This document shows positions 1 through 41,731 of a stretch of DNA of 41,731 bases, piece after piece. Numbering within the stretch: position 1 is the first letter of the stretch; every line of letters starts with the position of its first letter. The notes beneath the pieces were generated by a model, which did not search any database, was not told where the DNA came from, and saw only the letters and a list, made by a program, of their open reading frames with translations. Position numbers and translations under genes: made by a program. The stretch comes from Candidatus Moraniibacteriota bacterium. GTDB lineage: Bacteria; Patescibacteriota; Minisyncoccia; Moranbacterales; UBA9337. Location of the stretch: assembly GCA_029865125.1 (NCBI GenBank), contig JAOUHN010000004.1, forward strand, positions 1 through 41,731, read 5' to 3'.

Positions 1-1
1 A

Positions 2-1501
2 AAACTTTTGGTGAGTGAGCTTGAAGAAAGAGGAAGAGAGGACTTGGTGGAAAGAATCATTTTCGTCGCCACCCCACAAGCAGGAACCCCAAAGGCCTTG
101 GCAGGACTTTTGCATGGAGACAAGCTTAATATAGCTTCAGGAATAATCCTAGACAAAGACACTGCTCGAGGTTTTGCGGAAAACATGAGTGGAGCGTATA
201 ACCTTCTTCCTTCAAAAAAATATTTTGAAAAAGTGGAAACTCCAGTGATTGAGTTTTCTGATGAAGTGGATGACATTTATGATTTTCAAAAACTATATGG
301 CAAAGACATTGATAGTTTTGATGAAATGAAAAGTTTTCTTTTGGGAGATGATGGACAAAGAAGTGACCCAAGCTTTTCTGACACGGATTCGCCCAATGTT
401 CTTTCAAATAGTTTGTTTTCAAAAGCAACAAACTTGCACAGTGAAATTGATGACTGGGAAGCACCAGAAGGAATGAAAATCATTCAAATTGCTGGATGGG
501 GATTGGACACAATTTCCGGAATCAAATATGACAATTGCGACCTATATTTCTGCAATGGACTTAGTAATTTGGATCGAAAATTAGCTATTGTTCAAGACGG
601 GGATGGCACAGTAGTGACTGCCAGTGCTGTTGTAATGAGTGATGTGGACTATTATGTTGATTTGAAAAAGTATAATCGTCTCGGTGGTTTTCAGGTTAAC
701 AGGGAGCATGCAGATATCCTTGAGATTGACTCACTTCAAGATTTTATTTCAAATCTTATTGAGAATAAGGATGAATTGACTAGTTATATTAAGGATGATA
801 AGCCGGAAGTTAAAAATGAGGATAAAAGATTGCGTCTTAGAATGCATTCTCCAGTGGACGTTCATCTTTTTGACGAGGAAGGGAGCCACACAGGAGTCAC
901 TCAAAACCCAAATCCTGATTCTGATTTGAGGATGTTTGAAGAGGAAATTCCAAATTCGTACTATTGGGAATTCGGAGAAACAAAATATTTGGGGTCTGAT
1001 GGTGATGGTGTGACCAATGTTGATTTGATTGGAACGGGAATGGGAACATTCACATTTGAAATTGATGAGGTTCTGGGAGAAGAAACTGAGAACACAACCG
1101 TTTTTTCTGACATTCCCGTGTTTGAAGGGATGGAGGCGGAGCTTGAAATCAATGAAGGGGAAGTGAGCGCAATGGAAATTGATTTGGAAGGAGATGGAAT
1201 CGTTGATTTTTCATTGAGTCCAGGAGATGATACAATGAATGCGCAAGCTTCACTTCTCATTTTGGAAAAGATTTTGAATGATCTCACTTGTCACAAAAGT
1301 GTGAAACAACCACTTGTCCAAAGAATGATTCAGGTGAAAAGGTTGCTTGAAGATGAAAAAACACAACCTGCAAAAAACATCCTGGAAAGCATGGTCAATC
1401 ATTTGGAAGCTGTGAATAAAAGAAATGACATTGAGAAGCTGGGGATTTCTGAAGAAGAGATTGATGTTTTGATTAATATAATTTCAAAAATAAATAATTA
1501 A
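2..1501 (+). CDS. Lipase-like alpha/beta hydrolase, 5' end outside window
   Basis: Frame is open to the window edge (KLLVSELEERG...). 'VERIIFVATPQAGTP' resembles the segment after the nucleophile elbow in PGAP1/LCAT-like lipases. C-terminal part looks like an acidic beta-rich extension. Confidence 0.6.
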   Translation, partial: KLLVSELEERGREDLVERIIFVATPQAGTPKALAGLLHGDKLNIASGIILDKDTARGFAENMSGAYNLLPSKKYFEKVETPVIEFSDEVDDIYDFQKLYGKDIDSFDEMKSFLLGDDGQRSDPSFSDTDSPNVLSNSLFSKATNLHSEIDDWEAPEGMKIIQIAGWGLDTISGIKYDNCDLYFCNGLSNLDRKLAIVQDGDGTVVTASAVVMSDVDYYVDLKKYNRLGGFQVNREHADILEIDSLQDFISNLIENKDELTSYIKDDKPEVKNEDKRLRLRMHSPVDVHLFDEEGSHTGVTQNPNPDSDLRMFEEEIPNSYYWEFGETKYLGSDGDGVTNVDLIGTGMGTFTFEIDEVLGEETENTTVFSDIPVFEGMEAELEINEGEVSAMEIDLEGDGIVDFSLSPGDDTMNAQASLLILEKILNDLTCHKSVKQPLVQRMIQVKRLLEDEKTQPAKNILESMVNHLEAVNKRNDIEKLGISEEEIDVLINIISKINN

Positions 1502-1511
1502 AAATAAAAAT

Positions 1512-1931
1512 ATGAGTTATAAGAAGAAAATAAGAAATGTGGTGGTTGCATGTTTAATTGCGATTGTTGCTAGCTTGATTTTAGCATTGCCAGAAAATTT
1601 TGGATTGTGCTCCAAGAACGATGACGGATGTATTTATTGGTATATCGATACCTTTGATAATTTAGTGCAGTTTATATTTTATTTTGCACTTGCTATTATT
1701 TTTTCTTTGACTGGAGCATACTTTACAGGAGAGAAAGCTTTTAACGCATGGAAGAAATTTGCAATGATATATTTGTCAATTGCGATTATCCTGGTTTTGA
1801 TTTCACCAACAACTAACATGAACTTTGTTGGTTTTGACAAGGAGCTAACCACAATGTGGCTTGCTGGGATATTTTTTGTGGTGAGTTTGGGGATTATTTT
1901 GGGAAAGAGAGAAAAACAAAGTTCGATTTAA
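1512..1931 (+). CDS. Small 4-TM membrane protein, paralog 1 of 5
   Basis: Four hydrophobic segments; C-terminal motif LTTMWLAGIFFVVSLGIILGKREKQSS shared with the neighbouring ORFs. Confidence 0.8.
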   Translation: MSYKKKIRNVVVACLIAIVASLILALPENFGLCSKNDDGCIYWYIDTFDNLVQFIFYFALAIIFSLTGAYFTGEKAFNAWKKFAMIYLSIAIILVLISPTTNMNFVGFDKELTTMWLAGIFFVVSLGIILGKREKQSSI

Positions 1932-1949
1932 AAGGATAAATAAAAAAGT

Positions 1950-2378
1950 ATGAAATCTAAAAAGAAAGAAAGTATTATATTGATGACATCTATTATTCTG
2001 TTCCTTATTGGATATGCGATAGTCTATCCTGAAAACATGGGTATATGTGATAGAAATAATGATGCATGTATTTATAGTATGCCAACTTTTACTATTGGTG
2101 AGCCACTTTTATTTGGGTCAATTTCTTTAGTGGTCGTTTCAATATTTTTATTTTTTACAAATAAAAAATCTTTTGACATTTGGAAGAAATTTTCAATAAT
2201 TTATCTTCCAATTGCAATCATATTGATTTTGATTACCCCAGTTACATCCGGAGGTCTTATAAATATAAACAAAGAACTAACCACAATGTGGCTTGCTGGG
2301 ATATTTTTTGTGGTGAGTTTGGGGATTATTTTCGGAAAAAGAGATCATCACAGCCCGCTTGATTTGGATGAATGCTAG
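1950..2378 (+). CDS. Small 4-TM membrane protein, paralog 2 of 5
   Basis: Same C-terminal motif, tail GKRDHHSPLDLDEC. Confidence 0.8.
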   Translation: MKSKKKESIILMTSIILFLIGYAIVYPENMGICDRNNDACIYSMPTFTIGEPLLFGSISLVVVSIFLFFTNKKSFDIWKKFSIIYLPIAIILILITPVTSGGLININKELTTMWLAGIFFVVSLGIIFGKRDHHSPLDLDEC

Positions 2379-2511
2379 AACGAGATTTGAGTCCGTCAGT
2401 TGACGGAGAGATTTGAGATAGAGAAACCAGATTGAGATCATGAAACAGCAATTTAAAAAAAAGAAAAAACATGACACCAGATGACGGCCGTCGGCTCGCG
2501 TCCTGTTTGAA
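2289..2511 (+). repeat. Direct repeat block, copy A (about 220 bp)
   Basis: Near-identical to 2911-3134: 3' end of the TM gene plus noncoding segment with TCCGTCAGTTGACGGA hairpin and GACACCAGATGACGGCCGTCGGCTC motif. Confidence 0.9.
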
Positions 2512-2526
2512 GAAATAATTATTTAA

Positions 2527-2622
2527 GTGAAAAAAAGAAAAGACATTGAGAAACTGGGGATTTCTGAAGAAGAAATTGAGAATCTAATGAAAATTATTAA
2601 CAAAATTAATTTAAATATTTAA
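2527..2622 (+). pseudogene. Remnant of lipase-like gene 3' end
   Basis: Translates to VKKRKDIEKLGISEEEIENLMKIINKINLNI*, closely matching the end of the first CDS (VNKRNDIEKLGISEEEIDVLINIISKINN*). Confidence 0.8.
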
Positions 2623-2628
2623 AAATAT

Positions 2629-3000
2629 ATGAAAAATAAAAAGATTTTATTAAGTGCAGCAATAATTTTGAGTATTATTGCTGGAACGATTTATAAAAAT
2701 AGGTATTTTAATGATCTAGGGACATTTTTATTTTTGTTTTCCTTGGCGTTAATTATAATTTTTATTGTATTATATTTTGTGAAAAATGAAGGGGTATTTA
2801 AGATTTGGAGGAATTTTGCAGGGGTGTATTTATCGATTGCTATTATCTTGGCAGTGATTACTCCTGACACGCCTGGGTTTCTTCGTCCGGATAGTGAAAT
2901 TATATCACTTTGGCTTGCTGGAATATTTTTTGTGGTGAGTTTGGGGATTATTCTTGGAAAGAGAGATCATCACAGCCCGCTTGATTTGGATGAATGCTAG
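2629..3000 (+). CDS. Small 4-TM membrane protein, paralog 3 of 5
   Basis: Hydrophobic segments and shared C-terminus SLWLAGIFFVVSLGIILGKRDHHSPLDLDEC. Confidence 0.8.
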   Translation: MKNKKILLSAAIILSIIAGTIYKNRYFNDLGTFLFLFSLALIIIFIVLYFVKNEGVFKIWRNFAGVYLSIAIILAVITPDTPGFLRPDSEIISLWLAGIFFVVSLGIILGKRDHHSPLDLDEC

Positions 3001-3134
3001 AACGAGAATTGAGTCCGTCAGTTGACGGAGAGATTTGAGATAGAGAAACCAGATTGAGATCAGAAAATAGTAATTTAAAAAAAAGAAAAAACATGACACC
3101 AGATGACGGCCGTCGGCTCGTGTCCTGTTTGAAA
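2911..3134 (+). repeat. Direct repeat block, copy B
   Basis: Near-identical to 2289-2511. Confidence 0.9.
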
Positions 3135-3138
3135 GGAT

Positions 3139-3702
3139 ATGTATAGAATTGGACCAGTTCAAAAAAAGATCATAGTTACTCTTGTGGGAGGTGTGGTGTT
3201 AGGATCGACTTCATCTCCAAGGCAATATTTCAAGGTATTGCGTGAAATAAAAAGAGAGTGGAAAAACATTAATTCTAGAAGTTTTTCTCGTTCTATGCAA
3301 AGGCTTTCTCGTGAAAAACTAATTGAAAAGAAAATGCTTCCAAATGGAAATTTTAAGCTGGAGTTAACTAAAAAAGGAAAAAATGAAGCAAGAAAGCTGA
3401 GTTTATTGGGGAGTAGTGTTGCGTGCAAGAAGCCAAAAAAGTGGGATGGGAAATGGAGAATTGTTATTTTTGATATTCCTGAAAAAGATCGAATATTCAG
3501 AGGTATTTTGAGAGAACATTTGTATGAATTAAAATTTGCTAAATTGCAACAAAGTGTTTTTGTTTCTCCGCACCCCTTTGAGAGAGCTATTCTTGAATTG
3601 ACGAGGCTATATTCTGCTGAGCGCTATGTGCGAGTAATTACAGCTTTGAAAATTGACAACGAACAAGAAATTAAAAAGAAATTTCAAGGAATAATAAAGT
3701 AG
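3139..3702 (+). CDS. HTH plus Cas2-fold, PaaX-like protein
   Basis: N-terminal HTH-like region, then 'KWRIVIFDIPEKDRIFRGILREHLYELKFAKLQQSVFVSPHPFERAI', typical of PaaX C-terminal/Cas2-like proteins. Confidence 0.7.
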   Translation: MYRIGPVQKKIIVTLVGGVVLGSTSSPRQYFKVLREIKREWKNINSRSFSRSMQRLSREKLIEKKMLPNGNFKLELTKKGKNEARKLSLLGSSVACKKPKKWDGKWRIVIFDIPEKDRIFRGILREHLYELKFAKLQQSVFVSPHPFERAILELTRLYSAERYVRVITALKIDNEQEIKKKFQGIIK

Positions 3703-3737
3703 GACACCAGATGACGGCCGTCGGCTCATGTCCTGTT
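3701..3737 (+). repeat. Third copy of the GACGGCCGTC hairpin repeat
   Basis: AGGACACCAGATGACGGCCGTCGGCTCATGTCCTG; other copies at about 2471-2507 and 3093-3130. Confidence 0.85.
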
Positions 3738-3773
3738 TTGAGAAGTAATAAAATTTATTAAACAATAAGGAAT

Positions 3774-4160
3774 ATGAATTATAAGAAAAAGATATTAATA
3801 ATGTTGCTAATATCTGTAATTACTGGAATTTTTTCTTTTGGTACCTGTTTATCTTTATCGACAAGACATTATTGCAGTCCAGGTGAATTTGAAGCAATAT
3901 TTAATTTTTTGGCCCTTTTCTCGATCGCTTTTGGCACTATTTCCATAGTATTATTATTTACTAAAGGAGCATTTGATAGTTGGAAGTTATTCGCAATTAT
4001 TTATTTGATTGTGTCCATATTTCTTGTATCTGTAACATCAAACATGGGTGGAATGTTGGGAATTGATAAAGAATTTGTTACAATGTGGCTTGCTGGGATA
4101 TTTTTTGTGGTGAGTTTGGGGATTATTCTGGGAAAGAGAGAAAAACAAAGTTCGCTTTAA
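3774..4160 (+). CDS. Small 4-TM membrane protein, paralog 4 of 5
   Basis: Shared C-terminal motif FVTMWLAGIFFVVSLGIILGKREKQSSL. Confidence 0.8.
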   Translation: MNYKKKILIMLLISVITGIFSFGTCLSLSTRHYCSPGEFEAIFNFLALFSIAFGTISIVLLFTKGAFDSWKLFAIIYLIVSIFLVSVTSNMGGMLGIDKEFVTMWLAGIFFVVSLGIILGKREKQSSL

Positions 4161-4177
4161 AAGGATAAATAAAAAAT

Positions 4178-4612
4178 ATGAGTTATAAGAAGAAAATCAG
4201 AAATATAATAATTGCATGTTTAATTGCGATTGTTGCTAGCTTGGTTTTAGCATTGCCAGAAAATTTTGGATTATGTTCAAAGGGCGATACTGCTTGTGTT
4301 AGGAAATTCATTCACCGTTTTGATAATATAATACAGACAACGTTTTATTTTGCACTTGCTATTATTTTTTCTTTGACTGGAGCATACTTTACAGGAGAGA
4401 AAGCTTTTAACGCATGGAAGAAATTTGCAAGGATATATTTGCCAATTGCGATTGTTCTGGTTTTGATTTCACCAACAACTAACATGAACTTTGTTGGTTT
4501 TGACAAAGAACTAACCACAATGTGGCTTGCTGGGATATTTTTTGTGGTGAGTTTGGGGATTATTTTCGGAAAAAAAGATCATCACAGCCCGCTTGATTTG
4601 GATGAATGCTAG
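4178..4612 (+). CDS. Small 4-TM membrane protein, paralog 5 of 5
   Basis: N-terminal part nearly identical to paralog 1; tail GKKDHHSPLDLDEC as in paralogs 2 and 3. Confidence 0.8.
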   Translation: MSYKKKIRNIIIACLIAIVASLVLALPENFGLCSKGDTACVRKFIHRFDNIIQTTFYFALAIIFSLTGAYFTGEKAFNAWKKFARIYLPIAIVLVLISPTTNMNFVGFDKELTTMWLAGIFFVVSLGIIFGKKDHHSPLDLDEC

Positions 4613-4664
4613 GGAGGCTAATGAATAATTAAGAATGAATAATTAATAATGAATCAGAAACTCA

Positions 4665-4714
4665 TAAATTCCTAAAATCCTAAATTCCTAAATTCCTAAA
4701 ATCCTAAATTCCTA
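4665..4714. repeat. Short tandem repeat of CCTAAATT/CCTAAAAT units
   Basis: taaattcctaaaatcctaaattcctaaattcctaaaatcctaaattcctaa directly upstream of the 4723 start codon. Confidence 0.85.
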
Positions 4715-4722
4715 ACAACAAT

Positions 4723-5244
4723 ATGGCATATCCGCACACACATGAACTGGGGCTTCCTTTGAAAGATTATAGAGTGAATGGTTCTCCGTTTGGAAAAGAC
4801 TGCACCTATGAAGGGGTGAATTGGGGGATTCATCTTGGAGAAGATGTCATCTGTGAAGGTGGAACAAAGATTTTTTCAATTGGAAGAGGAAGGGTCGTGC
4901 ATTGTCAGCTTCACGCAGGAACGAAAGAAAAAGGAAATTGGGGATGGGTTGCAATCATTGCGCACAAGAATCCAAAAACAAAAAAAGTTTTCTTCTCGAT
5001 CTGTGGTCACATGGGACGAGTTTTTGTTTCAAAAGGGGACACGGTTGAATTGGGTCAAAAAATTGGAACCATCGGCGCCTCAAACACCCCAGAAAACGGT
5101 TTCTGGGAAACACCCCATCTTCACTTCGCAATTTTCACCGGACCCTGGCAAAGAAAAATCCTCCCCGGATATTTCAAACCAGAACACAAAAGAACCAAGC
5201 TGGAATGGTGGGTGAGTCCGAAGGAGTTTATTGAGAGATATTAA
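4723..5244 (+). CDS. M23-family (LytM-like) metallopeptidase domain protein
   Basis: GIHLGEDV (HxxxD) and PHLHFAI (HxH) motifs, VxxGDxVxxGQxIG lysostaphin-like core. Confidence 0.75.
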   Translation: MAYPHTHELGLPLKDYRVNGSPFGKDCTYEGVNWGIHLGEDVICEGGTKIFSIGRGRVVHCQLHAGTKEKGNWGWVAIIAHKNPKTKKVFFSICGHMGRVFVSKGDTVELGQKIGTIGASNTPENGFWETPHLHFAIFTGPWQRKILPGYFKPEHKRTKLEWWVSPKEFIERY

Positions 5245-5256
5245 TTTTCAAACTGA

Positions 5257-6618
5257 ATGGAGAATCAGGTATATAAAAAATTAAAAGAGAGCATTTCTGA
5301 TATAAGAAGAGATGAGCTTCCGAAAATGGTAGATCAGCTAATTCGCTTAGGCGCTTTTGAGGTGACTTTTCCAGTTTTTAAAAAAGGCTTGATTTTAAAA
5401 AATCCTGGTTTTAATACTAAAAAAGGTTGCTCTATAAAGTCGGGTTGTCATGGTGATTCTGAAACAAAAGATGGGAAGATAAGAATTGAGTATAGCGTTC
5501 AAGAAGACTGGAGAGGAAAAGTTAAAGCAGAGATAAAAAGATTTAATGAATCAAATGAAAAGGATAAGGTTGAAACTTTTGTATTTGCCACAAATCAATA
5601 CTTGGACAATAAGGAGATTGAGTATCAAGAGAATGGAAAAAAAATAAAAAAAAGTATTGAAGAATATATTAAAGATAAAACAGGGGTTGGTAATGTTATT
5701 GTTTTAGGATTGGATGATTTACTTTCACCGCTAAGTGATCCAGAATTCTCTGGTGTGAGAAGGGATTTTTTAAAAATCGAAAATGAATTTTTTATAAATA
5801 GTCAACAATATTTAGATGGACTTGAAAAGTATAGGCGATATAGAATAAGTGATGGTGAAAAAAAGTCTGTCAGCGGTGCAAGTAAATTATTGCAGCAAGT
5901 AAGTAGTTTATCATGGAAAATTAAAAATGCAGAATGTAAGATAATTTTTATTAATGGTACAAGCGAGAATTTTAAAGAATTGTTGCGCTTAGTGGGCAAT
6001 GCTGCCAATGTCATTAAGTGTGAAGATGATCAAGAGATGGTTTTTATAAGATATCCTAGAAAAGATTTCACTATAAGGCAAGAGCACATTGATGAGATTA
6101 CGGGGAATGGTATTAAATATATTACAATATGGGATCCTGAGAAAATTAATAATCTAAATGATTATTCTCAGTTTGAGCAAGGGCAAAATAAAATGGTTTT
6201 TGTTTGTGCAAACAATAAGGAGTCTAGCAAAATTATTAATGAAATGAATTTAGAAGAGGGTGAATATGAAATTATAGAAGCTTTTATGGGTGATACCGAA
6301 AGCACCTTTGATATTGATAATTATGAAAAGGGATTAGATATAAAAAAGGATTATTCAGGAAATGCTGTAAAATATCAAGCGATGACTTATTTGTATGGGC
6401 CAATCAATATTAATGATAGTGAGATAAGAGTTAAAATTCGTAAATTAGTGGGGATAAATAAAAAAGAGGAGGAATTTATATTAAAAAACCTAATACAAAA
6501 AGATGCTTTGAATAGAGTTGGAAACTTGGTTAGTGTTAGCGATTTTAAACTGGGTAAGAATATTCTAGAAAAATTAGTGAGTAGTGGTGAAATAGATATA
6601 AATAATTTAATGGTTTAA
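5257..6618 (+). CDS. Protein of unknown function, possible degenerate nuclease-like N-terminus
   Basis: Long ORF. 'GCHGDSETKDGKIRIEYSVQEDWRGKVKAEIKRF...VETFVFATNQ' resembles N-terminal nuclease-like domains of STAND/defense proteins; no Walker A seen. Confidence 0.55.
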   Translation: MENQVYKKLKESISDIRRDELPKMVDQLIRLGAFEVTFPVFKKGLILKNPGFNTKKGCSIKSGCHGDSETKDGKIRIEYSVQEDWRGKVKAEIKRFNESNEKDKVETFVFATNQYLDNKEIEYQENGKKIKKSIEEYIKDKTGVGNVIVLGLDDLLSPLSDPEFSGVRRDFLKIENEFFINSQQYLDGLEKYRRYRISDGEKKSVSGASKLLQQVSSLSWKIKNAECKIIFINGTSENFKELLRLVGNAANVIKCEDDQEMVFIRYPRKDFTIRQEHIDEITGNGIKYITIWDPEKINNLNDYSQFEQGQNKMVFVCANNKESSKIINEMNLEEGEYEIIEAFMGDTESTFDIDNYEKGLDIKKDYSGNAVKYQAMTYLYGPININDSEIRVKIRKLVGINKKEEEFILKNLIQKDALNRVGNLVSVSDFKLGKNILEKLVSSGEIDINNLMV

Positions 6619-6622
6619 CCAT

Positions 6623-9025
6623 ATGAGAGATAATTACAATAAAAAGTTTTTGAGTAAATTGGCTGCACTAAATAATGAAGTTGCAAATAAGCAATTAGTC
6701 GTTGTTGCGGTTGAATTTAGGAAAATTGTTTCGAAGCTTAGAGATAATGATAAAATTTATGACACCCTGGATTTATTAGAGGAATTTGTACATAGGGCAA
6801 CGAAGCAAGCTTTTGAAATAATTGATTTGGTTATGGAAAATAAATATCCTACTAAGAAATATAAGTCTAAATTTGGGGAATATTCAGGGAAGAGTTATGA
6901 GGATTTAGTCTTGAAATGTGTGGGAATATTGGAAATAATTCGATATTATGATAAGGATATTTTTATGAAGCTGATTGATATTCAAGAAAGAGTTAAAAAA
7001 TATGAATCTGTTCAGAAGAAAATCAAGGAAGTTTTGGAGAAGTATTCTAAATATAACTACCATGCGATTAGCAATCCAAAAATAGGATATGGAGTGCAAA
7101 GGAAAATTCTTGATGAAATTTTGAAATGGACTCCTCAGCAAAAAAAGAAAATATTTGATTTGATTGAAATTGTAACTCGTGAGTTTTTGAAGAGTTCTTT
7201 TGAGGGAACTTCAATGAAGGATTATAATACCATGGTTTTTCAGAGAGGGTCTCTTGGCGTGAATAAGTTTTTGAAAAATATTCGAAGAGAAACGATTGAT
7301 ATGCTTGTGGAGATGTTTGAAGGTACTAGAAGTGAAAATGTAAAATTGAGAATATTGAATATTTTGAATGAGGCGACAAGAAAGCCTATGGAGGGATATG
7401 ATGACAAAATGGTTGAAATGGTTGAAGGTGATGTTGAATATCTTGTGAAAATTTATGATCAATTTGCGTTTGGAAAAAATGGTAAGATTTCAAGTTTTCC
7501 GATTGTTAAGGAGATAGAAGATAAGCTATATTTTTTGAAAAAGGCTTATGGAGAAAATATTCCCGAGATTGAATTACTGAAAAAAAGAATTAATGAAAGT
7601 GAAGAATATCAATTTTTGAAATTACTTGTTAAGGATCATAATGATTTGGCCATTAGTGAAAAAGACTTAAATGATGAGATAAAAGAGTTGGTTAATTCTA
7701 TTGATGAGGATGATTTGGGTAGATATTGTGATGCACTGGAGAAGTTATCCAGTTATGTCAAAAGGAGATTGATTGATGAATGGGAATTAAGTCATGCAAG
7801 GAAATTTTGTTTTGAATTAGCAAAGAATAAACCAGATTTAGCAGGTAAGATTTTGTCTGAAATTATTTTTAATGGAAAGGAATTGAATCATTTTGTGTCA
7901 CAGTTTTTGTGTGGTTTTCGTGCTGAAAATCATACAAGAGAATGGGATAAATTCATTGGGCCAATTGTTGATAAAAAAAACATTGAGATGCTAAAAGTTA
8001 TTCCTTGGTCAGTTTCTTGTATCGTGGAACATGTTGATAGGTATGTAAGAGAGAATGATATAAGGCTGTTGAATGATATCGTGAAGGGGAATAATAAATT
8101 TTCTTTCTTGAGGGATGTTAAGAATGATGTGAGTAAGACAAATTTCCATGTAATCTTAATTGAAGCGTTGGCTGTTATTTGGAAGAAGGATAAGAAGAGA
8201 ATTGAGAAAATAATTATTGAAGAATTGAAGCAGAATAGTGAGGATCAAGGTTGTATTTCTGCATTATTGAATAATTTGGATTTTTCTTCTTATAGGAAAG
8301 TTCTTGATCTTTTAGAATTTAGTGATGGAAATATAAAGTTTATTATTGGTTTATTGGTTGAAATAGATAAGTTGGATCATCGAATGCAGGAGTTGATGGT
8401 TATTCTTAGTGAAAAATATTATGAGAATGTCATGAATGTTTTCATGAAACGGATTAATAATCGACAAAATATGAAAGAAAAGGGCAATTATGAAGCAGTT
8501 CCATATCATTTCAATCAAGAGCTGAAAGAGGCTATTGTGAATGGAGAAGAATATGAAAAGTTTATGTTGGAGTGGATTGAGTTGGCAAAGAAAGGAAGTT
8601 ATATTTTTTGCATGGATACTGGAAGACTTTTGAGAAGAGTTGATGGAGTGAAAAAGGAATATATTTTGAAAGTTTTGGATAAGAATAGCACAGAAAAGGA
8701 AATTGAAAATATTTTGAAAATGTTTACTTTTGATGTTCCTGATTATGAAATTTTGATTGGGATTATAAAGATGACTGACAAGAAGGAGATCTGGGGAAAC
8801 ATTGAAGGTGTGTTGGCTCAAACAGGGGTTGTGTCTGGTGAGCATGGAATTTCAGATAGCTATAAGCGGAAGGTAAAAGATTTTGAGAAATATAAAAAGG
8901 ATAAGGATGAGAATGTCAAAAAGTTTGCTGAAGGATTTGTTGATAATATGAATCAAAGAGCTAAGGAGGAAAGAAAAAGAGAGGATGAAGAAATTGCGCT
9001 TCGAAAAATTGAATTTGAAGGGTGA
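6623..9025 (+). CDS. Large predominantly helical (HEAT-like?) protein of unknown function
   Basis: 800-aa ORF starting 4 nt after the previous stop; Lys/Glu/Leu-rich repeated helical pattern. Confidence 0.6.
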   Translation: MRDNYNKKFLSKLAALNNEVANKQLVVVAVEFRKIVSKLRDNDKIYDTLDLLEEFVHRATKQAFEIIDLVMENKYPTKKYKSKFGEYSGKSYEDLVLKCVGILEIIRYYDKDIFMKLIDIQERVKKYESVQKKIKEVLEKYSKYNYHAISNPKIGYGVQRKILDEILKWTPQQKKKIFDLIEIVTREFLKSSFEGTSMKDYNTMVFQRGSLGVNKFLKNIRRETIDMLVEMFEGTRSENVKLRILNILNEATRKPMEGYDDKMVEMVEGDVEYLVKIYDQFAFGKNGKISSFPIVKEIEDKLYFLKKAYGENIPEIELLKKRINESEEYQFLKLLVKDHNDLAISEKDLNDEIKELVNSIDEDDLGRYCDALEKLSSYVKRRLIDEWELSHARKFCFELAKNKPDLAGKILSEIIFNGKELNHFVSQFLCGFRAENHTREWDKFIGPIVDKKNIEMLKVIPWSVSCIVEHVDRYVRENDIRLLNDIVKGNNKFSFLRDVKNDVSKTNFHVILIEALAVIWKKDKKRIEKIIIEELKQNSEDQGCISALLNNLDFSSYRKVLDLLEFSDGNIKFIIGLLVEIDKLDHRMQELMVILSEKYYENVMNVFMKRINNRQNMKEKGNYEAVPYHFNQELKEAIVNGEEYEKFMLEWIELAKKGSYIFCMDTGRLLRRVDGVKKEYILKVLDKNSTEKEIENILKMFTFDVPDYEILIGIIKMTDKKEIWGNIEGVLAQTGVVSGEHGISDSYKRKVKDFEKYKKDKDENVKKFAEGFVDNMNQRAKEERKREDEEIALRKIEFEG

Positions 9026-9058
9026 TTTCAAGTAGTGCAGTGGTGGCAAAATCAAATC

Positions 9059-9106
9059 AAAAAAGTTCTCATTCCCAGGTTTTGGGTGGGGACTTTTTGT
9101 TTTTTG
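9059..9106 (+). terminator. Hairpin plus T-tract, repeat family copy R1
   Basis: AAAAAAGTTCTCATTCCCAGGTTTTGGGTGGGGACTTTTTGTTTTTT; pairs with G:U wobbles. Confidence 0.65.
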
Positions 9107-9138
9107 TGGGGGGGGTGCAGTGCAAACCCTTCTTTAAT

Positions 9139-9205
9139 TCCTCCCCTTGACCCGTCTTCATTGAGTGTTTCGCCGAGGCAAGATGGAAAGAGGAGGAGAT
9201 ACACG
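9139..9205. repeat. Dispersed imperfect-palindrome repeat, copy 1
   Basis: CCTCCCCTTGACCCGTCT...TTCGCCGAGG...GGAAAGAGGAGGAG; related copy at 36015-36080. Confidence 0.7.
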
Positions 9206-9252
9206 AGTTTCAACGGCTCATACGAAAGTGGAGCGTTGTTTTGGCTTGAATC

Positions 9253-9281
9253 TTGACTTTTTTGTGGTTTTTAGATACTAT
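9253..9281 (+). promoter_or_regulatory. Predicted sigma70-type promoter
   Basis: TTGACT - 17 nt - TACTAT, upstream of the SD-preceded start at 9341. Confidence 0.55.
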
Positions 9282-9340
9282 TATGAGTCCTGAAGAAGAG
9301 GTGGAATTTAACAAAAATTTGTTTCCAAGGAGAGATCGAA

Positions 9341-9679
9341 ATGGCTCAAGACAGTGATAACGCAATGTACCGAATGATCATTGACTACATCAATGGAATT
9401 CGCATGGTGCAAGATGAGCAACTCAACTCTTTCATTGAGGTGTTTGACAAGAGTGTTAATTGGTCAACAGAAGATGCTATTGTTGGCTCGGAGGGAGTGA
9501 AAGCAGCTCTTTCGCGTCCCATGACATTGAAAGAAATTGAAGAATTTTTTCGGAAGCAGACTAGTGCCGTGTGTGCCATCGTTGATCCGGAATTTGCCGG
9601 CACCAAAAATCAGTGCCTTGGAATTTTTATCAGGGCTCTAAATAAAGAGGATTTATTTTCTGAGCCAGTGCTGTTCTAG
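9341..9679 (+). CDS. Hypothetical protein (112 aa)
   Basis: AAGGAGAG SD upstream, promoter upstream, intact ORF. Confidence 0.65.
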   Translation: MAQDSDNAMYRMIIDYINGIRMVQDEQLNSFIEVFDKSVNWSTEDAIVGSEGVKAALSRPMTLKEIEEFFRKQTSAVCAIVDPEFAGTKNQCLGIFIRALNKEDLFSEPVLF

Positions 9680-9943
9680 GATATTTTCAGGATTAGGAGA
9701 CCTTTTGTAGCCCGAGTGTTGCAATGGGTCCCTTTTTATTTCTAGCTTCGAATGGTTTTGAGTGAAATAAAAAGGATTAGGTATCTTTTTGATTTTTGCG
9801 ACATAATCTCTCATACATAGAATTATGATGCAAATCGTTCGTGATTCCTTGACAGTCTATTTGAAAAATGAGAGCATTTAGGAAGAACTTTTTGAATTTA
9901 ATTTTGCAGATTACTGATCATAAAACATAAGGGGAGGTAGTTT

Positions 9944-10396
9944 ATGTCCAATGCGGATTGCTTGGGAGGCATGTGTCGGCATTATGAAGGAATAGGATGT
10001 GCGATAATCAATCCAACTAAGGGCTTTCAGCTCTCCTTGAAAGAAGGAAAGGTTTTCGAGTATTGCTCTGGGAGAGATTCTTGTGGAAGATCTTTGGATT
10101 TCGGGACTGGCCGCACTTATTTGGTAGACAAATATAGTGGGAGATTACACAACTCCAGTGATTGGGATTCTGGTTGGATTGATTTCCTTGAAGAATCAAC
10201 CGGAAAAAATCTTTCGGAAACTGACAGGGGGTTTATTGATGCTCTCAGAAAGGAGTATGCAACGCCCGGAACTGAAATGCCAAGGTTTATGGTGATTGTA
10301 GAGAAATTTTCAAAAGAGCTGAAAGAATCCTCTTTTTCTGGCATTGAAGAAGTGCTCAAATGGGCAGGTCTTCCAGGTGTGTCTGGTGGCGGTTGA
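9944..10396 (+). CDS. Hypothetical protein, Cys-rich N-terminus (150 aa)
   Basis: SD AAGGGGAGG upstream, strong terminator downstream. Confidence 0.7.
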   Translation: MSNADCLGGMCRHYEGIGCAIINPTKGFQLSLKEGKVFEYCSGRDSCGRSLDFGTGRTYLVDKYSGRLHNSSDWDSGWIDFLEESTGKNLSETDRGFIDALRKEYATPGTEMPRFMVIVEKFSKELKESSFSGIEEVLKWAGLPGVSGGG

Positions 10397-10435
10397 AGAG
10401 GTGTGTCTATAGTTCGCGAGGTTAGTGAATAGGAG

Positions 10436-10470
10436 CTGCCGGAGGAGAATACTTCTTCGGCAGTTTTTTT
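10436..10470 (+). terminator. Rho-independent terminator
   Basis: CTGCCGGAGGAGAATACTTCTTCGGCAGTTTTTTT. Confidence 0.85.
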
Positions 10471-10529
10471 ATTTCCTAAATAAAAAGTGTTCAGGTACCT
10501 TTTTGATCCACAGTGAAAAAATCAAAATC

Positions 10530-10576
10530 AAAAAAGTTCTCATTCAGGTTTTGGGTGGGGACTTTTTGTTTTTTGT
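10530..10576 (+). terminator. Hairpin plus T-tract, repeat family copy R2
   Basis: AAAAAAGTTCTCATTCAGGTTTTGGGTGGGGACTTTTTGTTTTTT. Confidence 0.6.
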
Positions 10577-10582
10577 GAAAGC

Positions 10583-10611
10583 TTAACTTTTGTTTCTTGG
10601 GGTGGTATGAT
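10583..10611 (+). promoter_or_regulatory. Predicted promoter of the SDR gene
   Basis: TTAACT - 17 nt - TATGAT; homologous to 12477-12505. Confidence 0.5.
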
Positions 10612-10655
10612 TTAATTAGTTTGAGGTTTATTAAATTGTTAAATGAAAATGAATT

Positions 10656-11393
10656 ATGAAATTTGAAGATAAGATAGTTTTGGTTACTGGGGGTGGCAGA
10701 GGAATTGGAGCAGAGACAGCAAAGAACTTTGCGCGAGAAGGTGCTACTGTGATTATTAATTACGTTTCCGATGAAGATTCAGCAAAGAAAGTGCTTGATG
10801 ATATTGACGGGAAGGGTGAGATTGTGAAAGCTGATGTTAGTGATGAAGCGCAAGTGGATGAAATGTTTGAAAAAATTGAAAAGTCTTATAGTAAGATTGA
10901 CATTCTAGTGAATAGCGCAGGAATTGTTTCTCCTAAATCATTTGCAGAGCTTTCAGTGGGTGACTGGCGAAAAACTCATGCCGTTAATTTGGATTCTGTG
11001 TTTTTATGTTGCAAAAAAGCTGTACCTTTGATGAATAGTGGAGGATCTATAGTGAATGTCGCGTCAATAAGAGGGTTGTTTGATCAAGGGAGACCAGGAG
11101 TGATTGATTATTCAAGTTCAAAGGCAGCAGTGATCAGCTTCACAAAGACACTAGCAAAAGAAGTGGCTCCTGATATTAGGGTGAACTCAGTTTCTCCAGG
11201 GGTGACAAATACGGATATTGCTAAGGGATTTTCAAAGGAATTACTTGAAAAGTTTGTTGATGACATTTATTTGAGAAGGATCATTGAGCCTCAAGAAGTT
11301 GCAGATGCAATATTGTTTTTATCTTCCAAGGAAGCCAGTGCTATAACAGGTGTCAATTTAATGGTGGATGGTGGGCAAAGTCTGGGTAAGTAG
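10656..11393 (+). CDS. SDR-family oxidoreductase (FabG-like)
   Basis: TGGGRGIG cofactor motif, NSAG, YxxxK (YSSSK), C-terminal ITGVNLMVDGG. Confidence 0.9.
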   Translation: MKFEDKIVLVTGGGRGIGAETAKNFAREGATVIINYVSDEDSAKKVLDDIDGKGEIVKADVSDEAQVDEMFEKIEKSYSKIDILVNSAGIVSPKSFAELSVGDWRKTHAVNLDSVFLCCKKAVPLMNSGGSIVNVASIRGLFDQGRPGVIDYSSSKAAVISFTKTLAKEVAPDIRVNSVSPGVTNTDIAKGFSKELLEKFVDDIYLRRIIEPQEVADAILFLSSKEASAITGVNLMVDGGQSLGK

Positions 11394-11459
11394 TATGTTG
11401 CTAGTAATAGATAAAAAAAGTCAGGCATCTTTTTGATTAACTTGTGGTTATAGACAGGG

Positions 11460-11480
11460 ATCCTGAATCAAGTTCAGGAT
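11460..11480. repeat. Short palindromic hairpin (ATCCTGAA...TTCAGGAT)
   Basis: ATCCTGAATCAAGTTCAGGAT inside repeat unit R3. Confidence 0.7.
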
Positions 11481-11516
11481 GACAAGGTAGTGGCGGATGG
11501 TGGCAAAACCAAAATC

Positions 11517-11558
11517 AAAAAAGTTCTCATTCCCATGTTTGGGGTGGGGACTTTTGTT
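11517..11558 (+). terminator. Hairpin plus T-tract, repeat family copy R3
   Basis: AAAAAAGTTCTCATTCCCATGTTTGGGGTGGGGACTTTTG. Confidence 0.55.
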
Positions 11559-11616
11559 TGCAACATTTCTTTTGAAAGGGGTATAATGAAGGAAAGGTAA
11601 ATTAAATTCAAGGAAT

Positions 11617-12378
11617 ATGAAAGCAGAAGAATTGGTTTTGATTGAAAAAGGAAATTTGGAGGTGGTGTTGGATGACAATAAAATTGTTTTGCCTGATTCA
11701 ATTCAAAAGGATATCGATGAGCATTGGGAGGGGTTGTTGAGAGATGGCAACAATTTCAAAAGAGGAGAGGTTTTCACAATCAAAAGTGTTGAAAAGAAAG
11801 ACAGAGGTACAGTTGTTGAATTGAGTGTTTCGGATTATGCTCACTATTTGTACACTCAAAGAGTTGGATTGGAAAACAAATATGCTTGCAAAAATTTGCA
11901 CACTTCATGCTTGATCGAAACATGCGATGAAAAACTTGTTTTTGGGAGAATGGGAAGACACACTGCCATGTCTGGAGTCATTCAATGTGCTGGAGGAGGT
12001 TTGGACAATGATGACATCAAGGGGAAGAATGTTGATTTGGAGAACAACATCAAAAGAGAATTGATGGAGGAGGTTGGAATTGAAGCAAAAAACAAAGAAA
12101 TCGTTGATGAGCTCAGAATCAAATATTTGAAATATAGTCTGGACACCAATAAGGTGGCAGCTATTTTTGTTTTGAAGTTGAAAATTGATTCGCAAGAATT
12201 TATGCGCTTGTACGACAGTTTTGAAAGTGATTGCAAAAAGAAAGGTGAGTTGCCTGAATTTGAAGAAATTGTGTGTTTGCCAAAAAACAGATCAGAAGTT
12301 GAGGAATTTGTTCAAAAAGAAAGGGATCATCTGAATCATTACATGGAAGTTTTGCTGAAAAGCGAGGCTTCAGAATGA
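11617..12378 (+). CDS. Nudix hydrolase domain protein
   Basis: Nudix box-like GGGLDNDD...NNIKRELMEEVGIEA. Confidence 0.75.
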   Translation: MKAEELVLIEKGNLEVVLDDNKIVLPDSIQKDIDEHWEGLLRDGNNFKRGEVFTIKSVEKKDRGTVVELSVSDYAHYLYTQRVGLENKYACKNLHTSCLIETCDEKLVFGRMGRHTAMSGVIQCAGGGLDNDDIKGKNVDLENNIKRELMEEVGIEAKNKEIVDELRIKYLKYSLDTNKVAAIFVLKLKIDSQEFMRLYDSFESDCKKKGELPEFEEIVCLPKNRSEVEEFVQKERDHLNHYMEVLLKSEASE

Positions 12379-12426
12379 AACCAATGGGTTAGTTATCTTT
12401 TTGTTTAGCAGTGAAAAAATCAAACC

Positions 12427-12470
12427 AAAAAAGTCCTCATTTCAGTTTTTGGATGGGGCTTTTTGTTTTC
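12427..12470 (+). terminator. Hairpin plus T-tract, repeat family copy R4
   Basis: AAAAAAGTCCTCATTTCAGTTTTTGGATGGGGCTTTTTGTTTT. Confidence 0.6.
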
Positions 12471-12476
12471 TAGTCT

Positions 12477-12505
12477 TTAACTTTTATCCCTAAGGATGGT
12501 ATAAT
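12477..12505 (+). promoter_or_regulatory. Predicted promoter
   Basis: TTAACT - 17 nt - TATAAT. Confidence 0.55.
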
Positions 12506-12541
12506 TGAATTAGTTTAGGGTAATTATTGATTAGGGGGAAC

Positions 12542-13780
12542 ATGAAGATGATTAATGAAATCACAAGAAAAAACGTGGCAATCTGGGTGATTTTTGTTTT
12601 GATTTCTTTTGCTGTGAGCGGGGGAGTGTATTTTTTGGTTCAGAAAAACTCAAAAAACATTATTGAAGAATATGAACTTCGGATTAGTGAAGAAAAAGAA
12701 AGAGCGGAAAAGCTTGAGTTTGAGTTGGCTGTGAAAAAAGAGCAGGAGAGGGTGGCGGCACTGGAGAAGCAAAAACCGAAACTTGATCTTTTGCCACCTG
12801 ACATTGAAAGAATGAAAAGACAAGGGTGCATCACAGACGGACTCTTGAATGGATATAGTAAAGGAACGGAAGATGCAACTGAGTTGGTGAACAGATCTAG
12901 TTGCTATTATCTTCATCGAGCTGTTGAAACATGGTTAAAACCGCCTGATTTTAAGGATATTGAAGAGACAATGGGAAAGATAAAGAAGGATAGGAAAAAT
13001 TTGGTGTATGGAATGTTTATTGCAGAGGCAATTGACACAAAGGCAGATTATTTCTATGAAGCTGAGAACAGAGAGTTGGATTTTGGTGATATGTGCAGAC
13101 CGGGAAGCAAAAATGTTTGGGGGGAACACACTTGTAAGCCATCATTCAAAGAGAAGGAATATCGTTTGTATGTTTTGGACATCACAAAAAAAGCAATAGA
13201 CTTGGGAGTTCAAAGTTTCATGTTTGGTCAGGTTTTCTATCAAGACTATATCAATGATTCGCATATTGGAGAGGTGCTCAAAGAAATGCGGGCATATGCA
13301 AAGGCTAGAGAAGTTGAGATTGTGATCGGCGCTCAAACAAATGACATTGAAAATGAGGAATATTTGCGACAATTTGATTTCATTGAGGGGGGAGTGGGAA
13401 TAGACGCTGGAGGAAAAATTGAGAAGGGTCCATGTTTTTCTCGTTGGTGGAAAAAAGAAGGGGATTGGTGTTGGGCACTTCTTTGGAATGAAAAGTTTTC
13501 CAAAAAGGCGAACAATGTTTTGGTTCATTTGGACTGGAGTGGAGTGAAGGGTGACGACATGGGAATTTTTGCTGAAATGAGCCGAGAAAAAAGAGCTGAG
13601 ACTTTGAGGTATCTGGATGAATATTTCACAAAAAGAGACGTGGGATTTCTTTTTCCAATGGTCACCCCGCTATACAAGGAAAACGGAGGGTGTCACGGAA
13701 AATCAAGGAAATATTATTCAGCAAGCAACGAACATTCTTGCAAAGACGAGGACGTGATTAATGAATTGTTGGTGAAATAG
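12542..13780 (+). CDS. Membrane-anchored extracytoplasmic protein of unknown function
   Basis: N-terminal signal anchor, coiled region, then a Trp/Cys-containing globular domain. ORF track starts at 12527; ATG at 12542 is better placed after AGGGGGA. Confidence 0.7.
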   Translation: MKMINEITRKNVAIWVIFVLISFAVSGGVYFLVQKNSKNIIEEYELRISEEKERAEKLEFELAVKKEQERVAALEKQKPKLDLLPPDIERMKRQGCITDGLLNGYSKGTEDATELVNRSSCYYLHRAVETWLKPPDFKDIEETMGKIKKDRKNLVYGMFIAEAIDTKADYFYEAENRELDFGDMCRPGSKNVWGEHTCKPSFKEKEYRLYVLDITKKAIDLGVQSFMFGQVFYQDYINDSHIGEVLKEMRAYAKAREVEIVIGAQTNDIENEEYLRQFDFIEGGVGIDAGGKIEKGPCFSRWWKKEGDWCWALLWNEKFSKKANNVLVHLDWSGVKGDDMGIFAEMSREKRAETLRYLDEYFTKRDVGFLFPMVTPLYKENGGCHGKSRKYYSASNEHSCKDEDVINELLVK

Positions 13781-13794
13781 TATTTTGAGAACAA

Positions 13795-13821
13795 AAAAAG
13801 CACCTGTAAAAGGTGCTTTTT
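13795..13821 (+). terminator. Rho-independent terminator
   Basis: AAAAAGCACCTGTAAAAGGTGCTTTTT perfect stem. Confidence 0.85.
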
Positions 13822-13862
13822 GTTACATGTTCTATATTCCATGCTTCATGCTTTATGTACAA

Positions 13863-13881
13863 TGTTGGGTCGGAGGGATTC
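13863..13881 (-). repeat. Duplicated 3' end of tRNA-Gln
   Basis: TGTTGGGTCGGAGGGATTC identical to 14067-14085. Confidence 0.85.
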
Positions 13882-13905
13882 CTTTTCACCCATTACTCCT
13901 CGCTC

Positions 13906-13929
13906 TCCTGTCACTTGAGAGTGACAGGA
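13906..13929. repeat. Perfect hairpin
   Basis: TCCTGTCACT TGAG AGTGACAGGA. Confidence 0.8.
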
Positions 13930-14068
13930 TCGCAGACTTGTAATTCCTTCAAAGCCGGGGTTTTCAAAAAAGCAAAATCGTTTGCTTTTTTGAAATACCC
14001 TTCGAATCCCAGATCTCTAAAAAATAAAATCAAAAAACACCCCAAAGGGCGTTTCTTGATTTCACTTG

Positions 14069-14140
14069 TTGGGTCGGAGGGATTCGAACCCCCGGATGCT
14101 AGGACCAAAACCTAGTGCCTTACCGCTTGGCGACGACCCA
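14069..14140 (-). tRNA. tRNA-Gln (anticodon TTG)
   Basis: Reverse strand TGGGTCGTCGCCAAGCGGTAAGGCACTAGGTTTTGGTCCTAGCATCCGGGGGTTCGAATCCCTCCGACCCA; all stems pair; CCA not encoded. Confidence 0.95.
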
Positions 14141-14228
14141 ATGTTATAAATTTTCAAATATTTTTTAGCTTCTTCTTTTTTGTTATTAATGTGCCTTATC
14201 CGCCTCGGTGAGCCTCGGGCGAGACGGG

Positions 14229-14248
14229 CCGCTTGGCGACGACCCAAT
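14229..14248 (-). repeat. Duplicated 5' end of tRNA-Gln
   Basis: CCGCTTGGCGACGACCCAAT identical to 14123-14142. Confidence 0.85.
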
Positions 14249-14272
14249 ATTAAAACAAGCTCGTAACTTGTT

Positions 14273-15934
14273 TTATTGCTCAACCACTTTTCCTCCAAAG
14301 ATGTTTAGAGCGCTACTCATGATGTCTCCTGAGGTATCCTCTTTATCCTTGTCTAATGAGGCATAATAATCCTCAATATTTGTGTTAGCTGTTTTTTCAA
14401 CAATCACATTGATTCGTGTGGTTGACTTTAGAATTCTATCTAAATTTTCTTCAATTGTCAATCGATTGTTTCTTTCTTGTAATTTTTCTTTGTGAAAGTC
14501 ATATTTGGCGCAAATAACGACAATGTTTCCATCAGATACGCTACTTGGCCTGCAGGTGGAAAGAAAAGATGACAAAGACATGTTTTTTTTGCCTATTTCT
14601 GAGCGTAATTTTTCCCAATTTCCAATAACATCATCAATATTAATTGGTGTCGCATTAGTAATCTTTTCTGGTTTTTCTTCTTGAATTTTGTCTTGTTCAT
14701 TCTCAATTGGCTCAATAACTTCATGTTTCATTGGAACCTCTTTTTTTTCGGGTGAATTTTGAGTGATATTTTTTTGAGATTTTTTAGTTGCTTGTGTGAT
14801 AGTATCGTTTTTTGGAAATGAAGAAGCTGGAGTGATAACATTGTTTTGAGTGGTTAATTCGATTGATTTTGCAAAAGCAATTTCAAGAGGAAGTTGTGGA
14901 ATGAAAGAAGAACGAATTTTTTGCTGTGCTTCCAAAAGATTGTCTATTGTTTTGATGAGAGCAACAGAGGATATTTGTTCGCTAAGGGATTTTACTTTTT
15001 CAAATTGTTCTTTTGTCATTTCCAAAGTTTTGCAGTCGCTGTCACTGAGCTTTGCAATGAGTAATTTTCTCAAATAATTCAAAAAAGATTTGGAAAAAAC
15101 TTCCAAGTCATAACCTTCTTTAGAAAGAGAGTTGATGGAACTGAATATGGCGGAGATATTTTTTTCACAGAGGCTTTGCGTGATTTCTTCTATTTGAGAT
15201 TGCTTGGAAACACCCAATAATTCTTCCACTTCTTTTTTGGTGATGTCTTTGTCCTCAAGTGACATGATTTGAGCAAGGATAGACTCAGCATCTCTCATTC
15301 CTCCTTCAGCTGTAATTGCGATTAATTCTAGAGATTCTCTGGATATCTTTACTTTTTCATTATGAGCGATTGCTGAGAGTTTTTCAATGATGTTTTCGAT
15401 AGACATTTTTGAGAAATCAAATCTTTGGCAACGAGATAAAATCGTTTCTGGTATTTTGTGCACTTCAGTAGTAGCAAGTATGAAAATAGCGTGAGCTGGT
15501 GGCTCCTCAAGAGTTTTTAAAAGTGCATTGAATGCTCCTTGTGAAAGCATATGAACTTCATCAATGATATACACCTTATATTTTCCATGAGTAGGGGGGA
15601 TGTTGATGGTTTCTTTCAATTCTCGAATATTATCAACTCCAGTGTGTGATGCCGCGTCAATTTCAAAAATATCAAGAGAAGTTGAGTGAGAAATCTCTTC
15701 GCAGTTGTTACATTTGAGACATGGCTCACCTTTCTTGTTTTTTTTGCAGTTCACTGCACTCGCCAAAATTCTTGCAATGGTTGTCTTTCCTGTTCCTCGA
15801 GGACCAGTGAAAAGATATGCATGTGCAACATGATCGTTTTTAATGGCGTTTAGAAGGGTTTTGGTGATGTGTTTCTGGCCAATGATGTCAGAGAATTTCT
15901 GAGGTCTGTATTTTCTATATAAGGTCTGAGACAT
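14273..15934 (-). CDS. dnaX: DNA polymerase III subunit gamma/tau
   Basis: YRPQKFSDIIGQ, GPRGTGKTTIARILA Walker A, zinc cysteines, DEVHMLSQGAFNALLKTLEEPP. Confidence 0.97.
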   Translation of the reverse strand: MSQTLYRKYRPQKFSDIIGQKHITKTLLNAIKNDHVAHAYLFTGPRGTGKTTIARILASAVNCKKNKKGEPCLKCNNCEEISHSTSLDIFEIDAASHTGVDNIRELKETINIPPTHGKYKVYIIDEVHMLSQGAFNALLKTLEEPPAHAIFILATTEVHKIPETILSRCQRFDFSKMSIENIIEKLSAIAHNEKVKISRESLELIAITAEGGMRDAESILAQIMSLEDKDITKKEVEELLGVSKQSQIEEITQSLCEKNISAIFSSINSLSKEGYDLEVFSKSFLNYLRKLLIAKLSDSDCKTLEMTKEQFEKVKSLSEQISSVALIKTIDNLLEAQQKIRSSFIPQLPLEIAFAKSIELTTQNNVITPASSFPKNDTITQATKKSQKNITQNSPEKKEVPMKHEVIEPIENEQDKIQEEKPEKITNATPINIDDVIGNWEKLRSEIGKKNMSLSSFLSTCRPSSVSDGNIVVICAKYDFHKEKLQERNNRLTIEENLDRILKSTTRINVIVEKTANTNIEDYYASLDKDKEDTSGDIMSSALNIFGGKVVEQ

Positions 15935-15989
15935 AGTTATTATGATTTTACTGCTTTTACTGATTGCTTAGCTATTTTAGCACACTTTT

Positions 15990-16041
15990 GAAAAAAATAA
16001 TAAAACAGACCATGCATAATTAGCGGGTCTGCTTTATTATT
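15990..16041 (-). terminator. Rho-independent terminator for the GtrA-like gene
   Basis: Reverse strand AATAATAAAGCAGACCC...GGTCTGTTTTATTATTTTTTT. Confidence 0.75.
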
Positions 16042-16052
16042 CAAAAAGAAGA

Positions 16053-16697
16053 TTATTTTTTGAAAACCCAAAGCTTATATCCAACGAAATTCCAAAGCAG
16101 AGAAATGATTGTTGCAGTGGCTGCAGCAATGTTGGCAAGTCTTTTTTGAGCCAAAAGATCATCTGATGCGAATATTGTGACAATCAAAGAGGCTAGTCCT
16201 ACATTGATGACAACTCCAATAGTACTGATTACAATAAATTGAGTAACTTCTTTTGCGCTAGTTTCTTTTTTTGACTCAAAAGTCCAATATTTGTTCCAGA
16301 AATAGCTACTAACAGTGGCAAATGAGAATGAAATCGCTTTGAAAATTGCAAACCCTATTCCTCCTGCAACTCCTGTTGCAGCAATTAAGAGATTAAGAAT
16401 TCCCCAATCAAAAAAAGTGTTAAAAGCTCCTGATGCACCGAATTTAGCAAATTGAAACACTACAGGCACTTTTCTTCCAATAATGGAAGCTATCCATAAT
16501 GCAAAATTAGCAAAGAATGCAAAAAACACAACAAGAGTTATTGCAAATCCCACACTCAGTTTCACAAATGAAAGTTCAAGATTTTTTAATATTGGTATTG
16601 AAAACAGAGCAAAAGAGACACCTATTAGTGTTACTAGGAGATAATCTTTTTGGGTTAATTTTAATGTTGACTCAGTATCGTTTTGTACTTGTTCCAT
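16053..16697 (-). CDS. GtrA-like membrane protein
   Basis: 'FAKFGASGAFNTFFDWGILNLL...SSYFWNKYWTFES...FIVISTIGVVINVGL' GtrA pattern. Confidence 0.8.
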   Translation of the reverse strand: MEQVQNDTESTLKLTQKDYLLVTLIGVSFALFSIPILKNLELSFVKLSVGFAITLVVFFAFFANFALWIASIIGRKVPVVFQFAKFGASGAFNTFFDWGILNLLIAATGVAGGIGFAIFKAISFSFATVSSYFWNKYWTFESKKETSAKEVTQFIVISTIGVVINVGLASLIVTIFASDDLLAQKRLANIAAATATIISLLWNFVGYKLWVFKK

Positions 16698-16723
16698 GGA
16701 AGTTTTTTTAAGTATTATTTGTG

Positions 16724-17395
16724 TTATTCGTTATTTAATTTTTCTTCTCTCATTTCTTTTTTGATATCCTCAATATCAGAAACCCATGTATCCATAATCG
16801 ATTCGGATTCTCCTTTCTCAGTAAATGTTTTTTCAGATGTTATGACAGGCAAAGAGCTGCTTTGTGGGGCCAATTGAGAAGTGGCCGGAGACCCTCCCTT
16901 TCTCAGAACATTTTCAATGGCTGCCCAAGAAGAATCTTTATTTTTAGAAGTAATAATCACAACTTCATCGCCTGGCTCAACCTTGAAATAGGTTATGGAT
17001 GCAAGAAGAACTTTATACGGCTTTCCTTCTGAAATTACATAGAAGTTGCCGCTTTCATCTTGATTTACTGATCCAATAATAGTCTTTCTTTCAGCTGGTC
17101 CGATTTGCTTATATATAAAGGATCCATCGGGAGTGATAGTTAATTTCAATTGATCACCCTCAATTAGTTTTGATTTGGATGCATAATTTGCAGGGATGGG
17201 ATATTGTTTTCCATCTTCTCCAATCATAATTTGTCCATCAAATTCTCCGTGTATGATGTTGCCACTTTCTTTGGAGGAATGATCTTCTCCTAATTTAAGA
17301 AGTGCTGATTTTGCGTCTCTGATTGTTTTTTCAGCAGCAGCTATTTGTTCCCTTAATGAATTAATATCATTTGGATTTTTATTTTCGTCTGTCAT
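16724..17395 (-). CDS. Conserved-type hypothetical protein
   Basis: Intact ORF with N-terminal coiled-coil and beta-rich core. Confidence 0.65.
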   Translation of the reverse strand: MTDENKNPNDINSLREQIAAAEKTIRDAKSALLKLGEDHSSKESGNIIHGEFDGQIMIGEDGKQYPIPANYASKSKLIEGDQLKLTITPDGSFIYKQIGPAERKTIIGSVNQDESGNFYVISEGKPYKVLLASITYFKVEPGDEVVIITSKNKDSSWAAIENVLRKGGSPATSQLAPQSSSLPVITSEKTFTEKGESESIMDTWVSDIEDIKKEMREEKLNNE

Positions 17396-17640
17396 TTTTG
17401 TTTTTGAGTCAAGTAAGTTTCAATGTTATTGAAAAATACTCGTTTTTTATTTTTGTTTTTTCATAATTATTCTACAATATTTTTGCTATTCGGGCAAATT
17501 TTTTGTTACAATTATGATTTTGTTGTATAATTCACGCTACCAGTTGATTTTTTATAATAAATATTTGCAATCTATCCAGAACTTAAATTGTTAATTGTGA
17601 AAGATAAATTGCAAACAAACTCCTAATAGAAAAACAGATT

Positions 17641-18831
17641 ATGATGAAAATTAAGGAAAAATATTTTGATGGAAATGTTTCTCATGGGTTCATCTCATTA
17701 TATAGTAGCAAATCTATCATGAGAATTGCAGGTGGTTTTTTTGGATTATTTCTGCCAATCTTTATATATGAGATTCTTGAAAAGGATTTTAGAAATGTAG
17801 TAATTTATTTTTTATCTATAAATGTCCTATATGCCATTTTTCTTGGATTGGCAGCAGGATTCATTAGTAGGTTTGGATTTCGAAAATCTCTCAAAGCTAG
17901 TGTTTTTTTTGGAGCACTGTTTTATTTCATTTTATTTTTTGCCAATCAAGAGAATTGGATTGTGGTGTTGCCGTTGTCAGTTGTGGCGATGGTTTTATTT
18001 CGTCTTTCTCATTGGATTCCATATCATGTTGATTTTGCTAAATTTACGGATATTAAAAATAGGGGAAGAGAAGTGGGGCTTTTGGATGCTACTACGAACG
18101 TGATTGGAGTGGTTGCTCCTCTTGCTGCAGGTGTTATTTTGAGCGTTTTTAATTTCAAGGTTTTATTTGTGATTGCTGTTGTAGTGTACCTCATGTCATT
18201 TATTCCGTTGGTAACAATACCAAAAACACATGAAAAATTCAGTTGGACTTATGCGCAAACATGGAAAGAGTTTTTTTCCAAAGAGAGAAGAGAAACAATT
18301 TTGGCATATGTGGCAGATGGAGTAGAATGTTCAATTGGAGCAGTGGTGTGGCCAATTTTTATTTTTGAATTATTGAAAGGAAATTATGCTGAAATCGGTG
18401 GAGTGGCAGCGATTATTACAGGATCAATCATTGTATTGCAATTGTTTGTAGGAAAATATGCAGACAAGAATTTTTCCAAAAAAAGTTTCATCAAATGGGG
18501 AAGTTTACTGTATTCTTTGGGATGGATTCTTAAGGTTTTTATTGCAACAGCTTTTCAAATTTTTGTCATAGACGCATATCACAAGCTCATGAAAATATTT
18601 CTTCGTATTCCTTTTGATGCGCTCACATATGAAATTGCAGCAGATCAAGGTCATTATGTTGATGAATTCACAGTTCTTCATGAAATGGCAGTAGGCGTTG
18701 GAAGAGCTATTTCTTATGCGATAATAATTATTTTAACAGCATTTGTTGATCTGCACTGGATGTTTATTTTAGCAGCTGTTGCTGCAATTTTATTCAATAT
18801 GATTCGTGCAAAGAGAGTTGCGAGAATTTAG
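17641..18831 (+). CDS. MFS-type transporter
   Basis: About 12 hydrophobic segments, MFS-like loop patterns. Confidence 0.75.
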   Translation: MMKIKEKYFDGNVSHGFISLYSSKSIMRIAGGFFGLFLPIFIYEILEKDFRNVVIYFLSINVLYAIFLGLAAGFISRFGFRKSLKASVFFGALFYFILFFANQENWIVVLPLSVVAMVLFRLSHWIPYHVDFAKFTDIKNRGREVGLLDATTNVIGVVAPLAAGVILSVFNFKVLFVIAVVVYLMSFIPLVTIPKTHEKFSWTYAQTWKEFFSKERRETILAYVADGVECSIGAVVWPIFIFELLKGNYAEIGGVAAIITGSIIVLQLFVGKYADKNFSKKSFIKWGSLLYSLGWILKVFIATAFQIFVIDAYHKLMKIFLRIPFDALTYEIAADQGHYVDEFTVLHEMAVGVGRAISYAIIIILTAFVDLHWMFILAAVAAILFNMIRAKRVARI

Positions 18832-18852
18832 ATTTGTGTGCAATTAAATATT

Positions 18853-18880
18853 TTGAAATGCTATCAAAATATGGTATAGT
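18853..18880 (+). promoter_or_regulatory. Predicted promoter for the sensor operon
   Basis: TTGAAA - 16 nt - TATAGT. Confidence 0.4.
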
Positions 18881-18999
18881 GAATGTGAAATCTTCGAGTG
18901 AAATTAGTTGTTTGAAACCGGTACTTTTTGTTGCTTGGCAAGTTGATTGCGATTTATAATGAGAATGTAAAATTTTCTAATTAAATTAATCATAAAATA

Positions 19000-20502
19000 A
19001 TGTCTAAAACTTTAGTCTTTTTTATTGCATTTGCACTGGTTTCATTTGTTGTGATGATCTCGTTATCTTTTTTCTATGTGAGCTCTACGGAAGAGAGCGT
19101 TTTGAAGGAGAATCAATTTAAATATTTAAAAGGCGTCGTGGATTCAAAATCAAATCGAATAGACGCCTTTTTGAATACTCAAATTGCAGATGCTCTTTTC
19201 TTAGCTGACTCTTACGAGATACAGGATTCTTTTGATTCCGAGTTGATTTCTGACACAGCTCAGGTTACTGAAATGGTAAAAAAAGTTGCCAAAGAAACTT
19301 CTAAAGAGGTCGAAAAGTATATGAAAGAAAATCCATCTGCAACAGTTCAAGATATGGTAAATAATCCAGAGTTTCGAAAAATTGCCACTAGAAGAGTTGG
19401 AGAAACAGGGTATACCGTTTTTCATGGACCTGATACCATCATAAACTATCTTCACTGGGATCCAGAAGAGCAAGGAGATGATCATAGTGATGTTTTTGAA
19501 AGAGATCCAAAAGGACAACAAGCGCAACTTCTTTTAGCTGCTAAGAATAACACGGAAGATGTGTCCGGATTCTATACAAAAAAGCAATCTGACGGGACGC
19601 TGAAAGAGAAGTTTATGTATATGTCAATGTTGCCGCAAAGATCAGCAGATGGAATAAGATTGGCTGTGCAAGCCACTGTATATCTAGATGATTTTGGAAA
19701 AACATTGAAAATTGCGAAGGATCTAGATGAAGAGTTTCGTAATTTCAAAAATTCAAAAGAATATAGTGATATGTTCTTGATTAATGCAGACGGAGATATT
19801 GTGTGGACAGCTGAAAAAAGAAATGACCTTGGAAGTAATTTGAATAGAGGAGTATATAAAAATACGCAACTCGCAAAAGCCTATCTTGAAGTGAAAGATA
19901 ATCTAGTTACAACAATATCTGATCCGGGATATTATGAAGCATCCAATGAAATATCCATTTTTGTGGCCACTCCTGTTTTTGAAAATAAAGATTCTCAAAA
20001 TCCAGAATTCAAAGGAGTTGTTGCTCTTCAAATTAGTAATGAAAAAATGAATAATATTGTAACAGATGTTATTGGAAGTAATGGAACAGGAGAGGTGTAT
20101 GCGGTTAACAAAGGAGGAATTCATATAACCTCAGTAAAGAGTGATATAGCAAAACATTCTGCAGATGAATTGGGTCATGTTGTTAAATCTAGTCAAATTG
20201 ACAAATGTTTTGAAGGCTTGAGATATGGTGAGAAAAACGCGGTTTTGAGCTTGAGTGACTTTAAAAAATATGATAACTATGCGGGAAATCCGGTTTATGG
20301 AGTATATCAATATGTTGTTAATCCAGGATGGTGTGTGCTTGCAGAAGTGAATGCTGCTGATGTGGAAAATGGAGACTTGTTTGCTTTGAGTAAAAAAATG
20401 ATAATAAATATTTTTCTGACAGTTTTAGTTATTAGTATTTCTTTAGGTTTAATTATTGACAAATTTTTCTTAAAGAAAAAGATTGAGGAGAAAACAATAT
20501 GA
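19000..20502 (+). CDS. Membrane protein with extracytoplasmic Cache-like sensor region, no output domain
   Basis: TM - about 440 aa extracytoplasmic region with 'GTGEVYAVNKGGIHIT' - TM - short basic tail. Confidence 0.75.
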   Translation: MSKTLVFFIAFALVSFVVMISLSFFYVSSTEESVLKENQFKYLKGVVDSKSNRIDAFLNTQIADALFLADSYEIQDSFDSELISDTAQVTEMVKKVAKETSKEVEKYMKENPSATVQDMVNNPEFRKIATRRVGETGYTVFHGPDTIINYLHWDPEEQGDDHSDVFERDPKGQQAQLLLAAKNNTEDVSGFYTKKQSDGTLKEKFMYMSMLPQRSADGIRLAVQATVYLDDFGKTLKIAKDLDEEFRNFKNSKEYSDMFLINADGDIVWTAEKRNDLGSNLNRGVYKNTQLAKAYLEVKDNLVTTISDPGYYEASNEISIFVATPVFENKDSQNPEFKGVVALQISNEKMNNIVTDVIGSNGTGEVYAVNKGGIHITSVKSDIAKHSADELGHVVKSSQIDKCFEGLRYGEKNAVLSLSDFKKYDNYAGNPVYGVYQYVVNPGWCVLAEVNAADVENGDLFALSKKMIINIFLTVLVISISLGLIIDKFFLKKKIEEKTI

Positions 20503-21977
20503 AAAAAAATACAGCCTTTCTTATAGCTTATGTTACCCCAATTATTGTAATCGGAGCTTTGTTGACATTTGGCAATTTGTTTTTGACAGAAAAAACGTTT
20601 GAAAATCAAATCAAAGATCAACTACGCAATGCTTCCAAATCAAGAGCGGCAAGTGTGACGGATTTTTTAGATGAAAAAGAACGAAGCATTGAATCTTTGT
20701 TGAATTTTGATGAGATAAAAGAATTATCCAGTAGCAATATTAGCTGGAATCAAGAAATAGCGAAGAACGACATTAAAAATAACGTTAACATTGCCATTAA
20801 AGAGGTTGAAAAATATGCACTTTTAAAGGGCGAGTTAACATTCAGAGATTTTCTTGATTCAGATGCATTCAAAGAAATTGCCATGAGAAGATTTTCAAAT
20901 AATGGTGGTATGTTTGTTTTCAGAGCCAATGATTTTGATGGAGAGTTGCATGAAGATAAACATAGAATACGCATCAGTGAAGAGGATCGGTTACTTGTCA
21001 ATAATGTGATTACTGAGATTAATTCGGAATATCAGGATGGTGAAATTAATTTTGGTGAATTTATAGATGAAAAAAAAGAAATCAATAGAAATTATGGTTA
21101 TTTCAAGGCAACTTCAGTGAAAACTTCTGATGGCGTGGTTTTGGGTATTGGAGCGATTGGGGACATCAGTGACTACGGTGTTTTAGGCGAAATCCCTGAA
21201 GATTTGATGCGTAAAATAGATGATTTTTCAGACGGTTTTGATTATGAGAATGTTCTTATAATTTCTTCTGATAGGAAGATTGTTTTTGCAAAAAATAAGA
21301 TAGACGATTTGGGAAAAGGCATTGATTGGGTCGAAAGAGTAGACATAAAAAATGCGTATATAAGAGCCATTCAGAATAATAAATTTGCAATTGGAGACCC
21401 ATATTTTGGAAGAACAAAAGAATCATTTGAAATTTCCATGGCTGCGCCGATTATTGATGAAGGTGAGATTAAGGGTGCCATTGTTTTGATTGATGATTTT
21501 GACAAGTTGTCTAGCGTTGTTTCAGATATAGTGGGATTGGGAATTAAAGGTGAAAATTACTTGGTCAATTCAGAGGGGCTTCTCATGACTCCATTGAGAT
21601 TTAGACATGTGAATTTATTGATTCAGAAGATGGAGAATGAAGTTACTAGAGAATGTATTAGAAGATTGGATTTAAATGCGCAAGCAGGTATTTCAAACGG
21701 ATCAGTGAGTCAAACCGATGTATATGATATTAAAAATTATCTCGGAACAGGATCACTAACAATAGGTGTTCCAATAAATAGAACCGGATGGTGTCAAATA
21801 ACAGAATTCGACAAGCAAGAATATTTTGACGCATTAAGAAAAGAACGAATAGTGAATCAGATTTCAATTCTCATATTTTCAGTCACAAGTATTTTGATAT
21901 ATTTTTTAATAAGAAGAATATTGTTAAAAAAAGAAAAAGCAGAATCAGTGACAGCGATTAGAGAGGATAAAAAATAA
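20499..21977 (+). CDS. Paralogous Cache-like membrane protein, no output domain
   Basis: ATGA overlap with previous gene; same architecture ('GIKGENYLVNSEGLLMTPLR', 'TGWCQITE'). Confidence 0.75.
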   Translation: MKKNTAFLIAYVTPIIVIGALLTFGNLFLTEKTFENQIKDQLRNASKSRAASVTDFLDEKERSIESLLNFDEIKELSSSNISWNQEIAKNDIKNNVNIAIKEVEKYALLKGELTFRDFLDSDAFKEIAMRRFSNNGGMFVFRANDFDGELHEDKHRIRISEEDRLLVNNVITEINSEYQDGEINFGEFIDEKKEINRNYGYFKATSVKTSDGVVLGIGAIGDISDYGVLGEIPEDLMRKIDDFSDGFDYENVLIISSDRKIVFAKNKIDDLGKGIDWVERVDIKNAYIRAIQNNKFAIGDPYFGRTKESFEISMAAPIIDEGEIKGAIVLIDDFDKLSSVVSDIVGLGIKGENYLVNSEGLLMTPLRFRHVNLLIQKMENEVTRECIRRLDLNAQAGISNGSVSQTDVYDIKNYLGTGSLTIGVPINRTGWCQITEFDKQEYFDALRKERIVNQISILIFSVTSILIYFLIRRILLKKEKAESVTAIREDKK

Positions 21978-21995
21978 ATTTAGCACAACAATTCT

Positions 21996-22517
21996 ATGCA
22001 ATTTTTAAGTAAGCAAAAAAGTATAATCAGTTTCTTGGCATTCTTTCTGTTTTGTGGAGGAGTTAGTTTTGCAGAGGCATTAGAGTTTAATGTGCGCATA
22101 CCAGAAAATTATACGGATATTAGAGCGGGTGAGGAGGTTGGATTTGATGTGGATATTAAATATCCCGAAAACACAATCAGAAAAGCAATCGATTTTGAAT
22201 ATAAAATAAGAAAAGGAGATCAAGTTATTGTTAATGTGAGTGATTCTAAGTTGATTGAAAACAGTGCGCTGTTTGTGAAATTCATAACGATTCCTGCGAG
22301 TGCTGATACAGGAATGTATGTCTTAGATGTGAGCATCAAGGATTTTGATACAGTACTGAAAACGGATTTAGATAATTTTCATATTACTGGCAACAAAGAG
22401 GATAAAATCAAGGTTTATTTTTTGATTACTTTTGGGATAATAGTTTCATTGATTTTTATCCTTATTGTAGTTAGGGATTTTTTGAAGAAGGATGATAAGA
22501 AAAAAGAGGAGAAATAA
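21996..22517 (+). CDS. Secreted/TM-anchored small protein with beta-rich domain
   Basis: Signal peptide, extracytoplasmic domain, one C-terminal TM and charged tail. Confidence 0.65.
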   Translation: MQFLSKQKSIISFLAFFLFCGGVSFAEALEFNVRIPENYTDIRAGEEVGFDVDIKYPENTIRKAIDFEYKIRKGDQVIVNVSDSKLIENSALFVKFITIPASADTGMYVLDVSIKDFDTVLKTDLDNFHITGNKEDKIKVYFLITFGIIVSLIFILIVVRDFLKKDDKKKEEK

Positions 22518-22536
22518 GAGAGATTGATTTTTGATT

Positions 22537-22570
22537 AAAAACAGCCTCGTTTGGGCTGTTTTTTTATTTT
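22537..22570 (+). terminator. Rho-independent terminator
   Basis: AAAACAGCCTCGTTTGGGCTGTTTTTTT. Confidence 0.85.
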
Positions 22571-22581
22571 TTTTAAAAGTG

Positions 22582-22610
22582 TTGACGAGTTGATGGTAGT
22601 GGGGTAAAAT
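22582..22610 (+). promoter_or_regulatory. mraZ promoter
   Basis: TTGACG - 17 nt - TAAAAT. Confidence 0.6.
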
Positions 22611-22616
22611 AATAGT

Positions 22617-22643
22617 GAAGTGTTTCGAAGTGGGGGAAAGTGG
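22617..22643 (+). promoter_or_regulatory. MraZ box (three direct repeats)
   Basis: GAAGTGT-TTC-GAAGTGG-GGG-AAAGTGG: three (A/G)AAGTG(G/T) units at exact 10-nt period between promoter and mraZ. Confidence 0.75.
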
Positions 22644-22667
22644 TGAATTTGAAAAATTGAAAAAGAT

Positions 22668-23102
22668 ATGTTTATCGGAGAATACCAACATTCAATAGAT
22701 CCCAAAAAAAGGATGGCAATCCCATCTCGATTTCGTGGTGAACTCGGAGGAACAGTTGTGATTACTCGCGGTTTGGATAAATGTCTTTTCGTATATCCCT
22801 TAAAAGTGTGGGAAGAGTTAGCTGAAAAACTAGGAAATCTTCCAATGGGAGAAGCGAACACAAGAAGTTTTGTGCGATTGATGTTGGCAGGTGCAACTGA
22901 TGTGGAGATTGACAAACAAGGAAGAATATTAATCCCGGATTATTTGAAAGAATATGCTGGATTTGATAAGAATATTATTGTTGTCGGATTGTTCAATCGA
23001 ATTGAAGTGTGGAGTGAAGATAAATGGAGCAAATATAAGAATGAAGCAGAAGAAAATAATGATGAGATAGCAGAGCAATTAGGAAAGTTGGGAATTTACT
23101 AG
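22668..23102 (+). CDS. mraZ: Transcriptional regulator MraZ
   Basis: MFIGEYQHSIDPKKRMAIPSRFR; duplicated AbrB-like domain. Confidence 0.97.
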   Translation: MFIGEYQHSIDPKKRMAIPSRFRGELGGTVVITRGLDKCLFVYPLKVWEELAEKLGNLPMGEANTRSFVRLMLAGATDVEIDKQGRILIPDYLKEYAGFDKNIIVVGLFNRIEVWSEDKWSKYKNEAEENNDEIAEQLGKLGIY

Positions 23103-23127
23103 TAAGAATTAGAATCGATTTATCTAG

Positions 23128-24075
23128 ATGAGTATTCATAAAACAGTTTTATTAGAAGAGGCGGTTAAAGGCTTGAATCTCAAAAAAGGTTTGGTGGTCG
23201 TAGACGCTACTTTGGGTGGCGGCGGACATAGCTTAAGAATTTTAGAAAAGATATTACCCGGAGGAAAATTAATTTCAATTGATAGGGATGAAAATGCCAT
23301 AAAAGGATTCAGAAATAAGATTGATGAATTGAATTTGAAAATAGAGCCGCAAGAATTAATTTTGATAAATGATAATTTTTCAAATATTGGAGAAGCGTTG
23401 GATGAATTGGGAATTGAAAAAGTGGATGCTATTTTAGCGGATTTTGGCCTGTCATCAGATCAATTGGATAGCAATGAAAGAGGCTTCAGCTTTCAGAGTG
23501 ACAGCAAATTGGACATGAGAATGGATCAAAAACAAGCTCTAGATGCGTATCAGGTTATTAATGAATATTCATTTGAAGAATTGGAAAGAATCATTAGAAT
23601 TTTCGGTGATGAGAAATTTTCAAAAAAGATTGCAAGAGAAATAGAGAGTCGAAGAGAAAAGGCGCCTATTGAAACAACGAAAGAATTGGTTGAAATAGTT
23701 GAAAAAGCCATTCCAAATAGTCAAAAGAAAAGAGGAATAAATCCAGCTACTAAAACATTTCAGGCAATCCGAATGGAAGTGAATCAGGAAATTGAAAGTA
23801 TTGAGAAGTTTTTGCAAGAATCTATTAATAGATTGAATTCAGAAGGACGATTATCAGTAATTTCATTTCATTCTGGTGAAGACAGAGTGGTAAAAAATAT
23901 TTTCAAGGAAAGTGCAAATGATTGTATATGCCCAAAAGAATTTCCTGTATGTGTTTGTGACAAAAAAGCAGAGATAGAAATCATTACCAAAAAACCGATT
24001 GTGCCTAGTGATGTTGAAATAGAAGAAAATCCTAGATCAAGAAGTGCAAAATTAAGAATAGTGCAAAAAAAATAA
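23128..24075 (+). CDS. rsmH: 16S rRNA m4C1402 methyltransferase
   Basis: HKTVLLEEAV, DATLGGGGHS, DFGLSSDQLD, RSRSAKLRI. Confidence 0.97.
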   Translation: MSIHKTVLLEEAVKGLNLKKGLVVVDATLGGGGHSLRILEKILPGGKLISIDRDENAIKGFRNKIDELNLKIEPQELILINDNFSNIGEALDELGIEKVDAILADFGLSSDQLDSNERGFSFQSDSKLDMRMDQKQALDAYQVINEYSFEELERIIRIFGDEKFSKKIAREIESRREKAPIETTKELVEIVEKAIPNSQKKRGINPATKTFQAIRMEVNQEIESIEKFLQESINRLNSEGRLSVISFHSGEDRVVKNIFKESANDCICPKEFPVCVCDKKAEIEIITKKPIVPSDVEIEENPRSRSAKLRIVQKK

Positions 24076-24091
24076 AAATAAAAATAAAAAA

Positions 24092-24505
24092 GTGAAATCA
24101 AAGGGGGCTAAAGTTTCGATGAATGTAATATCAAACAGTAGCTATCATCGCTGGAAGACAAAAAAATCTAGCGTTTATAAAAAAGAAAAGATAAGTAGCG
24201 AGACCAATATCGGCACAATCCATTTGGATGGATTTGTTAACCTGAATGGAGTGTTATTGGTTTTTGTTTTTGCTGTTGGTTTTCTATATCTGTATTCAAT
24301 GAATGGAAGTGCCGTTCAAGGATATGAGATAAAGAAGATAGAAAATGAAATAAATGAATTGCGCGAGGAATCAGATAATCTCAAAATACGTGAGGCTGAA
24401 TTAAATTCTTTGTATAGGCTTGAGGAGGAAAAGGGAAATTCAGACATGGAAGAGGTTGATGATATTGTGTATGTCCATGATTCAAACTCAATGGCTTTAA
24501 AATAA
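24092..24505 (+). CDS. FtsL-like divisome protein
   Basis: Single TM plus coiled coil between rsmH and ftsI. Confidence 0.6.
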   Translation: MKSKGAKVSMNVISNSSYHRWKTKKSSVYKKEKISSETNIGTIHLDGFVNLNGVLLVFVFAVGFLYLYSMNGSAVQGYEIKKIENEINELREESDNLKIREAELNSLYRLEEEKGNSDMEEVDDIVYVHDSNSMALK

Positions 24506-24564
24506 GATTTTGAAGTGATATACTCTATACGACTTTTAAGGATGATATTGAACAGGAAAAATTT

Positions 24565-26304
24565 ATGAAGAAAGGTGTTAAATATATTCAAGATTTGAGA
24601 GTATATCTTTTATTCTTTTTTGTTTTGGCGGTTTCTTTTTTTGTTTTGGCTCGTTTATATTTTCTGCAGATTGCGGCTCATGAAAAATATAAGATGATTG
24701 CTGATGGACAATATAAAGTTTTCAAAGAATTGGAATCAGAAAGAGGTAGTGTTTTCATGAATGACAAAAAAAAGAGCTATCCATTGGCGATTAATCGTGA
24801 TTTGCAAATGGCATATGCGGTTCCAAGAGAAATTGATGATGTAAATGTTTTTGCAAATGAGATCGGATCTATATTGGGAATGGAGAAGAATGTGATTTTG
24901 GATAAAATTGCTGATAAGGATGATGTTTTTGAAGTTTTGAAGCGAAAACTTACTGATGAAGAAGTTGATAAAATAAATGAATTGAAATTTACTGGAATAC
25001 ATTTAGCTCCAGAAAGTTATCGCTATTATCCAGCGGGACGCTTAGCTTCTCAGATAGTTGGTTTTGTTGGTTGGGATAATAATTCTTTTTCTGGAAGATA
25101 TGGGGTGGAGTCTTTTTGGGATAGTGAACTCAAAGGAAAATCAGGTATGATTAGTCAAGAAAAAGATGCGGGAGGAAGGTGGATTTCGCTTGTAGAGAGA
25201 GATTTTCAACCTGCTGTTGATGGAGTGGATTTGTTCCTTACAATAGATTATGCAGTGCAATATGAAACAGAAAAAATATTAGAGAGTGCAATTAAAAGAC
25301 ACCAGGCCGATAACGGATCTATTCTTGTTATGGAGCCAAAAACCGGTAGAATATTATCTATGGCGAGTTATCCTAATTTTGATCCGAATGAGTATTGGAA
25401 TGTGGAGGATATGAAGCATTATATCAACCCTGTTGTTAGTGGGACATATGAATCCGGATCGGTTTTGAAGCCTATTACGATGGCGATTGGAATTGATGAG
25501 GGAAAAGTGGAGCCAGATTCAACATATGTGGATACTGGAGTTGTTTATGAGGCTGGATATGAAATCAAGAATTCAGACGAAAAGGCATATGGACTTCAAA
25601 CAATGACTCAAGTTTTGGAAGAGTCATTAAATACCGGAGTAATTCATGTTGAGAAATTAGTGGGAAACAAAAAATTTGCTAATTACATCAAAAGGTTTGG
25701 ATTTGGAGAAGAAAGTGGCATTGAACTCCCGGGTGAATCAGCTGGAAACATCAGCAATTTAGAGCATCTAAATAGAAATATTGAGTTTTTCACTGCTTCT
25801 TATGGTCAAGGACTTACAATGACACCACTTCAATTAACTAACGCATATGCTACTATTGCTAATGGAGGGAAGTTTATGAAGCCTCAGATTATTGATAAAA
25901 TAGTGTATTCCAATGGTGAGACAAAAGAGATTCGACCTCAGGAGATTCGAAGAGTTATTCGTGAAGATACAGCTAAGAAGGTTTCCAAAATGCTTCGGTC
26001 AGTGGTTGTCAATGGACATGGAAAAAAGGCGGATGTGCCTGGATATTTGGTTGGAGGAAAGACCGGAACTGCTCAGGTTGCCAAGAAAAATGAGAAGGGA
26101 TATGAGGAGGGAGTGGCAATCGGTTCTTTCGTGGGTTTTGCGCCTATCAATGACCCGCAATTTGTTGTGTGTGTTAAGATTTCAAATCCAAAAGATGTTT
26201 TGTGGGCTGAGTCTAGTGCAGCACCTACTTTTGGAGAGGTGATGGAATTTCTTCTTGAATATTATGGCATTGAGCCGACCGAGCCAATTAATGCGAGTGA
26301 ATAA
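24565..26304 (+). CDS. ftsI: Penicillin-binding protein, FtsI/PBP2-like transpeptidase
   Basis: SGSVLKP (SxxK), KTGTAQ motif, N-terminal TM. Confidence 0.93.
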   Translation: MKKGVKYIQDLRVYLLFFFVLAVSFFVLARLYFLQIAAHEKYKMIADGQYKVFKELESERGSVFMNDKKKSYPLAINRDLQMAYAVPREIDDVNVFANEIGSILGMEKNVILDKIADKDDVFEVLKRKLTDEEVDKINELKFTGIHLAPESYRYYPAGRLASQIVGFVGWDNNSFSGRYGVESFWDSELKGKSGMISQEKDAGGRWISLVERDFQPAVDGVDLFLTIDYAVQYETEKILESAIKRHQADNGSILVMEPKTGRILSMASYPNFDPNEYWNVEDMKHYINPVVSGTYESGSVLKPITMAIGIDEGKVEPDSTYVDTGVVYEAGYEIKNSDEKAYGLQTMTQVLEESLNTGVIHVEKLVGNKKFANYIKRFGFGEESGIELPGESAGNISNLEHLNRNIEFFTASYGQGLTMTPLQLTNAYATIANGGKFMKPQIIDKIVYSNGETKEIRPQEIRRVIREDTAKKVSKMLRSVVVNGHGKKADVPGYLVGGKTGTAQVAKKNEKGYEEGVAIGSFVGFAPINDPQFVVCVKISNPKDVLWAESSAAPTFGEVMEFLLEYYGIEPTEPINASE

Positions 26305-27636
26305 GTGCATAAAAATATGAAATCAAAAAAAATAATTTATCTTGAGAAAATTTTGCGTTTTATGGCGCAAGTGGTGATCAAGAAATACAAGCCAAAGATA
26401 ATCGGGATTACCGGATCCGTTGGAAAAACTTCTGCCAAGGAAGCTGTTTCTTTGGTGCTTTCTGATAAATTTAACATCAGAAGTGGACAAAAAAATTATA
26501 ATAATGAAATTGGGATACCTTTGACAATTATTGGCGCCAAAAGTGGAGAGGGTTCAATATTGGGATGGATCAGAGTGTTTTTCAAATGGATGCTCGTGGT
26601 TATTTTTCCAGTGAGATATCCTGAAATTGTTGTTTTGGAATTAGGAATTGATAGACCAGGAGATATGGATTATTTGCTTGGATTTATTCCTGTGAATGTA
26701 GCAATTTTGACAGATATTTCAGGGAGTCACTTGGAATATTTTGGAAATATCAACAGAATTGCGAAGGAAAAATATAAGATTGTTGAGGCTGTTGCAAAAG
26801 AAGGGGTTGCAATTATTAATATTGATAATGAAAAAATAAAAGAACAGCTAGAAAAACACAAAAAGGATAATGAGATAAATGGAATGACGTTTGGATTCGA
26901 TGAAGACGCGATGGTGAGGGCGACGGATACTCATTTTAATTATCGTAATAACGAGGTTTCAGGAATTAGCTTTAAATTGAATTATGAAGGAAAGATTATC
27001 CCAATCAGACTTGATAATGTTATTGCAAAACATCATTTATATGCTGTTTTGGCAGGAATTTCTTCCGGAATATATTTCAAAGTGAATCCTATTGAGATTG
27101 CCAATTCTTTGAAAGATTATTTTCCTCCTCAAGGAAGAATGACGCTTATTGAAGGCGTTAACGGGAGCATGGTAATTGACGACACCTATAATGCATCAAA
27201 AGTTTCAACTCTTGCAGCACTTAATATTTTGAGTGAAATAGAGGCGCGAAGAAAGCTGATTGCATTGGGAGACATGTTGGAATTGGGACCAACTTCACAT
27301 TCTGATCACATTGAAGTTGCAAGGAGAGCGTTGGAAGTGGGGGACAAGATTTTTGTAGCTGGAAAAAGGATGGAAGAGGCTATCTCGGAGATGATAAAAA
27401 CGGATAATATTTCAAAAGATGATCAGAAAAAAATGCAAATACTTTCCAATCCGGTAGCAGTGGCACAAAGTGTGAAAAATGTGATAGAGCCGGGTGACAT
27501 CATTTTAGTCAAAGGTTCGCAATCCATGAGAATGGAGAAAGTTGTTGAAGAAGTAATTGCAAGGACAGTTGATGTGGAGAAAAAACTGTGCAGACAATCA
27601 AGAGAATGGAAGAATAAACCATTTATCCAACCATAA
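26305..27636 (+). CDS. murF: MurF-like ligase (UDP-MurNAc-tripeptide--D-Ala-D-Ala ligase)
   Basis: GITGSVGKTSAKE P-loop, NNEIGIPLT, DDTYNAS, LGDMLELG. Confidence 0.92.
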   Translation: MHKNMKSKKIIYLEKILRFMAQVVIKKYKPKIIGITGSVGKTSAKEAVSLVLSDKFNIRSGQKNYNNEIGIPLTIIGAKSGEGSILGWIRVFFKWMLVVIFPVRYPEIVVLELGIDRPGDMDYLLGFIPVNVAILTDISGSHLEYFGNINRIAKEKYKIVEAVAKEGVAIINIDNEKIKEQLEKHKKDNEINGMTFGFDEDAMVRATDTHFNYRNNEVSGISFKLNYEGKIIPIRLDNVIAKHHLYAVLAGISSGIYFKVNPIEIANSLKDYFPPQGRMTLIEGVNGSMVIDDTYNASKVSTLAALNILSEIEARRKLIALGDMLELGPTSHSDHIEVARRALEVGDKIFVAGKRMEEAISEMIKTDNISKDDQKKMQILSNPVAVAQSVKNVIEPGDIILVKGSQSMRMEKVVEEVIARTVDVEKKLCRQSREWKNKPFIQP

Positions 27637-27639
27637 CTT

Positions 27640-28512
27640 ATGTGTTTCACCCCTCTAGTTTCAATTGGAACTGCTACTGCTGAGTTTTTAATCGCCGCTC
27701 ATTTGAAAAGAAAGATCAAGGATCCAAAATTAAAATTGGCTCCCGTTTTTATTTTTCTTTTGGGATTATATCAATTCACGGAGTTCATGCTGTGCAAAAC
27801 AAATAATCCCGAGATTTGGTCTAGGATTGGATTTGTTTCATATACTTTTTTGCCAATAGTTTTCATGCATTTTACTTTGAACATATCTCAAAAGAGAATG
27901 GAAAAAGCACTATATATTCTCCCAGTGGGTATTTCACTCCTGGCATTGCTGCATCCAAATTTTTTGATTTACAGTAGCTGCAATCTTTTGCATGTTAGTG
28001 TCATGAATGTAATTTTTGATCAGTATTATTCTTTGACAGTCATTTACTCTGTTTTATATTTTGTTTTCCCGGCATATGGACTTTTTTGTTTTGTGAAAAC
28101 ATTTAAAAATAAATTTATGGATAAAACCAGCAGTAAAATGGTTGCAGTGTTGATTCCTTTGACAGTTATTGTTTCTCAGGCGACGATTATCCTTCTTGCA
28201 ATAAAAAATATAAATCCTACATTACTATGGATTGTTATAAGTATTTTTTTATTCATATTATCACTCGCGTTAATACTCCTCGGAATAATTCCATTTTGGA
28301 AAAAAAGTTACTATTTTAGATTTGTAGCGTTATTTGCTTTTGCTAGCTCGGGGTTGACGGTGCCTATTTTGTATGTGATTTTGCCGTTGATGAGCTATGA
28401 TTTTCCATCAATTTTTTGTCAGTTTGCGTTCTTTTATAGCATCGCAATTCTGGTTTTTGTGAATGCTTTTGAACGTCAAAAAGGAGAAGGCAGAGAGGTT
28501 GCAAAAAATTGA
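27640..28512 (+). CDS. Multi-pass membrane protein of unknown function
   Basis: About 7-8 TM segments; follows murF by 3 nt. Confidence 0.7.
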   Translation: MCFTPLVSIGTATAEFLIAAHLKRKIKDPKLKLAPVFIFLLGLYQFTEFMLCKTNNPEIWSRIGFVSYTFLPIVFMHFTLNISQKRMEKALYILPVGISLLALLHPNFLIYSSCNLLHVSVMNVIFDQYYSLTVIYSVLYFVFPAYGLFCFVKTFKNKFMDKTSSKMVAVLIPLTVIVSQATIILLAIKNINPTLLWIVISIFLFILSLALILLGIIPFWKKSYYFRFVALFAFASSGLTVPILYVILPLMSYDFPSIFCQFAFFYSIAILVFVNAFERQKGEGREVAKN

Positions 28513-28730
28513 AAATACAACGTTGTGTATGACAACCCAAGTTGTTATAATTGGCTTAAAAAAGGCATTTTTTGAAATTAAATTTGCTTAAAGTGCTGTG
28601 TTATCCGGCTCATATCCAAGCCCTTGATTTTTGTGTCATTATATGATAATATGAGCTTGCACTGTACTTCGCATGTGTTTTTTGTGGTTAGCCTAATCAG
28701 GCTACTGCTATTTGAATAAGAAAATGATAA

Positions 28731-29354
28731 ATGGATGACAAGAAGGTTTTGCTAAATGAAAAAGAATATCAAGGTGTTGGTGGTTTCTTGGTGGAGATCA
28801 TCAAGGTTTTTGCATTGGCTTTGATTATCATTATTCCTATTAGAGTATTTCTATTCCAACCTTTTTTTGTTCAAGGTGCCAGTATGGAGCCAAATTTCAA
28901 TGATGGAGAATATCTAATTGTGAATGAATTGGGATATAAGAAAACCAAAATTTCTTTTGGAAATCTAAATATTTTCACAATGAAAAATTTTCGTGATTTG
29001 AAAAGAGGTGATGTGATTGTTTTTCGTTATCCAAAAAGTCCGAGTCATTTTTTCATCAAAAGAGTGATTGCCGTTGCTGGAGAGAGAGTAGAGATTATGG
29101 ATGGAGAAGTAATTGTGTATAACGAAGAAAATCCGAAAGGAATTATTTTGGATGAAGAAAAATATTTGCCAAAAAAAATCAAAACGGAAGGAAACACCAG
29201 TTTTAATGTTGAAGAAGGTGAAATATTTGTTCTGGGAGACAACAGAGGTGCCAGCTCTGATTCAAGAGTGTGGGGCCTTGTCGGAGAAGATGATGTCATT
29301 GGAAAAGTGGCGTTGAGAGCATGGCCGATTAATAAGTTTAGTTTGTCATTTTAG
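28731..29354 (+). CDS. lepB: Signal peptidase I
   Basis: FVQGASMEPNF (catalytic Ser), RGDVIVFRYP, FIKRVIAVAGE, LGDNRGASSDSR. Confidence 0.95.
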   Translation: MDDKKVLLNEKEYQGVGGFLVEIIKVFALALIIIIPIRVFLFQPFFVQGASMEPNFNDGEYLIVNELGYKKTKISFGNLNIFTMKNFRDLKRGDVIVFRYPKSPSHFFIKRVIAVAGERVEIMDGEVIVYNEENPKGIILDEEKYLPKKIKTEGNTSFNVEEGEIFVLGDNRGASSDSRVWGLVGEDDVIGKVALRAWPINKFSLSF

Positions 29355-29387
29355 TGATTTTGATTATAAATTTAAAGAATAATACAT

Positions 29388-30767
29388 ATGCCTAGAAAAA
29401 ATGTGAAGGTTGAGGCAAGTCAAAAATCAGCTTCAAAAGAGGCTTTACCAAAAAAGAAGTTAAAAAATCCTATTGTACTTCAAAATCCAAGAGGAATGAA
29501 GGATATTCTTCCTGGTGACCAAGGATATTGGACTCAAGTTAGAAGAGTTTTGGAAAGTTCTTATCAAAAATATGGATTTCAAAGGATTGATATCCCAGTT
29601 TTGGAGTACGCAAACCTATTTTCCAGATCTATTGGTGAGGATACTGATATTATGGATAAAGAAGTGTATTCTTTCAAAACTAAGGGTGGTGACGAAGTGG
29701 CTCTTAGGCCGGAATTTACTGCAGGAATTGCAAGATCATACATTCAACATGGAATGAATGTTCTTCCAAAGCCAGTAAAGCTTTTTTCAATAGGGCAAGC
29801 ATATCGATATGATCGTCCTCAAGAAGGGCGTTATAGAGAGTTTTGGCAAGCAAATTTTGATATCTTTGGAGAAGAGGATTCAATTCTTGATGCAGAAGTA
29901 ATGCAGTTGGCGTATCGTGTTTTGGGAAATTTGAAGTTGAAGGACATTCAATTTCAAGTGAATAGTATTGGATGTACGGATTGTCGAAAATCATATTTGA
30001 GTTTATTGGTAAGCTATTTTAAATCAAAAAACAAAAAACTTTGTAAGGATTGCAAAAGAAGACTCGGAACAAATCCATTGAGAATCTTAGACTGCAAGGA
30101 GGATAAATGCATCCAGGTTTCTTCAGGAGCACCTCAAACAGTGGATCACTTGTGCGAAGATTGTCATGAACACTTTAAGAGCTTGTTGGAATATTTGGAT
30201 GAATTGGAAATTCCATATTCAATCAATCCTAGCTTAGTTAGAGGTTTGGATTATTATTCTAGAACTGTTTTTGAAATCTGGTCTCTTGCAGAAGGAAAGA
30301 GATTGTCTTTGGGAGGAGGAGGAAGATATGATAAACTCATTGAAAATCTTGGAGGAGAACCAACTCCGTCAATTGGATTCGGGTTGGGATTGGATAGGAT
30401 TGTGATGGAAATGAAAAGAACAAATGCAAAACAGTATGAAGCTCCGAAACCTAGAATATTTTTGGCACAATTGGGAAAACTAGCCAAGAGAAAAAGTTTG
30501 AAGCTGTTTGCTGATTTAGAAAAAAATGGAATTCTGGTGGCTGAAAGTTTTGGAAGAGGAGGATTGAAATCACAGCTAAGAACAGCAAACAAGTTGGGAG
30601 TGGACATCACTCTTATTGTTGGACAAAAAGAGGCTCTAGATGAAACTGTTATTGTCAAGAACATGGTGAGTGGAACACAGGAAACAGTTGCGAAAGAAAA
30701 ACTCTTGCCTTTGATAAAAAAGATTATGAAAAGTAAATTAGTAGTTTTGAAGTATAATAATAAATAA
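29388..30767 (+). CDS. hisS: Histidyl-tRNA synthetase
   Basis: Class II motifs; LVRGLDYYSRTVFE, GGGGRYD. Confidence 0.97.
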   Translation: MPRKNVKVEASQKSASKEALPKKKLKNPIVLQNPRGMKDILPGDQGYWTQVRRVLESSYQKYGFQRIDIPVLEYANLFSRSIGEDTDIMDKEVYSFKTKGGDEVALRPEFTAGIARSYIQHGMNVLPKPVKLFSIGQAYRYDRPQEGRYREFWQANFDIFGEEDSILDAEVMQLAYRVLGNLKLKDIQFQVNSIGCTDCRKSYLSLLVSYFKSKNKKLCKDCKRRLGTNPLRILDCKEDKCIQVSSGAPQTVDHLCEDCHEHFKSLLEYLDELEIPYSINPSLVRGLDYYSRTVFEIWSLAEGKRLSLGGGGRYDKLIENLGGEPTPSIGFGLGLDRIVMEMKRTNAKQYEAPKPRIFLAQLGKLAKRKSLKLFADLEKNGILVAESFGRGGLKSQLRTANKLGVDITLIVGQKEALDETVIVKNMVSGTQETVAKEKLLPLIKKIMKSKLVVLKYNNK

Positions 30768-30786
30768 AGGATATAAAGTATCAATT

Positions 30787-30845
30787 CAAACACGCATTTG
30801 TGTGTGTTGCAATATGTGTATTGTTAGTACATAAATGCGTGTTTG
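30787..30845 (+). promoter_or_regulatory. Long inverted repeat in the leader of rpsU
   Basis: CAAACACGCATTT ... AAATGCGTGTTTG, 13-bp perfect stem, no T-tract. Confidence 0.7.
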
Positions 30846-30888
30846 TTAATAGGTATTAAAAATACTCTTAAGAAAGGAGGTCGTAAAA

Positions 30889-31146
30889 ATGATACAAGTA
30901 AAAAAGAAGGATAAAGAAACAACTGACAGTTTGATTAGAAGATTTTCACGTCGAGTACAACAAAGCGGCGTTTTAATGCGTGCTCGAAAATCAAGATTTA
31001 ACTTTGAAGAAAAGAATAAGGCCAAAAAAAGAAAAGAAGCCCTATATAAGGTTAAAATAAGAAAAGAAATTGAGCTATTGAAGAAAATGGACAAATTTGA
31101 TGATGAAGCTTTGAAAAACATCAAAAAGAAAATGGGGAATAAATAA
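30889..31146 (+). CDS. rpsU: 30S ribosomal protein bS21
   Basis: Basic 85 aa protein, 'DSLIRRFSRRVQQSGVLMRARKSRF'; full SD AAAGGAGGT upstream. Confidence 0.9.
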   Translation: MIQVKKKDKETTDSLIRRFSRRVQQSGVLMRARKSRFNFEEKNKAKKRKEALYKVKIRKEIELLKKMDKFDDEALKNIKKKMGNK

Positions 31147-31221
31147 ATCTAAATATTTTTTAGTGAGTTTTCTTTTTGTGTGATCACAGTGATTGCCTGA
31201 AAGTTAACGAAACCCAAAAAA

Positions 31222-31671
31222 ATGTCAATTAAAGAAAAAATACGATCAGACTTGAAAGATGCCATGAAGGCAAGAGAGACAGAAAAAAGAGATGTTCTCC
31301 GAATGCTCGATAGTAGCATTAAAAATGCAGAGATTGAAAAAGGAAAAAGAGAAGAAGGACTAAATGACGAAGAAGTTATTGAGTTGGTTTCTCGTGCAAT
31401 CAAGCAAAGAAAAGAAAGCTCTGAGCAATACAAGAAAGGTGGAAGAGAAGATTTGGCTGAAAAAGAAGGATCTGAGATTGAATTTCTTTCTGAATATCTT
31501 CCTGAACAGTTGAGCGAGGATGAACTGAGAAAAATTATTTCTGATGTTATTAGTGAAGTTGGAGCAACTTCAAAGGCTGACATGGGAAAGGTTATGGGAG
31601 CAACAATGGGAAGAGTGAAAGGACAGGCTGATGGTAATTTAGTCAAAAAGTTATTAGAAGAAATATTATAA
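31222..31671 (+). CDS. yqeY: GatB/YqeY domain protein
   Basis: LKDAMKARETEKRDVLRMLDSSIKNAEIEKG; DMGKVMGATMGRVKGQADGNLV. Confidence 0.93.
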   Translation: MSIKEKIRSDLKDAMKARETEKRDVLRMLDSSIKNAEIEKGKREEGLNDEEVIELVSRAIKQRKESSEQYKKGGREDLAEKEGSEIEFLSEYLPEQLSEDELRKIISDVISEVGATSKADMGKVMGATMGRVKGQADGNLVKKLLEEIL

Positions 31672-31695
31672 TTTTTTTGACTTTTTAATTCATTC

Positions 31696-32154
31696 ATGAA
31701 CATTATTTTAGAGATAAATAATAAATCCGATTGCTTTTTTGAAAGCATTGATCTGGATAGAGTTATCAAAAGCACTATTAAAGAAGGTGAGTTTGATTTT
31801 CTAGACGAAAGAGATGTTGAAATTAGCATCGGATTTATCTCTGAAGTTGAGATTGAAAAAATTAATGAAGAATACAGAAAAGTCAAAAAACCCACAGATG
31901 TTTTGTCGTTTCCAAATTATGATAGTTTGAGTGAACTCAAAAAAAGCAAAGAACAGAGCGTTTTTTTGGGAGAAATTCTGATCTGCTGTGAAGATATCAA
32001 GAAGTATGCTAAAATTAAAGGCAGTTTTTTTGAAGAAGAGTTGATTTATGTTATTTCTCACGGAACACTTCATTTACTTGGAATGGAACACGGAAAAAAG
32101 ATGTTTTCTATTCAAGACAAGGTGGTGAACATGTGTAGTCTCAATAAAAAATAA
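31696..32154 (+). CDS. ybeY: Endoribonuclease YbeY
   Basis: PTDVLSFP, SHGTLHLLGMEH zinc motif. Confidence 0.92.
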   Translation: MNIILEINNKSDCFFESIDLDRVIKSTIKEGEFDFLDERDVEISIGFISEVEIEKINEEYRKVKKPTDVLSFPNYDSLSELKKSKEQSVFLGEILICCEDIKKYAKIKGSFFEEELIYVISHGTLHLLGMEHGKKMFSIQDKVVNMCSLNKK

Positions 32155-32167
32155 AAAACAATTTAAT

Positions 32168-32548
32168 ATGAACGATAATAACAATGAAAGAATGGGATCA
32201 TTCCAAAAAAGTGTGAGAAATGCTTTTCGTGGATTGATATATGTCACAAAGACCGAAAAGAATTTTCAAATGGAATTGTTAGCTGCGTTGGTTGTTGTTG
32301 TGCTCACTATTTTTTTGAATGTTGAAAGTTGGGAGGCTGTAATTCTTATTTTTTTGGTGATGTGGATTTTAGTTGCGGAATTGATTAATACTGTTTTGGA
32401 AAAAGTTGTTGATATAATGAAACCAAGAATTCATCCATATGCTAGAATTATCAAAGATATTATGGCAGCTACAGTGTTAATTTCTTCAATTTTTTCTTTG
32501 GCAGTCGGGGTCATTATCTTTTGGCCGTATATTGAAAAATTATTGTAA
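32168..32548 (+). CDS. dgkA: Diacylglycerol kinase family (DgkA-like)
   Basis: SVRNAFRGLIYVTKTEKNFQ; ELINTVLEKVVD. Confidence 0.92.
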   Translation: MNDNNNERMGSFQKSVRNAFRGLIYVTKTEKNFQMELLAALVVVVLTIFLNVESWEAVILIFLVMWILVAELINTVLEKVVDIMKPRIHPYARIIKDIMAATVLISSIFSLAVGVIIFWPYIEKLL

Positions 32549-32560
32549 GGTAGTTATAGT

Positions 32561-33853
32561 GTGTTGTTCAAAAAATCAAAAACAAAATTTTATTTTATGT
32601 CTAAAAAAAGTAACATTATTGCCGTAGACCTCGGGTCTTCTAATATAAGAATTGCTGTTTCTCAGTATTTTCCAGAGGAAGATGATTTGAGAATTATTGG
32701 TATTGAAACTGTTCCTGCTGATGGAATGAGAAGGGGTGCTGTAATTGATTTAGAAGAGGCTTCAAAATCAATAGCATCAGCCATTAATTTTGCAGAGAAA
32801 AAGACGGGGGCTAATTTTGAAAGTGTCACAGCTAGCATTAGCGGAAGTGACATTGTTTTGCAAAATTCAAAAGGCGTTGTCGCAGTAGGAAGAGCAGATG
32901 GTGAAGTTGCAGAAGATGACATTAAAAGAGTTCTTGAGGCAGCGCAAACAATTTCTATGCCACTTAACAGAGAGATAGTTCACATTTCCCCAAGAAGTTA
33001 TAGGTTGGATGATCAAGATAGCATTAGAGACCCATTGGGAATGAATGGAGTGAGACTTGAGGCAGATGTCATGATTATTGAAGACTCTGTGAACCACATA
33101 AAAAATATTAGCAAAAGTATTTATAATGCTGGAGTTGAGATTGATAATCTTGTTTTCTCGCCACTAGCAGCTGCAGAAAGTGTTCTTACGAGAAAGCAAA
33201 AGGAATTGGGAGTTGCTGTTGTGGATATTGGTGCTGGAGTGACATCGATAGCTGTTTTTGAGGAGGGCGATCTTATTCATGCCGCAGTGTTACCTGTGGG
33301 CGCAGGACATATTACAAATGATATCGCAATTGGACTCAGAACATCCATTGATGTGGCTGAAAAGATAAAGCTTGAATTTGGAACCGCTAGCATGGAAGGT
33401 GTGGATTATGATGAAGAAATTGATTTGTCTCTTATTGATTCTAATGAAACTGAAAGTGTTTCACGCTATCATGTCATGGAAATTATTGATGCTAGAATGG
33501 AAGAAATATTCAATATGGTTAATGATGAATTGAGAGCAATTAGAAAAGATGGTCTTTTGCCTGCAGGAGTTGTGTTGGTTGGAGGAGGATCTGAATTGCC
33601 TGGAGTGGTAGAATTTTCAAAAAAATCATTAGGCCTTCCTGCTCAAATAGGAATTCCAAGAGGTGTTGGTGGGTTGATAGATAAGATTGATTCTCCTTCA
33701 TTTGCTACGGTGACAGGATTATTGTTATGGGAAAAAAATCATGGTTCATTCAAAAAGTCAGGAAGATTTATGAAAGATTTCGGTGGCGTCAAGGGGAATG
33801 TTTCAGATGCTACTGAAAAGGCAAAGAAGTGGATTGGAAAATTTCTCCCATAG
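32561..33853 (+). CDS. ftsA: Cell division protein FtsA
   Basis: AVDLGSSNIRIAV, VVDIGAGVTSIAVFEEG, VLVGGGSELPG. Likely start 32597. Confidence 0.95.
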   Translation: MLFKKSKTKFYFMSKKSNIIAVDLGSSNIRIAVSQYFPEEDDLRIIGIETVPADGMRRGAVIDLEEASKSIASAINFAEKKTGANFESVTASISGSDIVLQNSKGVVAVGRADGEVAEDDIKRVLEAAQTISMPLNREIVHISPRSYRLDDQDSIRDPLGMNGVRLEADVMIIEDSVNHIKNISKSIYNAGVEIDNLVFSPLAAAESVLTRKQKELGVAVVDIGAGVTSIAVFEEGDLIHAAVLPVGAGHITNDIAIGLRTSIDVAEKIKLEFGTASMEGVDYDEEIDLSLIDSNETESVSRYHVMEIIDARMEEIFNMVNDELRAIRKDGLLPAGVVLVGGGSELPGVVEFSKKSLGLPAQIGIPRGVGGLIDKIDSPSFATVTGLLLWEKNHGSFKKSGRFMKDFGGVKGNVSDATEKAKKWIGKFLP

Positions 33854-34082
33854 GGTCTATTTAAAATCTTTATAATCCCTAAAAAAAGACGAATAGATTC
33901 TTGAAAGGTATTATGTAAAAAATATCAAATAGGGGTTTTTGAGGCCAAATCTTTGGTTTTTTTGCCTTAAAAATAGCATTTCTTGACAAGAAAGAATGAA
34001 ACATGTTAATTTTATAAACCAAGGGGGAATATCAAAAAAATAAACCAAAATTTTTAAATAAATAATTACTTAAAGAAATATT

Positions 34083-35324
34083 ATGGCTGAAATTAAACCT
34101 GATGTTGAGACTTTTGCTAGAATAAAGGTTGTTGGAGTTGGAGGATCTGGAAGCAATGCAGTGACTAGAATGATTGAATCTAAGATTCAGGGCGTTGAAT
34201 TTGTGACGATAAATACTGATTCACAAGCTCTGCATCATTCAAAAGCCAGTGAAAAAGTACATATTGGAAAAAATCTTACCAAAGGTCTTGGTGCTGGAAT
34301 GAATCCAGAAGTAGGTCGTCAAGCAGCAGAAGAAAATAGAGATGAAATTCAAGAAGTTTTGAAAGGAGCGGATATGGTTTTTGTTACTTGTGGACTTGGT
34401 GGTGGAACCGGATCAGGAGCTGCTCCAATTGTTGCTGAAACTGCAAAGGAATTAGGTGCGTTGACTGTTTCTGTTGTGACAAAACCATTTACTTTTGAAG
34501 GAGCTCAAAGAAGAGCAATCGCTGAAGAAGCTCTGGCTAATTTGAAAGAAAGAGTGGATACATTCATTACAATTCCAAATGACAGACTTCTTTCTATTAT
34601 TGATAAGAAAACAACTTTGATAAATTCATTCAAGATTGTGGATGATGTTTTAAGACAAGGAGTTCAAGGTATTTCAGATTTGATCACAAAGCCAGGAATT
34701 GTTAATGTCGACTTTGCAGACGTCAAGGCAATTATGTCAGACAGTGGAAGTGCACTTATGGGAATTGGAATTGCTAGTGGAGAAAGTAGAGCGCTAGAAG
34801 CTGCTCAAGCTGCGATTAATAGTCCATTGCTGGAACTTTCAATTGACGGAGCTCGAGGAGTACTTTTTAATGTTTCAGGTTCATCTGATTTAACTATGCT
34901 TGAAATCAATGAAGCTGCAAATATAATCACTGAAAATGTTGATCCTAATGCCAAGGTGATTTTTGGTGCTGTTTGTGATGATCAAATTAGAAAAGGAGAT
35001 ATTCACATTACCGTTGTCGCAACAGGATTTAATGGGGAAGGAGAATCACTTATTACGCCTGGCTTCATTTCTAGAGTTGTTCACAGAGGAAATAATGAAA
35101 GCATTATTAAAGTTAGAGATGAAAGATCAATGCCAGTTCAAAAAGAAGAAGTGATTGAGCCTGAAATTGAAGAAGATAAGATGGTTTTCCCATCAAGAAA
35201 GGTTGAAACAGAAATGATTCTTGATGAAAAAATTCAACCTCGAACTCCAGCTTCAAAAGAAGAATTGGAGGATGATGATGAGCTTGAAATCCCAGCTTTC
35301 ATCAGAAAAAAAATGAATAAATAG
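34083..35324 (+). CDS. ftsZ: Cell division protein FtsZ
   Basis: [13 protein letters not shown] tubulin signature; C-terminal [12 protein letters not shown]. Confidence 0.98.
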
Positions 35325-35350
35325 GAATATTGATACTTTTGAAAATATAA

Positions 35351-35386
35351 AATCCGCCGAAGACCGTTAGGTCCGGCGGATTTTTT
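35351..35386 (+). terminator. Rho-independent terminator
   Basis: AATCCGCCGAAGACCGTTAGGTCCGGCGGATTTTTT. Confidence 0.9.
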
Positions 35387-35401
35387 GATATGAGAATAGA
35401 C

Positions 35402-35938
35402 TTAAAGCATTATTTCGTTTGCAATTTCTCTGAGATCAATGTATTCGTCACAAGTCTGAATAAGTGATTCAGATGCATCTTCGCTAATAGAGACTGCTAC
35501 AACATGTTTACCTTTATTTTGCAATAATTGTATTGCATATACATAATCCTTGTCTCCACTAAATATGATTAATATGTCGTAATCATCCATTCTATCAAAC
35601 ATATCAGCTACTATTACAGCGTCTACATCACAACGCATAATGGTAATACCACCAATAGTCACATGTTTTGGTTGTTTTTTGTATATCGTAACACCTAGTC
35701 TTTTTAGTAGAGATATGAGTGATTTTTTGCCTGGACTTTCAAATTCGTCCTTGTCCATATAACACTTCGCAAAAACTACTTTACCAAATCTTTTTTTGAT
35801 ATAGCGAAGTGTTTTCGAGAAATTTAGCTGTATTCTAAGATTTTGCAGAGAACTCAAGAGATTGGCATTATCAAAGAGAATTAAAACTCTTGCAGATGAA
35901 GTGTTTATTGTCACAATAGGGCCTCCTGTATTTTTCAA
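35402..35938 (-). CDS. NYN-domain (LabA/DUF88-like) protein
   Basis: RVLILFDNANL; DVDAVIVADMFDRMDDYDILIIFSGDKDYVYAIQLLQNKGKHVVAV. Confidence 0.85.
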   Translation of the reverse strand: MKNTGGPIVTINTSSARVLILFDNANLLSSLQNLRIQLNFSKTLRYIKKRFGKVVFAKCYMDKDEFESPGKKSLISLLKRLGVTIYKKQPKHVTIGGITIMRCDVDAVIVADMFDRMDDYDILIIFSGDKDYVYAIQLLQNKGKHVVAVSISEDASESLIQTCDEYIDLREIANEIML

Positions 35939-36014
35939 AGATCAGTCTTTTTGTTTTCACATTAGATTAACATGCTTAGTGACTTTGGGTCAAGAAAAAC
36001 CCCTCCTCAGTCCT

Positions 36015-36080
36015 CCCCTTGACCCGTCTGCATCAATATTACGCCGAGGTGAAAGGGAAAGGGGAGGAGGAAATACGGGA
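36015..36080. repeat. Dispersed imperfect-palindrome repeat, copy 2
   Basis: CCTCCCCTTGACCCGTCTGCATCAATATTACGCCGAGGTGAAAGGGAAAGGGGAGGAGGAAATACG. Confidence 0.75.
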
Positions 36081-36221
36081 TGCGTAGCCCATCTCTTGAT
36101 GGAAAGGGGAAGAGATTTGCGTTATTGAGCGCATGTTTTTTTGATTTTCTTTCGACTTTATAGACTTTTAACTTTTATCTCTCTGTGGATAACTTCAATT
36201 TTTGGCTTGAAATCAAATGGT

Positions 36222-36249
36222 TTGCATGAGATGTAACTTGTGGTATAAT
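36222..36249 (+). promoter_or_regulatory. nrdR promoter
   Basis: TTGCAT - 16 nt - TATAAT. Confidence 0.55.
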
Positions 36250-36260
36250 TATCGCGTAAC

Positions 36261-36276
36261 ACACTACATGTAGTGT
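36261..36276. promoter_or_regulatory. NrdR box
   Basis: ACACTACATGTAGTGT, perfect 16-bp palindrome fitting the NrdR-box pattern, just downstream of the -10. Confidence 0.75.
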
Positions 36277-36367
36277 AAAAAAGTAATTTATAGCTAATAA
36301 GCAGAAATTCTTCACTGAATTTTTTTGTTTCTGTCAAGGGTTTTTGTTCATTAGTTTTCAAATATAT

Positions 36368-36820
36368 ATGATTTGTCCATTTTGCAGCCATAGTGAAACA
36401 AAAGTTGTTGATTCAAGAGATACTAATGATGGGAAAGCCATTAGGAGAAGACGAGAATGTGAGAAATGCAATGCGCGTTTCAGCACATATGAGGAGATGG
36501 AAATAATGCGTTTGTCAGTCATCAAAAGAAACGGAGAAAAAGTTGAATATAATCAAGAAAAGGTTGTTTCAGGTCTTAGAAAGGCCCTGGAAAAAAGACC
36601 CATTACGGAAGAGAAGTTTGAAAAAATAGTGAGTGATATTGAGCATAAGATTTATTCCAAGGGGAAAAATGAGATAAAAAGTAAGGAAATTGGAAGAATA
36701 ATTCTGGAAAAACTGAAGGAAGTTGACGATGTTGCCTATTTGAGGTTTGCGAGTGTATACAAGTCATTTGGCAGTGCAACAAGCTTTCGAAAAGAATTGA
36801 GTAAACTGGAGGAAAAATAA
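36368..36820 (+). CDS. nrdR: Transcriptional repressor NrdR
   Basis: MICPFCSHSETKVVDSRDTNDGKAIRRRRECEKCNARFSTYE; ATP-cone. ORF track start 36344 is probably too early. Confidence 0.96.
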   Translation: MICPFCSHSETKVVDSRDTNDGKAIRRRRECEKCNARFSTYEEMEIMRLSVIKRNGEKVEYNQEKVVSGLRKALEKRPITEEKFEKIVSDIEHKIYSKGKNEIKSKEIGRIILEKLKEVDDVAYLRFASVYKSFGSATSFRKELSKLEEK

Positions 36821-36891
36821 ATTTTTTTAAATATAATAAATAAAAAACACAAATTTACCAGAAGGTAAAGTAATTCTAGAAAAATATAAAA

Positions 36892-38997
36892 ATGAAAGAG
36901 GGCAAAAAAACTAAAAAGAAAGAAGTGAAAAAAAACACAAAAAGCAACAAAACTGTAAGTAAAGTCAAAAAGATTATCAAAAGAAGCGGAAGAGTTGTTC
37001 CATTCAAGCAAGAAAAAGTTGTGGCAGCTGTTTTGAAAGCTTTCAAGGAAACCGGAGAGGGTGCTGAAAAGGAAGCAGAAAAAGTGGGAGCAAAGGTTGT
37101 TCAAATGCTTAATAAACAATATAGAGATGGTTCTGTTCCTGAAATTGAGGAGGTGCAGGATGTTGTTGAAAAGGTTTTGATGGTTCTTGATTTCGATGAG
37201 ACTGCAAAGGCGTACATTTTGTATCGTGATCAGCACAGAAAGGTGAGAGAGACAAAAGACGCTTTGAAGGATGCTATTGATTTGGTGGAAGGGTATATCA
37301 GTGAATCTGATTGGAGAGTGAAAGAAAATTCAAACATGGGATTTTCTCTTCAAGGTCTCAATAATCACATTTCTTCTGCAGTGAGTTCAAAATATTGGAT
37401 GAACAGGGTGTATACCAAAAACATTCGTGATGCTCATGAAAATGGTGATTTGCACGTTCATGATCTTCAAATGGTGGCAGCATATTGTTGTGGTTGGGAT
37501 TTGCGCGAACTTTTGGTGCAAGGATTTGGTGGAGTGATGGGAAAGGTTGTGAGTGCCCCTCCAAAGCATTTTAGAAGTGCTTTGGGTCAAGTGGTGAACT
37601 TCATCTATACTCTTCAGGGAGAGGCAAATGGTGCGCAAGCTTTTGCAAATTTCGACACACTACTTGCTCCATTCGTGCACTATGACAAGTTGAGTCAAAA
37701 GGAAGTGAAGCAGGCCATTCAGGAATTTGTTTTCAACATGAATGTTCCAACCAGAGTTGGATTTCAGACACCTTTTTCAAACATCACAATGGATCTTCAA
37801 GTTCCATCAAATTTCAAAGATGAACCGGTGGTTATTGGAGGAAAGCTTCAGAAGAAGAAATACGGAGCTTTTCAGAAGGAAATGAACATGATCAACAAGG
37901 CTTTTGCAGAAGTGATGACTGAGGGAGATGCACAAAACAGAGTTTTCACTTTTCCGATTCCGACATATAACATCTCAAAGGAATTTGATTGGGAGGATCC
38001 AGCATTGAAACCGATTTGGGAAATGACAGCAAAATATGGAATGCCATATTTCGCAAATTTCGTGAATTCTGACATGAGTCCTGATGACGCAAGAAGCATG
38101 TGTTGCAGACTTCGACTGGATAACAGAGAGCTTAGAAAAAGAGGAGGAGGACTTTTTGGAGCAAATCCAATGACTGGATCAATCGGAGTGGTCACAATCA
38201 ACATGCCAAGAATTGGATATCTTGCAAAAGACAAAAAAGAATTCTTCCAAAAACTTGATGAATTGATGGATATTGCCAAGGAGAGCCTAGAAGCAAAAAG
38301 AATTTTCATTGAAAGATTGACTGAAATTGGACTATATCCATATTCAAGACACTACTTAAAGTCAATCAAGATGAGAAGAGGAAAATATTGGTCAAATCAC
38401 TTTTCAACAATTGGGCTTGTGGGGATGAATGAAGCACTTTTGAACCTCATTGGAAAAGACATCACGACGTACCAAGGAAACAGACTTGCTCAAAAGATTT
38501 TGAATCACATGAGAGACAAGATGGTGAAATATCAGAAAGAAACTGATAGTATGTATAACCTGGAAGCAACTCCAGCGGAAGGAACAACATATCGTTTGGC
38601 AAAGGCAGACCAAAAGAGATTCCCAGACATGATTTTTGCCAATGACAATGCTGTGAAAAATGAAGGAGCGGAGCCATATTACACAAACTCATCTCAACTT
38701 CCAGTAGGACACACCAGTGATATTTTCGAGGCTCTCGATCTTCAAGATGGTCTTCAAACGAAATACACCGGAGGAACAGTGCTTCATGGATTCTTGGGAG
38801 AAAAAATCAATGATCTTGAAACCGTGAAGAATTTGGTGCGAACAATTGCAAGCAAATATTCACTGCCATATTTCACATTCACTCCAACATTCAGCATTTG
38901 CCCTGTGCATGGATACATCGCGGGAGAGCATCAAACATGTCCGAAGTGTGCAATTGAAATCAAGAAAAAGGATGTGAAATTTGAGAAGGTGAAATAG
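36892..38997 (+). CDS. nrdD: Anaerobic (class III) ribonucleoside-triphosphate reductase, lacking the C-terminal glycyl-radical motif
   Basis: ATP-cone, ARSMCCRLRLD, GSIGVVTINMPRIGYLA, YWSNHFSTIGLVGMNEA, YNLEATPAEGT, SICPVHGYIAGEHQTCPKC; stops (TAG) before any RVxGY motif. Confidence 0.95.
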   Translation: MKEGKKTKKKEVKKNTKSNKTVSKVKKIIKRSGRVVPFKQEKVVAAVLKAFKETGEGAEKEAEKVGAKVVQMLNKQYRDGSVPEIEEVQDVVEKVLMVLDFDETAKAYILYRDQHRKVRETKDALKDAIDLVEGYISESDWRVKENSNMGFSLQGLNNHISSAVSSKYWMNRVYTKNIRDAHENGDLHVHDLQMVAAYCCGWDLRELLVQGFGGVMGKVVSAPPKHFRSALGQVVNFIYTLQGEANGAQAFANFDTLLAPFVHYDKLSQKEVKQAIQEFVFNMNVPTRVGFQTPFSNITMDLQVPSNFKDEPVVIGGKLQKKKYGAFQKEMNMINKAFAEVMTEGDAQNRVFTFPIPTYNISKEFDWEDPALKPIWEMTAKYGMPYFANFVNSDMSPDDARSMCCRLRLDNRELRKRGGGLFGANPMTGSIGVVTINMPRIGYLAKDKKEFFQKLDELMDIAKESLEAKRIFIERLTEIGLYPYSRHYLKSIKMRRGKYWSNHFSTIGLVGMNEALLNLIGKDITTYQGNRLAQKILNHMRDKMVKYQKETDSMYNLEATPAEGTTYRLAKADQKRFPDMIFANDNAVKNEGAEPYYTNSSQLPVGHTSDIFEALDLQDGLQTKYTGGTVLHGFLGEKINDLETVKNLVRTIASKYSLPYFTFTPTFSICPVHGYIAGEHQTCPKCAIEIKKKDVKFEKVK

Positions 38998-39012
38998 CAA
39001 ACAATTGCTCGA

Positions 39013-39354
39013 ATGAGCGTTGAATATATAAAAAATAAAATAACAAAAAATATGGAAAAACAAAAATTGATTTGCCATGATTGCAAAAAAGAGTTGAAGA
39101 AGGGGGATGAGTATGTGAATTATACTCAAGATGGAGAAGCATATTTAATAAAATGTCGAGAATGCTATGAAAAAGATCCTGTAATAAAGAACTTTAAAGA
39201 ATGTGATGTATATTCAAGAGTGGTCGGATTTCACACTCCGATTGGAAGATGGAACAAAGGAAAAAGTGCTGAATGGAAAGACCGAAAGACATTTGAAATA
39301 GGGGAAATGAAAGATGATGAAAAAGATTCTGATGATAAGGATAGCTGCAAATAA
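39013..39354 (+). CDS. Small protein with NrdD-type glycyl-radical motif and Cys4 zinc-ribbon-like segment
   Basis: CHDC...CREC then ECDVYSRVVGFHTPIGRWNKGKSAEWKDRKTF. Same frame as nrdD; alternative start 39052. Confidence 0.85.
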   Translation: MSVEYIKNKITKNMEKQKLICHDCKKELKKGDEYVNYTQDGEAYLIKCRECYEKDPVIKNFKECDVYSRVVGFHTPIGRWNKGKSAEWKDRKTFEIGEMKDDEKDSDDKDSCK

Positions 39355-39380
39355 TTAGGGCGCAGAATTGAAAAAGATAG

Positions 39381-39412
39381 TCAGGGCGATTTCACTCACG
39401 AGATCGCCCTGA
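39381..39412. terminator. Stem-loop after the small glycyl-radical ORF
   Basis: TCAGGGCGAT...ATCGCCCTGA 10-bp perfect stem, no clear T-tract, so terminator function uncertain. Confidence 0.45.
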
Positions 39413-39460
39413 AAAATGATTAAGATTTGAGATGGGAGAGTTTAGAATAAGGTGTTTCTT

Positions 39461-39678
39461 GTCATTCCGGAAAACATATTTTTCCAGGTGAGGAACGAAC
39501 CTGTGAAAAATAGTTTATCCGGTCTGTCTCGTAGCCAAGGCGGAAATCCATTCTTAATATAATCTCAAGTGTTATTAAGTCATCGCAATCAATGAAGTGT
39601 GGATCCCGGATAAGTTAATTTCTAAGGGCTTTCCCGACTCGTCGGGATCGCCCAAGAAATTATACTTTCCGGGATGAC
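39461..39678. repeat. MITE-like intergenic element with terminal inverted repeats
   Basis: GTCATTCCGGAAA at left and TTTCCGGGATGAC at right (12/13 complementary), nested internal inverted repeats. Confidence 0.55.
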
Positions 39679-39725
39679 AAAAGTATGATCGTGTGAAAAA
39701 CTTTTAGTTTTGAATTATAATTTCA

Positions 39726-39767
39726 TATTCCTAAATTCCTAAATTCGTATAATCACATATTCCTAAA
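39726..39767. repeat. CCTAAATT-type short repeat upstream of nrdG
   Basis: tattcctaaattcctaaattcgtataatcacatattcctaaac; same unit as 4665-4714. Confidence 0.65.
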
Positions 39768-39772
39768 CAATA

Positions 39773-40468
39773 ATGAATTTAGTTAGCTTTCAAAAATTTA
39801 CATTGGTGGATTATCCAGGGAAAATTGCAACTACCGTTTTCACGGCTGGGTGCAACTTTCGCTGTCCTTTTTGCTATAATCCAGAATTGGTTTTTTCTGC
39901 ACAACCCGTGACAAACGGAAACAAGATTGAAAAAGATTTTTTCAAATTTCTTGAGAGCAGAAAGGGAAAGCTTGATGGAGTGTGCATCACCGGAGGAGAA
40001 CCAACTCTTCAAAGTGATCTCATTGAATTTATGGGTAAGGTGAAAGACATGGGATATTTCGTGAAGCTGGACACCAACGGAATGAGGCCAGACGCAGTGA
40101 GACGTGCAATTGAAGCAGGTGTGGTGGACTATTTCGCAATGGACATCAAAAACAGTCTGGAAAGATATTCCGAAACCGTGGGAATCAACGTGGACACAGA
40201 AAGAATCAAGCTCTCTGTGGAACTCATCAAAAACAGTGGAGTGGATTATGACTTTCGAACCACAGTGGTCCCCGGAATTCACACCTATGATGATTTCAAA
40301 AGCATTGCCACCTGGATCGGAGGCGCCAAAAAATATGCCCTCCAAGGTTACCGCGACCAAAATATCCTCGACCCAAAACTCCGAGACAAAAAAGGAGAAG
40401 TTTTAGATTTGGAGAAAATTAAGGAGATGATCGAAGGAGAGTTTGGGGAAGTTGTCATTAGAGATTAG
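39773..40468 (+). CDS. nrdG: Anaerobic RNR activating radical-SAM protein
   Basis: FTAGCNFRCPFCYNPELV (CxxxCxxC), GVCITGGEPTLQ. Confidence 0.9.
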   Translation: MNLVSFQKFTLVDYPGKIATTVFTAGCNFRCPFCYNPELVFSAQPVTNGNKIEKDFFKFLESRKGKLDGVCITGGEPTLQSDLIEFMGKVKDMGYFVKLDTNGMRPDAVRRAIEAGVVDYFAMDIKNSLERYSETVGINVDTERIKLSVELIKNSGVDYDFRTTVVPGIHTYDDFKSIATWIGGAKKYALQGYRDQNILDPKLRDKKGEVLDLEKIKEMIEGEFGEVVIRD

Positions 40469-40506
40469 CTTAAGTATTTTTGCTGTTTTGTATTAAAGAT
40501 GTTTTT

Positions 40507-41731
40507 ATGAAAGTTATAGATAAAATTCAGATTAGATATTTTAGATCAATAAAAGATGAGAAAGTTCATAATATAAATGAAGTAAATGTTTTTTCTGGGT
40601 CTAATGATTCTGGAAAATCAAATATATTACGAGCACTAAATTTATTTTTTAACGGTGAAACAAGTTTTCAAAATAGATTGTATTTTGAAAATGATTTTTC
40701 TAAAGAAAGACTAGAAGAGGTAAGAAAGGAGTCCATAAAGGGAAGACAGTTTATCGCTGTTAAAATTTTCTTTATTGCTCCATCTGGACATAAAAATTTA
40801 CCAAATAAATTTTATGTTGAAAAAATGTGGGATAGAAAAGGCAATTTACTAAATACTGCAGACAATGTGATTTATCAGTTTAAGAAAGGTAAAACAAAAG
40901 CTAAAACTGAAGTAACAGCGAAGACTGCATTGTCAAGGTTCATCAATAGTATTTATTATCAATATATACCAGCAGTAAGATCTCCAGTTATATTTGATAA
41001 TCTTTTGGGTATTTTGCAGGAATTAATAGTTAAAAAAAATAAAAATAATACAAAGGTTGCTGGGTTGCTAAGTGATATTGAGAAAGAATTTAATAGTTTT
41101 ACAGGCAAGATTGGTAGTGAATTTCAAAAAGTTTCTGGGGTTCAATCTAGTGTAAGGATTCCTTCCGAGTTTCAGGATATATTCAAGGCTTTTTTTATTG
41201 ATACAAATACAGGTAATTTTAGCATCCCTCTAAATTTTCGTGGTGATGGTATTCAGATGCGTTATATTCCCGTTATTATGGATTACATAGCTAGAAATTC
41301 AAGAGGTATTCATATTTGGGGATTTGATGAACCTGAAAATTCAACCGAGTATAAGCTTTGTTCACAGATGGCAGAGGATTTTAAGAACAGATTTTCAAAA
41401 AATGCGCAAATATTTATTGCAACGCATTCTTTTCATTTTACAACGCTGAAAGGTGAGAATGTCTCAAGATATAGAGTCTTTAAGGATGCACAAGGTATAA
41501 ATTCATCAGTGTTGTTTGTTAATAAGGATGATCAAGTTGATATATTTAATCAAGGTATATCAGAAAAAATAAATGAGGAATTGGGAATATTAGATTTACA
41601 TAAGGATATTGCTAATGAATACAAAGAATGGCAAGAAAATAAGAATGTTTGGTTGAATGAGTTTAAGAGAATAGAAAAGCAATTGTGTGACGATGATAAA
41701 TTACCAATCATATTTGTTGAAGGTAAGACAG
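40507..41731 (+). CDS. OLD-family-like AAA ATPase/TOPRIM nuclease, 3' end outside window
   Basis: Not in ORF track. MKVIDKIQIRYFRSIKDEKVHNINEVNVFSGSNDSGKSNILRALNLFF (Walker A), IHIWGFDEPENSTE (Walker B-like), ATHSFHF, ending IFVEGKT (start of TOPRIM). Confidence 0.85.
   Translation, partial: MKVIDKIQIRYFRSIKDEKVHNINEVNVFSGSNDSGKSNILRALNLFFNGETSFQNRLYFENDFSKERLEEVRKESIKGRQFIAVKIFFIAPSGHKNLPNKFYVEKMWDRKGNLLNTADNVIYQFKKGKTKAKTEVTAKTALSRFINSIYYQYIPAVRSPVIFDNLLGILQELIVKKNKNNTKVAGLLSDIEKEFNSFTGKIGSEFQKVSGVQSSVRIPSEFQDIFKAFFIDTNTGNFSIPLNFRGDGIQMRYIPVIMDYIARNSRGIHIWGFDEPENSTEYKLCSQMAEDFKNRFSKNAQIFIATHSFHFTTLKGENVSRYRVFKDAQGINSSVLFVNKDDQVDIFNQGISEKINEELGILDLHKDIANEYKEWQENKNVWLNEFKRIEKQLCDDDKLPIIFVEGKT

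Follow-up and report, generated by a model that had tools for sequence, protein, structure and literature searches.

A class III ribonucleotide reductase with its glycyl-radical segment encoded by a separate small gene in Moranbacteria

Spare parts of glycyl-radical enzymes are known from pyruvate formate-lyase (PFL). GrcA/YfiD of Escherichia coli and Y06I of phage T4 are small free-standing proteins that duplicate the C-terminal glycyl-radical segment of this large enzyme, and such proteins are also found in phages that lack the large enzyme. Spare-part rescue has been validated only for PFL, other glycyl-radical enzymes being named as a possibility (PMC8683613). In canonical class III (anaerobic) ribonucleotide reductases (RNRs), such as the NrdD proteins of Prevotella copri (8p23), Thermotoga maritima (4u3e) and phage T4 (1h79), the glycyl-radical domain is carried by the same chain as the catalytic barrel. 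RNR alpha chains encoded in two pieces are known from other classes, i.e. the split class II NrdJa/NrdJb (PMC9669993) and the genes-in-pieces class I NrdA (cited in PMC3322345), but in the case described here it is the radical cofactor itself that is detached. A survey of RNR insertions and extensions describes split class II RNRs but places the radical domain of class III at the C-terminus of NrdD (PMC9669993), and no split class III RNR or stand-alone NrdD radical protein was found in the open-access literature, subscription papers and preprints not being covered.

The window analysed here is a whole stretch of 41,731 nucleotides (contig JAOUHN010000004.1, assembly GCA_029865125.1) from a 1.03 Mb, 92% complete genome of a member of the Moranbacteria (Patescibacteria). 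Four genes follow one another on its plus strand. The first one, nrdR (36368-36820), encodes the RNR transcriptional repressor, with a Zn ribbon and an ATP-cone (TIGR00244, E 1e-54); its ORF is listed from TTG 36344, but ATG 36368 is the likely start. A candidate NrdR box, ACACTACATGTAGTGT (36261-36276, plus strand), which is a perfect palindrome with 2 mismatches to the consensus, lies just downstream of a TATAAT (36244-36249), 0.57 matches being expected by chance in the whole window at up to 3 mismatches. This arrangement suggests that the nrdR-nrdD cluster is autoregulated. The second gene, nrdD (36892-38997), encodes a class III RNR catalytic subunit of 701 aa that ends with CPVHGYIAGEHQTCPKCAIEIKKKDVKFEKVK, followed by the stop TAG (38995-38997). 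It matches PRK08270 above the equivalog cut-off and PF13597 (E 4.6e-187), but the latter only from position 1 to 528 of 562, and it has no RVxGY motif. It has the ATP-cone, the barrel, the NxN flap (N146/N148), C199/C200, the finger-loop cysteines C404/C405 and the zinc site C670/H673/C683/C686 (CPVH...CPKC), just after which the protein ends. These residues are invariant in an alignment of 30 sequences, and NrdD proteins of the PDB align with it up to residue 687.

The radical segment is found instead in the next ORF, which is open from 38998 to 39351, carries CHDC...KCREC plus CDVYSRVVGFHTPIGRWNKGKSAEWKDRKTF and matches positions 510-562 of PF13597 (E 1.1e-8). Its radical segment, CDVYSRVVGFHTP..RWNKGK..EWKDRKTF, includes the canonical YSRVVGF. 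A sequence search of the PDB with the small protein gave only weak hits to NrdD C-termini and zinc fingers. The original prediction, according to which the glycyl-radical domain of NrdD is detached onto a separate small ORF with its own zinc-ribbon-like segment, is therefore right. However, the listed ATG at 39013 is probably not the start, and the in-frame extension 39013-39051 is probably not used. Orthologues share a conserved A-rich, SD-less start context (A at -6 in 96%, T at -1 dominant) ending with AAAAATATG, which fits ATG 39052, and their proteins typically start a few residues before ICHDC. The gene is thus best read as 39052-39354 (plus strand) and encodes a protein of 100 aa with a zinc ribbon (C8/C11/C35/C38), the radical Gly59 (39226-39228) and a C-terminal Cys. 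The shared frame of the two ORFs, also noted in the original prediction, is incidental, as orthologues lie in other frames. The fourth gene (39773-40468, plus strand) encodes an NrdG-type radical-SAM activase of the NrdG2 family (TIGR02495, E 3.4e-61) that is predicted to install the glycyl radical. A GC-rich inverted repeat without T-run, CAGGGCGAT...ATCGCCCTG (39376-39413), lies behind the small gene, and the roughly 420-bp gap to nrdG is unexplained.

Searches of the genome, which is 92% complete, detected one NrdD and one small protein, no class I or class II RNR (PF02867, the positive control being detected in 11 of 14 genomes) and no PFL-type glycyl-radical domain over the cut-off of the profile (PF01228). 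The small protein itself matches PF13597 and not PF01228. Like GrcA/YfiD, it is a small free-standing glycyl-radical protein with its own start and stop that is conserved as a separate gene, but it belongs to the NrdD family, carries a zinc ribbon and would have a class III RNR as partner, a partner that in this lineage has permanently lost its own segment.

Among 77 genomes of the order, three states were observed. NrdD carries its own radical segment without any small gene in 15 genomes, carries its own segment and coexists with the small gene in 18, and lacks the segment but coexists with the small gene in 25, including the genome studied here and seven others of the same family. All 25 genomes whose NrdD lacks the radical motif thus have the small gene, versus 18 of 33 with a fused NrdD (Fisher p 4e-5). 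The stop between the two genes is TAA, TAG or TGA, the frame varies and the gap ranges from 16 to 409 bp. Independent named MAGs, mostly Candidatus Moranbacteria/Moraniibacteriota, show the same pairs. Both genes are under strong purifying selection (dN/dS 0-0.08 for the small gene and 0.01-0.04 for nrdD), and the residues YSRxVG...K..E...R of the radical segment are invariant in 65 small proteins.

In the 18 genomes that have both forms, the radical segments of NrdD and of the small protein are more alike within a genome (88% identity) than between genomes (80%; 0 of 20000 shuffles) and share 64% of codons at same-residue sites, versus 43% for unpaired segments and 49% expected from codon usage. 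This is what gene conversion or selection for interchangeability would give, although relatedness was only partly controlled. A tree of the NrdD core needs at least five changes of the truncated state, and a single clade is rejected (AU p 1.4e-5); the trees included 55 and 42 of the retrieved sequences, as the motif filter that was applied removed variants. Such trees give changes of state but not their direction. However, one genome (G029) whose nrdD is cut inside the motif (...CEIYSRVL-TAA), while its congeners G045 and G057 keep both forms, is a fresh loss. In another genome (G050), which belongs to another family, both NrdD and the small protein are nested with those of the family studied here, which suggests transfer of the pair. 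In seven genomes reached through unlinked genes encoding the zinc-ribbon plus radical protein (hereafter type A), from Staskawiczbacteria and others, NrdD always keeps its own segment.

The split is not restricted to this order. Among 384 Patescibacteria at least 90% complete that were searched with PF13597, an even sample, 86 bear NrdD; by hand count, the radical segment is on NrdD in 38 and on a separate ORF in 48. Most of these separate ORFs are tiny (45-75 aa), have no zinc ribbon and are located directly after nrdD. A third kind (family f42; ORFs of 151-187 aa, observed in six genomes) has a conserved N-terminal domain unknown to Pfam and is encoded far from nrdD, beside either a truncated or a complete NrdD; the presence of an ATP-cone in the 146-187 aa f42 proteins is not supported by Pfam. 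In one genome (G393), the radical piece is fused to a glutaredoxin/NrdH-like domain (TCPKC) in a single 162-aa ORF (2964-3449 of its locus) next to a truncated NrdD. Of 80 type-A proteins, 55 have two or more cysteines in their last eight residues (CC, CxC or CxxC tails), against 1 of 28 fused NrdD tails; the protein of the window ends with DSCK. Such tails, which are possibly redox-active pairs, recall the redox-active C-termini of class I/II RNRs (PMC9669993), but this is only a lead.

Free-standing radical segments are also carried by viruses. All of the 26 viral records tested carry such a segment and no NrdD barrel anywhere in the record, although these records may be fragments. In three of them, the neighbouring genes are phage genes (RNA ligase, polynucleotide kinase, UvsX, endolysin, minor head protein). 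The ANMV-1 virus of uncultured archaea has a 144-aa type-A protein (5737-6171 of its locus) annotated as 'anaerobic ribonucleoside triphosphate reductase'. A scan of viruses with NrdD gave one relative. This situation parallels that of T4 Y06I for PFL.

Taken as a whole, these data support a two-polypeptide class III RNR (probability of about 0.88), which can be viewed as follows. The catalytic barrel, the ATP-cone and the C-terminal zinc site are on NrdD, whereas the radical-bearing glycine is on the small zinc-ribbon protein. NrdG presumably makes the glycyl radical on the small protein when it is docked in the NrdD barrel, and the radical would then generate the active-site thiyl on the finger-loop cysteine as in ordinary NrdD. 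By homology, the YSRVVG loop of the small protein should sit at the finger-loop cysteines (C404/C405). Docking, activation by NrdG, subunit exchange and repair after O2 damage are inferred only, without expression, proteomic, EPR or activity data. The AlphaFold model of NrdD joined to the small protein, obtained from an alignment in which in-frame neighbours were read through their stops (two earlier alignments that misplaced the small proteins on the NrdD zinc site or barrel were not used), is only moderate (pLDDT 76, pTM 0.75). The zinc ribbon is well predicted (blocks 731-770, pLDDT 76-94), but the radical loop is weaker (61-73) and the finger loop is poor (below 50), so that docking is not demonstrated. 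The model of the small protein alone is weaker still (pTM 0.43), and the higher confidence of the zinc ribbon and of the stretch behind it in the NrdD context is a weak hint. The small protein most likely began as a spare part, a duplicate of the O2-sensitive C-terminus comparable to GrcA/YfiD, and became obligatory in this lineage and, independently, in several others when NrdD lost its own radical segment.

Amber readthrough, which the original prediction had proposed as an alternative to a free radical subunit, would give a single fused NrdD with an extra zinc-ribbon linker. Although the frame is open after the single TAG in this genome, this is rejected, since relatives have various stops, different frames, extra stops and variable gaps, a conserved start context is found at the internal ATG and unlinked radical-piece genes exist in some lineages. 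A self-splicing intron or intein is very improbable. Inteins do appear to occur in NrdD elsewhere in the phylum, as suggested at several sites by open frames of about 950-1550 aa with the profile match in pieces (in eight genomes and at two loci), but no Rfam match was found between nrdR and nrdG, gaps can be as short as 16 bp, each piece has its own stop and start, and the frame is not kept.

Only one assembly of this species was examined, without read data, but a sequencing or assembly error, or a recent pseudogenising mutation, is contradicted by the presence of the same architecture in many independent assemblies from different projects, by purifying selection on both parts and by an extra zinc-ribbon sequence that no simple stop mutation explains. 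It is also unlikely that the small protein of this genome is only a repair part and that NrdD works without it using some other radical source. The spare-part-like distribution in genomes whose NrdD keeps its own domain would fit this view, but NrdD has no radical glycine here, and no other glycyl-radical protein and no class I or class II RNR were found in the assembly. More speculatively, class III RNR might have a dispensable, exchangeable radical subunit, a radical-on-a-peptide comparable in role to the class I beta subunit. This subunit would have arisen at least three times (zinc-ribbon type, tiny radical-only type and 146-187 aa unlinked type), would be supplied in trans by phages to host NrdD and, in some forms, would also carry the reductant (C-terminal Cys pairs, glutaredoxin fusion in G393). 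This view is only tentative.

Glycyl-radical enzymes are textbook single chains whose radical glycine lies at the C-terminus, and whether spare-part rescue exists for enzymes other than PFL was posed as an open question in 2021 (PMC8683613). The family described here appears to give class III RNR, which is essential for DNA synthesis in these anaerobes, both a spare-part stage and an obligate two-subunit stage within one bacterial order, so that the evolutionary route and the docking and activation problem become directly testable. It also suggests a function for many small proteins of Patescibacteria and their phages that are now annotated as hypothetical or as an 'anaerobic RNR' fragment.
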